A stretch of 64,000 nucleotides of DNA from Streptomyces candidus. Its GTDB lineage: Bacteria > Actinomycetota > Actinomycetes > Streptomycetales > Streptomycetaceae. Below, in pieces: positions 1 to 64,000 of this stretch. Every line of letters begins with the position of its first letter. Position 1 is the stretch's first letter. The position numbers and the translations under genes are program-made. The notes under the pieces are model-generated. The model worked only from the letters and a program-made list of their open reading frames with translations, ran no database searches and had not been told where the DNA came from. The DNA is taken from positions 1-64,000 of the forward strand of contig NZ_JACHEM010000005.1 in the NCBI RefSeq assembly GCF_014207445.1. The letters run 5' to 3'.

Positions 1-1
1 G

Positions 2-196
2 GAACGCGGCCGTCTCGGCGGCCGTCAGCAGGCCCACCTGGAAGGCGGGGGCCCGGAGTTCGAGGACGGCGACGAGCGGCAGCGCGACGAGGGTGACCTG
101 TGCGCCTACCTGCCCGGCGGTCGCCCCCGCGAGCAGCAGGCGAAAATCGCGCAGGCGAAGGAGGCCGCCGGGAGCGGCTCGTGTCGAGGTGGGCAT
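2..196 (-). CDS. MFS transporter, N-terminal fragment
   Basis: Only the first 65 codons are inside the window; the gene continues past base 1. From ATG at 196 the product begins MPTSTRAAPGG, then RLRDFRLLLAGATAGQVGAQ, followed by a hydrophobic stretch rich in V, A and L and the motif FQVGLLTAAETAAF. This is the usual opening of actinobacterial major facilitator superfamily drug-efflux proteins of the EntS/MFS_3 type: a short basic cytoplasmic tail, transmembrane helix 1, a short loop and the start of helix 2. The substrate cannot be inferred. A GTG four bases upstream is in another frame, so the ATG is the only sensible start. The upstream region carries two inverted repeats that may regulate it. 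Confidence 0.72.
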   Translation of the reverse strand, partial: MPTSTRAAPGGLLRLRDFRLLLAGATAGQVGAQVTLVALPLVAVLELRAPAFQVGLLTAAETAAF

Positions 197-429
197 GCAC
201 GTGACCTTCACCAAGGGAAGATCAAGAGTCAAAGCGGACTTGAGAGTTCCGGACTTTTTTCCTTCCCCGGCGTCCAACAAACGTAAATATTCCGGCAGAT
301 GCGGGCGACCAGTAGATGAACTGCTGCCACTTGCGGACTTGTGTGGGAGGTGTGCGGGGTGCTGTTCACAGGTGTGTACGGCCTGCGGCGGAAAGATCCG
401 GGTCGGCGGCGCAGGTATGTCCGAAAGTA

Positions 430-469
430 GTCACCTGGTGACAGATTCAGGTCACAGGGGCAACCTGAA
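430..469. promoter_or_regulatory. Two inverted repeats upstream of the MFS gene
   Basis: GTCACCTGGTGAC at 430-442 is a perfect odd palindrome. Immediately after it, TTCAGGT at 446-452 pairs with ACCTGAA at 463-469. Both lie in the roughly 410-base gap between the MFS start (196) and the end of the ybaK-like gene (609), where no coding frame is convincing. Their position suggests operators for a regulator not in this window; this is inference from symmetry only. Confidence 0.35.
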
Positions 470-530
470 CTGGTCGATATCCGTCCGGAGTTGAATGAAC
501 TATTCCGCTTTTCGTTGGCGTGCGCGGTCG

Positions 531-620
531 GCCCGTCAGCTCGCCGCCCCGACGGCCCGTCAGCTCGCCGCCCCGACGGTCCGTCAACCCGTCTGCCCCG
601 ACGGCCCGTCAGCCCGCGAG
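531..620. repeat. Short tandem direct repeat, about 24-bp unit
   Basis: Two identical 24-base units (531-554 and 555-578, each beginning GCCCGTCAGCTCGCCG) are followed by two degenerate copies running to about 620. The last copy contains the stop codon of the neighbouring minus-strand deacylase gene (609-611). The array has no unique spacers, so it is not a CRISPR. Confidence 0.75.
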
Positions 621-1172
621 GCCAGGCAGGACATCTACCCCGGGAAGCTGGGCGAAGACCTTTCCCGGCACGACCAGCTTGCCGACCCGTCGGCCGCTGC
701 CGATCAGGACCCGCTCCAGGTCCAGCAGGGACGCGTCGACGAGCAGCGGCCAGTCCGCGGGCAGGCCGATCGGGGTGATGCCCCCGTACTCCATGCCGGT
801 ACGGCCGACGGCCGTGTCCATCGGGGCGAAGGAGACCTTGCGGGCACCCAGGTGGCGTCGTACCGCCCCGTTGACGTCGGCGCGGGCCGCGGAGGGGATC
901 AGGCAGGCGGCCAGGGTGGTCTCGCCGCCGCGCTTGGCGGCGACGATCACGCAGGTCGCCGACGCGGCGAGGAGACCGGCTCCGTAGCGCTCGACGAAGG
1001 CGGCGGTGTCGGCGACCGCCGGATCGGTCTCGACGTAGCGCACCTCGGACGCCGGAACCGGCCCGCGCCAGTCGCGGAGGGCGGCTGCGACGGGGGCGAC
1101 GAGTTCGTCCAGACGGCCGGGGGCGGGCGCGAGTTCCTCGAAAACATCGAAAGGTGTCTGCATAGGGGCCAT
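609..1172 (-). CDS. YbaK/EbsC-family aminoacyl-tRNA deacylase-like protein
   Basis: The 187-residue product matches the YbaK/ProX editing-domain fold in length and pattern. It has a central CVIVAAKRGGETTLAACLIP strand region in which the Lys would be the conserved active-site residue, followed by ADVNGAVRRHLGARKVSFA and the Gly-rich MEYGGITPIGLP segment typical of the family. Members hydrolyse mischarged aminoacyl-tRNA such as Cys- or Ala-tRNA(Pro) in the cytoplasm; the exact substrate here is not known. ATG at 1172 was chosen because it gives MAPMQTPFDVFE; a second ATG at 1163 is equally possible and neither has a strong ribosome binding site. The stop lies inside a tandem repeat. Confidence 0.75.
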   Translation of the reverse strand: MAPMQTPFDVFEELAPAPGRLDELVAPVAAALRDWRGPVPASEVRYVETDPAVADTAAFVERYGAGLLAASATCVIVAAKRGGETTLAACLIPSAARADVNGAVRRHLGARKVSFAPMDTAVGRTGMEYGGITPIGLPADWPLLVDASLLDLERVLIGSGRRVGKLVVPGKVFAQLPGVDVLPGLAG

Positions 1173-1515
1173 GGTGCCCAAACGGGAACGCGGAGACGGT
1201 TCGCGTCCGCCATGCGGGCCGCGGGGACAACTGCCGTTGTGCTGCCGGCCTTTGACTGGAGGGGCGCGGGGTCCCGTGAACAGGGGAGCCCGGAGCGCCC
1301 CGTCGGCTGACGCGTCGCCCACCTCTCGTGGCCCGTCGCCGTCCGTGGTGCCCGAGGGAGGGCCCGCTGCCGGCCCCCGGCTGCCCCCGGGGCCGCAGAG
1401 GCACTGTTCCGCCCCGGCCGGATCATGAGAGGTTTCCTCCGCAGGGCCGCACCGCCGCGCACGCCCTGTGCCCGCCCCGGCCGCCGCGCTTTCCCGCCCC
1501 CCACAGGAGACAGAC
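1173..1515. other. Intergenic region upstream of matB
   Basis: These 343 bases separate divergently transcribed genes (the deacylase on the minus strand and matB on the plus strand). I find no convincing coding frame. The only clear signal is the matB ribosome binding site CAGGAGA at about 1503-1509. Confidence 0.5.
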
Positions 1516-2961
1516 ATGCCCGCTCTCTTCCCCGCCCTCGACACAGCCGGCGCCGCGCCCGCCCTGCGGTTCGGCGAGCGCGCGCTGGACTACGCCGGGC
1601 TCCGGGCGGCGGCCTCGGCCACCGCGGTCCACCTCAGCGGCGCACGACGGGTTGCCCTGTGGGCCACTCCGACCCTGGAGACCGCCGTGGGCGCTCTGGC
1701 CGCGCTCCTCGCCGGAGTTCCCCTCGTACCCCTCAATCCCGGCAGCGGAGCCCGTGAACTCGACCACCTGGTGACCGACAGCGCACCCGAACTCGTGCTC
1801 GCGGCACCGGGCATCGAGCTGCCGGGGCCGCTCGCCGCCCTCCCCGTCGTCCATCCCGACCTGGCGCCCGGGGGACCGCTGCCCGACCTGCCGCCGGAGC
1901 CGGGCGACGAGGCTCCCGCCCTGATCGTCTACACCTCGGGCACCACCGGCCCGCCGAAGGGCGCGGTGCTGCCCCGGCGGGCGGTCCGCGCGACTCTCGA
2001 CGCGCTCGCCGACGCGTGGCAGTGGAGCGCGGACGACGTTCTGGTGCACGGGCTGCCGCTGTTCCACGTGCACGGTCTCGTCCTGGGCGTCCTCGGCCCG
2101 CTGCGCAGCGGCGGCAGCCTCCGCCACCTCGGCAGGTTCTCCCCTGAGGGGGCCCGGGACGCACTGGCCGACGGCGCGACCATGCTCTTCGGGGTGCCGA
2201 CGATGTACCACCGGCTCGCCGAGGCCCTGCCCGCCGACCCGGCGCTGCGGGACGCCCTCGGCGGCGCCCGGCTCCTCGTCTCCGGCTCGGCCGCGCTGTC
2301 CCGACGCGACCACGAGGCCCTCACCGCGGCCACCGGACAGCAGGTCGTCGAGCGGTACGGGATGACCGAGACGCTCATGATCACCAGTGTCCGTCCGGGC
2401 GGCGCACCCCGGCCGGGCAGCGTGGGCACCCCGCTGAACGGCGTCGAACTGCGCCTCGTGGACGACGACGGCCGGACCGTCGAGGCCCGCGACGGCGAGA
2501 CGCTCGGCGAGATCCAGGTGAAGGGCCCGAACCTTTTCCTGCACTACCTCGGCCGGCCCGACGCCACCGAAGCCGCCTTCGACGGGGACTGGTTCCGTAC
2601 GGGCGACATCGCGACGACCGACCCGGACGGCGCCGTGCGGATCGTCGGCCGCCGCTCCACCGACCTCATCAAGAGCGGCGGCTACAGGATCGGGGCCGGC
2701 GAGATCGAGAACGTGCTGCTGGAGCACCCGGCCGTCGCCGACGCGGCCGTCACCGGGGAACCGGACCCGGACCTCGGGGAGCGGGTCGTCGCCTGGATCG
2801 TCCCCAGGGATCCGGCGGCCCCGCCCGGCGAGCGGGAGCTCGCCGACCACGTCGCCGCCCAGCTGACCCCGTACAAGCGGCCCCGGACGGTGCGGCTGCG
2901 GGAATCGCTGCCCCGCAACGACATGGGGAAGATCATGAAGAAGGCCCTGAAGGACGCCTGA
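1516..2961 (+). CDS. matB: Malonyl-CoA synthetase (MatB), acyl-AMP ligase family
   Basis: The 481-residue adenylate-forming enzyme converts malonate (and often methylmalonate), CoA and ATP to malonyl-CoA, AMP and PPi in the cytoplasm, feeding fatty-acid and polyketide synthesis. From memory it follows the Streptomyces coelicolor MatB sequence closely, including the start MPALFPALDTAG, the P-loop YTSGTTGPPKGAV near residue 140, LPLFHVHGLVLG, the ERYGMTET motif and RTGDIATTDPDG. The C-terminal lysine motif is RNDMGKIMKKAL, and the hinge region contains GRRSTDLIKSGGYRIGAGEIE. ATG 1516 is preceded by CAGGAGA at 7-base spacing. No malonate transporter or decarboxylase genes accompany it, so it appears monocistronic. 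A related short-chain acyl-CoA synthetase is the main alternative. Confidence 0.88.
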   Translation: MPALFPALDTAGAAPALRFGERALDYAGLRAAASATAVHLSGARRVALWATPTLETAVGALAALLAGVPLVPLNPGSGARELDHLVTDSAPELVLAAPGIELPGPLAALPVVHPDLAPGGPLPDLPPEPGDEAPALIVYTSGTTGPPKGAVLPRRAVRATLDALADAWQWSADDVLVHGLPLFHVHGLVLGVLGPLRSGGSLRHLGRFSPEGARDALADGATMLFGVPTMYHRLAEALPADPALRDALGGARLLVSGSAALSRRDHEALTAATGQQVVERYGMTETLMITSVRPGGAPRPGSVGTPLNGVELRLVDDDGRTVEARDGETLGEIQVKGPNLFLHYLGRPDATEAAFDGDWFRTGDIATTDPDGAVRIVGRRSTDLIKSGGYRIGAGEIENVLLEHPAVADAAVTGEPDPDLGERVVAWIVPRDPAAPPGERELADHVAAQLTPYKRPRTVRLRESLPRNDMGKIMKKALKDA

Positions 2962-3005
2962 GACGGGACGGCCGGGGCCCACGACGGCATCGTCGGGACC
3001 GTGCA

Positions 3006-3040
3006 CCCGGAGGGGAGGCCCGGACGGGTTTCCCTCCGGG
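3006..3040 (+). terminator. Hairpin downstream of matB
   Basis: CCGGAGGG at about 3007-3014 pairs with CCCTCCGG at 3032-3039, a GC-rich stem about 45 bases after the matB stop. There is no U-tract, as is usual for Streptomyces terminators, so this is a structural inference. Confidence 0.4.
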
Positions 3041-3152
3041 GCCGGCCCTCCTGAGCCCCGGCCCCCGACATGTCCCCCGGGCCGCTGCGTGTTTTGATCG
3101 TTCGAGGCGGCAGGCCCCCGGGCCCGCCGGTTTCGCGAAAGGACGGCAGCAC

Positions 3153-4208
3153 GTGCAGGGACAGGACGACGCGCACCGGCAGGACGACACACGGGGACAG
3201 GACGACGCCGTACGGGGCCTGACCGCCCGGCCCCTGAGCCGGGACGCCGTATCGGCCTGGCTCGAACTCCACGAGGCCGTGGAGCGGATCGACCGGGCCG
3301 GAGAGCACGTCGACGCGGCGGAGCTCGTCGAAGTCCTGGAGGACCCCAAGCTCGACCTGGCGCGGGACAGTACCGGCTGGTGGGACGGGGAGCGGCTGGT
3401 GGCGTACGCCGTGCTGCACACCCCGCACGGCGCGAGCGACGCCGCCCGCTTCGGCGGGGACGCGGCGGTCCACCCCGACCTGCGACGGTGCGGACTGGGA
3501 ACCGGGCTCGTCACCTGGCTGGCGGACCGTGCCGCGGCCAGGCACGCCGAGAACGCCGAACTCGCCGACCTCAAGGGCGAGTTGCTGCTCGACGGGCTGG
3601 CCGGGGACGAGGGGCTGCGGCGCCTCGCCGAGAAGTGCGGCTTCGCGCCGTCGCGCTGGTGGTTCACCATGAAGCACCCCCTGGACTCCGGGCGTCCCGA
3701 CCCCCGGCCGGCCCCCGAGGGCACCCGATCGGTCCCGTACGGCCCGGAGTACGACGAGGCCACCCGGCTCGCCCACAACGACGCCTTCCGCGACCACTGG
3801 AACTTCACCGAACTCGACCGGGCCGACTGGCACACCAGGGTCACCGGCGCCGGCGCGTTCCGGCCCGCGATGTCCAGGCTGCTGGTGTCGGGCGACGAGG
3901 TCGTGGCGTACCTCCTCGCGGAGGAGAACGACGCGAAGACGGCCGCGACGGGCCGCCGCGACTGCCACGTGGGCTACCTCGGTACGCGCCGGGCCTGGCG
4001 CGGCAGGGGAGGGGCGCCGGCCCTGCTGGCGGAGCTGCTGGGGGCCGCACGCGACGCCGGATACGACACGGCGTCGCTGACCGTGGACACGGCCAACCCG
4101 AGCGGCGCGCTGGGCTTCTACCAGCAGAGCGGCTTCACGGTGGACCGCGAGTCCGTGACATACGCGCGCGCCCTGGAGACCGCCGCGCCCGAGGACGGGG
4201 CGCGGTAG
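3153..4208 (+). CDS. Two-domain GNAT N-acetyltransferase
   Basis: The 351-residue product carries two GNAT folds. The first, about residues 20-165, contains AAVHPDLRRCGLGTGLVTWL, a motif-A acetyl-CoA pyrophosphate loop (R/Q-x-x-G-x-G/A). The second, about residues 185-340, has the corresponding GYLGTRRAWRGRGGAPALLA and the C-terminal TANPSGALGFYQQSGF motif B. The architecture resembles mycothiol synthase (MshD) and related tandem GNAT proteins; the substrate is not deducible. GTG 3153 is preceded by AAAGGACGG at suitable distance. The first 20 residues are a small repeat (QDDAHRQDDTRGQDDAV), arising from three near-identical CAGGACGAC units, and are probably not structured. Confidence 0.78.
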   Translation: MQGQDDAHRQDDTRGQDDAVRGLTARPLSRDAVSAWLELHEAVERIDRAGEHVDAAELVEVLEDPKLDLARDSTGWWDGERLVAYAVLHTPHGASDAARFGGDAAVHPDLRRCGLGTGLVTWLADRAAARHAENAELADLKGELLLDGLAGDEGLRRLAEKCGFAPSRWWFTMKHPLDSGRPDPRPAPEGTRSVPYGPEYDEATRLAHNDAFRDHWNFTELDRADWHTRVTGAGAFRPAMSRLLVSGDEVVAYLLAEENDAKTAATGRRDCHVGYLGTRRAWRGRGGAPALLAELLGAARDAGYDTASLTVDTANPSGALGFYQQSGFTVDRESVTYARALETAAPEDGAR

Positions 4209-4618
4209 CGCGTACGGCGCCGGACGGGGCGGCCGTCCCGTGCACCCTGCGGGGCGCGCGGCCGACCTGCGGGGCGCACGGCCGACCTGCGGGGCGCACG
4301 GCCGACGACCGTTCGCCCGTTCGGCGAAGGGGGTCCGCTCGCGCCTTCCCGCGCCCGCCTCCGCGCCTTCCGTGCCTGCCTTCCGTGCCTCCCCGTGCCC
4401 GCCTTCCACGCCGCCGTCGAAGGTCCCGGAGAGTGCGGCCGCCCGGCCCTCCCACGAGCTGTGTCCCGGTCACCTGGTGGTTCTACGCCCGCAAGGGAGC
4501 CGAAGCGCCCAGCTGACCCCCGCCGACCGCCCGGAGGATGCCGGACGGCATGATGGACCCGGACGCCGACACGTATCGGTGCCGGGTCCGTTCGACTCCC
4601 CTTTCCCGGAGGATCGAC
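4209..4618. repeat. Intergenic region with 20-bp tandem repeat
   Basis: No coding frame is convincing in this 410-base gap. Bases 4243-4306 hold a tandem repeat of period 20: two perfect copies at 4261-4280 and 4281-4300 (GCCGACCTGCGGGGCGCACG), a diverged copy before them and a partial copy after. A second low-complexity patch, variants of CCTTCCGTGCC, follows at about 4346-4406. The ribosome binding site of the next gene is CCGGAGGA near 4606. Confidence 0.7.
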
Positions 4619-5290
4619 ATGTCACTTCCCCCCGGCCAACGCGCCGTTGCAGGGTTCCCACGCTTCGGCACGCATCTGCACCGCCCGCCGCCGCCCGTCC
4701 CCGCCGACCCGGTGATCGTGATCGGCGGCGCGCTGACCGAGTCCCTCGAGCTGCCGGTGGACGACCTCGCGAAGCTGCCCCGGCAGGAACTCCGCGCCGA
4801 CTTCCACTGCGTCGCCGGCTGGTCGGCAACGGGCCTGCTGTGGGAGGGAGTTGCCTTCGCGACCTTCTACCGCACACAGGTCGAACCGCTGCTCGCCCCC
4901 GGAACGTCGGTCAGCCACGTCGTGTTCGAGGGTCTCGACGGCTACCGGTCCGTCGTGCTCATCGAGGACGCCCTGGCCCATGACGTCCTGCTGGCCGACC
5001 GGCTCGACGGGCAGCCGCTGAACAGCGACCACGGCGCGCCCGTGCGGCTGGTCAGCCCCGGCCAGTACGGCTTCGTCAGCACGAAGCACCTGTGCCGCGT
5101 CGACTTCCACACCACCCGGCCCCCGGACCCCGACCGCTTCTCGCCCCTCGCCGCCCACTTCAGGGCGCGGGTCTGGCAGGAGGAACGCCACCGCCGTCTT
5201 CCCGGCCGGGTGGTGCGGCCGGTCTACCGGGCGCTGATCGCGCCCATCCGCGCACTCAGCGCCCGGGGCGGCAGCCGCCGCACGCGCTGA
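4619..5290 (+). CDS. Sulfite oxidase-like molybdopterin-dependent oxidoreductase
   Basis: The 223-residue protein belongs to the oxidoreductase molybdopterin-binding fold (Pfam PF00174 type). The segment DFHCVAGWSATGLLWEG near residue 62 contains the Cys expected to ligate molybdenum, and GQYGFVSTKHLCRVDF matches the conserved pterin-binding C-terminal strand. There is no heme or dimerisation domain and no twin-arginine signal, so this looks like the short cytoplasmic form common in Streptomyces. The electron partner and substrate are unknown. ATG 4619 follows CCGGAGGATCGAC, a strong ribosome binding site. It is flanked by non-coding gaps and is probably monocistronic. Confidence 0.8.
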   Translation: MSLPPGQRAVAGFPRFGTHLHRPPPPVPADPVIVIGGALTESLELPVDDLAKLPRQELRADFHCVAGWSATGLLWEGVAFATFYRTQVEPLLAPGTSVSHVVFEGLDGYRSVVLIEDALAHDVLLADRLDGQPLNSDHGAPVRLVSPGQYGFVSTKHLCRVDFHTTRPPDPDRFSPLAAHFRARVWQEERHRRLPGRVVRPVYRALIAPIRALSARGGSRRTR

Positions 5291-5523
5291 CCCACCGCCG
5301 CTGAACAGCACGGTGCCGGCAACAGCCGCGCCGGCACGTCGGCCTCCCCGGCCCGTGTGCCGTCCCAGGCGTTGGCGTCGAGCCCGGGGTCGGCGGGGCA
5401 TCGGCGTCGGCGAGCGACGGGCCAGGGGGTGCCGGTGTGCGCGCCCGCCGGACCGGATGCGACCATCACGGGCGTGCGGGGGGCACGAGGGGTACGGCGT
5501 ACGAAGGGCGAGAGGTGGGGAGG

Positions 5524-6093
5524 ATGGCCGACGGCTGGCCGGACGTACCCGGCGATACGGCGCTCACCCTCCGGGTCCCGGAGGCCGATCCGCTGGTCCG
5601 GGCCGGATTCCCCGCCCATGTGACGGTGCTCTATCCCTTCGTGCACGAGAGCCGGATGGACGCCGCGTTCCGCCGTGAACTCGCCGGCCTCCTCGGCGGC
5701 CACGACGCGTTCACCCTCACCCTCGCCCGGTTCGACCGCTACCCCGGCGTGCTCTACCTCGACCCGCGACCGCACGCCCCGGTACGGGCCCTCACCGAGG
5801 ACCTCACCCGGCGCTGGCCCGAGGCCGTCCCGTACCGCGGCATCTTCGGCCCCGGACTCGCCCCCCATCTGACCATCGCCAACAACGAGGGCCCCGCCAC
5901 CCAGGACGCCGCGTACGACGCACTGGAGCGCGAGCTCGCCCCGCTGCTGCCGCTGACCTGCCGCATCGGCACGGTCCAGCTCATCGCCTGGGACGGCGAA
6001 CGCTGGCAGGACCGGGCCGGGTACGCCCTGCGTCCGGCCCCGCCCGGCCCGCCCCGGGGCCGGCGGCGGCATGTTCCCGCGGGAAGCATTTGA
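5524..6093 (+). CDS. 2'-5' RNA ligase / 2H phosphoesterase-like protein
   Basis: The 189-residue protein shows the two H-x-T/S motifs that define the 2H phosphoesterase superfamily: HVTVLYPF near residue 34 and HLTIANNEG near residue 117. These supply the paired histidines that act on cyclic phosphate or 2'-5' linkages. Between them lies FDRYPGVLYLDPRP, a typical substrate-face strand. The physiological substrate of the actinobacterial members is not established. ATG 5524 is preceded by GGTGGGGAG; the frame is open upstream to 5437 but those residues are low-complexity and not family-like. The stop TGA abuts the next open frame. Confidence 0.75.
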   Translation: MADGWPDVPGDTALTLRVPEADPLVRAGFPAHVTVLYPFVHESRMDAAFRRELAGLLGGHDAFTLTLARFDRYPGVLYLDPRPHAPVRALTEDLTRRWPEAVPYRGIFGPGLAPHLTIANNEGPATQDAAYDALERELAPLLPLTCRIGTVQLIAWDGERWQDRAGYALRPAPPGPPRGRRRHVPAGSI

Positions 6094-6168
6094 GTGGTGG
6101 GCGGTCGCCGCCCGGCGCGCCTGGCACGCGAAGTGCGGTCCGCTCACGACCGTGACGATGTGATCATC

Positions 6169-7860
6169 ATGCCGATCCGGCGCGGGGCGTCCTTCGCCGC
6201 ACGGGCACGAGGGCTCGCACGGCTGCTCCTGCCGTGCCTGATCGCCTCGGTCGCCGCTGCGGGAAGCACTCCGCTCGCTGTCGCCGACGGGGCGGGGAGC
6301 GGCGGGCTGACGCTCCGGGTCACGGTGAACACCAGGCCGGGCCTGGGCGCGCAGAACCCGGGCATCCGGGTGCGCGGGCCCGTCGTCAAGTCCTACCGGC
6401 TGATCAACAGGGGCGGCGCCGACCTGCACGGGCTGCGGGTGTCGGACCCCGGAATGCCCGGAGCACGGATCCGCTGCCCCGGCGGCGGCGACCGCGTACC
6501 GCTGCTCCCCGGCCTGCGCACGGTGACGTGCACGGCACAGGCCCCCGCACAGCTGGGAAGCTGGACCGCAGAGGTGGTGGCCACCGGACGGATCCCGTAC
6601 CTGCGCGCCACCGTGCGGGCCACCGCAAGGTCCGGCTACGCCGGGGTCGGCGGAAAGCTGAGCCTGACGCAGACCGCCCGGGTCACCGGCCCGTCGCAGG
6701 CCGAAGTCCGGTACGTACTGACCAATACGGGCAACCGCACGGTGTACGCCGTCACGGTCACGGACGCCGCCCTCGCCTCCCCCCGTACCGCCTCCACCCG
6801 AGCCTCCTTCACCCGAGCCTCCTTCGCCCGTGCCGCCGCTCCCCGCATCGTGTGCGCGGGCGGTGGCGGGCCGGTCGTCGGGCGGCTGACCCCGGGAACG
6901 TCCGCGACCTGCACCACCACCGTCCGGCGCCCGCCCGGCCTCCACGTCGCCGAAGGGCGCGCCCGGGGCACCGACCGCATCCGCACCCTCGGGCGGCGGG
7001 GAGAGTCCGTGGCGCCGCCTCCGCTGACCGCCCGCTCCTCGGCCCGCTTCGTCATCCCCAGGACGCCGCCGCCCGCGTCGTCACGGCCCTCCGCACCGCA
7101 GCGACCCGCGCCGAGCGACCCTTCGGCGTCCGGGGCGGGGGCCCCGGGCGGCTCCGGGGCGCCAGGGGCGCCGGTCCGACCCGGCATCCCGCCCGAGGTG
7201 CTGCCCGGAGCGGGGGCGGGGGCCCCGGGCGGGGCGGAGCCCCCCACCGGCGTGCCGGGCCTCGCGATGCCGCCGGGAGGGGCGGCGGTTCCACCGGGCG
7301 GGGCGGTCCCGCCGGGCCTGGCTGTGCCGCCCGGTATTGCCTTCCCGCCGGGAGGTGCGGTTCCGCCAGGTCTGGCACTGCCTCCTGGTCCTGCTGTGCC
7401 TCCAGGACTCGCCGTGCCGTTCGGTTTCGCGGTTCCGCCGGGCCCGGGGGTGCCGCCGGGCCTGATCGTGCCGTTCGGCCTGGCCGTCCCGCCGGGTTTC
7501 GCCGTTCCGCCGGGCCTGACCGTGCCGTTCGGGCTCGCTTTTCCGCCCGGCTTCGCCGTACCGCCGGGGCTGGCTCTTCCGCCCGGTCTCGCCGTACCGG
7601 AAGACCCCGCCGAACGGCCGGAGGGCGCCGTACCGCAGAACCCCGCCGACCAGCCGGAACAACCCTCCGCACAGCCGGACCGGTCCGCCGAACAGCGCGA
7701 GCGGTCCGCCGCGCAGCGGCCCCAGGACGGGCGCGCCGCCGTGAGCCGCTTCCTGCGGGGCGAACGCAGCCCGACAGGCATCGGGGTGGCCGTCGCGCTG
7801 TTCCTCATCCTGATCCCCGCCGCCGTGGCAGCCGCGGTCCTGGGGTCCCGCAGACATTGA
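6169..7860 (+). CDS. Secreted cell-surface protein with Pro/Gly-rich repeats and C-terminal membrane anchor
   Basis: The 563-residue product (ATG 6169) opens with a Sec-type signal: basic MPIRRGASFAARARG, the hydrophobic LARLLLPCLIASVAAAG and a likely cleavage after LAVA. Residues about 40-290 look like two tandem beta-sandwich (DUF11-like) repeats with NRGGADLHGLRVSD and NTGNRTVYAVTVTD motifs and paired cysteines. Residues about 360-480 are an elastin- or collagen-like array of VPPGLA/VPFGLA units. A polar QPEQPSAQPDRSAEQR linker follows, and the C-terminus is a transmembrane helix (GVAVALFLILIPAAVAAAVLG) with a basic tail. It is probably a wall-spanning surface protein of unknown role. The frame is open upstream to a GTG at 6094 that overlaps the previous stop; I prefer 6169 because it places the signal peptide at the N-terminus. 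Confidence 0.68.
   Translation: MPIRRGASFAARARGLARLLLPCLIASVAAAGSTPLAVADGAGSGGLTLRVTVNTRPGLGAQNPGIRVRGPVVKSYRLINRGGADLHGLRVSDPGMPGARIRCPGGGDRVPLLPGLRTVTCTAQAPAQLGSWTAEVVATGRIPYLRATVRATARSGYAGVGGKLSLTQTARVTGPSQAEVRYVLTNTGNRTVYAVTVTDAALASPRTASTRASFTRASFARAAAPRIVCAGGGGPVVGRLTPGTSATCTTTVRRPPGLHVAEGRARGTDRIRTLGRRGESVAPPPLTARSSARFVIPRTPPPASSRPSAPQRPAPSDPSASGAGAPGGSGAPGAPVRPGIPPEVLPGAGAGAPGGAEPPTGVPGLAMPPGGAAVPPGGAVPPGLAVPPGIAFPPGGAVPPGLALPPGPAVPPGLAVPFGFAVPPGPGVPPGLIVPFGLAVPPGFAVPPGLTVPFGLAFPPGFAVPPGLALPPGLAVPEDPAERPEGAVPQNPADQPEQPSAQPDRSAEQRERSAAQRPQDGRAAVSRFLRGERSPTGIGVAVALFLILIPAAVAAAVLGSRRH
7255..7605 (+). repeat. Degenerate in-gene repeat encoding VPPG(L/F)A units
   Basis: About 20 imperfect copies of an 18-24-base unit encode variants of VPPGLA, FPPGGA and VPFGLA. 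Copies differ mostly at third codon positions, so selection appears to act on the peptide pattern rather than the DNA. Such arrays can expand and contract by slippage. Confidence 0.7.
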
Positions 7861-7908
7861 CGCACCTCTGCCGAGAGGCAGTCGACGACAGGAAGCCGGA
7901 GCGTAACG

Positions 7909-8649
7909 ATGACCGAAACCCTCGCGATCGTCCTCGGCGTCGCGCTGCTCGGCGCAGCCGCCGTCCTGGTCAAGCACCACTTCTGGCCGATGGGACCCGA
8001 CGAGGAACCACGCGAGGACGTCGCCGAGTACATCTCCATGATGGTCGGCGTGCTGTACGCCCTGGTGCTGGGCCTGGCACTGGTCAGCGTGTGGGACGCG
8101 AACTCCAGCGCCGAGGAGCACGTGCAGGCGGAGGCGGGCGCCGCCCACCAGGTGCACCTGCTGGCGGACGGGCTGCCCGCCGTGCAGCGGGAGCGGATGA
8201 AGTCCGGGGTGGAGGCCTATGTCCGGCACGTCACGGACGTCGAGTGGCCCGCGATGGAACGGGGCGAGCTGCCCGACGGGCACGGCTGGCAGCTGCTGAG
8301 CGGCCTGCGGTCCGCCGGACAGGTCCCCGAGGGCGCGACCCGGGCCCAGCAGGCCACCGCCCAGGAGATGCTCGTCCAGCTCGTCCTGCTGGACGACGCC
8401 CGGCGCGGTCGCGAGGCCGACGCGGACGACGGACTGCCGCCCGTCCTGTGGTTCGGGCTGATCGTCGGCGGCGTGCTCACCGTCGCGTTCATGTTCATGT
8501 TCGGGGTGCAGCGCAGCGTCAGTCACGTCGTCATGGTCATGGGCCTCTCAGGGCTCATCGCCTTCATGGTGCTGCTCATCCACCAGCTCGACGCACCGTT
8601 CAGCGGGCTGCTGTCCGTCGGCGCCGCACCCTTCACGCGCCACTTCTGA
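7909..8649 (+). CDS. DUF4239 (bestrophin-like) membrane protein
   Basis: The 246-residue membrane protein has an N-terminal helix (LAIVLGVALLGAAAVLV), the conserved YISMMVGVLYALVLGLALVSVW second helix, an amphipathic cytoplasmic segment (ANSSAEEHVQAEAGAAHQVHLLADGLP) and two C-terminal helices (VLWFGLIVGGVLTVAFMFMFG and VVMVMGLSGLIAFMVLLI). This order is that of the DUF4239 family, which has been compared with bestrophin channels; the function is not established. ATG 7909 is 48 bases after the surface-protein gene on the same strand, so the two may be co-transcribed. Confidence 0.78.
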   Translation: MTETLAIVLGVALLGAAAVLVKHHFWPMGPDEEPREDVAEYISMMVGVLYALVLGLALVSVWDANSSAEEHVQAEAGAAHQVHLLADGLPAVQRERMKSGVEAYVRHVTDVEWPAMERGELPDGHGWQLLSGLRSAGQVPEGATRAQQATAQEMLVQLVLLDDARRGREADADDGLPPVLWFGLIVGGVLTVAFMFMFGVQRSVSHVVMVMGLSGLIAFMVLLIHQLDAPFSGLLSVGAAPFTRHF

Positions 8650-8710
8650 GACCGCGCCCTTCACGCGCCGCTGCCGAGGACGCAGCCGCTACGCGCCACT
8701 TCTGAGACCG
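8635..8710. repeat. 20-bp direct duplication at the end of the DUF4239 gene
   Basis: The 20-mer ACGCGCCACTTCTGAGACCG occurs at 8635-8654, where it encodes the last codons and stop of the DUF4239 gene, and again at 8691-8710 at the end of the converging HTH gene. A third partial match (CCCTTCACGCGCC) lies between. This looks like a local duplication of a gene terminus. Confidence 0.8.
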
Positions 8711-9309
8711 TCCCGCGCGGGGTCGTGGGCGCGGCTCTGCGCGGAGTCCTGTGCGGGGAGGCGGGGTCCGTGGTCCGGGCTGCCGGGCTGCGGGCCGACT
8801 GCGCACCACCTGCCGTCCGCCTGTCGTACCACCAGGCCGTTGCGGGCCAGCCCGTCCAAGTGCTTGGCGACGGTACGCGCCGTGTAGCCGACCGCCTCGC
8901 CCAGGTCCTCCGGCGTGGCCCCGTGCGCGCCGCTGCCGTACAGACAGCTCAGGGTGCGTTGCGCGTTGCGGCTCAGCCCTTCGAGGGCGGCCGTTCCGGG
9001 CACGGTGTCCGCCGAGGCGACCCCGCCCGCTGCTGCGGCCTCGTCCCCCGGAGTGTCTTCGGCCTGCGGAGCGGCCCGGACCTTCGTGGTGACCTCGGCT
9101 GTCGGAGCGGCCTGGGCCTCCTGTGCGATCCCGGCCGCCGCGGCGCCTTCGGCACCTGGCTGTGTGCCCGCCGCCCGGTCCTTGCGCCGGGCCGCCGGGG
9201 TCACCGGCCGGGGCGTCAGATTCACCCGGCGGTGCTTGCGGCCCTTCCTGGCTGTCTTGCCCGTGCTCGTCCGGCCGGTCCTGTGCTTCCTGCTCGTACG
9301 GCTCAACAC
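8689..9309 (-). CDS. Winged-helix DNA-binding protein with Lys/Arg-rich N-terminus
   Basis: Starting at GTG 9309, or TTG 9306, directly after AAGGAGATC, the product is about 206 residues. It begins with a very basic tail (SRKHRTGRTSTGKTARKGRKHRR), followed by an Ala/Glu-rich linker. A MarR/IclR-like winged helix sits at about residues 115-178, with LSRNAQRTLSCLYGSGAHGATPEDLGE..TARTVAKHLDGLARNGLV and a wing ending in DGRWCAVG. A disordered tail follows. The combination of a histone-like tail and a single helix-turn-helix resembles small Streptomyces nucleoid-associated or MarR-like proteins, but the target is unknown. The same frame is open upstream into the broken hydrolase; the strong ribosome binding site decides the start. 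Confidence 0.6.
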   Translation of the reverse strand: MLSRTSRKHRTGRTSTGKTARKGRKHRRVNLTPRPVTPAARRKDRAAGTQPGAEGAAAAGIAQEAQAAPTAEVTTKVRAAPQAEDTPGDEAAAAGGVASADTVPGTAALEGLSRNAQRTLSCLYGSGAHGATPEDLGEAVGYTARTVAKHLDGLARNGLVVRQADGRWCAVGPQPGSPDHGPRLPAQDSAQSRAHDPARDGLRSGA

Positions 9310-9394
9310 GATCTCCTTCGGTGTACGAACGGTCACCCGGTCCAACGCGCCAGTCCGAGAAGGGGAGCGAGGTTGACGCAGTTTTCCGGAGAGG

Positions 9395-10537
9395 TCACTG
9401 AGGCGGCTCAACACGGACACGGGCGGACGGGCACGCACGTACGAGCGTCCACCCGCCTGCCCGGACGGGACCTGCGGCCGGACGGCCGCCCTCGGCGCCG
9501 GGTCGGCCAGGAACCGCCGCTGGTCGTCCAGGAGTCCGTCGGCGAAGAGCGCGCGGGGGGCCAGGAGTGCCGTGAGGGCGAGTCGGGGCCCGGAGTCCTC
9601 CACGGACTTCCGCACCATGGAGTGGGCGGCGTCCGGGTAATGGCGGACCGTCAGGGCGCCGCCCGGGTCCAGTGCGGCGCGGTAGCCGCGTTCCGTGTCG
9701 GCGGTGTCCACGTTGAGGTCCTGGCCCGCGAGCGCCAGCAGCACGGGCACTCCGCGCAGGGCGCCCAGGTCGCGGGTGGCGTCCGCGGTGTAATTCCTGG
9801 AGACGAAACCCCAACGGGCGGCTGTCATACCGTCCGTGTCGCCGTCCACCGCCCCCCACGTACTCCTCGAAGGTCGCCCGGCGCTCCAGCAGTCGGCGGA
9901 CGGTGTCGCTCCGGGCGACCGCGGCCCGGATGCGGGACTCGGACGCCCCCTCCGCGCGCAGCGTCGCGAGCAGGTGATGACGGCCCTGCCGGAGCCAGTT
10001 CACCGCGGGTGACACCGCGACGACGAAGCCCACCCGTGTTCTCGCGGCGGCCTTCGGCAGGACCCAGCCCGCCTGACTGGCACCCCACAGGCCGATCCGG
10101 TCGCCGTCCACGTCGGGGCGGGCGCGCGCCCAGGCGACCGCGGCGGCCACCTCGTCGGCCCGGTCGTCCATCGACTGGGCGAGCCAGTTGCCGGGCGCGC
10201 CCGCGACGCCGGGCTTGTCCCACGACAGGGTGGCGTATCCGGCGCGGGCGTTCGCCTCCCACAGGGGTTTGTAGCCGTCGTCGTGGGTGGCGTTCACGGG
10301 GCCGTCGCCGTGCACGAACACGACCAGGCCGTGCCGGGCGCGGCCGTCCTCGGGGGTGGTCAGTACGCCGTGCAGGGTGTGGCTGCCGTGCCGGATCGTG
10401 ACCCGCTGCTCCGTCATGGCGTACGAGTGCTGCCACAGGACCACCCCGGCGAGTCCGGCGGTCACGACCAGTGCCGTGACGAGCGTGACGACGACGGACC
10501 GCCGACCGCGTCGAGGGGAACGGGACTTCGGGCACAT
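9395..10537 (-). pseudogene. Alpha/beta hydrolase, split by a one-base frameshift
   Basis: From ATG 10537 the frame encodes a membrane-anchored alpha/beta hydrolase: the helix SVVVTLVTALVVTAGLAGVV, then VVFVHGDGP and the nucleophile elbow LWGASQAGW, up to FEEYV. At the run of six C on the plus strand (9852-9857; six G in the coding strand) the frame breaks and ends uselessly at 9395. Removing one G joins it to GDTDGMTAARWGFVSRNYTA, then LALAGQDLN (the likely catalytic Asp) and HYPDAAHSM (the likely catalytic His). As written, the product lacks two members of the triad. The rescued frame has no stop before it runs into the downstream HTH gene, so a second lesion is possible. Either a sequencing error in a homopolymer or real inactivation would explain it. 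Confidence 0.7.
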
Positions 10538-10588
10538 GGGATCGGGCCGCCTCTGTTCGGGTCTGTCTGCTTCCGAGCTGCCGACGAG

Positions 10589-10628
10589 AACTATCGTTTC
10601 CGGCACGACCGTTTGGCAAGTGATAGTT
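10589..10628. promoter_or_regulatory. Divergent promoter region with AACTATC/GATAGTT repeat
   Basis: AACTATC at 10589-10595 and GATAGTT at 10622-10628 form an inverted repeat in the short gap between the minus-strand hydrolase and the plus-strand GNAT gene. Both halves are AT-rich islands in a GC-rich background and could include -10 elements for the two divergent promoters. It is a candidate operator, possibly for the nearby PaaX-like regulator; the symmetry is the only evidence. Confidence 0.4.
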
Positions 10629-10671
10629 TTGGGGCGTGAGGACGACGGGACCGACAAGAACGGGGAACGCC

Positions 10672-11331
10672 ATGGCACCGGACACGACGCACGCCGACGC
10701 CCGCGCCGGAGGCACCGGGCCGGTGACGGTGCGGCGCGGCCTCCCGGCGGGCACCGAGCGGCGGGCGGCAGAGCTCTACTGGGAGGCCTTCGGCCGCAAA
10801 CTCGGCCCCGCCCTGAACCCGCCGGACAAGGCGGTCCCCCTTCTCGCCGCCCATCTGCACACCGACCGTGCGGTGTGCGCCCTCCTCGACGGCCGACTCG
10901 TCGGCTTGGCCGGCCACCAGCTCGACGGCCGGGCCCTCACCGGCGGCACGGCCGCCGACGTCCTGCGGGCGTACGGGCGCCTGCGCGGCCTGCCCCGGCT
11001 CCTCCTCCTCGCCCTGTTTGAACGCCGCCCCGCCCCCGGGCAACTCGTCATGGACGGCATCGCCGTGGACCCGGCGGTACGCGGCCGCGGCGTCGGAAGC
11101 CTGCTCCTCGCCGAGACGGCCGCAGTGGCGGCCGAGCACGGCTGCCGGGAGGTCCGGCTGGACGTCATCGACACCAACCCCCGCGCCAGGGCCCTGTACG
11201 AGCGGTGCGGCTTCACGCCCGTACGGACGGTGCGCACGCCGTACCTGCGCGGACTGCTGGGGTTCGGCGCGGTCACCACCATGCGCCGCCCCGTCCCGGC
11301 CGCCGCCCCGAACCGGGAGAACGGCTCGTGA
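10672..11331 (+). CDS. GNAT family N-acetyltransferase
   Basis: The 219-residue product has one GNAT fold with GIAVDPAVRGRGVGSLLLAE (motif A, the acetyl-CoA pyrophosphate loop) and DVIDTNPRARALYERCGF (motif B), followed by the C-terminal strand. The N-terminal PVTVRRGLPAGTERRAAELYWEAFGRKLGP is typical of small-molecule or peptide acetyltransferases of unknown substrate. ATG 10672 gives MAPDTTHAD; an in-frame GTG at 10636 is possible but lies close to the divergent promoter elements. Its last codons overlap the start of the PaaX-like regulator (GTGA), so the two are translationally coupled. Confidence 0.75.
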   Translation: MAPDTTHADARAGGTGPVTVRRGLPAGTERRAAELYWEAFGRKLGPALNPPDKAVPLLAAHLHTDRAVCALLDGRLVGLAGHQLDGRALTGGTAADVLRAYGRLRGLPRLLLLALFERRPAPGQLVMDGIAVDPAVRGRGVGSLLLAETAAVAAEHGCREVRLDVIDTNPRARALYERCGFTPVRTVRTPYLRGLLGFGAVTTMRRPVPAAAPNRENGS

Positions 11332-12281
11332 CGGACCACACCACCGCAGACCACGTCGAGATCCCGACCCGGATGCTCGTCCACGCACTCGTCCGGGAGG
11401 ACGGCACCGTCGCCGCGGACGAGCTGTACGACGTCGCGGGCGCTCTGGGCATGAGCGACCAGCAGGTACGGCTGTGCGTCAAGCGCCTCGTGGCCGAAGA
11501 CCGGTTCACCCACGAGGGCCGCGGACGCGGAGCCACCCTGCGCGCGACCGGAACCACCCTCCGCGCCCTCGCGCCGAACGCGGACTTCCTCGGGTACGCC
11601 TTCCGCCAGGACGCCGGCCTCGCTCCCTGGGACGGCGTCTGGCACCTGGCCGCCTTCGCGGTGCCCGAGGCCGAACGCACCGTCCGGAACGCCCTGCGAG
11701 AAAGGCTGCTGCACCTCGGCGGCGCGCCCCTGCAGGGCGGGCTGTACGTCAGCGCCGGCGCCTGGGAGCCGTACGTGGAGGAAGCCGCCCACCGGCTCGG
11801 CGCCCACGGCGCGCTCACCCTCTGCACCACCACCGATCTGCGCAGGGGCGACACCCGGGAGCCCGCCGCGCTCGCCCGGGAGCTGTGGCCGCTGCCGGAG
11901 ATCGCCGACCGCTACCACCGACTCGCCCGGGTCGCCCGGCCCCGCCTCGACCTGCTCACCGGACCCGACCCCCTGACCACCACCCAACGCCTCACCCTGG
12001 CGGTCGAGTTGGCGGCCGAACTCAGCCGTGCTCTGGAACCCGATCCCCTGCTGCCGCCCGAACTCCTGCCCCGGCCCTGGCCCGGCACCGAGGCCCGCGA
12101 ACTCGTCGCGCGGAGCTGGGCGGCCCTTCAGGCTCGGGACGGGGGCGGCGGGACCGGCGGTACGCGCCCGGCCCTCTTCCGTGGCTACGCCGGAGTCGCC
12201 CGGGAGGCGGCGGCCCGCGCCGCCCGCGGCACGACGGACGCCCGCGGCGCCTCGGACGGCACCACCGGCTGGACCCGGTGA
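11328..12281 (+). CDS. PaaX-family transcriptional regulator
   Basis: The 317-residue product has the three-part PaaX layout. An N-terminal winged helix (RMLVHALVREDGTVAADELYDVAGALGMSDQQVRLCVKRLVAE, about residues 10-75) is followed by the central PaaX-like domain with DGVWHLAAFAVPEAERTVRNALRERLLHLGGAPLQGGLYVS, and a C-terminal helical domain (about residues 200-290). Family members bind acyl-CoA esters such as phenylacetyl-CoA and repress catabolic operons. GTG 11328 overlaps the previous stop and has GGGAGAACGGC before it. No phenylacetate genes are nearby; plausible targets are its own two-gene operon and the acyl-CoA dehydrogenase 200 bases downstream. Confidence 0.8.
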   Translation: MTDHTTADHVEIPTRMLVHALVREDGTVAADELYDVAGALGMSDQQVRLCVKRLVAEDRFTHEGRGRGATLRATGTTLRALAPNADFLGYAFRQDAGLAPWDGVWHLAAFAVPEAERTVRNALRERLLHLGGAPLQGGLYVSAGAWEPYVEEAAHRLGAHGALTLCTTTDLRRGDTREPAALARELWPLPEIADRYHRLARVARPRLDLLTGPDPLTTTQRLTLAVELAAELSRALEPDPLLPPELLPRPWPGTEARELVARSWAALQARDGGGGTGGTRPALFRGYAGVAREAAARAARGTTDARGASDGTTGWTR

Positions 12282-12405
12282 TCGCCACGCCGGGGGCGCT
12301 GCGTCTGGTGGCGGATGTCCGGCGGCCCGGACCACCCTCCCGCCCACGCGGCGGTCGGCGTCCCGTTCGGGTGAGCCGTGTCTCAACCGGACTGCCACGC
12401 TTGTT

Positions 12406-12423
12406 TATGCAACAAGTTGCATA
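12406..12423. promoter_or_regulatory. Perfect 18-bp palindrome upstream of acyl-CoA dehydrogenase
   Basis: TATGCAACAAGTTGCATA is an exact inverted repeat (two 8-base arms, 2-base spacer) lying 61 bases before the acyl-CoA dehydrogenase start. It is AT-rich in a GC-rich region and includes possible -10-like sequence, so it is a strong operator candidate for a dimeric TetR- or MarR-class repressor. The cognate regulator is unknown; the adjacent PaaX-like protein is one candidate. Confidence 0.65.
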
Positions 12424-12484
12424 GCAAAATCGCGCTGTGGCACCTCGACCCAGCGACCCGCCCGCCGCGAAAGGCAGACCCCTC

Positions 12485-14206
12485 ATGGCCGACTCCCTCC
12501 TCTTCAACCCCCACACGTACGACCCCCAGGGCTTTGACCCCGAGACCCGCCGTCTGCTGAGGGCCACCGTCGACTGGTTCGAGGCGCGCGGCAAGCGCCG
12601 GCTCATCGAGGACTACCGCTCCCGCGCCTGGCTGGCGGACTTCCTCGCCTTCTCCGCGAAGGAGGGGCTGTTCGCGACCTTCCTCACCCCGGCGTCCGAC
12701 GCCGACGGCAACGCCGACAAGCGCTGGGACACCGCCCGCAACGCCGCGCTCAACGAGATCTTCGGCTTCTACGGACTCGACTACTGGTACGCCTGGCAGG
12801 TCACCATCCTGGGCCTCGGCCCCGTCTGGCAGAGCGACAACGCCGCCGCCCGTACCCGCGCGGCAGAACTCCTCGACCAGGGCGAGGTGTTCGCCTTCGG
12901 CCTCTCCGAGAAGTCGCACGGCGCGGACATCTACTCCACCGACATGCTGCTGACCCCCGACGGGGGCGGCGGGTTCCGCGCCACGGGTTCGAAGTACTAC
13001 ATCGGCAACGGCAACGCGGCGGGCCTGGTCTCCGTCTTCGGCCGGCGCACGGACGTCGAAGGCCCCGACGGCTACGTCTTCTTCGCCGCGGACAGCCGCC
13101 ACGACGCGTACCACCTGGTGAAGAACGTCGTCGACTCCTCCAAGTACGTGAGCGAGTTCCGCCTGGAGGACTACCCGGTCACCGCCGCCGACGTCCTGCA
13201 CACCGGCCGGGCCGCCTTCGACGCCGCCCTCAACACCGTCAACGTGGGCAAGTTCAACCTCTGCACCGCCTCCATCGGCATCTGCGAGCACGCGATGTAC
13301 GAGGCCGTCACGCACGCCCACAACCGCATCCTCTACGGCCGCCCCGTCACCGCGTTCCCGCACGTGCGCCGCGAACTGACGGACGCGTACGTACGCCTCG
13401 TGGGCATGAAGCTCTTCAGCGACCGCGCCGTCGACTACTTCCGCACCGCGGGCCCCGACGACCGCCGCTACCTCCTCTTCAACCCGATGACGAAGATGAA
13501 GGTGACCACCGAGGGCGAGAAGGTCGTCGACCTGATGTGGGACGTCATCGCCGCGAAGGGCTTCGAGAAGGACAACTACTTCGCCCAGGCGGCCGTCGAG
13601 ATCCGCAGCCTGCCCAAGCTGGAGGGCACGGTCCACGTCAACCTCGCCCTGATCCTGAAGTTCATGAGGAACCACCTCCTGGACCCGGCCCCCTACGAGA
13701 GCGTCCCGACCCGTCGCGACGCGGCCGACGACGACTTCCTCTTCCGCCAGGGTCCCGCCCGCGGCCTCGGCGCGATCCGCTTCCACGACTGGCGGCCCGC
13801 TTTCGACGCGTACGCGGCCCTGCCGAACGTGGCCCTCCTGCGCGAACAGGCCGAAGCGCTCTGCGAGTTCGTGAAGACCGCGGCCCCGGACGAGGAGCAG
13901 AGCCGCGACCTCGACCTGCTGCTCTCCGTCGGCCAGCTGTTCGCACTCGTCGTGCATGGTCAACTGGTCCTGGAGCAGGCCAAGTTGACCGGACTCGACG
14001 AGGACGTCCTGGACGAGCTGTGTGCCGTACTCGTACGGGACTTCTCCGCGCACGCGGTGGAACTGCACGGCAAGGACTCCGCCACCACGCAGCAGCAGGA
14101 CTGGGCGCTGTCCGCGATCCGCCGCCCGGCCGTGGACGCCGACCGCTCCGCCAAGGTCTGGACCCGGGTCGAATCCCTCGCCGGAACCTACGAAATGTCC
14201 CAGTAG
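12485..14206 (+). CDS. Acyl-CoA dehydrogenase family protein
   Basis: The 573-residue flavoprotein belongs to the acyl-CoA dehydrogenase superfamily, with the FAD-binding signature EVFAFGLSEKSHGADIYSTDMLLTPDG (about residues 137-163). It is followed by GSKYYIGNGNAAGLVSVFGR, and a helical C-terminal domain contains RILYGRPVTAFPHVRRELTDAYVR. It is longer than classical 380-residue enzymes, and its C-terminal extension (from about residue 420) resembles the FadE-like long forms of actinobacteria. The expected reaction is alpha,beta-dehydrogenation of an acyl-CoA with electrons passed to ETF; the chain length is unknown. ATG 12485 is preceded by GAAAGGCAG at slightly long spacing. The perfect palindrome at 12406 probably controls it, and a strong hairpin follows. 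Confidence 0.82.
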   Translation: MADSLLFNPHTYDPQGFDPETRRLLRATVDWFEARGKRRLIEDYRSRAWLADFLAFSAKEGLFATFLTPASDADGNADKRWDTARNAALNEIFGFYGLDYWYAWQVTILGLGPVWQSDNAAARTRAAELLDQGEVFAFGLSEKSHGADIYSTDMLLTPDGGGGFRATGSKYYIGNGNAAGLVSVFGRRTDVEGPDGYVFFAADSRHDAYHLVKNVVDSSKYVSEFRLEDYPVTAADVLHTGRAAFDAALNTVNVGKFNLCTASIGICEHAMYEAVTHAHNRILYGRPVTAFPHVRRELTDAYVRLVGMKLFSDRAVDYFRTAGPDDRRYLLFNPMTKMKVTTEGEKVVDLMWDVIAAKGFEKDNYFAQAAVEIRSLPKLEGTVHVNLALILKFMRNHLLDPAPYESVPTRRDAADDDFLFRQGPARGLGAIRFHDWRPAFDAYAALPNVALLREQAEALCEFVKTAAPDEEQSRDLDLLLSVGQLFALVVHGQLVLEQAKLTGLDEDVLDELCAVLVRDFSAHAVELHGKDSATTQQQDWALSAIRRPAVDADRSAKVWTRVESLAGTYEMSQ

Positions 14207-14239
14207 CCCCCACCGCCCCCCGGGGGGGGCGGAACGGGC

Positions 14240-14280
14240 GGGCAAGGGGGCGGCCCCCACCGGACGCCGCCCCCTTGCCC
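14240..14280. terminator. Strong hairpin between convergent genes
   Basis: GGGCAAGGGGGCGGC at 14240-14254 pairs with GCCGCCCCCTTGCCC at 14266-14280, a 15-bp perfect stem with an 11-base loop. It lies between the acyl-CoA dehydrogenase stop (14206) and the converging GlxA-type regulator stop (14359), so it can serve both strands. Confidence 0.75.
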
Positions 14281-14358
14281 CCCGCCCCGCCCCGCCCCGT
14301 ACGCCCCCGCGCCGTCTCCGTCCCCCCACCGCCTCCACCACCCCCCCCCGCGTGCCCC

Positions 14359-15354
14359 TCACGCAACCCGTGGCCCAAACCTCCTCCGGTACGCAGACGG
14401 CGAAACCCCCCTCTCACGCCGCATCGCCAACCGCAGATTGGCCGCCGTCCCCAACCCGCTGCGCCTCGCCACCACATCCATGCGCGACTCGCCACGCTCG
14501 ATCAACCGGCAGGCGAGCGCCATCCGTTCACCCCTGAGCCACGCCAGCGGCGTGGTGCCCAACTGCGCCCGGAACCGCCGGTGCAGCGTCGCCGGACTCA
14601 CGGCCGCCCGTGCCGCCAGATCGGCCACCGTGAGCGGGGCGTCCAGCCGTTCCTGCGCCCAGGCGAGGACGGGCCCCAGCGACTCGTCCGGCAGGTCGGG
14701 CAGGGGACGCTCCACGAACTGCCGCTGCCCGCCGTCCCGGTGCGCGGCGAACACCAGCCGCCGGCTCACGGAGTTCGCGACCTCCGCCCCGTGATCGCGG
14801 CGCACCAGGTGCAGGCCGAGGTCGAGCGCGGCGGAGCTCCCCGCGGCGGTCAGGATGTCCCCGTCGTCCACGAACAGCACGTCCGGCTCCAGACGTACCG
14901 CCGGGAAGCGGGACCGGAAGGCGTCCGCCCACTGCCAGTGCGCGGTCGCCCGCCGCCCGTCGAGCACCCCCGCCTCGGCCAGCGTGAACGCCCCGCTGCA
15001 CAACCCCACCAGACGTGCCCCGCGCGCGTGCGCCCGCCGGACGGCATCGAGAACGGCGGGACGGCGCGGCACCTCGACGTCGGGACGGTTGGGGACGATC
15101 AGCGTGTCGGCGCTGTCGGCCGCCTCCAGGCCCGCGACCCCGGTGAGGGTGAAGAATCCGTCGCGCATCGAGGTCAGCGGCGCGGGGGAGCACAGCCGGA
15201 AGTCGTACAGCTCCCGCCCGAGCTCCGGCCTGCGCAGTCCGAACACCTCGGTGGTGCAACCGAGTTCGAACGGGTTGGAGTTCTCGTCCACGATCACGAC
15301 GACCCGGTGCAGCCGGTCGGCCGTCGGCCCGCGCTGCGAGGATTCTTTCGGCAT
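14359..15354 (-). CDS. GlxA-family AraC-type transcriptional regulator
   Basis: The 331-residue product has an N-terminal DJ-1/PfpI-like amidotransferase-fold domain (HRVVVIVDENSNPFELGCTTEVFG through LVGLCSGAFTLAEAGVLDGRRATAHW, about residues 15-190). A C-terminal AraC helix-turn-helix pair follows, with LTVADLAARAAVSPATLHRRFRAQLGTTPLAWL and MDVVARRSGLGTAANLRLAMRRERGVSPSAYRRRF. This is the layout of GlxA-type activators. The ligand is unknown. It is transcribed divergently from a small cupin gene 52 bases away, which is its most likely target. Confidence 0.85.
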   Translation of the reverse strand: MPKESSQRGPTADRLHRVVVIVDENSNPFELGCTTEVFGLRRPELGRELYDFRLCSPAPLTSMRDGFFTLTGVAGLEAADSADTLIVPNRPDVEVPRRPAVLDAVRRAHARGARLVGLCSGAFTLAEAGVLDGRRATAHWQWADAFRSRFPAVRLEPDVLFVDDGDILTAAGSSAALDLGLHLVRRDHGAEVANSVSRRLVFAAHRDGGQRQFVERPLPDLPDESLGPVLAWAQERLDAPLTVADLAARAAVSPATLHRRFRAQLGTTPLAWLRGERMALACRLIERGESRMDVVARRSGLGTAANLRLAMRRERGVSPSAYRRRFGPRVA

Positions 15355-15406
15355 GTGCCATTGCTAGCACTCACCTCCGCCCGCCGAAACGGTTCATCGT
15401 GGAGTC

Positions 15407-15808
15407 ATGAGCAACCGACCCATCGCCCTGGCCGACGCCCTCGCCTCCTTCGACGCCCTGTGGAGCCCGCGCATCGTCACCCGCGTCAACGACTACGACG
15501 TACGCATCGCCAAGGTAGAGGGCGAGCACCTGTGGCACGCCCACGACGACACCGACGAGTTCTTCCTCGTCCTGGACGGAGAACTGCGCATCGCCCTGCG
15601 GGAGGCGTCCGGTGAGCGTACGGTCCTGCTCCGCAGGGGCGAGGTGTTCACCGTCCCCCGGGGCACGGAGCACAAACCGTCCGCCCCGGGCGGCGCCGCC
15701 ATCCTGATGTTCGAGCCGACCGGCACCCCGACCGTGGGCGACCGGCACGACGAGGTCCCCGACCACGTCGACGCGACCAAGGGGCACGTGCTGGGGGCGG
15801 AGGTCTGA
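15407..15808 (+). CDS. Cupin-domain protein
   Basis: The 133-residue single-domain cupin shows motif 1 as EHLWHAHDDTDEFFLVLDGELRI (two His and a Glu as metal ligands) and motif 2 as GEVFTVPRGTEHKPSAPG with the third His. Such proteins are metal-dependent small enzymes or sensors of unknown substrate. It sits head-to-head with the GlxA-type regulator, a frequent actinobacterial arrangement in which the regulator controls the cupin. ATG 15407 begins directly after TGGAGTC. Confidence 0.82.
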   Translation: MSNRPIALADALASFDALWSPRIVTRVNDYDVRIAKVEGEHLWHAHDDTDEFFLVLDGELRIALREASGERTVLLRRGEVFTVPRGTEHKPSAPGGAAILMFEPTGTPTVGDRHDEVPDHVDATKGHVLGAEV

Positions 15809-15836
15809 GAAGATCCCTTCCGTGACGGAACCTGTG

Positions 15837-15850
15837 TCGAAGCGCTTCGA
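15837..15850. promoter_or_regulatory. LacI-type operator, box 1
   Basis: TCGAAGCGCTTCGA is a perfect 14-bp palindrome with the central CG step characteristic of LacI/GalR operators; the symmetry extends outward to 15835-15852. It lies 105 bases upstream of the LacI gene and is identical to the box before the GH12 gene, indicating autoregulation. Confidence 0.85.
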
Positions 15851-15926
15851 CAACCTGTCCTGGACAGGGGTCGCCGACTCAGACTATCGTGCGTGCAATT
15901 CGCCAATATGGACGTGGAATGCGTTG

Positions 15927-15940
15927 TCGAAGCGCTTCAT
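15927..15940. promoter_or_regulatory. LacI-type operator, box 2
   Basis: TCGAAGCGCTTCAT matches the palindromic box at 12 of 14 positions and lies 14 bases before the LacI start codon, where bound repressor would block the promoter or early elongation. Confidence 0.8.
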
Positions 15941-15954
15941 CAGATGGAGATCCG

Positions 15955-16968
15955 ATGGTCACCCTTGCCGACGTAGCCCAGCATGCCGGAGTCTCCGCCA
16001 GCACGGTGAGCTACGTCCTCAGCGGCAAGCGGACCATTTCCGAGGTGACGAAGCAACGGGTGGAGCGCAGCATCCAGGAGCTCGGCTACCACCCCAACGC
16101 CGGGGCCAGGGCACTGGCGAGCAGCCGGTCCAACATCATCGCGCTGATGATGCCCTTGCGTACGGACATGTACGTGCCCGTGATGATGGAGATCGCCATC
16201 GCCGTCGCCACGCACGCCCGTGAGCACGGCTTCGACGTCCTGATGCTCACGGGCGAGGAGGGGCCCGCCGCCGTGCGCCGGGTGGTAGGCAGCGGTCTTG
16301 CCGACGCCATCATCCTGATGGACGTGGAGCTGGACGACGCCCGTCTTCCCCTGCTGCGCGAGAGCGGCAGGCCCGCCGTGCTCATCGGCCTCCCCGCGCA
16401 GACCACCGGCTTCACCTGCGTCGACCTCGACTTCGCCGAAGCCGGGGCCCTGTGCGCCGAGCACCTGGCGCAGCTTGGGCACCGTCAGATCGCCGTCATC
16501 GGAGAAGCGCCGGCCGTGTACGAGCGGAAGACCGGCTTCGCGGAACGCACCATCGACGGGCTGCGCACCCGCGCGCTCCAGCACGGGCTGCGCGTACTGC
16601 ACCGCCCGTGCGAGGGCACCTACGCCGCGCTGGCCGGCGCCCTCGGGCAGATCTTCACCGAGCGCCCCGACGTCACGGGCTTCGTCGTCCAGAACGAACA
16701 GGCACTGGAACCGCTGCTGAGCCTGCTGCGCCAGGACAGACGGGCGGTGCCCGAGGACATCTCGGTGGTCGCGGTCTGCCCGGAGCAGGTGGCACTCCAG
16801 GGTTCGGTCCGGCTGACCTCCGTCACCATCCCGGCGCGTGAGATGGCGCGGCACGCGGTCGACCGGCTGGTCTCCAAGATCGACGGACAGGCCGACGAGG
16901 AAGTGTTCCTGCTCGCACCCGAACTCGTCGTCCGGGCGAGCAGCGGACCGGCTCCCGCCGGGAGGTGA
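15955..16968 (+). CDS. LacI-family repressor of the polysaccharide locus
   Basis: The 337-residue protein has a classic LacI N-terminus (VTLADVAQHAGVSASTVSYVLSGKRTISEVTKQRVERSIQELGYHPN, helix-turn-helix plus hinge helix, residues 2-50). A periplasmic-binding-protein-like effector domain follows, including LGHRQIAVIGE and the C-terminal VTIPAREMARHAVDRLVSKI. ATG 15955 follows GGAGATCCG. Two GAAGCGCTTC boxes lie in its own upstream region and further boxes precede the GH12 and GH31 genes, so it is probably the local repressor, relieved by an oligosaccharide of the degraded glycan. The effector is not deducible from sequence. Confidence 0.88.
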   Translation: MVTLADVAQHAGVSASTVSYVLSGKRTISEVTKQRVERSIQELGYHPNAGARALASSRSNIIALMMPLRTDMYVPVMMEIAIAVATHAREHGFDVLMLTGEEGPAAVRRVVGSGLADAIILMDVELDDARLPLLRESGRPAVLIGLPAQTTGFTCVDLDFAEAGALCAEHLAQLGHRQIAVIGEAPAVYERKTGFAERTIDGLRTRALQHGLRVLHRPCEGTYAALAGALGQIFTERPDVTGFVVQNEQALEPLLSLLRQDRRAVPEDISVVAVCPEQVALQGSVRLTSVTIPAREMARHAVDRLVSKIDGQADEEVFLLAPELVVRASSGPAPAGR

Positions 16969-17151
16969 CGGGCGCGGCAGCGTCCCCGCACCCGACAGTG
17001 CGGCCGCCCCCCGGCTCCTGACCAGGGCGGAACGCGGTGCCGCCGAACCGTTGCACGACGGGCCGCGGTGCGTACGACGTGAGCGTGCACCCGCCTGGCA
17101 TTCGCGGGAGCCGACCACCTGGCACCTCCCTGCATTCTTGCGAAGAGAGCG

Positions 17152-17165
17152 GCGAAGCGCTTCGA
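17152..17165. promoter_or_regulatory. LacI-type operator, box 3
   Basis: GCGAAGCGCTTCGA matches the box core (GAAGCGCTTC) exactly and 13 of 14 positions overall. It lies about 290 bases upstream of the GH12 start and 180 bases from box 4, a distance compatible with looping by a tetrameric or paired-dimer repressor. Confidence 0.7.
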
Positions 17166-17330
17166 TGCTCCTCGTCCACTCGTAGGGGTGTCAAGAGGTC
17201 GTCGCCGTCGCGTCCACAAGCGGGGCGTGAGGTGCTTCCGGAGTTCAGGGCCGGACTTTTCGGGCTCCCGAAGGAATCTTGGGGATGGCTCTTGTGTGTC
17301 ACTGGGTGTTCACCTAATCTCGCAGCCATA

Positions 17331-17344
17331 TCGAAGCGCTTCGA
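17331..17344. promoter_or_regulatory. LacI-type operator, box 4 (GH12 promoter)
   Basis: TCGAAGCGCTTCGA, identical to box 1, is a perfect palindrome 111 bases before the GH12 start codon. Confidence 0.85.
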
Positions 17345-17454
17345 TTGCTTCCGCGACGCGCAGCCACCCGGGCCCGTCGCCGGAAAGAACCGCGTCCCTC
17401 CCTCACGGGCGTGGTGCACCCCCGCGTTCTCCCCCCACCCGTGGAAGGAACACC

Positions 17455-18171
17455 ATGGCAAGAAGCGCGCTACGCAAGCTCGGCAGGGCCGTGCTGGCAC
17501 CGGCGATGGCCTTCGGTGCCGTCGTCGGCCTGGCCGCCGCACCCGCTTCGGCGGCGGTCTGGAACACCTGCGACCAATGGGGCAACACCAGCCTGGGCGG
17601 CTACAAGCTCTACAACAACATCTGGGGTTCCGGCGCCGGCAGCCAGTGCTTCTGGGCCAACTCCGCCACCAACTGGGGGGTGTGGGCCGACCACCCCAAC
17701 ACCGGCGGCATCAAGTCCTACCCGAACTCGACGAAGACGATCAACAAGACGATCGACTCCATCTCCCGCCTCACCAGCAGCTACCACGTCAGCGTCCCGT
17801 CGTCCGGCGCGTACAACACGTCGTACGACATCTGGGACACCGACCACGAGTACGAGATCATGCTCTGGGTCAACGACCACGGAGCCGTCGGCCCGCTCGG
17901 CACCTGGCAAGGCAACGTCACGCTCGGCGGCCACAGTTGGAACGTCTACAAGGGCAGCAACGGGCACAACCAGGTGTTCTCGTTCCTGCGGACGTCCGAC
18001 TCCCACTCCGGCACCGTGGACATCAAGCCGATCCTGCACTGGATCGCGCACACCAAGGGCTGGATGCCCGGCAACGAGACCATCGGCGACGTCCAGTTCG
18101 GCTACGAGATCACTTCGTCGGCCGGCGGGCGTGACTTCACCACCAACAGCCTTACCATCGACGGCGGCTGA
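17455..18171 (+). CDS. GH12 endoglucanase / xyloglucanase
   Basis: The 238-residue secreted enzyme has a signal peptide (MARSALRKLGRAVLAPAMAFGAVVGLAAAPASA, cleaved before AVWNTCDQWG). The mature part carries GH12 hallmarks: YKLYNNIWGSGAGSQCFW, the nucleophile Glu in EYEIMLWVNDHGAVGPLG and the acid/base Glu in DVQFGYEITSSAGG. It has no carbohydrate-binding module or linker. GH12 enzymes cleave beta-1,4-glucans, and many act on xyloglucan. The shared LacI boxes and the adjacent alpha-xylosidase and GH5-CBM46 genes favour xyloglucan or mixed-linkage glucan here. A 14-bp hairpin follows. Confidence 0.9.
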   Translation: MARSALRKLGRAVLAPAMAFGAVVGLAAAPASAAVWNTCDQWGNTSLGGYKLYNNIWGSGAGSQCFWANSATNWGVWADHPNTGGIKSYPNSTKTINKTIDSISRLTSSYHVSVPSSGAYNTSYDIWDTDHEYEIMLWVNDHGAVGPLGTWQGNVTLGGHSWNVYKGSNGHNQVFSFLRTSDSHSGTVDIKPILHWIAHTKGWMPGNETIGDVQFGYEITSSAGGRDFTTNSLTIDGG

Positions 18172-18195
18172 CGGACCGGCACTTCGGCCGCGCCC

Positions 18196-18245
18196 GGGCC
18201 GAGGCGGGTCCGCGTCCCTCCCCGGGCGCGAACCCGCCTCGGCCC
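18196..18245. terminator. Hairpin between GH12 and the expansin-like remnant
   Basis: GGGCCGAGGCGGGT at 18196-18209 pairs exactly with ACCCGCCTCGGCCC at 18232-18245. It lies 25 bases after the GH12 stop and 50 bases beyond the end of the converging remnant, so it may terminate transcription from both directions. Confidence 0.7.
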
Positions 18246-18294
18246 TTCGCGCACGGCGCGGTCGCGGTCGGCCCTCCGTGCCCGGAACCGTCGG

Positions 18295-18720
18295 TCAGCG
18301 CCGGGCGAACCGGACCCCCGTGGGCTGCACGACGCCCGGCCGCACCCGAATCCCGGGGACGGTCAGCCGCTCGCCGTGAATGTCGGTGAGCCGGATCGTG
18401 CCGCCGCACCCGTTGCCGTCCCCCGGCGACGAAGGCCGCGACCATGAGGTCGGGGCTCGGGCCGAACAGGCAGGCGCCGTTCCCGTCCCCCGCCTCGTAG
18501 GCGGTGGCGACTCCATGGCGGACGGGGGGCTGCGCACGTTGTGCCGACGGGGGCGGCGCGGTATCGCGCCGGGAACGCGGGTCGCGGTGGGTGACGGTCG
18601 GGCCGAAACAGTGGTCGCGGCGTACGCCGGGGCGGCGGAGCCGGTCGGCACGGTCGCCGATGCCGGGGTCCCTGCCGTGCCCGCGGCGGTGACGGAGGCC
18701 TTCACCCGGGGAGAGGCCAA
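18295..18720 (-). pseudogene. Expansin-like gene remnant
   Basis: Read on the minus strand, one frame gives HGVATAYEAGDGNGACLFGP followed by SPDLMVAAF. After a shift of one base in a G run (about 18423) a second frame gives GDGNGCGGTIRLTDIHGERL followed by TVPGIR and a stop at 18295. Together these match the double-psi beta-barrel (GH45-like, RlpA/EXLX1) core of bacterial expansins, with the paired Cys residues. The following Asp-Leu-Ser region expected in expansins is missing, and the upstream part (Ala/Thr/Pro-rich, like a secretion linker) is in yet another frame. I conclude this is a decayed expansin-like gene. Expansins loosen cellulose-xyloglucan contacts, which fits the neighbourhood. 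Confidence 0.6.
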
Positions 18721-18900
18721 GAGGATTGCCGATCAGTCCGCACGGGAATCGGCCGCCGAGGTGCGGGCAGCGGGAGAACGGGCGTGAGCCCCGCGCGGCA
18801 GGTCCGGCGGGGCTCACGGGGATGGCGGCAGCGCTTTCGCGTACCCCGGCAGCGTGCCCATGACTCGGGGGATCCGGGCGGGCCGCCCGCCCCCCTTCAC

Positions 18901-19884
18901 CTACTGCTGCGGAGCCAGCCCGCGCCGGTGCAGCCACTCCAGTTGGAGCGCGGTGTTGTGGCCGAAGCCGCCTCCGTGGTCGGCGAAGGGCCAGGCGGTC
19001 ATGGTCCGGTCCGTGCCCGCGTAGTGGTTGAAGGCGGCGTAGACCGTCAGGGGCGGGCACGTCGGGTCCATGAGACCGACGCTGAACAGCGCCGGGACCG
19101 CCGCGCGGCCGGCGAAGTGGACGCCGTCGAAGTAGTCGAGGGTCTCGAAGGCCGTCCCGACGCGGTGCGGGCTGTGCCAGCGCAGGTACTTCACGAGCTC
19201 CTGGTACGGACCGTCCTCGCTGATCCGTGCCGCCTGCCGGAAGTGGCACAGGAACGGCACGTCGACCAGCGCGGCGGCTACCTGGCCGGCGGCGAGAGCG
19301 GCGACCGCGAGGGCCAGGCCGCCGCCCTGACTGCCTCCCGCCACCACGACCCGCCCGCTGTCCAGTCCGGGCAGCTCGGCGACCGCGTCCACGGCGCGCA
19401 CGCAGTCCGTCATCAGGCGCCGGTAGTAGTGGTGGGCGGGGGCTTCGATGCCGCGGGTCATGAACCCCTCGACCCACTGGGTGCCGTCGCCCTCACCGCG
19501 GTCCGGGGTGTCGTGGCCCTGGCCGCGGCTGTCGACGACGAGTTGGGCGTAACCGGCGGCGGACCACAGCAGGTGGTCGGTGGGCAGCCCGCGCCCGCCG
19601 CAGTAGCCCGCGTAGGTGACGACGACCGGCAGCGGCCCTTCCGCGCCGCGCGGACGCAGCAGCCAGGCGGCCACGGGCTCGCCGCGCCAGCCGGGGAGGC
19701 GTACGTCGTCCACCTCGACGGTGCTCAGCAGATACCTCCCGGTGACCCGCTCGGTCCGCACCTCTGCGTCGTGCGTGCGGGCTTCGGCGAGGGTCTTCTG
19801 CCAGAAGGCGTCGAAGTCCTCCGGTACGGACAACTCCGGCCGGTAGGTGCGGAGATCGTCGGGAACCTGATCGTGCGCAGACAT
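18901..19884 (-). CDS. CE7 acetyl xylan esterase / cephalosporin-C deacetylase-like
   Basis: The 327-residue alpha/beta hydrolase matches carbohydrate esterase family 7 (AXE1). It has the N-terminal FDAFWQKTLAEART region, PVVVTYAGYCGGRG, the RGQGHDTPD motif, the nucleophile GGSQGGGLALA, GLMDPTCPP carrying the catalytic Asp, and a C-terminal FADHGGGFG with the catalytic His. CE7 enzymes remove acetyl groups from short xylo- or gluco-oligosaccharides, usually inside the cell; consistent with this there is no signal peptide. ATG 19884 follows GAAGGGCCACC. It lies downstream of GH31 and GH5 on the same strand but is separated from GH5 by a strong hairpin, so it may depend on read-through or its own promoter. 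Confidence 0.88.
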   Translation of the reverse strand: MSAHDQVPDDLRTYRPELSVPEDFDAFWQKTLAEARTHDAEVRTERVTGRYLLSTVEVDDVRLPGWRGEPVAAWLLRPRGAEGPLPVVVTYAGYCGGRGLPTDHLLWSAAGYAQLVVDSRGQGHDTPDRGEGDGTQWVEGFMTRGIEAPAHHYYRRLMTDCVRAVDAVAELPGLDSGRVVVAGGSQGGGLALAVAALAAGQVAAALVDVPFLCHFRQAARISEDGPYQELVKYLRWHSPHRVGTAFETLDYFDGVHFAGRAAVPALFSVGLMDPTCPPLTVYAAFNHYAGTDRTMTAWPFADHGGGFGHNTALQLEWLHRRGLAPQQ

Positions 19885-19937
19885 GGTGGCCCTTCGGGGA
19901 GGAGGGGACGGGGAGGGCGGACCGCGACGGACGAACG

Positions 19938-19980
19938 CCGGTGCTCCGGCCGCCCGGGTCATGGGCGGCCGGAGCACCGG
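19938..19980. terminator. 18-bp-stem hairpin between GH5 and the esterase
   Basis: Bases 19938-19955 pair perfectly with 19963-19980 around a 7-base loop. It lies just after the GH5 stop codon (19989, minus strand) and before the esterase start (19884), so it probably ends the GH31-GH5 transcript or lowers expression of the esterase. Confidence 0.75.
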
Positions 19981-19988
19981 CCGGTGGG

Positions 19989-21749
19989 TCAGGACTCCCT
20001 GACGGCCGTACCGGTGACAGAGCCCGCGGACTTGACGACCTTGTACTGCACCTTGGCGCCACTGTGGAAGTGGAAGGTCAGATGCGCCGTCCCGCCCTCC
20101 CGCAGCGCGTCGAGGAACGCGCGGGTCAGGACGATCGTGCCCTTCGGGTAGTCGGGCGAGAAGGCCACGTTGAACTCCTGGAACGGCGTCCAACCGGTCG
20201 GTCCGGCGTTGGTCCCGTCGCCGTACGTGGCCTCCATCGTCGCCAGCTGATCACCCTGGTACCGGGTGGGAACGGCGAACGCCGTCGCGCTGCCCGTGGC
20301 GTCCGACAGCACCGGTGTGTCATAGGTGACCACGTCGATCCTCCAGGGCAGTCCGCGGGAGAAACGCGCCTCCAGCGTTGCGTTGATCCCGTGGTCCCGG
20401 TCGCCGGCCAGCCGCGTCAGCGTCCGTGCCGTGAGGGTGATCCGGTTGCCGAAAACGCTGTAGTCCCTGCCCTCCGCGAGCTTGGTGCCGGCGTGCCACA
20501 ACCCCCGGAAAGTGGTGCCGTTCAGGTGCAGGGTGAGCGACTGGGCCGTGACCGGCTTCGACTTCGCGACGTAGACCTTGTCGAAGGAGGCCGTCCCGGA
20601 ACGGGTGGTCCAGCTCGACCTGATCCAGGCGAACAGGGCGGGGTCGCGCCACTTCAGGGTGGCCCGGTCCAGGTACGCGAAGGGGTCCCACAGTGCGGTG
20701 GTGACGCCGGCCCGGCGCGCCGCGTGCCCGACGTGCTCGAAGTACTTCAGTGCCTCGCCCCGCTCGACGCGGTCCGGGTGGAAGTGGTCGGGCCAGCTCA
20801 GCAGGCCGTACTCGCCGAGGTAGACGGGGATGCCCTTGCTGGTGAAGGTGTCGCGCATCCGGGCGAAGGCGTCGGTCAGGTCGTTCCGGGCGGCGGCGTC
20901 GTAGCGGGTGCCGCCCGCGACGTTCACACTGAACGGGTACCAGCTGTAGTAGTGCACGGTCGCGATCAGGTGCCGGTCGCGCAGCGCCGTGATCGTGGTG
21001 TGCAGGTCGTCCATGAGTTCCTGCGAGGGAGTGCCGCCCTGGGTGGTCAGGACGAGCAGGCGGTCCTTGTTCCGGCCGCCCGAAGCGCGCACGATCCCGT
21101 GGAACGAGGTGTTCAGCTCGTGCATCAGCTCCGTCTTCCGCGCGGGCGTCGCGTCCCCGAAGACCGGCTCGTTGATGCTCTCGAAGAGCAGGGCGCGCGG
21201 CTCGTCGCGGAACGCCGCGGCTATCCGGGTCCACAGCGCCTGGTAGCGGGCGAGTACGCGGTCGTGGTCCTGGGAGATCTTCTCGACCCACTGCCACGAG
21301 TCGTGATGGACGTTGAGCACCACGTAGAGGTCCTCGGCGAGCGCCCAGTCGACGACCTCCTTGACGCGGCTCAGGTAGGCGGCTTCGACGGCGTACGGCG
21401 CGGCGTCGGACTGGTGCGCACTCCAGGTCACCGGGATGCGGACGCTGCGGAAGCCCTGGGACCGCACGGTCCTGAACAGTTCCCTGGTGGCCCTGGGGTT
21501 GCCCCAGGACGTCTCGTCCGGAATCGCGTCCAGACTGTTGCCCAGGTTCCAGCTGGGCTGCATCGCCGCGACGGCGTCCATGGCACGGGCCGGGACCTGG
21601 ACGGCGGCGGGTGCCTGCCGTGCCGTGCCGCCGGGCGCGGCGAGCGCGGTGCCGGACAGCCCCAGGACGACGAGCAGTGCCGTCAGCAGGCCGGTCAGGC
21701 GTCCGGGGCCGCGGCTGCGGTGGTGAGCGGGTCTTTGCGGGTGCTTCAC
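19989..21749 (-). CDS. GH5 endo-beta-glucanase with X2 and CBM46 domains
   Basis: The 586-residue secreted enzyme has a signal peptide (basic MKHPQRPAHHRSRGPGR, a hydrophobic LTGLLTALLVVLG core and ALAAPG cleavage). The GH5 TIM barrel spans about residues 55-350, with AMQPSWNLGNSLDAIPDETSWG, acid/base Glu in LFESINEPVFG and nucleophile Glu in PVYLGEYGLLSW. An Ig-like X2 module (about 370-465) is followed by CBM46 (about 475-575; DQLATMEATYGDGTNAGPTGW). This order is that of Bacillus Cel5B-type GH5_4 enzymes, which act on xyloglucan and mixed-linkage glucan. GTG 21749 follows GGAAGG at good spacing. GH31 lies 132 bases upstream on the same strand. Confidence 0.9.
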   Translation of the reverse strand: MKHPQRPAHHRSRGPGRLTGLLTALLVVLGLSGTALAAPGGTARQAPAAVQVPARAMDAVAAMQPSWNLGNSLDAIPDETSWGNPRATRELFRTVRSQGFRSVRIPVTWSAHQSDAAPYAVEAAYLSRVKEVVDWALAEDLYVVLNVHHDSWQWVEKISQDHDRVLARYQALWTRIAAAFRDEPRALLFESINEPVFGDATPARKTELMHELNTSFHGIVRASGGRNKDRLLVLTTQGGTPSQELMDDLHTTITALRDRHLIATVHYYSWYPFSVNVAGGTRYDAAARNDLTDAFARMRDTFTSKGIPVYLGEYGLLSWPDHFHPDRVERGEALKYFEHVGHAARRAGVTTALWDPFAYLDRATLKWRDPALFAWIRSSWTTRSGTASFDKVYVAKSKPVTAQSLTLHLNGTTFRGLWHAGTKLAEGRDYSVFGNRITLTARTLTRLAGDRDHGINATLEARFSRGLPWRIDVVTYDTPVLSDATGSATAFAVPTRYQGDQLATMEATYGDGTNAGPTGWTPFQEFNVAFSPDYPKGTIVLTRAFLDALREGGTAHLTFHFHSGAKVQYKVVKSAGSVTGTAVRES

Positions 21750-21881
21750 GGGTCGTGCCTTCCGGTCGGGGTGCGGAGGGACCGGCTCGGTTCAGCCGGT
21801 GAGGGGTTCGTGGTCGAACCGGTCGGCGCGGACGGTGCCGGTCCACGGCGCAGGGGCCTGCGGCGAGGCGGTGTCAGCCGC

Positions 21882-24110
21882 TCACCACTCCCTGACCTCT
21901 GGCACCGCGCCCCCGTCGGCCGCCGTCACCGTCACCGGCCCGCTGTCCGCCTCCCGGGTCACCCGGTACGTGGCCGCCGTGCGGCCCTCGCGGTCGGGAA
22001 CGGTGACGGTGGTGTCCTGGGCCCCGGCGGCGACCAGCAGGGTGAGGCCGTCGGCCCAGTCGCCGTCGGGACGCTCGTCGTCGGCGCCGAGGGGGAGCAC
22101 CGCGCCCGGCCGGACGTACAGCGGCAGGCTGTCGAAGCCGTGCTTCTCCCGGCGCCACCCCGGACCCCGTACCCGCTCACCGGTCAGCAGGTGCGTCCAG
22201 GTCCCTTCGGGGAGGTAGAACTCGACGTCGCCGTCCTCGGTGAACACCGGGGCCACCAGCAGGTCGGGGCCGAGCATGTACTGACGGTCGAGCGCGCGGG
22301 TCGTCGGGTCGTCGGGGAACTCCAGGAGCATGGGCCGCATCAGCGGCACGCCGTCCCGGTGGGCCTCGGCGGCGGCACCGTAGAGGTACGGCATCAGGCG
22401 GTGCTTGAGCCGGGTGAACTGCCGTGTCACGTCGACCGCTTCGTCCCCGAACTCCCACGGCACCCGGTAGGAACCGGAACCGTGCAGGCGGCTGTGGGAG
22501 GACAGCAGGCCGAAGGCGAGCCAGCGCTTGAAGACGGCCGGATCGGGCGTGCCCTCGAAGCCGCCGATGTCGTGCGACCAGAAACCGAACCCGGACAGCG
22601 ACAGGGAGAGCCCGCCGCGCAGGGACTCCGCCATCGCGCCGAACGACGCCCAGCAGTCGCCGCCCCAGTGCACCGGGAACTGCTGCCCCCCGGCCGTGGC
22701 CGAACGCGCGAACAGCACCGCCTCCCCGATGCCCCGCTCCTTCTGCAGCAGTTCGAAGACGACCTGGTTGTACAGGTGCGTGTAGTAGTTGTGCATGCGC
22801 TCCGGGTCGGAGCCGTCGTGCCAGCGGACGTCGGTGGGGACGCGCTCGCCGAAGTCCGTCTTGAAGCAGTCGACGCCCTGGTCGAGGAGGACCTTCAGCT
22901 TCCCCTGGAACCAGGCGCAGGCGTCCGGGTTCGTGAAGTCGACCAGGCCCATCCCGGCCTGCCACAGGTCCCACTGCCAGATGTCGCCGTCCGGCCGCCG
23001 CACCAGGTACCCGTGCCGTGCCGCCTCCTCGAACAGGGCGGACTTCTGCGCGATGTACGGGTTGATCCACACGGAGATCCTCAGCCCGCGTTCCCGGAGC
23101 CGGGCCAGCATCCCCTCCGGGTCGGGGAAGACGTCCGGGTCCCAGGTGAAGTCCGACCACTGGTACTCGCGCATCCAGAAGCAGTCGAAGTGGAAGACGG
23201 ACAGTGGGATGTCGCGCTCCGCCATGCCGTCGACGAAGGACGCGACGGTCCCCTCGTCGTACTGCGTGGTGAACGACGTGGTCAGCCACAGGCCGAAGGA
23301 CCAGGCGGGCGGCAGCGCGGGGCGGCCGGTGAGCGCGGTGTAGCGGCGCAGGACGTCCTTGGGCGTGGGGCCCGCGACGACGTAGTACGTGAGCGTCTGG
23401 TCCCGCACGCTGAACTGCATCCGGCCGACGGACTCGGAGCCGATCTCGTAGCCGACCCTGCCCGGGTGGTCGACGAACACCCCGTACGCGCCGGCGGGGG
23501 AGAGGTGCAGGCTGAACGGGACGTTCTTGTAGGCCTGTTCGCTGCTGGTGCCGCCGTCGGCCTGCCACATGTCGACGGTCTGGCCGTTCTTCACGAACGG
23601 GGTGAAACGTTCGCCGAGGCCGTAGACCTGCTCCCCGACACCGAGGGCCAGCTGGGCGGACATGTGGTGCGCGCCGTCGGCGGTGGTGACGAAGGCGGTT
23701 CCCCTGCGGCCGGCCTGTGTCACTTCGCGTCCCTCCGCGTCGTGGAAGGACAGCGTCCACGGGGCAGCGGTGTCCAGGCGGACGGACAGGGCGCCGCTCG
23801 TCAGCTCGACCACGGCCCCGTCGCGGCGCACCTGCCCCGCGGAGGCGGGCGCGCCGGACAGCGCGAAGTCGGGGCCCGGTTGGCGCTTGCCTGCGAAGTG
23901 CGTCAGACGGACGCCGATGACGCCTTCGGCGGGGGAGAAGCAATCGGCGGTCAGCAAAGGGGAGTTGAGGGTGTCACCGCGGTGTTCGACGCGCTTGACC
24001 GCGGCGTACGCGGTGAACCGGTCGGCGCTCGCGCGGATGTCTCGGACCTCGGTGGCGTACGAGGCCTTGACCCCGTCGCGCATCAGCCAGAAGCCGTCGG
24101 TGAACTTCAT
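21882..24110 (-). CDS. yicI: GH31 alpha-xylosidase (YicI type)
   Basis: The 742-residue cytoplasmic enzyme follows Escherichia coli YicI almost motif for motif: the start MKFTDGFWLMRDGV, FHFDCFWMREYQWSDFTWDPDVFPDPEGML, the nucleophile Asp in DCFKTDFGERVPTDV, the acid/base Asp in FPVHWGGDCWASF and LSGFGFWSHDIGGFE. There is no signal peptide, so it would remove alpha-1,6-xylosyl residues from imported xyloglucan oligosaccharides. The N-terminal beta-sandwich, the barrel and two C-terminal beta domains are all present. Upstream are one good and two weaker LacI-type boxes, placing it in the regulon of the LacI protein at 15955. An importer for the oligosaccharides is not in this window. Confidence 0.9.
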   Translation of the reverse strand: MKFTDGFWLMRDGVKASYATEVRDIRASADRFTAYAAVKRVEHRGDTLNSPLLTADCFSPAEGVIGVRLTHFAGKRQPGPDFALSGAPASAGQVRRDGAVVELTSGALSVRLDTAAPWTLSFHDAEGREVTQAGRRGTAFVTTADGAHHMSAQLALGVGEQVYGLGERFTPFVKNGQTVDMWQADGGTSSEQAYKNVPFSLHLSPAGAYGVFVDHPGRVGYEIGSESVGRMQFSVRDQTLTYYVVAGPTPKDVLRRYTALTGRPALPPAWSFGLWLTTSFTTQYDEGTVASFVDGMAERDIPLSVFHFDCFWMREYQWSDFTWDPDVFPDPEGMLARLRERGLRISVWINPYIAQKSALFEEAARHGYLVRRPDGDIWQWDLWQAGMGLVDFTNPDACAWFQGKLKVLLDQGVDCFKTDFGERVPTDVRWHDGSDPERMHNYYTHLYNQVVFELLQKERGIGEAVLFARSATAGGQQFPVHWGGDCWASFGAMAESLRGGLSLSLSGFGFWSHDIGGFEGTPDPAVFKRWLAFGLLSSHSRLHGSGSYRVPWEFGDEAVDVTRQFTRLKHRLMPYLYGAAAEAHRDGVPLMRPMLLEFPDDPTTRALDRQYMLGPDLLVAPVFTEDGDVEFYLPEGTWTHLLTGERVRGPGWRREKHGFDSLPLYVRPGAVLPLGADDERPDGDWADGLTLLVAAGAQDTTVTVPDREGRTAATYRVTREADSGPVTVTAADGGAVPEVREW

Positions 24111-24231
24111 GATCTTCCCAGGGGAGCAGGAGTGGTCCGGGTCGGCAGGGCGGGTGACGGTAAGGGGGAAGGCATCGGCCTCCTCGGGCCCGGCCGAGGC
24201 CGCTCGCGCGAGGGCGCGGCCCGACGGCCCT

Positions 24232-24245
24232 TCGAATCGCTTCCG
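24232..24245. promoter_or_regulatory. Weak LacI-type box near GH31
   Basis: TCGAATCGCTTCCG matches the TCGAAGCGCTTCGA box at 11 of 14 positions and lies about 120 bases upstream of the GH31 start. Confidence 0.4.
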
Positions 24246-24322
24246 GTCATGAAGGCGGGACTGCCGCCCACGCCATTTGAGCGCACGGAAATCGAAAGGG
24301 CAAGGCCGAAGAGGGAAAATTG

Positions 24323-24336
24323 TTGAAGCGCTTCGA
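24323..24336. promoter_or_regulatory. LacI-type operator, box 5 (GH31 promoter)
   Basis: TTGAAGCGCTTCGA retains the full 10-bp core GAAGCGCTTC and 13 of 14 box positions, about 215 bases upstream of the GH31 start. A half-box AGCGCTTCGA lies at 24394-24403. Confidence 0.75.
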
Positions 24337-24691
24337 CGCTCTGTTCCAGCTTGGTGCAGCGCCTCTGCCGGGGAGGGCGGGGAAGACAGGACCAGCGCTT
24401 CGACAAGGCGGCCGAATCGTTGTCAAGGCAGACAAAACGCGGCCGAAGACGGACGGTCACTCCGTCCGGCACGGCAACCCCGCGCCGGCCCTCACTGCGT
24501 GCCGTCCCGCCGGGAAGCCCTCTGCCCGACGGGGCGTCCGCGGCCCCGCGTCCGGCCCAGCCGGCGGTCCCCGGTGCCCGCCGGTGCGGGCCGCGGGGCA
24601 GCCGGGCGGGACGGCACCGCGCATCCGTGGGATGCCCGAGGCGCGCCGCCCGGCCGGCCCTCCGCCCGTCCCGGCCCAGGCCGGGGCGGGC

Positions 24692-26128
<1,437 letters not shown>

Positions 26129-26329
26129 TCATTGTTCGGCGGAGCGTGCGCCCTGGCCGGTCGTACGGGGGGCGCCCTGCGCCGCAGCGCGGGCGGGTGT
26201 GGACACTGGCAGCGGCCGGAAACCGCGTACCCGCCCGCCGTGCGGGACTCGACCCCCTCTCCACGCGCGCACGTCGACGGGGCGCCCATCAGCATCGCGC
26301 GCGGCCGTCGTCCACCGGGTGGGCGGTGT

Positions 26330-26494
26330 CACGACCCCGTCGCCGCCGGTGTCCGGCGCCGCGATCCGGGGCCCGAAGCGGTCGCCGCGCGCGAACGCGA
26401 GCGTGGCCCCGAGGAACTCGGCGCCGTACCCCACGAGCCGGTCGAGGTCGGTGGTGGACAGCGTCAGATGGTTGATCCCGAGGAGTTCTGGCAA
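26330..26494 (-). pseudogene. Glyoxalase/VOC domain fragment
   Basis: The minus strand encodes LPELLGINHLTLSTTDLDRL followed by VGYGAEFLGATLAFARGDRFGPRIAAPDTG. This matches the first beta-alpha-beta unit of vicinal-oxygen-chelate proteins, with the metal-ligand His in the INHLTLS strand. After about 55 residues the similarity stops, and the frame continues as compositionally odd sequence without the second half of the fold. There is no good start codon or ribosome binding site (TTG at 26494 at best). I read it as a truncated remnant in an otherwise empty 606-base gap (25937-26542). Confidence 0.5.
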
Positions 26495-26542
26495 GGTCGG
26501 GCCCACGGTAACGCGGCCGCCCGACCCGCAGGAGTGTGCAAG

Positions 26543-27190
26543 GTGAACCGGAACCCCCGCAGGGCCCTGGGCCGTCGCAGGCTGTGCTTCGGCGGGTGGA
26601 TCGCGGGGATGGGCACGGTCTCCGGGACGCGCCTCGTGGTGGGACACTGGCCGCGCTCGCCGTACGGGGCGTTCAGTGACGTGATGGTGGAACGGCCCGA
26701 CGGGGAAAGGCTGTTGCTGGCCCCGACGGAGGAGACCGCGGAGTTCATCCGGAGCACGTACACCTTCGACACCGTCCTCGTCGTCCCGGTCCGGGTGGCG
26801 GTCCAGGGCGACACCTGGGTGGTCGCGGCAGGTCTGCTGGACCTGCGGTTCACCGTCGGCAGGCGCGGCCCGCTCGGGGTTCTTCTGCGTGCCGTGCCCG
26901 GCGGCCTGGCCCGCCGTCCCGCGTGGAGCGCGCTGATCGACCGGCCCGCCCGGCTGTTCCTGGCGGGGGTGCGGACCCGCGGCAGCGCGGGCGGGGGCCG
27001 GCGCGAGTGGTACGGGGCGCGCGACCTGCGGCCCGTCGTCGCGCTGTCCGCGACGTACGACGGGCACGACCTGGGCGCCTGCGCGCCGGTCGAACCGCCG
27101 GTGCGCTTCGGGTTCGGTTCCGTACCGCGCAGGCCCGCCCTCACCCGGGTGACGACGACGGTCGAACTCGGCCCGAAGAGCGGGGAGTAG
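26543..27190 (+). CDS. Conserved hypothetical protein
   Basis: The 215-residue product starts at GTG 26543, nine bases after GGAG. I recognise no catalytic motif. It contains MGTVSGTRLVVGHWPRSPYGAFSDVMVERPDGERLLLAP, then IRSTYTFDTVLVVPVRV, then RFTVGRRGPLGVLLRAVP, a predicted mixed alpha/beta domain without membrane segments. The Trp-Pro-x-Ser-Pro and RPDGER motifs look like those of a conserved actinobacterial family, but I cannot name it. It converges on the alcohol dehydrogenase across a strong hairpin. Confidence 0.6.
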   Translation: MNRNPRRALGRRRLCFGGWIAGMGTVSGTRLVVGHWPRSPYGAFSDVMVERPDGERLLLAPTEETAEFIRSTYTFDTVLVVPVRVAVQGDTWVVAAGLLDLRFTVGRRGPLGVLLRAVPGGLARRPAWSALIDRPARLFLAGVRTRGSAGGGRREWYGARDLRPVVALSATYDGHDLGACAPVEPPVRFGFGSVPRRPALTRVTTTVELGPKSGE

Positions 27191-27259
27191 ACAGGCGCGA
27201 CGGCCCGTACGGGCGCTGTCGGCGCGGACTTGGCGACGGTAGGGAACGGACACGACGGC

Positions 27260-27292
27260 GAGCGGGCCCGGTGGCGATGACCGGGCCCGCTC
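27260..27292. terminator. 13-bp-stem hairpin between convergent genes
   Basis: GAGCGGGCCCGGT at 27260-27272 pairs exactly with ACCGGGCCCGCTC at 27280-27292, between the hypothetical protein stop (27190) and the alcohol dehydrogenase stop (27385). Confidence 0.75.
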
Positions 27293-27384
27293 GAAGGTTC
27301 ACCGTACGGGCGAAGGCCCCGCCGGGGTCCGCCCCGCCGTAGGTCCGCCGCAGCCCGTACCTCGTGCTGCCCCTGCCGTACGGC

Positions 27385-28443
27385 TCAGATCGTCGACGCG
27401 TCGATCACGAAGCGGTAGCGCACGTCGCTGGCCAGGACCCGCTCGTACGCCTCGTTGATCCTGTCGGCGTCGATCAGCTCGATCTCCGCGCCCAGGCCGT
27501 GCTCGGCGCAGAAGTCCAGCATCTCCTGCGTCTCCTGGATGCCGCCGATTCCTGAGCCCGCGAGGGTCTTGCGGCCCGCGATGACGGAGAACAGGTTGAG
27601 CGAGACGGGCTCCTCCGGGGCGCCGACGTTGACCATGGCGCCGTCCGTCCGCAGCAGGCCGAGGTACTTGTCCAGCGGGAGCGGCGCCGAGACGGTGGAG
27701 ACGATCAGGTCGAAGCTCGCCCGGAGCTGCTCGAAGGTCGACTCGTCGCTGGTCGCGTAGTAGTGGTCGGCGCCCAGCTTGAGACCGTCGTCCTTCTTGC
27801 GCAGGGACTGCGACAGGACGGTCACCTCGGCGCCCATCGCGTGCGCGATCTTGACGGCCATGTGCCCGAGACCGCCCAGGCCGACGACGGCGACCTTCTT
27901 GCCGGGGCCCGCGTTCCAGTGCGCGAGCGGGGAGTACGTGGTGATGCCGGCGCACAGCAGCGGCGCGGCGACGTCCAGCGCGAGGCCGTCGGGGATGCGC
28001 ACGGTGAAGGCCTCGTCGACGACGATGTGCGTGGAGTAGCCGCCGTAGGTGGGCTCGCCGTTCCTGTCGAGGGCGTTGTACGTGCCGACGTTGCCCTCCA
28101 GGCAGTACTGCTCCAGCCCCGCCTCGCAGTTCACGCACTCGCGGCAGGAGTCGACCATGCAGCCGACGCCGACCCGGTCGCCCACGGCGAACCTGGTGAC
28201 GGCCGGGCCGACCTCGGTGACGACGCCGGCGATCTCGTGGCCGGGGACCATCGGGAAAATGCCCTCGCCCCAGCCGTCGCGCGCCTGGTGGATGTCCGAG
28301 TGGCAGATGCCGGCGTACTTGATGTCGATGAGTACGTCCGAGGCGCCCACCGGGCGGCGCGGAACGGTGGTCCGCTCCAGGGGAGCCTTGGCCGACGGTG
28401 CGGCGTATGCGGAAACGGTCGTGGTGCCGGTCGTTGCAGTCAT
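27385..28443 (-). CDS. Zinc-dependent NAD(P) alcohol dehydrogenase
   Basis: The 352-residue medium-chain dehydrogenase has catalytic zinc ligands in [10 protein letters not shown] and [11 protein letters not shown]. The structural-zinc Cys cluster is at [20 protein letters not shown], and the Rossmann motif is [17 protein letters not shown]. It resembles the YahK/AdhC cinnamyl-alcohol-dehydrogenase subgroup, which reduces broad-range aldehydes in the cytoplasm, usually with NADPH. ATG 28443 follows GGTGGAGGC. The divergent XRE regulator gene 117 bases away is a likely regulator. Confidence 0.88.
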
Positions 28444-28560
28444 GCCTCCACCGTGCCCGGCGGACGGGCGTTTACCCAGGTCACCGTCTTGCCTACGACC
28501 ACTGGTCCTACTACTGGCGGGGACACCCTCGTGTGCGTACGACCCTGGATACTGGACACC

Positions 28561-29469
28561 ATGCACGACGCGCCGACACCTCCCCCCGCCCCCGAGCCGC
28601 TCGACGGCCGCGCCGAACTCAGCGAGTTCCTGCGCACCCGCCGGGCCCGGCTGCAGCCGGAGGACGTCGGGCTGCCGAACTTCGGCCGCCACCGCCGGGT
28701 CCCGGGCCTGCGCCGCGAGGAACTCGCCCAGCTCGCGGGCGTGTCCGTCGCGTACTACACCCGGCTTGAACAGGGGAACGGCCGCAACGTCTCCGGTGAG
28801 GTCCTCGACGCGATCGCGCGCGCCCTGCGCCTCACCGACGCCGAACACTCCCACCTCACGCACCTCGCCAAGCCCAAGCACCACAAGAAGAAGCGCCCGG
28901 CCCGCCCCCAGCACGCCCGTCCCGCCCTGCACCACCTCATGGACGCGATGGACTCCATCCCCGCCTACGTGGTCGGCCGCCGCTCCGACATCCTCGCCTG
29001 GAACCGCATGGCCGCGGCCCTCTTCGGCGACTGGGCGGCCCTGCCCGCCGAGGAACGGAACTGGGCACGGATCTGCTTCCTGCACCCGGGGGCGCGCGAA
29101 CTGTTCGTGGACTGGGAGCAGAAGGCCTCCGACATGGTGAGCTTCCTGCGGATGGAGGCCGGCTGCTTTCCCAACGACCCGCTGCTCTCCGCCCTGGTCG
29201 GCGAACTCTCCGTGAAGAGCGAGGAGTTCCGCAGTCTGTGGGCCACGCACGACGTGCGCGAGAAGGGCCACGGGGTCAAGCGCATGCACCACCCGCTGGT
29301 GGGCGAGCTGACCCTCGCGTACGAGACCCTGCGCCTGCCCGACGACCACGACCAGTCCCTGGTGACCTACCACGCGGAACCGGATTCCGCCTCGGCCCAG
29401 GCGCTGCGCCTGCTCGCCAGCTGGGGCGCGGACGCGACGCGGGCCGGGACGGCGGGCACGGGCAGCTAG
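28561..29469 (+). CDS. XRE-family transcriptional regulator (MmyB-like)
   Basis: The 302-residue regulator has an N-terminal helix-turn-helix ([54 protein letters not shown], about residues 18-75). A C-terminal MmyB ligand-binding domain follows, with [29 protein letters not shown] and [18 protein letters not shown]. This family is abundant in Streptomyces and is often encoded divergently from an oxidoreductase that it controls, as here with the alcohol dehydrogenase. ATG 28561 has no strong ribosome binding site, so the transcript may be leaderless or start close by. Confidence 0.88.
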
Positions 29470-29503
29470 ACCCCGTGCCCCCGTCCCGCGCCGGGTGTGC
29501 CGG

Positions 29504-30889
29504 TCAGCCGGTCGTCTCGGGCAGCGGCTTGTCCAGGACCGCCTTGCTGTGGCTGAAGGTGTCGATCGAGTACTCGCCGTGGTAACGGCCCATGCCGCTC
29601 TCGCCCACCCCGCCGAACGGCAGTTCCGGAGCGGTCAGGTGCGCGACGGGGATGCCGAAGGTGAGCGCGCCGGACGACGTCTCGTGAAGCAGCCGCTGCT
29701 TGGTGGCCGACGAGTCGGTGAACGCGTACAGCGCGAGGGGCTTGTCCCGCTCGTTGATGAAGGCGAGCGCGGCGTCGAGGTCGGGCACGCCGAGGACGGG
29801 CAGTACGGGGCCGAAGATCTCTTCGCCCATCACCGGTGAGTCGGCGGGGACGTCCGCGAGCACGGTGGGCGCGAGATAGCGGGTCGAACGGTCGTGGGTG
29901 CCGCCCGTCACCGTGCGCCCGCTGTCCAGCAGGCCGGTGAGCCGGTCGAAGTGCCGGTCGTTGACGATGCGCCCGTACTCGGCTCGGGCGGCCGGGTCGG
30001 TGCCGTACAGCTCGGTGACGGCGGCGGCGAGGTGCGGCTCGATCGCGCGGGCGGTGTCGCCGACGGCCAGGACGTAGTCGGGGGCGACGCAGGTCTGGCC
30101 CGCGTTCAGGAACTTGCCCGCCACGATCCGGCGGGCGGCGGCGGCCAGGTCGACGCCCTCGTCCAGGACCACGGGGCTCTTGCCGCCGAGTTCCAGGGTG
30201 ACGGGGGTCAGGTGCTTGGCGGCGGCGGTCATCACGATGCGGCCCACCGTGCCGTTGCCGGTGTAGAAGATGTGGTCGAAGCGCTGCTCCAGCAGGGCGG
30301 TGGTCTCCGGAACGGCGCCCTCCACCACGGCCACCGCATCGGGGTCGAGGTGGCGCGGCAGCAGGCGGGCGATCTCGGCGGAGGTCGCGGGAGCGAGTTC
30401 GCTGGGCTTGACGACCACCGCGTTGCCCGCCGCGAGCGCGCCGACGACGGGGGCCAGGGCCAGCTGGAGCGGGTAGTTCCAGGGGGCGATGACCAGGACG
30501 ACGCCGAGGGGTTCGCGTACGACGCGGCCCTCGGCGGGCAGCAGCCGGTCGGGCAGGGCGACCGGGCGCGGGGCGAGCCAGTCGTCGAGGTGGGCCAGGG
30601 TGTGGTCGATCTCGTTCACGGTGAAGCCGACCTCGGTGCGGTACGCCTCCTCGGGCCCCTTGCCCAGGTCGGCGTGGAGCGCGGCCAGGAGGGCCTCCTG
30701 GTGCTCGACGAGCAGTGAACGGAGGGCTTCGAGCTGGGTGCGGCGCCAGGCGAGCGGCTTGGTGCGGCCGGTGGCGAAGGTGGCGCGGAGCCGGCCGACG
30801 AGACGGGGCGCGTCCAGGCCGGCGGCGCCGGTGGAGGTGGCGGTCTCGGGGGCGGACTCGGGCGCGGGGGTGTGGTGCGGGGAGTTCAT
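29504..30889 (-). CDS. NAD(P)-dependent aldehyde dehydrogenase (class 3 / coniferyl-aldehyde type)
   Basis: The 461-residue enzyme has the aldehyde dehydrogenase signature residues: [34 protein letters not shown] (coenzyme loop), [11 protein letters not shown] with the general-base Glu, and [15 protein letters not shown] with the catalytic Cys. The C-terminal [24 protein letters not shown] is the class 3 tail. It oxidises aldehydes to acids in the cytoplasm. ATG 30889 is 53 bases from the divergent TetR gene with a clear operator between them, so the TetR protein very probably represses it. Confidence 0.88.
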
Positions 30890-30905
30890 GAGTCCCGAGC
30901 CTAAT

Positions 30906-30928
30906 CGAAACGAAAAGGTTTCGTTTCG
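30906..30928. promoter_or_regulatory. TetR-type operator between aldehyde dehydrogenase and TetR genes
   Basis: CGAAACGA at 30906-30913 pairs with TCGTTTCG at 30921-30928; a nested repeat CGAAA-AGG-TTTCG occupies 30911-30923. It lies in the 53-base divergent gap beside a TATCCT -10-like element, so one bound TetR dimer or dimer pair would block both promoters. Confidence 0.8.
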
Positions 30929-30942
30929 TATATCCTGACGAT

Positions 30943-31599
30943 GTGACGAACCCCTCCCCGCCCGTCGATCCCGCCCCTGCCGCCCGGGGCCGCCCCCGGG
31001 ACGCCGCCCTGGACCGTGCCCTCCTGGAAGCCACCCTGGAGGTCCTGTACGAGAAGGGCTACGGCGGCCTCACCACGTCCGCCGTGGCCAAACGGGCGGG
31101 CGTCTCCACGGCGACCCTCTACCGCCGCTGGAAGTCCAAGGACGACCTGGTCGTCGGCACTGCTGTCCGCTGGGCCCACGACCTCGGCCCCGGGAAGGAC
31201 ACCGGATCCCTGCACGGCGACCTCACCGCCCTCCTCACCGACAAGGCCCGCACGCTCGACGGGCCGGGCGGCCGACTCCTGCACGTCCTGATCGGCGAAT
31301 CCGCGCACAACCCGGCGCTGGCCCGGGTCCTGGACGACGCCGTCGTCCAGCCCGTACGGGACCGCGCCGCCGCCCTGCTGGAACGGGCCGTCGCCCGCGG
31401 TGAGATCCCGCTCGCGCAGAACCCGCGCGTCCTGGCCGACCTCGTGGTCGGAGCCATGGTCAGCCGGGTCTTCCTCACCCCGCCGCCCGAGCCCGCCGGC
31501 CCCGGCCGGGAGGCCGGACCCCCGCCGCCCGCGGGCGAGGCCATGATCAGCGAACTGAGGCCCTTCCTGCTGCGGGCCCTGGGCGTGTCCCCCCGCTGA
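30943..31599 (+). CDS. TetR-family transcriptional regulator
   Basis: The 218-residue protein has an N-terminal TetR helix-turn-helix (LLEATLEVLYEKGYGGLTTSAVAKRAGVSTATLYRRWKSKDDLV, about residues 27-70). A helical ligand-binding domain of the TetR_C class ends in AMISELRPFLLRALG. GTG 30943 lacks a ribosome binding site and lies close behind a TATCCT element, which suggests a leaderless or near-leaderless transcript. It probably senses an aldehyde or related compound and represses the divergent aldehyde dehydrogenase and itself. The 3' end overlaps the converging symporter gene by 53 bases. Confidence 0.88.
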   Translation: MTNPSPPVDPAPAARGRPRDAALDRALLEATLEVLYEKGYGGLTTSAVAKRAGVSTATLYRRWKSKDDLVVGTAVRWAHDLGPGKDTGSLHGDLTALLTDKARTLDGPGGRLLHVLIGESAHNPALARVLDDAVVQPVRDRAAALLERAVARGEIPLAQNPRVLADLVVGAMVSRVFLTPPPEPAGPGREAGPPPPAGEAMISELRPFLLRALGVSPR

Positions 31600-33250
31600 G
31601 CCCCCGACGATCCGTCACGCTGCCCAGCCAGCCCAGGAGGAAGCCGCACGGCACGGAGAGGAGGGCGACGGACTGGAAGGGCAGCCAGGCGAAGTCGGCC
31701 TGGGGGAGGAAGGACGAGGGCAGACCGGAGACCATCGGAGTGAACGTCTGCAGGACGACGACGCAGCCGGACCCGCCGACGAGCGTCCACAGCAGGCCGC
31801 GTCCGGTGAACCGCCCCCAGAACAGGGTGTAGACCAGCGCGGGCAGCAGGCTGGAGGCGGCCACGGCGAGAGCGACCCAGCTGAACATCTGGATGTTCCA
31901 GTCGAGGGCCGCGTACGTCAGGGAGATGCCGGCCGCGCTGACCGCCGCCGCCCCCCAGCGCGCGGCGCTGATCTCCGCCCCCCTGTCGGCGCCCTCCGCC
32001 CGGCGCATGGCCTGCCGGTACAGGTCGTGCCCGACCGCCGCGGACGCCGTCAGGGTCAGGCCCGCGATGACGGCGAGGGAGGTCGCGAAGACGGCGGTCG
32101 ACACCAGGACGAAGAGCGCCGCCCCGGACGCGGACCCCGGCCCGCCGGCGAGCGTCCCGGTGACCAGCATGAGCGCCCCGGTCCCCCCGGGGCTCACCGC
32201 GGCCAGCTTCGCGCCGCCGACACTCGCCGCCGTACCCAGGCCGATCACCACCGTGCACGCGACGACGACCGCCACGACGACCAGCGCCGCGCGCACGGAC
32301 CGGCGTGCCGCCTCGGGGTCGGGGGTCGCGTGCAGCCGCATCACGACATGCGGCATGACGGCCGCCCCGAGCACGATGCTGAGCTGGAGCCCCACGAAGT
32401 CGAAGGTCCAGCTCGCACTGGGGTTGGACGCCTGGAGGAGGCCGGGGCGGAAGTACGCGGACCCCGACCCGTTGTGCGCCTGTGCGGCCTCCAGCAGGGC
32501 GAGCGGGTTCCACTCGAAGCGGACGAGGAGCGCGCCGACGACGAGGAGCAGCGCGACGAGGACGATGACCGTCTTCGCGGCCTGCAAAGCGGTCGCCCCC
32601 CGCATCCCCCCGACGGCGGTCGCGCAGGCGATCAGCACGCCGATCATCACGGCTATCGCCCGCTGCGCGCCGACGGCCTCCAGGCCCAGCAGCTGCGCCG
32701 TCACCAGGGCGACCGCCGACAGCTGCACGACGAAGTAGAGCAGGCACACCAGCAGGGTCACCACCGCCGCCGCGACCCGCACGGCCGTCCCCGGCGCCCG
32801 GTCCGCGAAGACGTCGGCGAGCGTGTACCGCCCGCGGGCCCGCAGCGGCCCGGCGAGCAGCGCCATGACGGCGAGCGCGGCCACCGTACTGCCCGCGACG
32901 AACAGACCGTCGAAGCCCATCAGGGCCACGGACCCCGCCGTGCCCACCACGGTGGCCGACGAGATGTAGTCCCCGGCCAGCGCGAGGCCGTTGCGCACCG
33001 GTTTGTTCTTCCGCCGGCCGATGTAGAAGTTCTCCGCCTCCTCCCGCTGCGGCCCGAGCAGCAGGCAGGCGAACAGGGCCGCCACCACGAGGAGGAGGAA
33101 GCTGATCAGGACGGCACCCTGGGTGTCACCCCCGGACACGGTCGGCTCCGCGACGGGCAGGGGCGTGGACGGCCATGTGCTCTCCGGGACGTTCGGGGCG
33201 GGCGGGGAAGGAGGCCACGAGAACACGGCCGGGCCCGCCGGTGAAGGCAC
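31547..33250 (-). CDS. Sodium:solute symporter (ActP/MctP-like monocarboxylate type)
   Basis: The 567-residue membrane protein shows the sodium/solute symporter fold with about 13 hydrophobic helices. FYIGRRKNKPVRNGLALAGDYISSATVVG, in the unwound first core helix with Na+-site Ser/Thr residues, is typical of ActP acetate permeases. It also has YTLADVFADRAPG and GLQLSIVLGAAVMPHVVMRL. The likely substrate is acetate or a related short monocarboxylate, by family analogy only. The start is uncertain: GTG 33250 gives a long Pro/Ser-rich leader before the first helix, and GTG 33226 is another option. The 3' end overlaps the TetR gene, a convergent overlap. Confidence 0.8.
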   Translation of the reverse strand: MPSPAGPAVFSWPPSPPAPNVPESTWPSTPLPVAEPTVSGGDTQGAVLISFLLLVVAALFACLLLGPQREEAENFYIGRRKNKPVRNGLALAGDYISSATVVGTAGSVALMGFDGLFVAGSTVAALAVMALLAGPLRARGRYTLADVFADRAPGTAVRVAAAVVTLLVCLLYFVVQLSAVALVTAQLLGLEAVGAQRAIAVMIGVLIACATAVGGMRGATALQAAKTVIVLVALLLVVGALLVRFEWNPLALLEAAQAHNGSGSAYFRPGLLQASNPSASWTFDFVGLQLSIVLGAAVMPHVVMRLHATPDPEAARRSVRAALVVVAVVVACTVVIGLGTAASVGGAKLAAVSPGGTGALMLVTGTLAGGPGSASGAALFVLVSTAVFATSLAVIAGLTLTASAAVGHDLYRQAMRRAEGADRGAEISAARWGAAAVSAAGISLTYAALDWNIQMFSWVALAVAASSLLPALVYTLFWGRFTGRGLLWTLVGGSGCVVVLQTFTPMVSGLPSSFLPQADFAWLPFQSVALLSVPCGFLLGWLGSVTDRRGLSGGTRPGPAAGRASVR

Positions 33251-33305
33251 TCGCCCGCGAACGGGTCACCGGCACACCGCCCCGGCCCCCGGCTGTGCGG
33301 ACGAC

Positions 33306-33345
33306 CAACGCCCGTTGGCCAACGCCCGATGGCCAACGCCCGACG
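33306..33345. repeat. Triplicated GGCCAACGCCCG-like repeat
   Basis: Three near-identical copies of CCAACGCCCG(A/T)TGG-type sequence follow one another with a 13-base period in the gap between the symporter start and the phosphotransferase gene. They may be slippage products or iterated binding sites. Confidence 0.55.
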
Positions 33346-33419
33346 ACTCCGCCCCGGGCGACCGTCGCATGGGCGCCGTCCGCCCGTGCGGCCCTCACGG
33401 CGGCGCGTAGGGTGCCGGG

Positions 33420-34361
33420 ATGAGGGCGATACCGCAGCAGTTCGTACGGAGCACCGTCGGCCGTGAGGGGGAGGCCGGTACGGCCTGGCTCGCCGAACTA
33501 CCCCGGATCATCGAGGACTTGCTGGAGCAATGGAAGTGCGTGCCGGACGGCGAGATCCTGCACGGCGGCGTCGGCGTGGTCGTGCCGGTACGGCGGCCGG
33601 GCGGGGAACGAGCCGTGCTGAAGGTGTCGTTCCCGCATCCCGGCAACGTCCACGAACCGGACGCGTTCCTCGCATGGGGTGGGCGCGGTGCCGTCCGGCT
33701 GCACGAGCGCGACGACGAGCGGTTCGCGATGCTGCTGGAACGAGCCCGGCCGACGACGCTGGCGCAGGCCGCGGCCGGCACGGACGGCGACGGGATGCTG
33801 GAGGCCGCCGGGCGGCTGCACCGCCGCCTGACCGTCCCCGCGCCGCCCGGCCTGCCCCGGCTGTCCGGGCAGGCCGGTGCGTGGGAGGAACAACTGTGGC
33901 GTGACGCCGCGGAGTTGACGCACACGCTGCCGCGCCGGACGCTGGACGCCACCGCGGCGACCGTCCGGGAACTGGGCGCGGTCCAGCCCGACACCCTCCT
34001 GCACGGCGACTTCCACGCCGGGAACATCCTGCGTGCCGACCGGGAGCCGTGGCTGGCCGTCGACCCCAAGGGGTACGTCGGGGACCCCGCCTACGACGCC
34101 GGCACTCTGCTCAAGGCCCGCGCGCTCGCCCTTCTCGAAGCGGACGACCTGCACAAGGCCGTCCATCACGCCCTGTCCGTCTTCGCCGACGCGGCGGAAC
34201 TCGACCGCGAACGCGTCCGGCGGTGGGCCCAGTTCCACGCCGTCCGCGCCGCGTTCTGGGGCCGCCGCCATGGCTTCCGCATCGCCAGGAGCGGACCGCA
34301 ACTGGACTGGCTGACCGCGTTCGCGGACCGCCTGGGCGAGTTGCTGGGCGACACCCCGTAG
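33420..34361 (+). CDS. Aminoglycoside 6-phosphotransferase / hydroxyurea-kinase-like protein
   Basis: The 313-residue kinase-fold protein has GGVGVVVPVRRPGGERAVLKVSF (ATP-binding Lys), then LLHGDFHAGNILRADREPWLAVDPKGYVGDPAYDAG. This is the Brenner motif with catalytic Asp and DPKG metal-binding Asp, characteristic of the APH(6)/hydroxyurea phosphotransferase family (Pfam PF04655). Members O-phosphorylate streptomycin at the 6-hydroxyl or inactivate hydroxyurea. Which applies here cannot be read from sequence. It ends 19 bases from the converging rph stop, so two antibiotic-modifying genes share a 3' junction. ATG 33420 has only a weak upstream ribosome binding site. Confidence 0.78.
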   Translation: MRAIPQQFVRSTVGREGEAGTAWLAELPRIIEDLLEQWKCVPDGEILHGGVGVVVPVRRPGGERAVLKVSFPHPGNVHEPDAFLAWGGRGAVRLHERDDERFAMLLERARPTTLAQAAAGTDGDGMLEAAGRLHRRLTVPAPPGLPRLSGQAGAWEEQLWRDAAELTHTLPRRTLDATAATVRELGAVQPDTLLHGDFHAGNILRADREPWLAVDPKGYVGDPAYDAGTLLKARALALLEADDLHKAVHHALSVFADAAELDRERVRRWAQFHAVRAAFWGRRHGFRIARSGPQLDWLTAFADRLGELLGDTP

Positions 34362-34380
34362 CACGACGGCCCGCCCCCCG

Positions 34381-37068
34381 TCAGGGGAGGAGTTCGACGT
34401 AACCGTCCGTTCCGTGCACGCGGATGCGCCGACCGTCGCGGATCAGGCGGGTGGCCGATTCCACGCCGACGACGGCGGGCAGGCCGTACTCCCGCGCGAT
34501 CACCGCGCCATGGGTCATCGGGCCGCCGACCTCCGTCACCAGGCCCGCGATGCCGACGAACAGGGGCGACCAGCTCGGGTCCGTGAACGCGGTGACGAGG
34601 ATGTCGCCCGGTTCCAGGTCGGCGTCCGCCATGTCGAGCACGACACGGGCCCGGCCCTCGATCGTTCCCGCGGATACCGGTACGCCGGCCAGTGCGCCGT
34701 CGGGCACGTCGTCGCGCCGGTACGCCCCGGTGAGGGCCTCGCCGTCGGAGGTGAGCACCCGGGGCGGGGTCAGCGCGTGGTACGCCCGGAACGCCTCCTT
34801 GCGCTGTTCGACGAGCCTGGGGACCACCCGGTGGGTGCGGACGGCCTCGTGCAGTTCCTGGAACGTGAGGTGGAAGGCGTCCTCCCGGTCCGGCAGCACG
34901 CCCGCCCGTACGAGCCGGTCGGCCTCCGCCAGCAGAGCCTGCTTGTAGACGAAGTAGCGGCTGATGATGGCGTACTTCGGGTACTCGCGGTATCCGATGA
35001 AGGTGCGCACCCGGTCGATCATCCGCCGGGTCTCGTCGGCCTTGCGTTCCCCCTCCGGCAGGGCCCGCAGCCGGGCGAGCACGTCCCGCTCCTTCGCCTG
35101 CGCCCGGTGCAGCCCTTGCGCGAAGTGCCGGGCGGCGGCGCCCGGTTCGAAGTTCCGCACGTGGTCGAGGATGACGGGTACGAGCGTGCTGGGGCGTTCG
35201 CGCCAGCGCGGCCTGGTGATGTCGATCTCGCCGGCGCAGCGCATGCCGTAGCGGTCGAGGTAGGCGCCGATCGCGTCGCGCGCCCCGGCCCCGCCGGGGA
35301 GCTCCGCCAGCCCGTCCAGGAAGTCCTCGTCGTCGATGTTTCGGAGGTACGCCACCACTTCCGGGTGCGGACGGACCGCGTCCGCGACATCGAGCAGGGA
35401 GAGCCCCATCCGGGACGTGATGTTGTCGGGGGCGGACAGGGTGAGCGTGTCGGCGGCGTTCTTCTCCCCCAGCCACTCCTGGAGCTTGTCGTTGAGCCAC
35501 CAGGTGGCCTCCGTCCCCGCCATGATCACCTGCATGCTCAGCGGGTCGCCGAGGACCCGCTTGTGCTCCTCGAAGGCCTCCAGCAGGAAGTCGAACAGCG
35601 CCGGTCCGCTCTTGGTGCGGATGTCCCGCTCCAGGGCGGCGACGGACGCCTCGCTCCGCTCGATCAGCCCGGTGACGATCGCCGGGTCGGTCTCGATCGG
35701 GGCGGGCGCCCCGCCGGCCGGCGGGCGGGCGGGGGCCGGGTCCGGGAGCACCGGGACGACGTCGCCGCGGTCCAGGACGGTCTCCAGCGCGTCCCTGATC
35801 AACGGGTCGGCCTTCCCCATGGCGTCCAGGAGCCCGGCCCGGCCCGCGGGCGATGCCAGGCGCGCGGCGACGTCCACGAACAGCCGGCCGCCCGCCTCCT
35901 GCATCGGCACCAGGGCCGTCAGCTGCCACATGGAGGACCCGAGGGACTTCATGGGATCGGTCATCATCTGCCCGTGGCCGACGGAGACGTAGAGGTGATT
36001 GTCCTGGTCGGCGGCGTCGGGAACGGGGAACAACGTGGTGATCGGGCGGCTCTGCACGATCTGGAAGTCCTCGTCGGCCACACACCACTCGATGTCCTGC
36101 GGGCGACCGAAGTGCGCTTCGATGCGCCGCCCGAGCTGTGCGAGCCGTACGACCTGCTCGTCCGTCAGGGCAGGCAGCCGCTGTTCGTGCGCGTCGAGGA
36201 CCACTTCTTGCGTACCGCCGCCCGGCAGTGCCCGTACGGCGCGCCGCTTGGCGGCGATCGTCCGCTCGACGATCTCGCCCCCGCGCACCTTGAAGACGTC
36301 CGGGTTCACCAGGCCGGAGACCAGCGCCTCGCCGAGGCCGAAGCCCGCGTCGACCGTGGTGACCTTGCGGTTGCCCGTGACGGGGTCGGCCGTGAACAGG
36401 ATGCCGGACGCTCGGGGGACGACCATCCGCTGCACGACCACCGCCATGTGGACCGCTCGGTCGTCGATGCCGTTCCGCCGGCGGTAGGTCACCGCCCGTT
36501 CGGTGAACAGGGACGCCCAGCACCGGCTGACGTGCCCGAGGACCGCTTGGGTCCCCACGACGTTGAGATACGTGTCCTGCTGACCGGCGAAGGACGCCGT
36601 CGGCAGGTCCTCCGCCGTCGCGCTGGAACGTACGGCACAGGCGGCCTCCTCGCCGTGCCGGCCGAGTGCACCGGTGATCGCCGCGGTGAGTTCGTCCGGG
36701 AGCGGGATCGCCTCGATCGTCCGGCGGATCTCCGCGCTGAGCGTGCGCAGCGCCTCCCGGTCGTCCGGAGCCACGCGTGCCAGCCGGTCGAGCCGGGCGG
36801 CGACGGGCGGCGCCTGCGCCACCGTCCGCCGGAAGGCCTCCGTCGTCACGCAGAAGCCCCCGGGTACGCGGACGCCGTCGATCCGCGACAGCGCGCCCAG
36901 GTGTGCGCCCTTGCCGCCGACGAGGGCGAGTTGCGTCCCGTCGACCTCGTGGAGGTCCACCACGTACCGGTGGGGGGCGGCGTCCCCCGCCGGGCGGGCC
37001 TGTTCCGCCGTACCGCGTGGTGCGTTCGCGTCACCGCTGCCCTGCGTCCTGCCGGACTTCCCGTGCAT
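34381..37068 (-). CDS. rph: Rifampin phosphotransferase
   Basis: The 895-residue enzyme has the three RPH modules. The N-terminal ATP-grasp domain (LVGGKGAHLGALSRIDGVRVPGGFCVTTEAF; SSATAEDLPTASFAGQQDTYLNV; IEWCVADEDFQIVQSRPIT) is followed by a central rifamycin-binding helical region (about residues 400-780) and a C-terminal swivelling His domain with GGPMTHGAVIAREYGLPAVVGV carrying the phospho-His. It converts ATP, rifampin and water to 21-phosphorifampin, AMP and phosphate. The rifamycin-associated element at 37167-37186, about 100 bases upstream, supports a true rifamycin-inducible RPH rather than PEP synthase or pyruvate phosphate dikinase, which share the modules but have PEP-binding domains. 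Confidence 0.9.
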   Translation of the reverse strand: MHGKSGRTQGSGDANAPRGTAEQARPAGDAAPHRYVVDLHEVDGTQLALVGGKGAHLGALSRIDGVRVPGGFCVTTEAFRRTVAQAPPVAARLDRLARVAPDDREALRTLSAEIRRTIEAIPLPDELTAAITGALGRHGEEAACAVRSSATAEDLPTASFAGQQDTYLNVVGTQAVLGHVSRCWASLFTERAVTYRRRNGIDDRAVHMAVVVQRMVVPRASGILFTADPVTGNRKVTTVDAGFGLGEALVSGLVNPDVFKVRGGEIVERTIAAKRRAVRALPGGGTQEVVLDAHEQRLPALTDEQVVRLAQLGRRIEAHFGRPQDIEWCVADEDFQIVQSRPITTLFPVPDAADQDNHLYVSVGHGQMMTDPMKSLGSSMWQLTALVPMQEAGGRLFVDVAARLASPAGRAGLLDAMGKADPLIRDALETVLDRGDVVPVLPDPAPARPPAGGAPAPIETDPAIVTGLIERSEASVAALERDIRTKSGPALFDFLLEAFEEHKRVLGDPLSMQVIMAGTEATWWLNDKLQEWLGEKNAADTLTLSAPDNITSRMGLSLLDVADAVRPHPEVVAYLRNIDDEDFLDGLAELPGGAGARDAIGAYLDRYGMRCAGEIDITRPRWRERPSTLVPVILDHVRNFEPGAAARHFAQGLHRAQAKERDVLARLRALPEGERKADETRRMIDRVRTFIGYREYPKYAIISRYFVYKQALLAEADRLVRAGVLPDREDAFHLTFQELHEAVRTHRVVPRLVEQRKEAFRAYHALTPPRVLTSDGEALTGAYRRDDVPDGALAGVPVSAGTIEGRARVVLDMADADLEPGDILVTAFTDPSWSPLFVGIAGLVTEVGGPMTHGAVIAREYGLPAVVGVESATRLIRDGRRIRVHGTDGYVELLP

Positions 37069-37150
37069 GCCCTGATCCCCGTTTCTCCCGCCGGCGGTCT
37101 TCTTTGCCCAGCAGTCACCCCGTTTTCGCAGGTGGCGGCCGTGTCGGCCG

Positions 37151-37186
37151 ATTCTGCTCCATGATCGGGGTCTTGCGGCAAGCCCC
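37151..37186 (-). promoter_or_regulatory. Rifamycin-associated element and rph promoter
   Basis: GGGGTCTTGCGGCAAGCCCC at 37167-37186 matches the 19-bp rifamycin-associated element known upstream of rifamycin-inactivating genes in actinomycetes (GGGGCTTGCGGCAAGCCCC, from memory) with one inserted T. On the minus strand CAGAAT (complement of 37151-37156) follows about 10 bases later and could be the -10. Its position before rph fits rifamycin-inducible transcription. Confidence 0.78.
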
Positions 37187-37195
37187 GGTCCGCGC

Positions 37196-37245
37196 TATAG
37201 GTTGTGAGTGGCAGGGAGAACTCTCCTTGCCCTTTTGTTTTTTCG
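37196..37245 (+). terminator. Intrinsic terminator with U-tract behind a TATAGG element
   Basis: TATAGG at 37196-37201 resembles a -10 on the plus strand. The hairpin GGCAGGGAGAACTCTCCTTGCC (arms 37210-37219 and 37222-37231) is followed by CTTTTGTTTTTTC. A T-rich tail is uncommon in Streptomyces. It could stop a very short transcript starting from the plus side of the rifamycin element and insulate or attenuate the downstream phosphatase operon. Confidence 0.65.
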
Positions 37246-37317
37246 GCCCCGGTGTGCGGGTGTGCCGCGCGGAGTCGCCCCACCGGGGCCCGCGAGAGCC
37301 CTGCGGAGACGGGGTTG

Positions 37318-37362
37318 GTTGCCAGAAGGCAACGAAGTGAGGGAAGGTTGCTCAAAGGCAAC
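37318..37362. promoter_or_regulatory. Two tandem GTTGC(N6)GCAAC palindromes
   Basis: GTTGCCAGAAGGCAAC at 37318-37333 and GTTGCTCAAAGGCAAC at 37347-37362 are inverted repeats with the same orientation, 29 bases apart (just under three helical turns). They lie 52-96 bases before the phosphatase start. TTGCC...GGCAA resembles MarR-family operators, and the last gene of this operon encodes a MarR protein, so autoregulation is plausible. Confidence 0.65.
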
Positions 37363-37413
37363 GTTCCCGTCGAGTTGATGAGGTGAGGGATTCGCGCAGC
37401 GGATCCTCGTTAT

Positions 37414-39069
37414 TTGGGTTTCAGCCAAGCGCAAACCGTCGCAGCACCGAAGCCGGCCTTCCCGTGGGACCGTGCCCCCTACCCGGTCCTGGTCGCCGAC
37501 GCCCGTGACGCCGTCGTCCAGCGCAATGACGCCGCCCGAGCCCTCCTGCCCGGGGCGGACCCCGGCGCACCGTTGGCCGCCGTGGCCCCGGCCTGGCTCG
37601 CCGAGGCGCACCGCTCCCTGCGGAGCGCAGGCCCGCACACCGCCCCCGAAGCCGACGCACCGCACCGCGGCGAGATCGCCGGGCGCCACTACGAAGCGCA
37701 TCCCGGCGTGCGGGACGACGGCGCGGTCGCGTGGTGGCTCGTCGACGACACCGACCGCCACCTTGCCCGCGAGGCGCTGCACGTCGAGCGGGAGCGCACC
37801 GCGTTCCTCGCCGAGGCGTCCAATGTCCTGCTCTCCTCGCTCAACCTGGGGCGCTGCATGGACGTCACCGCGCACATGGCGGCCGAGCACCTCGCCGACG
37901 CGGCGCTCGCCATCGCGCCGTCCCGCGGTCACCGGCTGCCCGTGGTCACCTGCGTGCGCGGCGGCACGCCCGTCCTCTCGCAGGAGACCATGGACCCGGA
38001 CGACGTACCGGGCCTCGGCGAGGCGCTGCGCGGATTCCCGCCGGTGCCCTCGCGCTGGATCGACCCCTCGACGGCACCGGAGTGGATGGTTCCCGGGGAC
38101 TTCGGTCCGGTCGGCTCGATAGTGATCACCCCGCTGCCCGGCCACGGCGTCGCCGCCGGTGCCCTGGTCCTGCTCCGCAGGGCCGACAGCACCGCCTTCA
38201 CCAGCGAGGAAGAGGTCTTCGCCCGCCTCTTCGCCGCCCGCTCGGGCGCCGCGATGTCGGCCGCCCGTCTCTACGCGGAGCAGACCGCCCTCACCGAAGT
38301 CCTCATGCGGGAACTCCTGCCGCCGACCCTGCACCAGATCTCCGGGGTGGACTTCGCCGGGCACTACCGCCCCTCGGCGGACGACGAGCGGATCGGTGGC
38401 GACTTCTACGACGTCCACCCCGCCCCCGTGGAGGGCGAGGCGTCCCTGGTCGCCCTCGGGGACGTGTGCGGCAAGGGTCTGGAGGCCGCCGTACTGACCG
38501 GCAAGATCCGCAACACGCTGCACGCGCTGCTGCCGCTGGCCGACGACCACGAGCGGATGCTGAACCTGCTCAACACGGCACTGCTGAACTCCCAGCACAC
38601 CCGGTTCGCGACCCTGGTCCTGGCCTCCGCCGTGCGCCGGGGCAGCGAGGTGGACCTGAGGCTCACCAGCGGAGGGCACCCCGCCCCGCTGATCGTCCGC
38701 GCGGACGGCAGCGTGGAGGAGGCGGACACCCGCGGCACCCTGGTCGGCGCGATGCCCAAGGTCAGCGCCCGGACCGCGCAGCTCACACTCGGGCCGGGCG
38801 AGTCCTGCGTGCTGTACACCGACGGCATCACCGAGGCCAGGGGCGGTCCCATGGGCGACGCCCAGTTCGGTGAGGAACGCCTCAAGCGGGCGCTGGCCGA
38901 CTGCGCGGGCATGCCGTCGGAGGGAATCGCGGAACACGTCCAGATGCTGGCGGCGCAGTGGCTCGGCAACCGGCGGCACGACGACATGGCCGTCGTCGTC
39001 ATCTCCGCGCCTCGAACCCACCACCTGAGTGCGGTGGACGGCCACACCCGGGGCAGGTTCACCGCATGA
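37414..39069 (+). CDS. SpoIIE/PP2C-type serine phosphatase with PAS- and GAF-like sensor domains
   Basis: The 551-residue product has a PAS-like segment (APYPVLVADARDAVVQRNDAARALLPG, about 20-110). A GAF-like domain follows (TAFLAEASNVLLSSLNLGRCMDVTAHMAAEHLADAALA, about 130-290). The SpoIIE phosphatase domain spans about 310-535, with acidic metal ligands in ERIGGDFYDVHP, VALGDVCGKGLEAA and RRHDDMAVVVI. This is the RsbU/RsbP layout: such enzymes dephosphorylate STAS anti-sigma antagonists in partner-switching pathways. Its stop overlaps the start of the B12-binding gene (ATGA), and a STAS gene follows. The start is unclear: TTG 37414 is the only usual start in frame before the PAS region, and GAGGTGAGGG lies further upstream at about 37379. 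Confidence 0.8.
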   Translation: MGFSQAQTVAAPKPAFPWDRAPYPVLVADARDAVVQRNDAARALLPGADPGAPLAAVAPAWLAEAHRSLRSAGPHTAPEADAPHRGEIAGRHYEAHPGVRDDGAVAWWLVDDTDRHLAREALHVERERTAFLAEASNVLLSSLNLGRCMDVTAHMAAEHLADAALAIAPSRGHRLPVVTCVRGGTPVLSQETMDPDDVPGLGEALRGFPPVPSRWIDPSTAPEWMVPGDFGPVGSIVITPLPGHGVAAGALVLLRRADSTAFTSEEEVFARLFAARSGAAMSAARLYAEQTALTEVLMRELLPPTLHQISGVDFAGHYRPSADDERIGGDFYDVHPAPVEGEASLVALGDVCGKGLEAAVLTGKIRNTLHALLPLADDHERMLNLLNTALLNSQHTRFATLVLASAVRRGSEVDLRLTSGGHPAPLIVRADGSVEEADTRGTLVGAMPKVSARTAQLTLGPGESCVLYTDGITEARGGPMGDAQFGEERLKRALADCAGMPSEGIAEHVQMLAAQWLGNRRHDDMAVVVISAPRTHHLSAVDGHTRGRFTA

Positions 39070-40217
39070 GCACCAGCACCCCCTCCAGACTCCCCGGCCG
39101 CACCGGGCCCGCCGAGTGGGCGGAGCAGTTGTGGAACGCCGTGTCCGTGGCGGACGAGCGCGCCGCCACCGCGGTCGTGGCGCGCGCCCTCGACGAGGGC
39201 GTCGGCCCCGAGAGCGTCCTGCTGGACGTCATCGCGGTGGTGCAGGCCAGGGTCGGCGTGGAATGGGCGGCCAACCGGATCGGCGTGGCCCAGGAGCACG
39301 CCGCGACCGCCATCAACGAACGGGCCGTCGCGGCCCTCGGCACCCATCCCGCCGCCCGCGCCACGCCCTCGGGACGCCGGATCACGGTGGCATGCGCCGA
39401 CGGCGAATGGCACGCGCTGCCCGCCCGCCTGCTGGCGGAGGTCCTGAAGCTCCGGGGCTGGCAGGTCGACTACCTCGGCGCCCAGGTCCCCGCCCCGCAC
39501 CTCATCGCCCACCTGCACACCACGCACGCCGAAGCGGTCGCCCTGTCCGGCTCGATCGCGACCCGGCTGCCCACCGCGCACGCGGCGATCACCGCGTGCC
39601 AGGCCATCGGGGTGCCCGTCCTCGCCGGCGGGGCCGCCTTCGGCCCCGAGGGCCGGTACGCGACGCTGCTGGGCGCCGACGCCTGGGCCCCCGACGCCCG
39701 CACCGCGGCCGACCTGCTGGCCCGCGGTCCGCTGCCGCGCCCGAACCCCGACCACCAGCAGCTGGACGACCTGCCGCACCTGGCCGATCAGGAGTACACG
39801 CTGGTCACCCGCAACAGCGACTCCCTGGTACGGGCCGTCTTCACCGCTCTGCACGACGCCTTCCCCGCCGTCCGCTCCTACGACGACCTCCAGCGCGAAC
39901 GCACCGCGCAGGACCTCGCGCACATCGTGGAGTTCCTCGCCACCGCCCTCTACCTCGGCGATGAGGAACTGTTCACCGGTTTCGTCACCTGGACCGCGCG
40001 GATCCTCACCGCACGCGCAGTGCCCGCCCAGAGCCTGCCTCCGGCCCTGGACCTGCTGGCCCATGAGCTCAAGGACTTCCCGCGGGCCGTCCGCCTGCTC
40101 GGCTGCGCGGCACACGCTCTGACCGCCGGAACCGCCACGACGGCCCCCACCGCCACGGACCGCACGGGTACCGATCACCCCGTTACCGACCAGCCGACAG
40201 CCGGGAAACCCGCATGA
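39066..40217 (+). CDS. Stand-alone B12-binding sensor with CarH-like W-x9-EH motif
   Basis: The 383-residue protein has no DNA-binding domain. Residues about 15-95 form a helical bundle containing EWAANRIGVAQEHAA: Trp67, nine residues, then Glu77-His78. This is the W-x9-EH motif that caps adenosylcobalamin in CarH photoreceptors. Residues about 104-225 are a cobalamin-binding Rossmann fold with GEWHALPARLLAEVL, where His116 is the likely lower axial ligand, and LSGSIATRLP. The C-terminal helices (about 240-350; LAHIVEFLATALYLGDEELF then VTWTARILTARAVP) resemble the helical sensor half of RsbR-type stressosome proteins. It is coupled by ATGA overlaps to the PP2C gene before it and the STAS gene after it. 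Confidence 0.85.
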   Translation: MSTSTPSRLPGRTGPAEWAEQLWNAVSVADERAATAVVARALDEGVGPESVLLDVIAVVQARVGVEWAANRIGVAQEHAATAINERAVAALGTHPAARATPSGRRITVACADGEWHALPARLLAEVLKLRGWQVDYLGAQVPAPHLIAHLHTTHAEAVALSGSIATRLPTAHAAITACQAIGVPVLAGGAAFGPEGRYATLLGADAWAPDARTAADLLARGPLPRPNPDHQQLDDLPHLADQEYTLVTRNSDSLVRAVFTALHDAFPAVRSYDDLQRERTAQDLAHIVEFLATALYLGDEELFTGFVTWTARILTARAVPAQSLPPALDLLAHELKDFPRAVRLLGCAAHALTAGTATTAPTATDRTGTDHPVTDQPTAGKPA

Positions 40218-40630
40218 CCTCGCTGCCCGCCGCCCCCCTGCGCCTGACCACGAGCGACTCCGCACACCGGGTCCGCATGGAGCTCCACGGCGACCTCGAC
40301 CACGACCACGCCGACCTCCTCCTCGCCGAGGTGGACCGTCAGCTGGCCGCCCGCCCGCACCTGCGGGACCTGCACCTGCACTGCGGCGGAGTCACCACCG
40401 TCGACTCCCTGGGCCTGTCCGTACTGCTGATGGTCCACCGGCGGACCGCCGCGGCGAAGGTACGTCTGCACCTGGACGACCGGTCCGAGAGACTGGACCG
40501 CCTGCTGGACGTCACAGGTACCCTCGAATACCTCACCACGGCGTCGTCCCCCACCGGCACCGCGGGCTCCTCGGAAGCCGAGGAGCAACAGGCGGCGGCC
40601 CGCCCCACCGGGCCGGAGAGCCACCACTGA
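40214..40630 (+). CDS. STAS-domain anti-sigma factor antagonist
   Basis: The 138-residue protein is a single STAS domain (about residues 8-105), with RMELHGDLDHDHADLLLAEVDRQL and the phosphorylation-loop motif GGVTTVDSLGLSVLLMVHRR, in which Ser in DSLGL is the probable phosphosite. A disordered Glu/Pro-rich tail follows. ATG 40214 overlaps the B12-binding gene stop. In partner switching an unphosphorylated antagonist binds an anti-sigma kinase and frees the sigma factor; the upstream PP2C would activate it. No HATPase anti-sigma kinase is encoded in the window, so the partner is elsewhere. Confidence 0.87.
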   Translation: MTSLPAAPLRLTTSDSAHRVRMELHGDLDHDHADLLLAEVDRQLAARPHLRDLHLHCGGVTTVDSLGLSVLLMVHRRTAAAKVRLHLDDRSERLDRLLDVTGTLEYLTTASSPTGTAGSSEAEEQQAAARPTGPESHH

Positions 40631-40681
40631 GCCACTGCCCCGCCGACCCCTGGGCAGAAGCACCCACCCGACCGGGGAGCC

Positions 40682-41197
40682 ATGCCTTCACCAGACGCCG
40701 TCCCCAGCACGATCAGCGAGGACGCCACCCGGTCCGCCGGCACCATCGCCGAGTTCCTCGACGTGATGTGGGAGCGCGCCAGGGACTCCACCGCGCAGGC
40801 GACCGCTCCCGTCTCCACGTCACAACTGCGCCTGATGTACGTCGTCGACCGCCAGGACGGCATACGGATGCGGGCGGTGTGCCAGCTCCTGGCCTCCTCG
40901 CCGCCGAACGTGACCCGCATGTGCGACCGCCTCCAGGCCATCGGCTTCGTCGAACGGCTGCCGTGCCCCGGCAGCGGGCGCGAGATCACCCTGCGACTGA
41001 CCCCCTCGGGCAAGAGACACCTGCGGCGCATCCGCGAGCAGCGCGAGACGATGCTCCACCGGGCCATCGACAACATGCCTGTGGACGAACGCCGCGCCCT
41101 GGCCACCGGGCTCGCCGGGCTCGCCACCCAGCTCACCGCCGCCTCCGACGAGGATCTGAGAAGCCCCGTGAGGCCCGGTCGGCACCCGGCTGCCTGA
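40682..41197 (+). CDS. MarR-family transcriptional regulator
   Basis: The 171-residue protein has the MarR winged helix: STSQLRLMYVVDRQDGIRMRAVCQLLASSPPNVTRMCDRLQAIGFVERLPCPGSGREITLRLTPSGKRHL (about residues 42-115), flanked by dimerisation helices. ATG 40682 follows CCGGGGAGCC, 51 bases after the STAS stop on the same strand, so it is likely the last gene of the PP2C-B12-STAS operon. The paired GTTGC(N6)GCAAC palindromes upstream of the operon are candidate operators. A hairpin follows the gene. Confidence 0.85.
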   Translation: MPSPDAVPSTISEDATRSAGTIAEFLDVMWERARDSTAQATAPVSTSQLRLMYVVDRQDGIRMRAVCQLLASSPPNVTRMCDRLQAIGFVERLPCPGSGREITLRLTPSGKRHLRRIREQRETMLHRAIDNMPVDERRALATGLAGLATQLTAASDEDLRSPVRPGRHPAA

Positions 41198-41581
41198 CGG
41201 AGACGGAGCCCACGAAGGTCCCGGACGTCCGGCGTCCGGACGGACGAAAGCCCCGACTGGACGGGGGAGACCAGCCGGGGCGGCAAGGGGTGTGACACGC
41301 GGAGGGCGGTCGCCTCTCGGCGAGGGGCTCCATGGGGCTTCAGCCGAACGATCTTCCCCATGGGCTGCGGATAGGGCCCGGGGACACTGTCCCCTCCGCG
41401 GTCACACCTGGCTCAACGCACGGCCCCCACCGCGTGTTCCCGCTGCGTCCCGCACCCGGCGGTGACTCGGGACACAGCGGTGCCGAACGGGTTCGGTGGG
41501 TCCGTTCACCGGCGGCTCCCGCCCCGGGACGAGCGCGCGGAGTCCGGCCGCACGCGCGCACGCGGCCCGGTTCGGCCCCGG
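41198..41581. other. Intergenic region after the MarR gene
   Basis: No coding frame is supported in these 384 bases between the MarR gene and the converging DoxX gene. The region contains several GC-rich inverted repeats, the clearest being the hairpin at 41251-41280. Confidence 0.5.
41251..41280 (+). terminator. Hairpin after the MarR gene
   Basis: CCCCGACTGG at 41251-41260 pairs with CCAGCCGGGG at 41271-41280 with one mismatch and a 10-base loop, 54 bases after the MarR stop. Confidence 0.55.
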
Positions 41582-42145
41582 TCAGTGCCCCGCGTCGCCG
41601 TCCGCGCCCGCGTTCGTGCGGCGCTGCCGCCTGCCCACCACCACGGTCGCGGCGACCGCGCTGGCCACGAAGGCGACGGCCACTGTCCAGTGCTGGTCGA
41701 AACGGTGGCCGGTGGCATGGTCGAGCGAGTACCGACCCGGGCCCGCGAGACCGATCGCGGCGGCCGTGAAGCCGAGGAACGCGGGGTACTCGTAACCGCC
41801 CGACTGGGCGAAGAACCCGGCGGGGGCGTGCACGGCCACGGCGCCCGCCATGGCACCCGCGGCAGCAGCCCCGGCTGCCGGAGTGGCGAGACCGAGCGCC
41901 AGAAGCGCGCCCCCGCCCGCCTCCCCGAGGCCCGCGGCGAGCGCGCTCTGCCTGCCCGGGGCGAACCCCATGGCCTCCATCGCGGTGCCCGTCCCCTCGA
42001 TGCCGCCGCCCCCGAACCAGCCGAAGAGCTTCTGCGAGCCGTGCGCGGCCAGCGCCGCCCCGGTACCGACACGCAGCGCGAGCAGACCGAGGTCGCGCCG
42101 GCGACTCGTGCCGAGGGCGGGGTGGCGGTGCGAACAGCGGGCCAT
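41582..42145 (-). CDS. DoxX-family membrane protein
   Basis: The 187-residue protein has four hydrophobic helices and the DoxX opening motif LGLLALRVGTGAALAAHGSQKLFGWFGGGGI, followed by LAAGLGEAGGGALLALGLATPAAGAAAAGAMAGAVAVHAPAGFF. DoxX proteins are quinol-oxidase-subunit-like or redox-associated membrane proteins of mostly unknown role. ATG 42145 follows GGGAGACCCC. The frame extends upstream to 42190, but those residues are not family-like. Confidence 0.85.
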   Translation of the reverse strand: MARCSHRHPALGTSRRRDLGLLALRVGTGAALAAHGSQKLFGWFGGGGIEGTGTAMEAMGFAPGRQSALAAGLGEAGGGALLALGLATPAAGAAAAGAMAGAVAVHAPAGFFAQSGGYEYPAFLGFTAAAIGLAGPGRYSLDHATGHRFDQHWTVAVAFVASAVAATVVVGRRQRRTNAGADGDAGH

Positions 42146-42321
42146 GGGGTCTCCCTGGAGTCGTGGAACCGTGGAGCCCGGGTGAGGCACGGGCCACCGT
42201 CCCCACTCTGCGTGGCGCGGGGCCTCCGGGCGGTGCGATGTTGCTCCGTACGGGAGACGACCCGGCGGCCCGGCGCGCCACGGGCGGGCGCGGCGCGCGC
42301 GGCGGACGCAGACTTGACGAC

Positions 42322-42816
42322 ATGTCGACGGGCAGGCGCAGCGCCGGACTCCTCCTCTTCCGCATCACGGGCGGAGGAGCCGACCGGGACGTGGAGGTGC
42401 TGATCGGGCACATGGGCGGCCCGTTCTGGCAGCGGCGGGAAGCTGCCGCCTGGTCGGTGCCCAAGGGGGAGTACGCACCCGACGAGGACCCCGTGGCCGC
42501 GGCCCGCCGCGAATTCGTCGAGGAGCTGGGGCTGCCCGTCCCCGACGGACCCTGGCTGCCGCTGGGCGAGGCACGCCAGAAGAGCGGCAAGACGGTCGTC
42601 GTGTGGGCACTGGAGGCGGAACTCGACCCGTCGGCCGTCGTGCCGGGTACGTTCGTCCTGGAGTGGCCGCGCGGGTCGGGTGTGCAGCAGGAGTTCCCGG
42701 AGATGGACAGGTTCGCCTGGTGCACCCCGGAGCAGGCGGCCGAGCGGCTGGTGTCGGGCCAGCGGGTCTTCGTCGACCGGTTGCGTGCCCTGGTGCGTGG
42801 CGGGACGGGCGCGTAG
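42322..42816 (+). CDS. Nudix hydrolase
   Basis: The 164-residue protein contains a complete Nudix box, GEYAPDEDPVAAARREFVEELGLP (pattern G-x5-E-x7-R-E-x-x-E-E-x-G), at about residues 50-73. It is preceded by WSVPK and followed by FPEMDRFAWCTPEQA. The N-terminal RSAGLLLFRITGG..VEVLIGHMGGPFW matches the RppH/Ap4A-pyrophosphatase-like actinobacterial subgroup that hydrolyses nucleoside diphosphates linked to other groups. The substrate is unknown. ATG 42322 has no recognisable ribosome binding site, so the mRNA may be leaderless. Confidence 0.88.
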   Translation: MSTGRRSAGLLLFRITGGGADRDVEVLIGHMGGPFWQRREAAAWSVPKGEYAPDEDPVAAARREFVEELGLPVPDGPWLPLGEARQKSGKTVVVWALEAELDPSAVVPGTFVLEWPRGSGVQQEFPEMDRFAWCTPEQAAERLVSGQRVFVDRLRALVRGGTGA

Positions 42817-42952
42817 TGGGGCCGCGCGGGGCTCCGGGACGGTCTGGGAGCAGGCCGCCCGCCCCGGAGCAGGGCCGCACCGCCCCGGACTTCGGGACGG
42901 GAGCCGCAGCGGGCCGGGCGGACCTCGCCCAGGCAGCTCCGGCCGCCCCGCG

Positions 42953-43963
42953 TCAGTGCGGTGCGCCCGGTGGCAGCAGCATGTCCAGGGCCTCGCGGAG
43001 CCCTCGCGGGCGCAGGGCCCCCGCCAGGTGCGGGCCGGCCCAGCCGGGGCCCGCCAGCATCATGGCGGGGCCGGTCCTGGCGCCCCGTACCCCCCAGGTG
43101 ATCGAGCCCAGGTGCTGGGCGAGCGGACGGCTGGCGGTGCTCCGCGCCTGGGACCACAGCACCACGGTGCCCGGCCCCGTCCTGCGCACCGCCTCCTCCA
43201 GGGCCGGCACCGGAACCGAGGCCCCGAACATGCTCACCGCCACGTCCCGTTCGGCCAGTGCCGCCGCCAGCGCCTCCAGCGGCAGGGTGTGTATCTCCCC
43301 GGGTACGCACGCGAGCAGCACCGGCGGGGACGACGGGCGCGGCGTGCGGTCGGCGGGGGGTGGGGCGCTGCGCGCGAGCACCCGGGAGACGTGCCAGGAC
43401 AGGAGGTGCTCGACCTCCACGTACCGGTCGCCCGAGGTCTGCCACCTGCGGCCCACCGAGTGCAGCGCGGGCATGATCACGTCGTCCCAGGCCGCGACCA
43501 GTCCGCGTTCCGCGATCGAGGCCGTCAGCAGCCGGTCGACGGCGGGTGCGTCGAGCCGGGCCGCCGCCCGGGTGAGCCCCCGGGACTCGGCGAGCGGGCG
43601 GGACAGGGACCGGGCCGCCGGACGGGTGCGGCCGGGGGCGGGCGTGGTGGAGGGGGCGTCGGCCGGGTCGTCGCCCGGGGCGGTGCCCGTCGCGGGCGGG
43701 CCGGACGGTGCCGCGAGCGCGGCGCGGGCCGCTTCGGCGGGCGGGACGCCCGATGCGGTCAGGCGGCACATCCGCTCCAGCACTTCCACGTCGCGGGCTT
43801 CCCACCGCCTGTGCTGCCCGCCCTTGCCCGCCGGACCGATGCCGTAGCGCCGGTGCCAGGTGCGCAGCGTCGTCGGGGCGACCCCGAGACGACGGGCGAC
43901 CGCACCGGTGCTCAGCGCCGCCGCGGCGGCGCCGACCGGTTCCCTTACGGGCGAAGAACTCAT
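42953..43963 (-). CDS. litR: LitR, MerR-type B12-binding light-response regulator
   Basis: The 336-residue protein has a MerR-type helix-turn-helix (LSTGAVARRLGVAPTTLRTWHRRYGIGPAGKGGQHRRWEARDVEVLERM, about 17-70). A Pro-rich linker leads to a helical bundle with RRWQTSGDRYVEVEHLLSWHVS, then a cobalamin-binding domain with LACVPGEIHTLPLEALAAAL, where the His is the axial ligand. It fits LitR, the adenosylcobalamin-dependent repressor that controls carotenoid synthesis in Streptomyces. In this copy Trp is separated from the Glu-His pair by ten residues, not the nine of CarH. It is divergent from litS, 96 bases away, and beside the crt genes. Confidence 0.9.
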   Translation of the reverse strand: MSSSPVREPVGAAAAALSTGAVARRLGVAPTTLRTWHRRYGIGPAGKGGQHRRWEARDVEVLERMCRLTASGVPPAEAARAALAAPSGPPATGTAPGDDPADAPSTTPAPGRTRPAARSLSRPLAESRGLTRAAARLDAPAVDRLLTASIAERGLVAAWDDVIMPALHSVGRRWQTSGDRYVEVEHLLSWHVSRVLARSAPPPADRTPRPSSPPVLLACVPGEIHTLPLEALAAALAERDVAVSMFGASVPVPALEEAVRRTGPGTVVLWSQARSTASRPLAQHLGSITWGVRGARTGPAMMLAGPGWAGPHLAGALRPRGLREALDMLLPPGAPH

Positions 43964-44059
43964 GGCCAGAGCATACGACGCAACATCGATTCACTTTGCC
44001 CCGCAGGCCCCGCCCCGACCACTGTGGCCTGTCAACAGGAGCGGCGCGGGCCGCGGGAC

Positions 44060-44704
44060 GTGGGGGTGCGTGTGGAGGCGGTGGCGGTCGACGTGCCGGC
44101 GGGGGAGACGGCCGAGGAGTGGGAGGGCATCGCGCACGGCCTGGTGCGCGGGGACGAGCAGAGTCTGGCGGCGGCGTACCGCAGGTGGGGCGCGCTGGTG
44201 CACGGTCTCGCCTCCCGCGCGCTCGGCGACGCCCGGGAGGCGGAGGACGTCACCCAGCAGGTGTTCCTCGCCGCCTGGCGCGGACGCGGCGGCTACCGGC
44301 CCGACCGCGGCCCGCTGGCCGCCTGGCTGGTGGGCATCACCCGGCACAAGACCGCCGACGCACTGGCCGCGCGCGCCCGCCGTGCGGAGGTGGCCGCCGC
44401 GGTCGGGGTGTCCGCACCCGCTCCGGCCGCCGACTTCCGGCAGGACGACCTGCTCGACCGGGTCCTGGTCGCCCAGGAGTTGGCGAAGCTGCCCGAGGCC
44501 CAGTACCAGGTGCTGCGCCTGGCCTTCTACGGCGACTTCCCGCAGAGCCAGATCGCCGCCCTCACCGGCCTGCCGCTGGGGACGGTCAAGAGCCACTCCC
44601 GGCGCGGACTGGCCACCTTGCGCGCCGGTCTTGCGGGCAGCTTCGGCAGGGTGCCCGCCGCGAGGACGGCGTCCGAGGAGGCGCGCGCCAAGACCGACGC
44701 ATGA
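44060..44704 (+). CDS. litS: LitS, ECF sigma factor
   Basis: The 214-residue product (with GTG 44060) has sigma region 2 (LVRGDEQSLAAAYRRWGALVHGLASRALGDAREAEDVTQQVFLAAW, about 20-70). Region 4 follows (LPEAQYQVLRLAFYGDFPQSQIAALTGLPLGTVKSHSRRGLATL, about 145-190). Its place directly divergent from litR and next to crtY identifies it as LitS, the light-induced sigma factor that transcribes the crt genes. Several in-frame GTG codons (44060, 44066, 44072, 44081) compete as starts and none has a well-spaced ribosome binding site, so the exact N-terminus is uncertain. Confidence 0.87.
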   Translation: MGVRVEAVAVDVPAGETAEEWEGIAHGLVRGDEQSLAAAYRRWGALVHGLASRALGDAREAEDVTQQVFLAAWRGRGGYRPDRGPLAAWLVGITRHKTADALAARARRAEVAAAVGVSAPAPAADFRQDDLLDRVLVAQELAKLPEAQYQVLRLAFYGDFPQSQIAALTGLPLGTVKSHSRRGLATLRAGLAGSFGRVPAARTASEEARAKTDA

Positions 44705-44830
44705 ACGTTTCAGCTGCCGGAGGACGGGCCGGCCCCAACGCGCCCGCTTCACGTGCATCCGAATGCCCCTCCCGTGCGGAATGCTGGGCGAGCGGTCCTC
44801 GGCGCGATCAGGAAGGGACGGAGGCGCACC

Positions 44831-46150
44831 TTGTCACCACCGCACGAACTCCCGCACCCGCCCGCCGCGCCTTCCGACGCCCCTCGCGACGCTCCGCCCG
44901 ACGCGCCGTCCGGCACCTCGCCCAGCGGCTCGTACGTCCCGGCGCCCGGCAGCGCGTACGACACGGAGATCGTCGTCGTCGGCGCCGGGGCCGCCGGTCT
45001 CTCCCTCGTCCACCGGCTCTGCGCGGCGCCCCCCGCCGGACGCGCCCGGCCCACCGTGACCCTCGTCGACGCGCCACCGGGCCCGCTGCGCCCCCCGGAA
45101 CGCACCTGGTGCTTCTGGGAGCGGCCGGGAGGCGCGTACGACGACGTGCTGAGCGCCTCCTGGGACCGGCTGCGGCTGCGCGGTCGCGACGGGGACGAGG
45201 TGCACTGCCCGCTGACCCCCTCGCGGTACAAGATGCTGCGCTCCTCGGACTTCGAACGGCTGGTGGGCGCCCGGCTCGACGCGTCGCCGCAGCTGCGCCG
45301 GGTGACCGCGACGGTCGACCGCATCGACGATTTGCGGCCCGGCGCCGAGGTACGGGGCACGACCCCGCAGGGCGCGCCGCTGCGGATGCGGGCCCGGTGG
45401 GTGTTCGACTCGCGCCCGCCGCGCGCCCTGCCCCCGTCCCGCACGCTGCTGCTCCAGCACTTCCGGGGCTGGTTCGTCCGCACCCGGCAGCCGTCCTTCG
45501 ACCCCTCCACCGCCGACCTGATGGACTTCCGCACCCCGCAGCCCCCGCGCGGGCTGTCCTTCGGCTACGTACTGCCGCTCAATGCGTACGAAGCGCTGGT
45601 GGAGTACACGGAGTTCTCCCCGCAGCCGCTGGACGACGCCGGGTACGAGCGGGCCCTGCGGCACTACACGTCCCGGGTCCTGGACCTGGGCGCGTTCGAG
45701 GTGACCGGCGTCGAACAGGGGGTGATCCCGATGACCGACGCCCGTTTCCCGCGCCGCACCGGCTCGTCGGCCTTCCGCATCGGCACCGCGGGCGGCGCCA
45801 CCCGCCCGTCCACCGGTTACACCTTCGCCGCCGTGCAGCGGCAGAGCGCGGCCGTGGCCGACGCCTGGGCGCGGGGCCGCACACCGTTGCCGCCGCCCGC
45901 CTACCCGGCCCGCTCCCGGGCCATGGACGGCGTCATGCTGCGCGCGCTCGCCACCGGACGGGTGGACGGGGCGCGGTTCTTCACCCAGCTGTTCCGGGAG
46001 GTCGGGCCGGAGCGGATGCTCCGCTTCCTGGACGGCCGTACCACCTGGCGCGAGGACTTCGCCGTGGGCCTGCGCACCCCCGTACTGCCGATGCTGCGCA
46101 CGGCGGCGGAACTGCCCTGGCTGCCCACGCGCGTTCGCGCCGGTGAGTGA
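44831..46150 (+). CDS. crtY: Lycopene beta-cyclase
   Basis: The roughly 439-residue flavoprotein has the dinucleotide-binding motif TEIVVVGAGAAGLSLVHRL, PPERTWCFWERPGG, the conserved GVIPMTDARFPRR and GTAGGATRPSTGYTF. These match bacterial CrtY, which cyclises lycopene to beta-carotene. I chose TTG 44831 because GGACGGAGGCGCACC gives an ideal ribosome binding site; the same frame is open to a GTG at 44753, adding 26 residues. The N-terminal 40 residues are Pro/Ala-rich either way. It is followed by crtT and crtU on the same strand, and litS lies upstream. Confidence 0.88.
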   Translation: MSPPHELPHPPAAPSDAPRDAPPDAPSGTSPSGSYVPAPGSAYDTEIVVVGAGAAGLSLVHRLCAAPPAGRARPTVTLVDAPPGPLRPPERTWCFWERPGGAYDDVLSASWDRLRLRGRDGDEVHCPLTPSRYKMLRSSDFERLVGARLDASPQLRRVTATVDRIDDLRPGAEVRGTTPQGAPLRMRARWVFDSRPPRALPPSRTLLLQHFRGWFVRTRQPSFDPSTADLMDFRTPQPPRGLSFGYVLPLNAYEALVEYTEFSPQPLDDAGYERALRHYTSRVLDLGAFEVTGVEQGVIPMTDARFPRRTGSSAFRIGTAGGATRPSTGYTFAAVQRQSAAVADAWARGRTPLPPPAYPARSRAMDGVMLRALATGRVDGARFFTQLFREVGPERMLRFLDGRTTWREDFAVGLRTPVLPMLRTAAELPWLPTRVRAGE

Positions 46151-46239
46151 GAGCGAGTCCGCCGGTGAAGGCGACGCACACCTCGGGTGACCTCAGCTGT
46201 GAGCCATCCAGGAACCGACCGAAAGGATCCCAGAACCAG

Positions 46240-47004
46240 ATGACCCTGCTCCGCGACGACGCACTGTCCACCGCCTTCGACCGTGCCGCGCGCACCTACG
46301 ACCGGCTGACGGCCGCCAACCCCGGCTACCACGCCCACCTCCGCCGCTCAGCGCGCCGGCTCGGGCTGCCGGACGACGGGGCGGGGCTGCGGCTGCTCGA
46401 CCTCGGCTGCGGAACCGGCGCCTCCACCGCCGCGCTGCTGAAGGCCGCCCCGCTCGCGGAGATCGTCGCGGTGGACGCCTCGCAGGGCATGCTCGACCAG
46501 GCGGCCGCCAAGCCCTGGCCGCGGAACGTGTCCTTCGTCCACGCACCCGCCGAACGTCTCGAAGAAGCCGGCGTACAGGGGCCGTTCGACGCCGTGCTCG
46601 CCGCGTACCTGCTGCGCAACGTGCAGGACCCGGACGCCGTCCTGGCCTCCGTGCGGGATCTCCTCGCCCCCGGCGGGCGGCTCGCGGTGCACGAGTACAC
46701 CCTCAGCGGCAGGCCCCTGGACCGCGCGGTGTGGAGCGCGGTGTGCCACGGCATCGTGCTGCCCGCCGGCCGGGCGTCCGGCGACGGGGACCTCTACCGC
46801 CATCTGCTGCGCAGCGTGGTGGAGTTCGACACGGCCGACCGGTTCGCGGCACGCGTCCGACGTGCCGGCTTCACCTCGGTACGGGTGCTGCCGCTGCCCG
46901 GCTGGCAGACCGGCATCGTGCACACGGTCCTCGCCGCCGCGCCCCGTGCCACCGGGCGCACCGGGCGGGAAGCCGTCCCGGCGGGCGCCGAGGCGCACCG
47001 GTGA
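46240..47004 (+). CDS. crtT: CrtT, methyltransferase of the carotenoid cluster
   Basis: The 254-residue SAM-dependent class I methyltransferase has motif I in LRLLDLGCGTGASTAALL and post-I in EIVAVDASQGML. DAVLAAYLLRNVQDPDAVLASV matches the UbiE/COQ5-like group. It occupies the crtT place in the crtY-crtT-crtU operon of Streptomyces isorenieratene clusters; its precise acceptor has not been firmly established as far as I know. ATG 46240 has GAAAGGATC upstream at slightly long spacing. The stop overlaps the crtU start (GTGA). Confidence 0.87.
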   Translation: MTLLRDDALSTAFDRAARTYDRLTAANPGYHAHLRRSARRLGLPDDGAGLRLLDLGCGTGASTAALLKAAPLAEIVAVDASQGMLDQAAAKPWPRNVSFVHAPAERLEEAGVQGPFDAVLAAYLLRNVQDPDAVLASVRDLLAPGGRLAVHEYTLSGRPLDRAVWSAVCHGIVLPAGRASGDGDLYRHLLRSVVEFDTADRFAARVRRAGFTSVRVLPLPGWQTGIVHTVLAAAPRATGRTGREAVPAGAEAHR

Positions 47005-48551
47005 GCGCGCGCCCCGCCGGCGCCCGCCGGGGCCGCGACCGCCGGGCCGTCCGCATCCCCGGGCCCGCGGGACACGCACGCGTCCTCGGCGCGGCACCCA
47101 CCGTCGCCGTCGCGGGCGGCGGCATCGCAGGTCTCGCCGCGGCCACCGCCCTCGCCGAACGGGGCGTCCACGTCACCCTGTACGAACGCGGCGACAGCCT
47201 CGGCGGCCGGCTCGCGGGCTGGCCGGTCGAACTCGCCGACGGCTCCCCGGCAACCATGAGCCGCGGCTTCCACGCCTTCTTCCGCCAGTACTACAACCTG
47301 CGCGGCCTGCTGCGCCGCGTCGACCCCGGCCTCGACACCCTCACCGGGCTGCCCGACTACCCCCTCCAGCACAGCGACGGACTGCGCGACAGCTTCGCCC
47401 GCGTGCCGCGCACCCCGCCGTGGAGCGCCCTGGGCTTCGTCGCGCTCAGCCCCGCCTTCGGCTGGCGCGACCTCGCCCGGATGAACCCGCGGGCCGCGCT
47501 GCCCCTGCTCGACGTACGCGTCCCCGAGGTGTACGACCGCCTGGACGGCGTCAGCGCACGCGACTTCCTCACCCGCATCCGCTTCCCCGAGGCCGCCGAC
47601 CACCTGGCGTTCGAGGTGTTCTCCCGCAGCTTCTTCGCCGACCCCCGCGAGCTGTCCGCCGCCGAACTGGTCCTGATGTTCCACATCTACTTCCTCGGCT
47701 CCAGCGAGGGCCTGCTCTTCGACGTCCCCCGCGAGCCCTTCCCGGCCGCCCTGTGGGACCCCCTGGCCGGTTACCTCGCCGGGCACGGCGTCCGGCTGCG
47801 CACCGGACAGGCCGTGCTCGGCGCCGCCCCGGCTGGCGACGGCCGGGTCACCGTCCGTACGGACGGCGAGGAGGTGGCGTACGACGGACTGGTCCTCGCC
47901 CTGGACACCGGCGGCCTGAAGGACGTCGTGGGAGGCTCGCCCACGCTCGGCGACGCCTCCTGGCGGCAGCGGATCGCCCGGCTGCGCACCACGCCGCCCT
48001 TCCTGGTCTCCCGGCTGTGGCTGGACCGCCCGGTCGCGGCCGGCCGGCCCGGTTTCCTGGGCACCGGCGGGTACGGGCCGCTGGACAACGTCAGCGTGCT
48101 GGACCGGTGGGAGGGCGAGGCCGCGCGGTGGGCCGCCCGCACCGGCGGCTCCGTGGTCGAACTCCACGCCTACGCCGTCGATCCCGCCGCCGACCGCGAA
48201 GCCGTCCAGGACCGGGCGCTGGCCGAACTGCACCGCCTGTACCCCGAGACCCGCGACGCGAAGGTCGTCGACGCCCGGCACGAATGGCGGGCCGACTGCC
48301 CGCTGTTCGAGGTGGGCGGTCACCGGGACCGGCCCGGCGTGCACACTCCCGACCCGGCCGTGGTGCTCGCGGGCGATCTCGTACGGACCACCCTGCCCGT
48401 CGCGCTGATGGAACGCGCCGCCACCACGGGCTTCCTCGCCGCGAACGCGCTGCTGCGACGGTGGGGGCTGCGCGGCCAGACCCTCTGGACGGTCCCCGAC
48501 CGGGGCCGCGTCCCCGCCCTGCGGGCCCTGGCCGCCCTGGCCGGTACCTAG
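47001..48551 (+). CDS. crtU: CrtU, carotene desaturase/methyltransferase (aromatic ring formation)
   Basis: The 516-residue FAD protein has VAVAGGGIAGLAAATALAERGVHVTLYERGDSLGGRLAGW, followed by MSRGFHAFFRQYYNLRGLLRRVDP. The C-terminal VVLAGDLVRTTLPVALMERAATTGFLAAN is the flavin-binding end of CrtU. CrtU converts beta-ionone rings to trimethylphenyl rings, giving isorenieratene from beta-carotene. GTG 47001 overlaps the crtT stop. The gene ends at a 20-bp-stem terminator shared with the converging crtV. Confidence 0.9.
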   Translation: MSARPAGARRGRDRRAVRIPGPAGHARVLGAAPTVAVAGGGIAGLAAATALAERGVHVTLYERGDSLGGRLAGWPVELADGSPATMSRGFHAFFRQYYNLRGLLRRVDPGLDTLTGLPDYPLQHSDGLRDSFARVPRTPPWSALGFVALSPAFGWRDLARMNPRAALPLLDVRVPEVYDRLDGVSARDFLTRIRFPEAADHLAFEVFSRSFFADPRELSAAELVLMFHIYFLGSSEGLLFDVPREPFPAALWDPLAGYLAGHGVRLRTGQAVLGAAPAGDGRVTVRTDGEEVAYDGLVLALDTGGLKDVVGGSPTLGDASWRQRIARLRTTPPFLVSRLWLDRPVAAGRPGFLGTGGYGPLDNVSVLDRWEGEAARWAARTGGSVVELHAYAVDPAADREAVQDRALAELHRLYPETRDAKVVDARHEWRADCPLFEVGGHRDRPGVHTPDPAVVLAGDLVRTTLPVALMERAATTGFLAANALLRRWGLRGQTLWTVPDRGRVPALRALAALAGT

Positions 48552-48557
48552 GCAGGT

Positions 48558-48611
48558 GGCGGTCCCGCGCCCGGCCGATGGAGCGCTCCACCGGCCGGGC
48601 GCGGGACCGCC
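48558..48611. terminator. Bidirectional terminator of the two crt operons
   Basis: Twenty bases at 48558-48577 pair perfectly with 48592-48611, and the loop itself contains GGAGCGCTCC. It lies 6 bases after the crtU stop and 5 bases beyond the crtV stop, so both converging transcripts can end there. Confidence 0.85.
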
Positions 48612-48616
48612 GGCCC

Positions 48617-49762
48617 TCAGCCGGGGAAGCGCCCGGTGCTGCGCAGCGCCCAACGCCGTTCCGCATAGGCGATGTCGTCACGCCACAGACGTCCCGCCGC
48701 GGCCCGCATCAGCGGGCGCAGCGCGGGCGCGGCCGCCCTCGCGACCGCGAAGCCCGCCCGGTCGGAGGCGGCGACGACCGCCTCCACCACCGCGGTGCGC
48801 GGCCGGCCCGAGGCGTCCGGGGACAGCGGGGTGGCGTGCGTCTCGACGACGGAACCCAGGCCCTCGCCCTCGGTGATGTGCATGACCACGGTCCGCGGTT
48901 CGGGCGCGGTGAAGACGGCACGGACCGGCACCACGGCCCGCCCCGCGACCTTGAAGGAGACGTCCACGACGAAGGCGTCCCCGTCCCCGCCGTCGTCCGC
49001 GTCCGGGCCCGGCGCGCCGACCACCGTCAGGTCGACGAAGGAGTACGGGTGGAACCACGCCCCGTGCCACGGGTCGAGCCGGTTGGCGACGACGTCCTCG
49101 GGCTCGCACCGCCCCACGACCGTGCAGACCGCCGCCACCGAGCCCGCCGGGTCGGGCCGGTGCGGGACCACCGGACGTTCCAGCGGCACCTCGCCGCCCA
49201 CCCGGTCGAGCCGCACCCACACCAGCACCCCGTCGTCGTGCACCGGGAACGGCTCCCACCCGGCGAACGGGGCGCCGTCCAGCGCCAGCCCGTGCCAGTG
49301 GCAGACCAGGGTGCCGCACCGTACCCGGCTGTCCTTCAGCGGTGCGCCCAGGTGCGGGCACGCCCCCGCACCCGCGCGCAGCCCGCCGTCCTCCCCCCGC
49401 CACAGCACGACCTCCGTCCCGGCGACGGTGCGTCCCACCGGCCGGCCGGCGGGGACGTCGCGGGAGGCCCCCACCACGTACCAGTTGCCCGACGGGCGGG
49501 CCTGCGCCCGCTTCAGGGCGGCGGCGATCACCCCCGGGGAGGCAGCGCGCCAGGTGGGCCGCTGCCGCTCCCACGGCACGGGACTGCGCCGCAGCCGCAG
49601 CGGCAGGCGTCCGCGACGGGACGGGAGCGCGCCGCCGTCGCCCCTGCCACCGCCGGGCGGGAGCGCGCCGCCGTCGCCCCTGCCACCGCTGGGCGGGAGC
49701 GCGCCGCCCGCCCAGCGGCCCTGCCCACCGTCTTTGCGCCCGCCGACCTCTTCCGGTTTCAC
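48617..49762 (-). CDS. crtV: CrtV, Rieske-type protein of the carotenoid cluster
   Basis: The 381-residue protein carries a Rieske [2Fe-2S] domain at about residues 100-190, with ligands in CPHLGAPL (Cys, His) and CHWHGLAL (Cys, His). A long alpha/beta C-terminal part is of the DUF5914 type. Its place after crtB in the crtE-I-B-V order identifies it as CrtV; the biochemical role is not settled, and an oxygenase-like redox step is inference. GTG 49762 overlaps the crtB stop (GTGA) behind AAGGAGACG. The first 50 residues contain a 12-residue tandem repeat ([12 protein letters not shown]-like) that looks disordered. Confidence 0.78.
49622..49708 (-). repeat. 36-bp tandem repeat inside crtV
   Basis: Near-identical 36-base units begin at about 49623, 49659 and 49695 (two full copies and a partial third), each encoding about GGALPPxGGRGD on the minus strand. 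The period is a multiple of three, so copy-number change would keep the frame. Confidence 0.8.
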
Positions 49763-50796
49763 ACCGTCTCCTTCCAGGACCGGCCACCGCGTGCCGGCAC
49801 ACCGTCCGGCGCGCCCGCCGGTGCGTACGGTGCGGGCGGCCGGCCGGGCAGCCGCCGCGCCCCGGAGGCGGACGCCCGCGCCACCGCGACGCGCACCAGG
49901 CCGTCGAGCGCCACCGCCGCCCGCCGCCGCCGGGGCACCACGGCCCGCCGGTGCAGCACCCGGTACCCGTCGTCGGCGACCGCGTCCAGGATCGCCCCGT
50001 ACAGCACGAACGCGGTACGGATGCACGGGCGGGCCACCGGATCGAGCTGCGCGAGACCGGGGGCGGCTTCCCGGTACACCGTGCGGGTCAGGTCGGCGGC
50101 GGCGCCCAGCGCGGCGGTGATCCGCCGGTCCGGCAGGCCCGTCAGCCGGCTCCACGCCAGCATGTCGCGGTCGACGCCGTGCGCGGCGAGCAGGTCGGCC
50201 GGCAGGTAGACCCGTCCCCGGTCGAGGTCCTCGCCCACGTCGCGCAGAAAGTTGGTCAGCTGGAACGCGACGCCGAGCGCCGCGGCGCGCGGGGCCGCCT
50301 CGGCGCGCGGGACGACGGTGCCCAGGACCGGCAGCATCTGGAGGCCGATCACCGCCGCCGAACCGTGCATGTACGCCCGCAGGTCCTCGTACGTCGCGTA
50401 GTCCGTGACGTGCAGGTCGCTGCGCATGGACGCCATGAAGTCGGTGAAGTGCCGGTGATCGATGTCGTACCGGGCGGCGGTGTGCGCCAGCGCGCGCACC
50501 ACCGGCTCCTCGCTGTCCGCCCCCGCGAGCCCCGCCGCCAGACGGGCGGACAGCGCGTCGAGCGCCGCCGCCCGGTCGGCGGTGGTCGCCGAGGAGTGCA
50601 GGTCGTCGACGATGTCGTCGGCCCAGCGGGCGAAGCCGTAGAGCGCGTGGACGGCCGGACGGCGTTCGACCGGCAGCAGCCGGGTGGCCAGGAAGTACGT
50701 GCGGCCGTGCCGGGCGTTGAGCTGCCGGCAGCGCCGGTAGGCGGCGCGCAGACGGGGCTCGGTGATGCCGGCCGCGTCGAGTTCACGATCGGTCAT
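49759..50796 (-). CDS. crtB: Phytoene synthase
   Basis: The 345-residue enzyme has the squalene/phytoene synthase aspartate motifs [14 protein letters not shown] (DxxxD) and [46 protein letters not shown] lies at the N-terminus. It condenses two geranylgeranyl diphosphates to phytoene at the membrane. ATG 50796 overlaps the crtI stop (ATGA) and its own stop overlaps the crtV start, so the operon is tightly coupled. The C-terminal 40 residues are Pro/Arg-rich and outside the catalytic fold. Confidence 0.93.
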
Positions 50797-52370
50797 GCGG
50801 AAGGGGACCTCCGGGCTTCGGGGTCGGGCGTGCGGGGGCGGCGGGCGGGGGCGACGACCCGGGCGGCACCCGTGGCGCGGGCGCCGCCGGTGACGCGGGC
50901 CGCGGCGAGCTTGCCGGAGATCAGGACGGTCGGCACCCCGACGCCGGGGGTGGTGCCGCAGCCTGCCAGGACGGCGTTCTCGGTGCCGCGCACCAGGTTG
51001 CGCGGGCGGAAGGGCCCGGTCTGCGGGAAGGTGTGCGCCGCGGAGAACGGCGTGCCCGCCCCGTGGCCGTCGGCGCTCCAGTCGGCGGGCGTCACCAGGC
51101 ACTCCTCCTCGATCGCCGAGCCGATGCCCTCCAGCCCGCGCGCCTGGAGGGTGCGCAGGAGGCTGTCGCGGTAGCGGGGACCGAGGTCGGCCCACTCGCG
51201 GGCGTCCGGCCCCACGGTGGTGTTGGGGCAGGGCGCCAGGACGTAGTGCAGATGCCGGCCGGGCGGGGCGAGCGAGGGGTCCGTGGCGGTGGGCCGGGTG
51301 ATCAGCAGCGAGGGATCGGACATCAGGTCCCCGGTACGGGTCAGCTCGCGGAACGTCTCCTTCCAGGCGTCGCCGAAGGAGATCGTGTGGTGCCCCAGCC
51401 CGGGCCAGGTCCGGTCGGTGCCCGCGTGCAGGATCACCGCGGACGGCGAGTGGCGCAGCGGCGACGGCCTGCGCGGGAGACGTCCGAGCAGCCGGTAGGC
51501 GACGGGCAGGTCGGGGGTGAGTACCACCGCGTCGCACGGGATGCGTCCCCGGTCGGTGACGACGGCGGTGACGCGCTCGCCGGACGGGGAGCGTTCCAGC
51601 CGGGTCACCTCGTGCCCGTAGCGGAAGTCCGCGCCGGCCTCCGCTGCGGAGTCCGCCATGGCCCGCGGCAGGGCGTGCATGCCGCCGCGCGGGAAGTACA
51701 CCCCCGCCACGGTGTCCATGTAGGCGATCACGGCGTACGCGGCGAGCGCCCGGGCGGGCGGCACACCGGCGTACAGGGCCTGGAAGGTGAAGACGCGGCG
51801 CAACCGCTCGTCGGAGAGGAAGCGGCCGATCCGGGCGTCCATCCGGGAGAACCCGCCGAGGGCGGCGAGCCGCGCCAGGTCGGGATGCAGGAGCTGGAAC
51901 GGCGAGTCGAAGTTGGCGTCGATGAACCGGTCCATCTGCACCCGGTACAACCGCTCCAGCCAGACCCGCAGCCGCCGGTAGCCCAAAGCCTCCCGGGCCC
52001 CGGCGAACCGGGCGACCTCCGCCTCCATCGCCGCGCCCCCGGTGTGCACGTCCAGCGCGCTCCCGTCGGCGAACCGGGCCCGGTAGGCGGGGTGCAGGGG
52101 CAGCAGTTCCAGCCGCCCGGCCATGGAGTGGCCGACGGCGGCGAAGGCGTCCTCGACGAGGTCCGGCATGGTCAGTACGGTCGGGCCGGTGTCCATGCGG
52201 TAGCCGCCCCGCTGCAACAGGCCCGCCCGGCCGCCGGGTTCGTCCGCGCGTTCGACGACGGTGACCCGGCGTCCCGCGCCGAGCAGGTGCAGGGCGGCGG
52301 ACAGTCCGGCCAGCCCCGCGCCCACCACCACGACGTGGCCGGTGGGGCCCTTCAACGTCCTCGCCGTCAT
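50793..52370 (-). CDS. crtI: Phytoene desaturase
   Basis: The 525-residue FAD enzyme has [40 protein letters not shown] at the N-terminus. The C-terminal signature is [36 protein letters not shown], diagnostic for bacterial CrtI. It converts phytoene to lycopene in four desaturations. ATG 52370 lies 34 bases after the crtE stop, and the gene ends in a 4-base overlap with crtB. The C-terminal Arg/Pro-rich tail is an actinobacterial extension. Confidence 0.93.
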
Positions 52371-52404
52371 CCGCCGGGCCCCCGTCCTCGGGTGCTCGTC
52401 CTCG

Positions 52405-53715
52405 TCATCGGGCCCTCTCCTCGCAGATCTCGGCCGGACGCGGACCGTCCACCGTCCGTCCCACGTGCACGGGGGCCGGTACGGACACGGCGGCGACCGA
52501 ATTCAGCAGTGCCCGCAGCCGGGTCTCGCCGCGCGGGGCCAGTGGCACCGACGCCAGGTGCCGGTGGCCCACCGCCACGAGCCGCTCGATCTTCGCCTCC
52601 ACCAGGTCCCGGGCGCCGGTCTCCACCAGCGCCTCCCTGACCCGTGCCAGTCCTTCGTCGCTCAACGACGCGTCCCCCAGCGACGTGTCCAGGAGGGCGG
52701 TCACGGCCCGGTCGCCGCCGGCCTCCGCGCGGGCCCTGGCGACCGCCGTGAGGTAGGTGAGCTTGCCGTCCCGGATGTCGTCGCCCGACGGCTTGCCCGT
52801 CGTGCGGGGGTCGCCGAACACACCGAGCAGGTCGTCGCGGAGCTGGAAGGCGATGCCCGCACACCGGCCCGCGCAGCACAGCGCGCTCGTGGTCCGGTCG
52901 TCCGCCCCGGCGAGGGCCGCGCCCAGTGCCAGCGGCCGTTCCACCGAGTACAGGGCGCTCTTCAGGGTGGCGGTACGGATCGCCGTGCTCACCGCGCGGG
53001 AGCCGGTGACCTGGCCGTGCAGGTCCAGGTACTGACCGGCCACCATCTCCGTCCGCATGGCCCGCCACAGCCCGCGGACCCGCTGCCGTACGTCCCCGGT
53101 CACCGCCGCCGCGTCCCACGCCTCGGCGACCACGTCGTCGGCCCAGCTCAGCGCCAGGTCCCCGGCGAGGACGGCGGCCGACCTGCCGAAGGGCTCACCG
53201 GGCCCGGTCGCGCCGGACCCGGCGTAGCGCGCGGCCAGCGCGACATGCAGGGCGGGCCTGCCCCGGCGGACCGCGGAGCCGTCCATCACGTCGTCGTGCA
53301 CCAGGGCACAGGTCTGGATGAGTTCGAGTCCGGCGGCCAGCCGCAGCGCCGTGTCCGCCTCGGCCTGCCGGGAACCTCCGCCGCAGGCGCGCAGGGCCCA
53401 CCACAGGAACTGGGCGCGCAGCCGCTTTCCGCCGTTGAGGGTGAAGTCGGCGACCCGTCCGGCGACGTCCTGCGCGAACGTGTCGTCCAGCGCGGCGCAT
53501 TCCCGCACCCGTTCGCGCAGCACCTCCTGGAGCACCCGCCGTACGGCCTCCGGAACATCCCTGTCCACGCCGTGCGCACCGGTGCGGGAGGGACGTACCG
53601 GCTCCCGGCCGTGCAGGGCGCGCGGCCGGGCGGGCGCCGACCACAGCTCCTGACCCGGCCCGGGGCGGACCCGTTCACTGTCCGAGGAGCTCTCGCCCGT
53701 CCTCGTACGGCGCAT
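52405..53715 (-). CDS. crtE: Geranylgeranyl diphosphate synthase
   Basis: The 436-residue trans-prenyltransferase has the first aspartate-rich motif in ALVHDDVMDGSAVRRGRPALH and the second in GIAFQLRDDLLGVFGDPRTTGKPSGDDIRDGKLTYL. The basic GGKRLRAQFLWWA substrate region is also present. It makes C20 diphosphate from isopentenyl and allylic diphosphates for CrtB. ATG 53715 follows GGAAAGGCAG. The first 75 residues are a disordered Arg/Pro-rich extension. It heads the crtE-I-B-V operon, presumed LitS-dependent; upstream (minus strand) a CCGAAC...CGAATA pair resembles an ECF promoter. Confidence 0.9.
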   Translation of the reverse strand: MRRTRTGESSSDSERVRPGPGQELWSAPARPRALHGREPVRPSRTGAHGVDRDVPEAVRRVLQEVLRERVRECAALDDTFAQDVAGRVADFTLNGGKRLRAQFLWWALRACGGGSRQAEADTALRLAAGLELIQTCALVHDDVMDGSAVRRGRPALHVALAARYAGSGATGPGEPFGRSAAVLAGDLALSWADDVVAEAWDAAAVTGDVRQRVRGLWRAMRTEMVAGQYLDLHGQVTGSRAVSTAIRTATLKSALYSVERPLALGAALAGADDRTTSALCCAGRCAGIAFQLRDDLLGVFGDPRTTGKPSGDDIRDGKLTYLTAVARARAEAGGDRAVTALLDTSLGDASLSDEGLARVREALVETGARDLVEAKIERLVAVGHRHLASVPLAPRGETRLRALLNSVAAVSVPAPVHVGRTVDGPRPAEICEERAR

Positions 53716-54173
53716 CACACTGCCTTTCCTGGGCGTCAGCCGGACTGCATCCGGTCGGTATTCGCCCCGTCGGGCCCGTTCGGATGCACCTGAGCCCCAG
53801 ATTTCGGCGCACGCCCCCGGGCAGCCGTGGCCGCGCCCGGGGGCCCACGCCCACGACGGAGCACGCACGCCCGCGCCGGAGGCCCGGGCGCCTCGTCCCT
53901 TCCCCGCCCGCGCCCGCGGCAACACGCGGGGGCCGCCGCCCACTCGAACGCACCAGAAACGGCGGACCCGCGGGGGAGGGGGGCGGCATGCGGGCCCCGG
54001 GCGACGCGTTGTCGCAGCGGCGACGGCACCCGGGCCCCGGCGCGCCCGCACCGGGCGTGCGGGCGCCGGCGGTCACCCGGGCAGTGGGGTACTGCGCGAC
54101 CGGGGCGCCCGGCGTCCGGCAGTGCTCCGCGCACCGCACCGGTGTGCCGCGCGCCCCGTACGCGCCGCGCGCC
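53716..54173. promoter_or_regulatory. Regulatory region upstream of crtE
   Basis: No gene is supported in this 458-base gap. On the minus strand CCGAAC and CGAATA, near 53755-53785, are arranged roughly as an ECF-sigma -35/-10 pair, about 60 bases before the crtE start, and are the best candidate for the LitS promoter. The remainder is GC-rich low-complexity sequence. Confidence 0.4.
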
Positions 54174-54563
54174 TCACGGCAGTTCGCGGCTCGCGAGGGC
54201 GTGGCGTACCGCGGCCAGGGCTTCCTCGTCGGTGGCCCCGAGTTGCCGGACGGACGAGGCGAAGGCGCTCGCGTGCTCCGCCAGCCTGGTCTTGACCTCC
54301 GCACCGGACGGCAGGGCGACGACCCGCGTGCCCGAGCCCCTGCGGGTGCTGACCAGCCCCGCGCTCTCCAGCTCGCGGTACGCCCGCACCACGGTGTTGT
54401 TGGCCAGACCGAGGTCGGACGCCAGTTGCCGTACCGACGGCAGCTTCGCGCCCTGGACGAGCCGGCCGACGGAGATCAGGTCGGCGAGCTGGGAGCGGAG
54501 CTGCTCGTAGGGCGGAACCGGGGAAGCGTGGTTGACGGTGACGAGGGTGCCGTGGGTCGTCAT
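54174..54563 (-). CDS. GntR-family regulator, YtrA subfamily
   Basis: The 129-residue regulator has one GntR winged helix: PPYEQLRSQLADLISVGRLVQGAKLPSVRQLASDLGLANNTVVRAYRELESAGLVSTRRGSGTRVV (about residues 17-82). A short C-terminal dimerisation helix is typical of the YtrA subfamily. YtrA-type proteins usually control a neighbouring membrane or ABC-transport gene. ATG 54563 overlaps the stop of the membrane-protein gene (ATGA). The two TGTGTCA(N6)TGACACA repeats ahead of this operon are probable binding sites. Confidence 0.87.
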   Translation of the reverse strand: MTTHGTLVTVNHASPVPPYEQLRSQLADLISVGRLVQGAKLPSVRQLASDLGLANNTVVRAYRELESAGLVSTRRGSGTRVVALPSGAEVKTRLAEHASAFASSVRQLGATDEEALAAVRHALASRELP

Positions 54564-55318
54564 GAGCGCGCCTTCAGATAGACCTGCGGGAGCAGGAGGA
54601 CTCCCAGACAGTGTCCTGCGGACAGTGCGGAGATGACGGCGGCGACGAGCAGCCCCACCATGGCCGCGGTCCTCATCGCGCCCCCGCACGGCACGCCCAG
54701 CAGCGCCTGACCCGTCGTCACCGCGACGGCGAACAGCGGAGCGGTCACCAGCACTCCCCACGCGCCCACCGTCGCCCGTGCGTTGGCGCGGCGCAGGGCG
54801 TCGTCCCCGGACCGGGTGGTGACGCGGTGCAGGAGCAGTACGCAGGCGACCGTGCCGACGGCGAGACCGCCCAGGGCCGGCCCGAGGTAGTGCGGGCCCG
54901 GCCAGGGCGCATGGGTGTAGGTGCCCGTCGAGCAGGTGGCGGTCAGGGCGCGCCCCGGACGGCCGGTGGCGTCCGCCGTGGCGGTCGCGGCGGCCACCGT
55001 CACCAGGGCCAGCAGGACGACGGCCTGCACGGCGAGCGAGGCGGTGAGCCCCCGGGGCACGTAGTCCCTGATCCGGCGCCTGGTGATGTCGGCCGCCCGC
55101 AGCTGGCCGGGTCCCGGCCGGGCGAGGACGTCGGTGGCGTACACCCCGCCCATGACGCACAGGCCGAACACGGCGAACCCGTAGAGCAGGTCCACGTCGG
55201 ACTCGGAGCTGAAGGTGACCAGCGCGTTGACCGCCAGCCCGGCCACCGCGCCCATCCATCGCACCGAGGTCTCCATCCCCGCTCGCCAGAAGCCGTGTGT
55301 CCGTGAAGCAACAGGCAT
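54560..55318 (-). CDS. DUF1648/SdpI-like multi-pass membrane protein
   Basis: The 252-residue membrane protein has about six hydrophobic helices, including VRWMGAVAGLAVNALVTF, YGFAVFGLCVMGGVYATDVLA, LAVQAVVLLALVTVAAATA, LGGLAVGTVACVLLLHRV, VLVTAPLFAVAVTTGQALLG and TAAMVGLLVAAVISALSAGHCLGVLLL. I recognise no catalytic motif, and the DUF comparison is tentative. It is the first gene of a two-gene operon with a YtrA-type regulator, a pairing common in Streptomyces. ATG 55318 follows GGGAGGGGCC. The function is unknown; a role in envelope stress is only a guess from the pairing. Confidence 0.6.
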   Translation of the reverse strand: MPVASRTHGFWRAGMETSVRWMGAVAGLAVNALVTFSSESDVDLLYGFAVFGLCVMGGVYATDVLARPGPGQLRAADITRRRIRDYVPRGLTASLAVQAVVLLALVTVAAATATADATGRPGRALTATCSTGTYTHAPWPGPHYLGPALGGLAVGTVACVLLLHRVTTRSGDDALRRANARATVGAWGVLVTAPLFAVAVTTGQALLGVPCGGAMRTAAMVGLLVAAVISALSAGHCLGVLLLPQVYLKARS

Positions 55319-55344
55319 ACCGTTCGGCCCCTCCCCATCGGCAA

Positions 55345-55404
55345 TGTGTATCAACTACCTGACACAATTGGCCATGTGGATAGCTGTGTCAAGGAGATGA
55401 CACA
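55345..55404. promoter_or_regulatory. Paired GntR-type operators
   Basis: TGTGTCAAGGAGATGACACA at 55385-55404 is a perfect TGTGTCA(N6)TGACACA repeat. At 55345-55366 a second copy reads TGTGTATCA(N6)TGACACA, with the same right arm and a left arm carrying a 2-base insertion. Both lie just upstream of the membrane-protein/YtrA operon, in the divergent region before the F420-dependent oxidoreductase gene. Confidence 0.75.
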
Positions 55405-55752
55405 GTTTCGGTCCCGCAGGAAGGGGAGAACCTCGGCGGGGAGGACGGCGGAACCCGCACCCGGGTGCCGGGGTTGCCCCCGCGTCCGGGTCGCTCCGCC
55501 TGGCGGCACTCCGGGGAAGCGGGTACGCAGGAGGCGAACGGAGGCGCGGGAGCGGAGGCGGAGGACGGCGAAGGAAGGGGCCGCCCCCTCGTGCCGTACG
55601 GCTCGATGCCCGCGCACCCCCTCCTGCGGACGGCCGCCCGGCCGTGGCGCGCAAGGGCGCCGAGTCACCCGGCCGGCGCAGACCACCGGGGTGCGCACGG
55701 CACCGGAGCCGCGGCCGCACGACCGGTTCGAGAGACGCGTGAAAGGTGAGGC
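55405..55752. other. Leader region of the F420-dependent oxidoreductase gene
   Basis: These 348 bases hold an open frame of Arg-rich, low-complexity composition that I do not accept as a gene. Only the ribosome binding site GAAAGGTGAGG, just before 55753, is clear. Confidence 0.5.
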
Positions 55753-56724
55753 ATGACGATTTACGGCTACTTCCTGTCGTCCGAGGAGTTCACCCCGGCC
55801 GAACTCCTCTCCCAGGCCCGCGCCGCCGAACAGGCGGGATTCCAGGCGCTGGCGATCTCCGACCACTTCCACCCGTGGAACGACGCACAGGGCCAGAGCT
55901 CCTTCGTCTGGTCGATGATCGGAGCGCTGTCCCAGGTCACGTCCCTGCCCGTGACGACGTTCGTCACCTGCCCCACCGTGCGCATGCACCCCGCGGTCAA
56001 CGCGCAGGCTGCGGCCACGGCCGCAGTGCTGACCGAAGGCCGCTTCCGGTTCGGCATCGGTACGGGCGAGGCCCTGAACGAGCACATCCTCGGCGACCCC
56101 TGGCCCGAGGCCGACCGGCGCATGGAGATGCTGGAGGAGTCGATGGAGGTGATGCGCCGCCTGTTCACCGGTGAACAGATCACCCACCGGGGCACGCACT
56201 ACACCGTGCAGAACGCCCGGCTCTACACCCTCCCCGACGAGCCGCCGCCGCTGTACGTGTCCGGGTTCGGCCCGAAGGCCGCGGAGCTGGCAGGACGGGC
56301 CGGCGACGGCTTCGTGACGATGATGCCGGACGCCGACCTGGTGGACCGGTTCCGTGACGCGGGCGGCGGCAGCAAGCCCGTTCTCGGCGGCCTGAAGGTC
56401 TGCTGGGGCACCGACCGGTCACAGGCGGTCGAAACCGTGCACCGGCTGTGGCCCAACGAACAGCTGCCCGGCGAACTTCCCCAGGTCCTGCCCACGCCCG
56501 CCCACTTCGAGCAGGCCGCGCAGCTCGTCACCGAGGACATGGTGGCCGACGCCGTCGTCTGCGGCGACGACGAGGACGCCCACGTCGAGGCGGTGCACGC
56601 CTTCACCGAGGCCGGCTTCGACGAGGTCTACGTCAACCAGATCGGCCCCGACCAGCAGGGCTTCTTCGACTTCTACCGCTCCCGCGTCCTGCCCCGGCTG
56701 CGGGACCGGACGCCGGAGGCCTGA
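55753..56724 (+). CDS. LLM-class F420-dependent oxidoreductase (G6PDH-like, TIGR03557 type)
   Basis: The 323-residue TIM-barrel protein begins MTIYGYFLSSEEFTPAELLSQ, then AGFQALAISDHFHPWNDAQGQSSFVW. It contains FRFGIGTGEALNEHILGDPWPEADRRMEMLEESMEVMRRLFTGE, the pattern of F420-dependent glucose-6-phosphate-dehydrogenase-like luciferase-family enzymes. It would use deazaflavin F420 as hydride carrier; the substrate is unknown. GAAAGGTGAGG precedes ATG 55753. A strong hairpin (56743-56771) follows. Control by the YtrA-type repressor is possible because its operators lie in the same divergent region, although 350 bases away. Confidence 0.87.
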   Translation: MTIYGYFLSSEEFTPAELLSQARAAEQAGFQALAISDHFHPWNDAQGQSSFVWSMIGALSQVTSLPVTTFVTCPTVRMHPAVNAQAAATAAVLTEGRFRFGIGTGEALNEHILGDPWPEADRRMEMLEESMEVMRRLFTGEQITHRGTHYTVQNARLYTLPDEPPPLYVSGFGPKAAELAGRAGDGFVTMMPDADLVDRFRDAGGGSKPVLGGLKVCWGTDRSQAVETVHRLWPNEQLPGELPQVLPTPAHFEQAAQLVTEDMVADAVVCGDDEDAHVEAVHAFTEAGFDEVYVNQIGPDQQGFFDFYRSRVLPRLRDRTPEA

Positions 56725-56742
56725 CGCTCCGGCGTCCGTTGC

Positions 56743-56771
56743 GCGCCTGCCGGGCCCGGCCCGGCAGGCGC
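56743..56771. terminator. 12-bp-stem hairpin between convergent genes
   Basis: GCGCCTGCCGGG at 56743-56754 pairs exactly with CCCGGCAGGCGC at 56760-56771, between the F420-oxidoreductase stop (56724) and the MpaB-type oxygenase stop (56789). Confidence 0.8.
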
Positions 56772-56788
56772 CGCCGCCCACCCCGCCG

Positions 56789-58330
56789 TCACGCCCCCGC
56801 GATCAGCGGGTCGAACGCCGTGGTGCGCTGCCGGCCGGACATGAACGCCAGGAACTCCTTCACGAAGGCACTGCGCGTGTACGTCGCACCGCCGGCCCCC
56901 GGCATGTCGCGGTGGAAGGCGGTACGGAACAGCGCCCGGTACTCGGCGGCGTCGATGTGCCCGCTGCCGTCCCTGTCGGTGACGTCGAAGAGGACTTCGG
57001 CGACCCTGATGAGCGCGGGCCCGGCGAGGGAGGGCGCGGCGGCGGCGTACTCCTGGGCGCTGATGCTGCCGTCGCCGTCGGTGTCCAGGGCCGCCTGGAG
57101 TTCGCGCCACCAGGCCGCGTAGGCGTCGTAGAGCCTGGTCTCCTCGGGCTCGTCCAGGTCGAGGCGGCTGCACAGCTCCCGGGCCATGGCGGCCAGGTCG
57201 GGCCAGTCCAGGGAGCCGTTGCCGGTCTGGTCCAGTACCTGCCGGAAGAAGTTCTCCGTGTCCTGCCGCTGCTCGGCAGCGGCGGCCGTCGCGGGAGGCG
57301 CGGCGGGTTCCGGCCGGTCGGGGAGCGGGGTCAGCAGCCGGAGCAGCGCGCCGGCCCGCTTCATCCTGGCCTGGAGTTCCGCGAGGGTCCTGGCGCGCGG
57401 ATCGTCGCTGTCGGGCGTCATTTCCAGGAGGCCGATGATGTTCGCGGGCTGCATCCAGCTCGTGGGGAGGAAGCGGGCCAGGCCCACCGCCAGGTAGGCG
57501 CCCTGCATCAGGGTCTGGGCGCCGGGCATCTCCGGCAGCCCGGCACGGCGGCGGAACGGCTCGGGCAGCGAGGCCACCGCGATCGCCCCGACCACCGGAC
57601 CCACGACGGCACGGCCGGCCGCCCACACCGTGGGCAGACCGCTCAGCAGCGGGGGAGCGGGGAGGTGGTCGAAGAGCTTGTACAGGATGACGCGCATCGC
57701 CTCCGTGTTCTCCAGCTCCTCCGCCACGACCCTGTCGTAGTACTGCCAGAACTCGGGGAGCGTGTCGGGCAGATGACCGGGCTCGTCGCCCATCTCCGCG
57801 AGCATGGCCTGGAACTCGGCGTAGAGCGCCTCCATGAACCCCTGTTCCAGGGGCTGGCCGCTCAGCCGGCACATGGTGACCGAGCTTTCGAACAGGGTGG
57901 CCACCACCCAGGCGCGCGCACCGGGGTCCATCGCGTCGTAGGGCCGGCGGTGCGGATCCGTCCCCTTCAGCCGCGCGTGCATGCGGTTCAGCCGCGCCGC
58001 CTCCCTGCTGCGTGCCTCCTCGTCCGCCCCGGTCATGCGCTGCATGCTCAGGAAGGTGTTGCGCAGGCGCCGCCAGGGGTGGGTGACGAACGTGGAGTTG
58101 TCGATGAGAGCCGCCCCGATGGTGGGGTGGGCGGCCTCCAGTACCGTCGCCCGGATCATGGCGAGCGCCCACCGGGGGTCGTTGAAGAACGTCTCGAAGC
58201 GCGCGTCCGGACTTCCCAGGGGCCGGTGCGGCGCACCGGTGTCCGACGCGGGTGGCCTGGCCCCGGTGTCCTGGCGGTCGGCGTCGTCGAAGGGGAAGCC
58301 GCCGGGGCGGGGCGCGTCCGGAATGGTCAC
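56789..58330 (-). CDS. MpaB/Lcp-type (DUF2236) oxygenase fused to EF-hands
   Basis: The 513-residue protein has an N-terminal DUF2236 (MpaB/latex-clearing-protein-like, b-type heme) domain at about residues 45-300. Key segments are FFNDPRWALAMIRATVLEAAHPTIGAAL, HPWRRLRNTFLSMQRMTGADEEARSREAARLNRMHARLKG and DPGARAWVVATLFESS. The C-terminal third carries EF-hand loops DTDGDGSISAQEY and DRDGSGHIDAAEY, plus a weaker DQTGNGSLDWPDL. Calcium control of a heme oxygenase-like domain is therefore plausible. GTG 58330 overlaps the stop of the cis-prenyltransferase gene (GTGA), so both are made together. The substrate may be an isoprenoid, by association only. Confidence 0.8.
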   Translation of the reverse strand: MTIPDAPRPGGFPFDDADRQDTGARPPASDTGAPHRPLGSPDARFETFFNDPRWALAMIRATVLEAAHPTIGAALIDNSTFVTHPWRRLRNTFLSMQRMTGADEEARSREAARLNRMHARLKGTDPHRRPYDAMDPGARAWVVATLFESSVTMCRLSGQPLEQGFMEALYAEFQAMLAEMGDEPGHLPDTLPEFWQYYDRVVAEELENTEAMRVILYKLFDHLPAPPLLSGLPTVWAAGRAVVGPVVGAIAVASLPEPFRRRAGLPEMPGAQTLMQGAYLAVGLARFLPTSWMQPANIIGLLEMTPDSDDPRARTLAELQARMKRAGALLRLLTPLPDRPEPAAPPATAAAAEQRQDTENFFRQVLDQTGNGSLDWPDLAAMARELCSRLDLDEPEETRLYDAYAAWWRELQAALDTDGDGSISAQEYAAAAPSLAGPALIRVAEVLFDVTDRDGSGHIDAAEYRALFRTAFHRDMPGAGGATYTRSAFVKEFLAFMSGRQRTTAFDPLIAGA

Positions 58331-59112
58331 AGTCGGGGTTCTCCGATCTCGTTCGGCAGTACGCCGCCGAAGCGGCGGTCGCGCTGCCGGTAGGAGTGCA
58401 GGCACTCCAGGAAGTGGGAGGCACGGAAGTCGGGCCACAGGACGGGCGGGAAGACCCACTCGGCGTAAGCGACCTGCCAGAGCATGAAGTTGGAGATCCG
58501 CTGCTCTCCGGAGGTACGGATCACCAGGTCCACGTCGGGCGTGTCGGGGTAGGGAAGGTGGTCGGCGAAGGTCTGCTCGGTCACGCTTTCGGCGGGGGTG
58601 TTGCTGCGCAGCAGTGAACGCGCCGCCTCGACGATGTCCCTGCGGCCCCCGTGGTCGAAGGCCACGGTCAGCGTCATGCCCCGGTTGTCACCGGTGAGCG
58701 TCATCAAGTCGTCGAAGTCCCGGGCCAGTTTGGGCGGGATGCGCGGGTCGGTCACGCCCAGGAAGCGGCAGCGGATGCCGCGTGCGTGCAAGAACACCGC
58801 GTGCTTGCGCACCACGCGCCGTACCAGCCGCATCAGGAAGTCGACCTCGTTGCTCGGCCGGCCCCAGTTCTCGGTGGAGAACGCGTACAGGCTCAGCCAC
58901 CCCACCCCGGCCGCCCGCGCCGCCTCGATGACGTCGATCACGGTCGCCTCCGCGGCACTGTGCCCGGAGGTGCGCGGCAGCGCCCGCGACTGCGCCCACC
59001 GGCCGTTGCCGTCCATCACGCAGGCGACGTGGTGCGGTACCCGGCCCGGCCCGCCGTCGGAAGGCCCGGGAAGGTCCGGGGACGGGGCGGCCCCGTCGGC
59101 CGTCTGCTGCAT
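58327..59112 (-). CDS. Cis-prenyltransferase (UppS-like polyprenyl diphosphate synthase)
   Basis: The 261-residue enzyme shows the UPP-synthase signatures: HVACVMDGNGRWAQSRALPRTSGHSAA (catalytic Asp, phosphate-binding Gly-Arg), LYAFSTENWGRP and DVDLVIRTSGEQRISNFMLWQVAYAEWVFPPVLWPDF. It condenses isopentenyl diphosphate in cis onto an allylic primer. The frame opens at ATG 59118, but ATG 59112 sits 7 bases after GGAAGG and is preferred. It is coupled to the MpaB-type oxygenase rather than to cell-wall genes, and Streptomyces carry other uppS genes, so a specialised product is likely. Confidence 0.88.
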   Translation of the reverse strand: MQQTADGAAPSPDLPGPSDGGPGRVPHHVACVMDGNGRWAQSRALPRTSGHSAAEATVIDVIEAARAAGVGWLSLYAFSTENWGRPSNEVDFLMRLVRRVVRKHAVFLHARGIRCRFLGVTDPRIPPKLARDFDDLMTLTGDNRGMTLTVAFDHGGRRDIVEAARSLLRSNTPAESVTEQTFADHLPYPDTPDVDLVIRTSGEQRISNFMLWQVAYAEWVFPPVLWPDFRASHFLECLHSYRQRDRRFGGVLPNEIGEPRL

Positions 59113-59418
59113 GTTCATGCCTTCCCTGGGGCCTCTCACGCCTCCCCGCCGCCGCGTGGACGGGGTGGACACCCGGACGGCCCGGCCCCGGCACCGCACC
59201 CGACCCGGACGGCCGGTGCGGTGCGGTGCGGCGAGCCGCGTCGGCGGGTATCACCGGGGCGGTGCGCTGATCCGATCAACACGATCAGATTGGCACCGGG
59301 CGACCGGGCGGGGCCCGAAAAGGCCGTCGCGTTCACCCTTGGGACGCCAGTCCGACAGGGGTGGTGGTGGGCGTCCCGGCCGGCGCCGGGGCGCACGGCC
59401 GGGACGGCCCGCAACGGG
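59113..59418. other. Intergenic region upstream of the cis-prenyltransferase
   Basis: Nothing coding is visible in these 306 bases. An AT-richer segment at 59266-59292 has repeated GATC(A/C) and a CTGAT...ATCAG inverted repeat, and could contain the promoter of the minus-strand operon. Confidence 0.4.
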
Positions 59419-60684
59419 CTACTTCTTGCAGAACGACGCGTCGAGCACCGTCAGCGCGTGCTCCGGTCCCTGCGGTGTCGGTGCCATGTTCGCCGTCAGG
59501 GCGATGGCCGTCGCGCGGCCGTCGTCCGTGACGCCGGTACGGGTGGCGTGACCCGGGATGTCGCCGCCGTGCCCCCACATGGTGCCGCCGCAGCTCAGTG
59601 GCGTGCTCGTCACCCCGAGCCCGTAACGGACCCCCTTGCCGCCCCACTCCTCGGGCACCGCGACGGTCGTCCGCAACTGCCCGACCTGCGCGGGCTTCAG
59701 CAGCTTCCCGTCCAACAGGGCCTTGAAGAACCGGTTCAGGTCACTCGGCGTGGACACGATCTGCCCGGCGGCCCAGCCCCACGAGGGGTCCAGTTCGGTG
59801 AAGTCCACCAGCGGTGCCCCCTGCTTCGGCGAGTGGTACGCCCTGGGGTGCTCGCCGCGGATGCGCTGCTCGCCCACGCCCGGGAAGTACGTGTGCCGCA
59901 GCCCGATGCGGTCGATGACGCGGTGGGCGATCTGCTCGTCCAGCGGACGCCGGGTGACCTTCTCGATCAGCAGCCCGGCGAGCACGTAGTTGGTGTTGCT
60001 GTACGACCACTTCTTTCCCGGCGCGAACAGGGCCTTGTGCTCCAGCGCCACGTCGAGGAGGGTGCGCGGCTGGACGTAGGTGTGACGGTCGTTGCCGAGC
60101 AGATCGTCGAGCATGTACTCCGTGTAGTTCGGCAGACCGCTGGTGTGGTTGAGGAGCTGACGGACCGATATCTTCCGGCCGTCGATGCCCTCGCCCCGTA
60201 CCAGCTTCGGCAGGTAGTCCTCGATGGGGGCGTCGAGGTCGACCTTCCCCTCGCCGACGAGCTGCAGGACGACGGCCGCGACGAACGTCTTGGTGTTGCT
60301 TCCGGCTCTCACCCGGCCGTCGACGGGGGCGGGCGCACCGGTCCTCAAGTCGCCCGTTCCCACAGCGTAGTTGCGGGCCCGTCCGTCCCGGCCGACAGCG
60401 GAGGCGAGGGCCGCGGGGTACTTGTCCTTCCGGACGAGATCGGTCAGTCCCTGGCGCAGGGCGACGTCCCGCTTGCCGGCGGAGGTGTTGGCGGTGGCGG
60501 CGGTGACGGAGGCCGCCGGGGCCGCGGCGGGCGTCGCGGACGCGGGCAGGACGCCTCCCGCGGCGAGGGCCGCCGCGAGTACGGCCACCGCGGCGATGCC
60601 GCGACGGCGCCCGGCCGGGGACAGGACGCGTGCGGACGTCGCGGGCTGCTGCCGGGGAGAACGCACGGCGGAACGATCGGACAT
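59419..60684 (-). CDS. Secreted serine hydrolase, beta-lactamase/D-Ala-D-Ala carboxypeptidase family
   Basis: The 421-residue secreted protein has a signal peptide (RRRGIAAVAVLAAALAAGGVLPASATPA). The catalytic SxxK is in VRAGSNTKTFVAAVVLQL, the YxN motif is in KKWSYSNTNYVLAGLL, and the third-motif equivalent is MWGHGGDIPGH (HGG). It is paralogous to the gene at 24692-25936, with the same fold, similar length and a similar Cys-containing C-terminus (DASFCKK). Likely an extracellular D-alanyl-D-alanine carboxypeptidase or esterase. GAAGGGG precedes ATG 60684. Confidence 0.83.
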   Translation of the reverse strand: MSDRSAVRSPRQQPATSARVLSPAGRRRGIAAVAVLAAALAAGGVLPASATPAAAPAASVTAATANTSAGKRDVALRQGLTDLVRKDKYPAALASAVGRDGRARNYAVGTGDLRTGAPAPVDGRVRAGSNTKTFVAAVVLQLVGEGKVDLDAPIEDYLPKLVRGEGIDGRKISVRQLLNHTSGLPNYTEYMLDDLLGNDRHTYVQPRTLLDVALEHKALFAPGKKWSYSNTNYVLAGLLIEKVTRRPLDEQIAHRVIDRIGLRHTYFPGVGEQRIRGEHPRAYHSPKQGAPLVDFTELDPSWGWAAGQIVSTPSDLNRFFKALLDGKLLKPAQVGQLRTTVAVPEEWGGKGVRYGLGVTSTPLSCGGTMWGHGGDIPGHATRTGVTDDGRATAIALTANMAPTPQGPEHALTVLDASFCKK

Positions 60685-61032
60685 GGAGAACCCCTTCTGG
60701 ACACGGGCACCGGCGCGGTGGCGGCCGGACTCGTCCAGACTCTCCGTTCAAGATCCACCAGCCCATACGGTCAGCAGGCGCATCGCACTGGGGGCCAGCC
60801 CCACCGCGCGGGGCACTCAGGTGCACCCGCGGGAGACGCGGGGGCAGTTGCTGCCGTCCCGCGAGAAGGTTCCGGCCGCCCGCGCGGTGGCCGGAATGCC
60901 GCCGGGCCGGACCCGGCTGCCCGCCCCGGGGGCCGGCTCGGCGTCAGGACGGACCCGGCCCGGCCCCGTCCGTCCGGCCCGGAGCCCTCCCGCGTCATCG
61001 GCCAGGAGGTGCAGTCCGCGACGCCCGTCCCG
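60685..61032. other. Intergenic region
   Basis: These 348 bases lie between two minus-strand genes and hold no frame that I trust. I see no strong operator or hairpin beyond GC-rich partial repeats. Confidence 0.4.
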
Positions 61033-61347
61033 TCACCAGAAGTTCTGACATGTGCAGCGGATCTCCACCGTGCCGTCCGTGGTCCACGTGTCGCCCTCGT
61101 GGCCGGAGTGGCGCTCGGTGGTCGTGTCCTGACCGGTGACGACGCGGCAGCTCACACCGTGCTGGGTCCTGCGGTGGCCGCAGCCACGGCACGTGGCGGT
61201 GGTGTGGGGCCGCCAGTCGCCGGGGCAGAAGCCCCGGCAGGCGCAGTTGCCGTCCGTACCGCCGCAGCGGCCCTCCAGATGAACCGTCCACGAGTGGCGG
61301 CATCGGCATTCGGCCACACTGTCGTCCCTCAAGTCCGCTCCCTGCAT
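61033..61347 (-). CDS. Small cysteine-rich protein
   Basis: The 104-residue product begins MQGADLRDDSVAECRCRHSW and contains 11 Cys and about 9 His, spaced as CRC, CGG, CACRGFC, CRGCGH, CR and CTC. This suggests zinc-finger- or knuckle-like metal sites: CRCRHSWTVH, CACRGFCPGDW and CRGCGHRRTQHG look like three repeats of a short Cys/His unit, and the C-terminus CTCQNFW may be a fourth. There is no signal peptide or membrane segment. I do not recognise the family. The start could also be GTG 61377. It is divergent from the GvpU-like gene. Confidence 0.55.
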   Translation of the reverse strand: MQGADLRDDSVAECRCRHSWTVHLEGRCGGTDGNCACRGFCPGDWRPHTTATCRGCGHRRTQHGVSCRVVTGQDTTTERHSGHEGDTWTTDGTVEIRCTCQNFW

Positions 61348-61423
61348 GATGGGTCCGGGGGGCGCACGTCCCCGCACCGGACCGGCCGGGGGCCGCCCGT
61401 GAAACAGCCGGTCGGCCGTTGAA

Positions 61424-61437
61424 TATAATCTGCCCCA
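61424..61437 (+). promoter_or_regulatory. TATAAT promoter placing transcription start at the GvpU-like start codon
   Basis: TATAAT at 61424-61429 is a consensus -10 hexamer, with GTGAAA about 19 bases upstream as a weak -35. The ATG lies 7 bases after the hexamer, exactly where transcription should start, and there is no ribosome binding site. This predicts a leaderless mRNA. Confidence 0.6.
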
Positions 61438-61796
61438 TGTCGAAGCCTGACGATCTGCTCGTTGACGTCGCAGCCCTGGTGGAAGCCGGGCAGAGCAACC
61501 AGATGTCCCTGACCGTGGTCACCGGTGGTGCTGTCATCACCGGTCGGCTCGCACCCGAAGCCGTGTGGAGGGCACGGGTGTCGGAAGTGCTCTCCGACTC
61601 GGACCTCCTGGGCGAGTTCTCCGCCGTCTTCAAGACACCCTCGCAGAAGGAGGGGCCGCCCACGCACCTGCACTTCCACGTCGCCCGGATCCTGCAGGGC
61701 ACGGTGGGCATCCCGGAGACCGGAGGCATGTACCGCGTGGCGATCAAGGACATCAGCGCCTGGACCGTCGGCGACTTCAGCTACTCCGACCACTGA
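61437..61796 (+). CDS. GvpU-like gas-vesicle accessory protein (orphan)
   Basis: The 119-residue soluble protein reads MSKPDDLLVDVAALVEAGQS, then MSLTVVTGGAVITGRLAPE and, near the end, HLHFHVARILQGTVGIPETG followed by YRVAIKDISAWTVGDFS. The order of a beta-strand with GGAVITG, an acidic helix, an HLHFH strand and a C-terminal 'I..V.gf.lG'-type strand resembles GvpU of gas-vesicle clusters, but the match is from memory and modest. No gvpA or other gvp gene is in the window, so a gas-vesicle role here is doubtful. It appears to be leaderless, and a perfect 16-bp hairpin follows it. Confidence 0.55.
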   Translation: MSKPDDLLVDVAALVEAGQSNQMSLTVVTGGAVITGRLAPEAVWRARVSEVLSDSDLLGEFSAVFKTPSQKEGPPTHLHFHVARILQGTVGIPETGGMYRVAIKDISAWTVGDFSYSDH

Positions 61797-62151
61797 CACG
61801 ACAACGGGGCGGGAGCGGCGACCGGGACGAGAACCCGGGGCCACGAGTGGGGGCCGGATCGGTGCGCCGATCCGGCCCCCACCGCTGTTCGGACACCTTC
61901 CCGCGGCGGCAGCGTGCGCCTCTGCGCGGCCTGTCGCGGGGACGCCCGTCGCCGAGCAGGTCCTGGTGCCCGGCACGGGCCGAAAGATGCAGGTGACATG
62001 CCATGCATAGGGCCGCCGGGGCGGGGCACACGCAGGTCGCACGACAGAGCGCACGACAGAGCACCTGCTCGTGCGGCGAGTGGGTACAAAGGTGCTTTCG
62101 CGTGGCCGGCAGGGCCGCGCGATCCGAAGAGACTTGAAGATCGGAATCGAA
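61797..62151. other. Gap between the GvpU-like gene and the small membrane protein
   Basis: Apart from the terminator at 61847-61882 I see no gene in these 355 bases. GGGTAC at 62079-62084 resembles the -10 of SigB-like stress promoters, but no good -35 GTTT is placed correctly, so this is only a weak hint. Confidence 0.4.
61847..61882 (+). terminator. Perfect 16-bp-stem hairpin after the GvpU-like gene
   Basis: GTGGGGGCCGGATCGG at 61847-61862 pairs exactly with CCGATCCGGCCCCCAC at 61867-61882 around a TGCG loop, 51 bases after the stop. Confidence 0.85.
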
Positions 62152-62307
62152 ATGATCATCCTTGGTGTCATCCTCCTCCTCATCGGCATGCTGGCCCATG
62201 TTTCGCTTCTGACCACCATCGGAGGCATCCTCGTCGTGGTCGGCGCCGTCCTGTGGATCCTCGGTGCGATGGGACGCGCCGTCGGTGGCCGCAAGCATTA
62301 CTTCTAG
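62152..62307 (+). CDS. Small two-helix membrane protein (DUF6131-like)
   Basis: The 51-residue protein is almost all membrane: MIILGVILLLIGMLAHVSLL, then a turn, then GGILVVVGAVLWILGAMG, ending in the basic RAVGGRKHYF. Short two-helix proteins of this pattern (DUF6131) are common and conserved in Streptomyces, with unknown function. ATG 62152 has only a weak GGAATCG upstream. The frame is open for 27 more codons upstream, but those residues are charged and not family-like. A large double hairpin follows. Confidence 0.75.
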   Translation: MIILGVILLLIGMLAHVSLLTTIGGILVVVGAVLWILGAMGRAVGGRKHYF

Positions 62308-62371
62308 ACCCGGCCCGAAATTCCCCTGCGAACTGCGGACGGATCCACGTAACGGATCTGCCTCCACAGCA

Positions 62372-62430
62372 CCGGCAGCGCGCCGCTCCCGGAGCCCGAA
62401 ACGGGCTCCGACCGAGCGGCGCGCTGCCGG
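62372..62430. terminator. Large bidirectional hairpin between convergent genes
   Basis: A 17-bp outer stem (62372-62388 with 62414-62430) encloses a 7-bp inner hairpin (GGAGCCC at 62391-62397 with GGGCTCC at 62403-62409). It lies between the small membrane protein stop (62307) and the aldo/keto reductase stop (62531). Confidence 0.85.
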
Positions 62431-62530
62431 TTTGCGTGCGGGGCCGGGGCACCGCACGGACCGCGTCCGTGCGGGGGACGGCTCGTGCCGTCCCCCGCGC
62501 ACGGATCGGCAGCCCCCGCGGGGGAGCCCG

Positions 62531-63364
62531 CTACAGCATTTCCAGCGGCTGCTTGCCCGTCGGCGCGGGGAACGCGGCATCCAGCGCCCTCAAGTCCTCG
62601 TCGGTGAGGCGGATGCCGAGGGCGGCGTGGTTGTCCTCCACGTGCGCCAAGCCGGAGGCCTTGGGGATGGCGATGACGTCGTCCCGGAGCAGCACCCAGG
62701 CGAGCGCCACCTGCAGCGGGGTCACCCCGTGCGCGCCCGCCACGGCGTCCAGCGCCTCGTGCCCCGCGAGCCGCCCCTGTTCCAGCGGGGAGTACGCCAT
62801 GACCGGTACGGCGCGCTCCCGGCACCACGGCAGCAGGTCGTACTCCGGGCCCCGGCGGGTGAGGTTGTAAAGGATCTGGTTCGTCTGCGGCACGGCGCCC
62901 GCGGGGAGGTCGGCCAGGTCCTCGACGTCCAGGTTGCTCACGCCCCAGGCGCCGATGCTGCCGTCGTCGACCAGTCCTTCGAGCGCCTCGACGGTCTCGG
63001 CGAGCGGAACACCGCCCCGCCAGTGCAGCAGGTACAGGTCGATGCGGTCCGTGCCGAGGCGGCGCAGGCTCGCGCGGCAGGCGTCCACGGTGCCGCGTGC
63101 GTGCGCATGGGCCGGCAGCACCTTGCTGACGAGGAACACCTCGTCGCGACGCCCACGGACGGCTTCGCCGACCAGTTCCTCGGCCGCGCCGTCGCCGTAC
63201 ATCTCGGCGGTGTCGATCAGGGTCATGCCCAGGTCCAGACCCCTGCGGAGCGAGGCGATCTCCTCGCCACGCCGCGCGCGGTCCTCGCCCATGCGCCAGG
63301 TGCCCTGACCCAGGGCGGGCACCTTCGCACCGGAAGGGAGCGTCACCGTTCTGGCCGCTGTCAT
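62531..63364 (-). CDS. Aldo/keto reductase
   Basis: The 277-residue TIM-barrel reductase has the catalytic tetrad residues in GMTLIDTAEMYGDGAAEELVGEAV (Asp, Tyr), VFLVSKVLPAH (Lys) and IDLYLLHWRG (His). The NADPH-binding tail includes VIAIPKASGLAHVEDN. It reduces aldehydes or ketones in the cytoplasm; the substrate is unknown. ATG 63364 follows AAAGGACCC. It is divergent from the GH5 cellulase gene, about 320 bases away. Confidence 0.9.
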   Translation of the reverse strand: MTAARTVTLPSGAKVPALGQGTWRMGEDRARRGEEIASLRRGLDLGMTLIDTAEMYGDGAAEELVGEAVRGRRDEVFLVSKVLPAHAHARGTVDACRASLRRLGTDRIDLYLLHWRGGVPLAETVEALEGLVDDGSIGAWGVSNLDVEDLADLPAGAVPQTNQILYNLTRRGPEYDLLPWCRERAVPVMAYSPLEQGRLAGHEALDAVAGAHGVTPLQVALAWVLLRDDVIAIPKASGLAHVEDNHAALGIRLTDEDLRALDAAFPAPTGKQPLEML

Positions 63365-63564
63365 CGTGGGTCCTTTCTCGTGTCACGCGTCGCGCCCGTA
63401 CCGGTCACCCCACCACGCCCACGGGGGCGCGCACAACCGACGGATCCCTCCGCCGCGCGCTCGTTCCGTCTGCGCCGGGACGTCTGATCTGCGGGGAGTG
63501 CGGCCCGGCGCGGAGGCGGCCCCGAGACCGCCGGGCGAGGTGAGCGACACCGTTCCGCTTAATC

Positions 63565-63617
63565 GTTAGGAAGGTTTCCCAACACTCTTGACGCCCCCTT
63601 GTGAACGGCCCTAGCTT
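63565..63617 (+). promoter_or_regulatory. Operator-like repeat and promoter of the GH5 gene
   Basis: GTTAGGAAGGTTTCCCAAC at 63565-63583 is an imperfect palindrome of the GTTAGGAAA/TTTCCTAAC kind that I recall upstream of several Streptomyces polysaccharidase genes, possibly ROK-repressor sites. It is followed by TTGACG (63588-63593) and TAGCTT (63612-63617), which make a plausible -35/-10 pair with an 18-base spacer. Confidence 0.55.
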
Positions 63618-63684
63618 TCACGCCGGGAAGCACGCCCACCCCCCACCCCTGGAGTCCGCGACGCCTCGCACGAGTCGATCTGTC

Positions 63685-64000
63685 ATGTCCATGGCTGCCG
63701 GTTCTCTCGCGGCCGGACCCGGATCCCGCGACGCGGGGGCACGGGCGATCAACGGCCCCCTGAAGGTCTGCGGCACGCAGCTCTGCGACAACAGCGGCAA
63801 GGCCGTCCAGCTCCGGGGCATGAGCACCCACGGCACCCAGTGGTTCCCCAAGTGCGTCACCGGCAAGTCGCTCGACGCCCTCGCCCACGACTGGCGTGCG
63901 GACGTCCTGCGCGTCTCCACCTACGTCCAGGACGGCGGCTACGAGGACGATCCGGCCAAATTCACCGCCCGCGCGCAGGAGTTCGTCGACATGGCCCACG
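63685..64000 (+). CDS. GH5 cellulase, N-terminal fragment
   Basis: The gene is cut by the window end after 105 codons. After a short leader the product reads GPLKVCGTQLCDNSGKAVQLRGMSTHGTQWF, then LAHDWRADVLRVSTYVQDGG. This is the opening of GH5_2-type endoglucanases, with the paired Cys and the RGMSTHG strand that begins the barrel; catalytic Glu residues lie beyond the window. ATG 63685 gives MSMAAGSLAAGPGSRDAG, which is too short and polar for a normal signal peptide. Upstream in-frame codons to GTG 63601 do not supply a better one, so the leader may be mis-called or damaged. Its promoter box differs from the LacI boxes at 16-24 kb. Confidence 0.78.
   Translation, partial: MSMAAGSLAAGPGSRDAGARAINGPLKVCGTQLCDNSGKAVQLRGMSTHGTQWFPKCVTGKSLDALAHDWRADVLRVSTYVQDGGYEDDPAKFTARAQEFVDMAH

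Follow-up and report, generated by a model that had tools for sequence, protein, structure and literature searches.

The gene at 39066..40217 (+ strand) of the Streptomyces candidus sequence encodes a protein of 383 residues that, judging by its sequence and its predicted fold, is a full-length photocobilin, a member of the family using AdoCbl and biliverdin. It lies in an operon, preceded by a PP2C phosphatase gene (37414..39069, + strand; 551 residues, TTG start) and followed by a STAS gene (40214..40630, + strand; 138 residues), and ATGA overlaps are read in the sequence at 39066 (PP2C and B12 genes) and at 40214 (B12 and STAS genes). After a gap of 51 nt between the STAS end at 40630 and position 40682 comes a gene for a MarR-family regulator (40682..41197, + strand; 171 residues, Pfam MarR/MarR_2). 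Coordinates, strand, overlaps and gap are those of the initial annotation. We consider it likely that the operon serves as a module feeding light signals into partner switching of the RsbU/RsbV/RsbW type, in which the photocobilin controls the PP2C and the PP2C acts on the STAS protein. A stress or pigment gene switch would probably be placed in this way under the control of light.

The photocobilin chain is composed of a four-helix bundle, a Rossmann B12 domain and a bilin-binding globin. Pfam recognises B12-binding and B12-binding_2 in it and finds no STAS domain, the STAS being a separate gene; a domain search finds no MerR-type DNA-binding domain at its N-terminus, in agreement with the earlier description of a B12 sensor that does not bind DNA and is linked to PP2C and STAS genes. 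With phmmer, residues 19-354 match the photocobilin of Saccharothrix syringae, SasPcob (8j2x/8j2w; E = 8.5e-82), 8j2y being also among the full-length matches. When the predicted fold is compared with Foldseek, SasPcob occupies ranks 1-3 (TM (target) 0.91-0.92) and ranks 1-5 are all photocobilins.

The protein had been assigned initially to the CarH-type photoreceptors, with C-terminal helices of the RsbR type. That it could be such a B12-only receptor with RsbR-like helices, the MarR regulator belonging to its output, is very improbable. The motifs at the origin of this assignment, W67-x9-E77-H78 and the ExH of GEWHALP, are indeed present, a CarH model gives a weak match, and the B12 half has in common with CarH/LitR the four-helix bundle and Rossmann domain. 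The match to photocobilins is nevertheless far above that to CarH (278.6 vs 44 bits; fold E 7e-25 vs 2e-8), and the S. candidus protein differs from CarH/LitR by its lack of a DNA-binding domain and by the addition of a bilin globin, whose pocket is conserved. Furthermore, the position of the CarH upper ligand His132, which we take to be the residue following W, is an Ala in the S. candidus protein, as in 81 of 82 sequences, and a Gln in SasPcob, so that a bis-His light state like that of CarH is not to be expected; MarR, for its part, is absent from most loci. On the predicted model and the sequence matches, the C-terminal helices are the bilin-binding globin of a photocobilin and not the RsbR sensor domain as such, photoglobins having been reported as distant homologues of the RsbR globin (PMC10151467).

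The eight cofactor residues that were checked (W67, E77, H78, E114, H116, H145, D283 and W309) are invariant in 82/82 sequences, so that no loss of W-x9-EH is seen among orthologues. W67, E77 and H78 belong to the AdoCbl pocket and E114-W-H116 forms the lower-ligand ExH, while D283, W309 and H145 correspond to Asp270, Trp296 and His137 of the SasPcob biliverdin pocket, their roles being taken from the work on SasPcob (PMC10979010). The S. candidus photocobilin could accordingly be expected to bind both AdoCbl and biliverdin. Heme oxygenase, a source of biliverdin, is encoded in the S. candidus genome; as a discriminating partner it was rejected, being found in 50 of 52 Streptomyces genomes with a photocobilin and also in 89 of 98 others.

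A photocobilin could also sense the supply of B12 or bilin, or the redox state, rather than light, and set the PP2C accordingly. About a dozen relatives carry the gene of the B12-salvage protein CbiZ between those of a HATPase and the PP2C, and the LitR-dependent light response of S. avermitilis needed external B12 (PMC12705666). The CbiZ linkage is however equally compatible with a light sensor requiring AdoCbl. The invariance of W67/E77/H78 and of D283/W309 argues against supply sensing, as the AdoCbl- and bilin-pocket residues serve light chemistry in SasPcob (PMC10979010), and so does the repeated location of the operon beside carotenoid genes in relatives. We hold supply or redox sensing to be decidedly unlikely, and light to be the more probable input.

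The presumed target of the photocobilin is a Ser/Thr phosphatase of the PPM/SpoIIE type: it contains a SpoIIE/PP2C domain (Pfam score of 137.9 bits), the metal-binding Asp residues 330, 350, 470 and 523/524, invariant among 25 orthologues, and a linker helix and sensor region in front. In its predicted model (pLDDT 83), a PAS domain (about 25-111) and a GAF domain (about 145-256) are followed by a long linker helix (264-300) and then by the phosphatase domain, and the best fold match is the RsbU domain of Rv1364c (3ke6). Pfam is silent on PAS and GAF in the S. candidus protein; among the 25 orthologues it detects GAF in 18 and PAS_4 in seven. The RsbU-like phosphatase with PAS/GAF domains proposed at the outset is thus borne out by the model and the orthologues. 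Partner proteins are known to activate RsbU and RsbP by way of the segment that precedes the PPM domain (PMC12143880, PMC3183031). The RsbQ-RsbP and RsbT-RsbU pairs of Bacillus subtilis resemble the present case in that a separate partner is encoded beside, or acts on, a PPM phosphatase with a sensor or helical-linker region, which dephosphorylates the STAS protein RsbV; they differ from it in that the partners are no photoreceptors, RsbQ being a hydrolase and RsbT kinase-like.

Conservation of the gene order points to the same pair. The PP2C gene is directly upstream of the photocobilin gene in 76 of 80 related loci, with fragments in three more, and adjoins it in 7/7 of a separate draw from class Actinomycetes. 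Outside this class it is next to a photocobilin gene in 0/13, which makes the link lineage-specific. STAS follows the photocobilin in 59 of the 80 loci. The four-gene order initially put forward is therefore conserved for the PP2C (76 intact, 79 with the fragments) and for STAS, and not for MarR, which is downstream in 13/80 loci and which only the nearest relatives carry there; MarR was for this reason rejected as a core part of the operon and is regarded as an accessory, local add-on.

The S. candidus STAS protein matches Pfam STAS/STAS_2 and TIGR00377 and has the D-S-x-G-L phospho-Ser motif, as found in anti-sigma antagonists. With SpoIIAA as the reference, the phospho-Ser is kept in 51 of the 59 photocobilin-linked STAS proteins, and in that of S. 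candidus. A clade of 14 has retained the PP2C-photocobilin pair with STAS either missing or devoid of the phospho-Ser, indicating that the linked STAS is not an obligatory substrate everywhere.

These data also bear on a stressosome-like arrangement, a split RsbR in which the photocobilin globin would work with the separate STAS protein and the PP2C would only reset STAS, like RsbX. The homology of photoglobins to the RsbR globin (PMC10151467), the overlap of the photocobilin and STAS genes and the adjacency of STAS in 59/80 loci are in its favour. The partner that hardly varies is the PP2C, however, and not STAS (76 vs 59 of 80), and the clade of 14 keeps the former with STAS either absent or dead at its phospho-site. 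Unlike RsbX, moreover, the PP2C carries an input region (PAS-GAF-helix) of its own, and fusions of the photocobilin to STAS, or to the PP2C, are absent from the loci read. The S. candidus proteins further differ from RsbR by having sensor and STAS on separate chains and a bilin pocket in the globin. This arrangement appears rather unlikely to us, and control of the PP2C by the photocobilin is the reading that we retain.

According to this reading, green light absorbed via B12, or red light via biliverdin coupled to B12, would cleave the Co-C bond and break the photocobilin dimer. The altered photocobilin would then either bind or release the PAS-GAF-linker part of the PP2C, a contact that we infer, and so change phosphatase activity in one direction or the other. 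The substrate of the PP2C would be the STAS protein of the operon, STAS proteins from other loci, or both; once dephosphorylated, STAS could capture a HATPase anti-sigma kinase whose gene lies elsewhere in the genome, so that a SigB/F-type sigma factor, or some other client of the HATPase, is set free. Carotenoid and photo-stress genes would be a likely output.

Candidates exist for the last steps. A HATPase_c_2 search of the genome gives about 48 proteins above the cut-off, none of them within the 64-kb window, i.e. the whole stretch of 64,000 nucleotides that was analysed, and about nine close SigB/F homologues are also all outside it. The sigma-factor control proposed initially is plausible, even though its kinase is not in the window. 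Sets that are incomplete in the S. candidus window are fuller in relatives: an Amycolatopsis locus (L015) reads STAS-HATPase-PP2C-photocobilin-STAS with overlapping or abutting genes, and the locus L053 reads HATPase-SigB/F sigma-PP2C-photocobilin-STAS, beside crt genes. On the photocobilin tree, HATPase linkage corresponds to four changes and crt linkage to nine.

The litR and litS-like genes, placed initially at 2-3 kb, are found 1.8-3 kb downstream of the operon, adjoining crt genes. The LitR-type photoreceptor (42953..43963, - strand), with MerR and B12 domains, is a neighbour belonging to a separate light pathway, and the LitS-like ECF sigma factor gene (44201..44704, + strand; true start a little upstream) is next to crtY. 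crtY and a photocobilin occur together in 40 of 150 genomes vs 25 expected (p 4.5e-7), these genomes not being phylogenetically independent. In S. griseus (L008), a SigB-like gene is located between the PP2C-photocobilin-STAS-MarR operon and crtY, where S. candidus has LitR/LitS instead. This gene may encode the published S. griseus carotenoid factor of sigma-B-like type (Lee et al., 2001, cited in PMC5993118). More tentatively, the photocobilin could drive the phosphatase directly, the SigB/F-type factor so released serving genes of carotenoid synthesis and photoprotection, and LitR (blue-green) and photocobilin (green-red) converging on the same crt locus, with the S. griseus factor as a natural output.

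Photocobilins were described in 2024, in a study stating that the role of the standalone ones was less clear (Zhang et al., 2024; PMC10979010). SasPcob (8J2W/8J2X) is such a standalone protein and resembles that of S. candidus in domain order, fold, AdoCbl/biliverdin residues and full-length identity (46-47%). Its STAS/SpoIIE/PP2C partners were only predicted (PMC10979010), whereas in S. candidus an operon with PP2C and STAS genes is explicit, and it is conserved across many actinomycetes; the family and its predicted partners being already known, firmer evidence on the wiring is what we add. AbDPcob (8J2Y) is likewise a photocobilin module governing an enzyme whose activity follows its assembly state, and photocobilins regulate diguanylate cyclase in trans through protein contact (PMC10979010). 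AbDPcob nevertheless has a fused GGDEF diguanylate cyclase, a His replacing the bilin-binding Asp and weak bilin binding, while in S. candidus the PP2C is separate and Asp283 is kept. The near-constant PP2C partner turns the role of standalone photocobilins into a defined biochemical question, and culturable strains carry such loci (S. griseus type). If the model is true, red and green light join the inputs of general-stress-type sigma control.

Upstream of the PP2C gene, an operator-like palindrome, GTTGCC-AGAA-GGCAAC (37318..37333), is followed by a copy with one mismatch, GTTGCT-CAAA-GGCAAC (37347..37362), whose position is the best conserved in relatives. Of 79 upstream regions, 25 contain a member of the family GTTGYC-N4-GRCAAY, where the density in the loci would predict 0.3. 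The palindrome was rejected as a genome-wide regulon marker: as single sites (28) are not above the reversed control pattern (41), only the enrichment in upstream regions counts. Of 13 near relatives, 12 share the TTG start codon of the PP2C gene and the other, L005, has GTG; no obvious close Shine-Dalgarno sequence is seen before the start. Just 5' of the PP2C start lies a strongly conserved leader, GATGAGGTGAGGGATTCGCNCAGCGGRTCCTC (37377..37408, + strand), rejected as a structured RNA since its folding is no better than that of shuffles (z 1.16). Near relatives keep 26-32 of its 32 positions at a fixed distance to the start, with none expected in shuffles. Finally, one locus (L131) encodes a single B12-GAF-ANTAR chain.

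All genes claimed in the initial annotation, three overlapping ones and a MarR gene, are present on the plus strand exactly as described, and encode a PP2C phosphatase (37414..39069), a B12 protein (P0001, 383 aa; 39066..40217), a STAS protein (40214..40630) and MarR (40682..41197). The PP2C stop overlaps the B12-gene start (ATGA at 39066), the stop of the latter overlaps the STAS start (ATGA at 40214), and the gap between STAS and MarR is 51 nt. The region downstream of the operon contains a DoxX and a NUDIX gene, the genes of LitR (MerR + B12) and of a LitS-like ECF sigma factor, and carotenoid genes (crtY, methyltransferase, amine-oxidase-type genes, polyprenyl synthase). Upstream are found an APH_6_hur gene (aminoglycoside/hydroxyurea phosphotransferase-like; 33420-34361) and, on the minus strand, a divergent gene (34381-37068) with PPDK_N and PEP-utilizers domains, which shares its intergenic region with the operon and whose product is phosphoenolpyruvate synthase-like or rifampicin phosphotransferase-like.

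When P0001 is compared to solved structures, the best match is 8j2x/8j2w (E 8.5e-82, 278.6 bits, residues 19-354), the standalone SasPcob of Saccharothrix syringae, followed by 8j2y (E 1e-37) and then by CarH (44 bits). Its predicted model (pLDDT 83.5) retrieves SasPcob at Foldseek ranks 1-3 (TM 0.92 on target) and AbPcob at ranks 4-5. These structures are photocobilins, binding both AdoCbl and biliverdin; in SasPcob, AdoCbl is held by Trp61, Glu71-His72 and His108, and biliverdin by Asp270 and Trp296, with a contact from His137 of the other subunit (PMC10979010). Their counterparts W67, E77, H78, H116, D283, W309 and H145, together with E114, are the same residues in P0001, SasPcob and 80/80 relatives. 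The position corresponding to CarH His132 is Ala in 81/82 sequences; after illumination a water ligand, as found in SasPcob, is therefore expected rather than the bis-His state of CarH. As AbPcob, a poor biliverdin binder, has His in place of the biliverdin-bound Asp (PMC10979010), P0001, which has the Asp, should bind biliverdin well. The initial impression that its C-terminal helices are RsbR-like has some basis, since photoglobins are reported to be homologous to the RsbR globin (PMC10151467).

Scanning 84,980 species genomes with P0001 yielded 80 loci. Profile searching places PP2C immediately upstream and in the same orientation in 76 of them, BLAST recovers fragments of it in another 3, and L018 alone lacks it. 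STAS is directly downstream in 59/80. MarR, found in 13/80 loci, is a local addition. The three-gene order is identical in annotated plasmid records. The nearest matches (76-79% identity) are nearly all from Streptomyces, which marks the genome as that of a Streptomyces-type actinomycete; 52/150 Streptomyces genomes, about a third, carry the photocobilin gene. In a separate, independently drawn sample of 396 genomes from the phylum, PP2C is directly upstream in 7/7 inspected full-length photocobilin loci of class Actinomycetes, to which the window belongs, and in 0/13 of those inspected from other classes. For Saccharothrix, work published in 2024 (PMC10979010) already described this photoreceptor family and outlined its link to STAS/SpoIIE/PP2C. 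The present analysis adds the conservation counts, the invariance of cofactor residues, the linkages to kinase, sigma, CbiZ and crt genes, the upstream sites, and the observation that the STAS phospho-site has been lost naturally.

L081 carries a PP2C-photocobilin-PP2C-photocobilin tandem duplication (about 2.6-9.1 kb), and L131:823-2775, from another class of the phylum, encodes in one chain B12 domains, a stretch without domain assignment, GAF and an ANTAR RNA-binding domain, a possible light-controlled antiterminator.

PP2C has PAS and GAF domains, joined by a long linker helix to a PPM domain, its closest solved relative being the RsbU domain of Rv1364c. RsbU phosphatase is activated when a partner protein orders its linker into a coiled coil (PMC12143880), RsbQ targets the PAS domain of RsbP (PMC3183031), and a photocobilin is able to regulate an enzyme in trans, through contact (PMC10979010). 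By analogy with these precedents, the simplest chain would lead from light through photocobilin, PP2C, STAS and HATPase to sigma: light would change the photocobilin dimer and thereby the PP2C linker, PP2C would dephosphorylate STAS, and dephosphorylated STAS would capture the HATPase, releasing sigma. Retention of the phospho-Ser in 51/59 linked STAS proteins speaks for a cycle of phosphorylation. Which sign the effect of light would have cannot be predicted: the action of SasPcob on a cyclase even reversed without biliverdin (PMC10979010).

In one clade of 14 Streptomyces loci, either the STAS phospho-Ser (L036, L042, L054, L057, L058, L061, L063, L065) or the STAS gene itself (L040, L047, L055, L056, L060, L077) is lost, while PP2C, photocobilin and mostly the crt linkage are retained, and HATPase and/or CbiZ are present in nearly all. 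In these loci, either the substrate of PP2C must be a different STAS protein or the output has changed. Such a loss also argues that the direct partner of photocobilin is PP2C rather than STAS.

Kinase and sigma genes are linked to the operon in some relatives. In Amycolatopsis (L015), an overlapping STAS-HATPase-PP2C series runs on into photocobilin and STAS; in L053, PP2C-photocobilin-STAS comes after HATPase and a SigB/F-type sigma gene, and crt genes follow it. One Streptomyces clade has HATPase and CbiZ ahead of PP2C, often with crt genes downstream. CbiZ, an adenosylcobinamide amidohydrolase of B12 salvage, is encoded on the same strand between an anti-sigma-type HATPase and PP2C (L036:5446-6126, L040:5466-6179, about ten more loci). 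In S. griseus, a SigB-like sigma gene (L008:10138-11262, minus strand) lies between the photocobilin operon and crtY; it is possibly that of the SigB-like factor mentioned for S. griseus carotenoids (Lee et al., 2001, cited in PMC5993118). Up to 9 changes on the photocobilin tree are needed to explain the crt linkage, and 4 for the upstream HATPase, indicating that these linkages are not one inherited event. Photocobilin and lycopene cyclase occur together in 40/150 Streptomyces genomes versus about 25 expected, with a p of 4.5e-7 that is optimistic, these genomes being related.

Ahead of the operon, two palindromes of the GTTGCC-N4-GGCAAC type (37318-37333 and 37347-37362) are conserved in near relatives, and a 32-bp leader block (37377-37408), just ahead of the PP2C TTG start, is nearly invariant in them. 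The palindrome family is found upstream of PP2C in 25/79 loci, versus 0.3 expected, and is probably the operator of a regulator. MarR is one candidate for this role in the clade of the window; the family also occurs in loci and other clades without MarR. The L053 palindrome has paired changes (GTTGTC...GACAAC).
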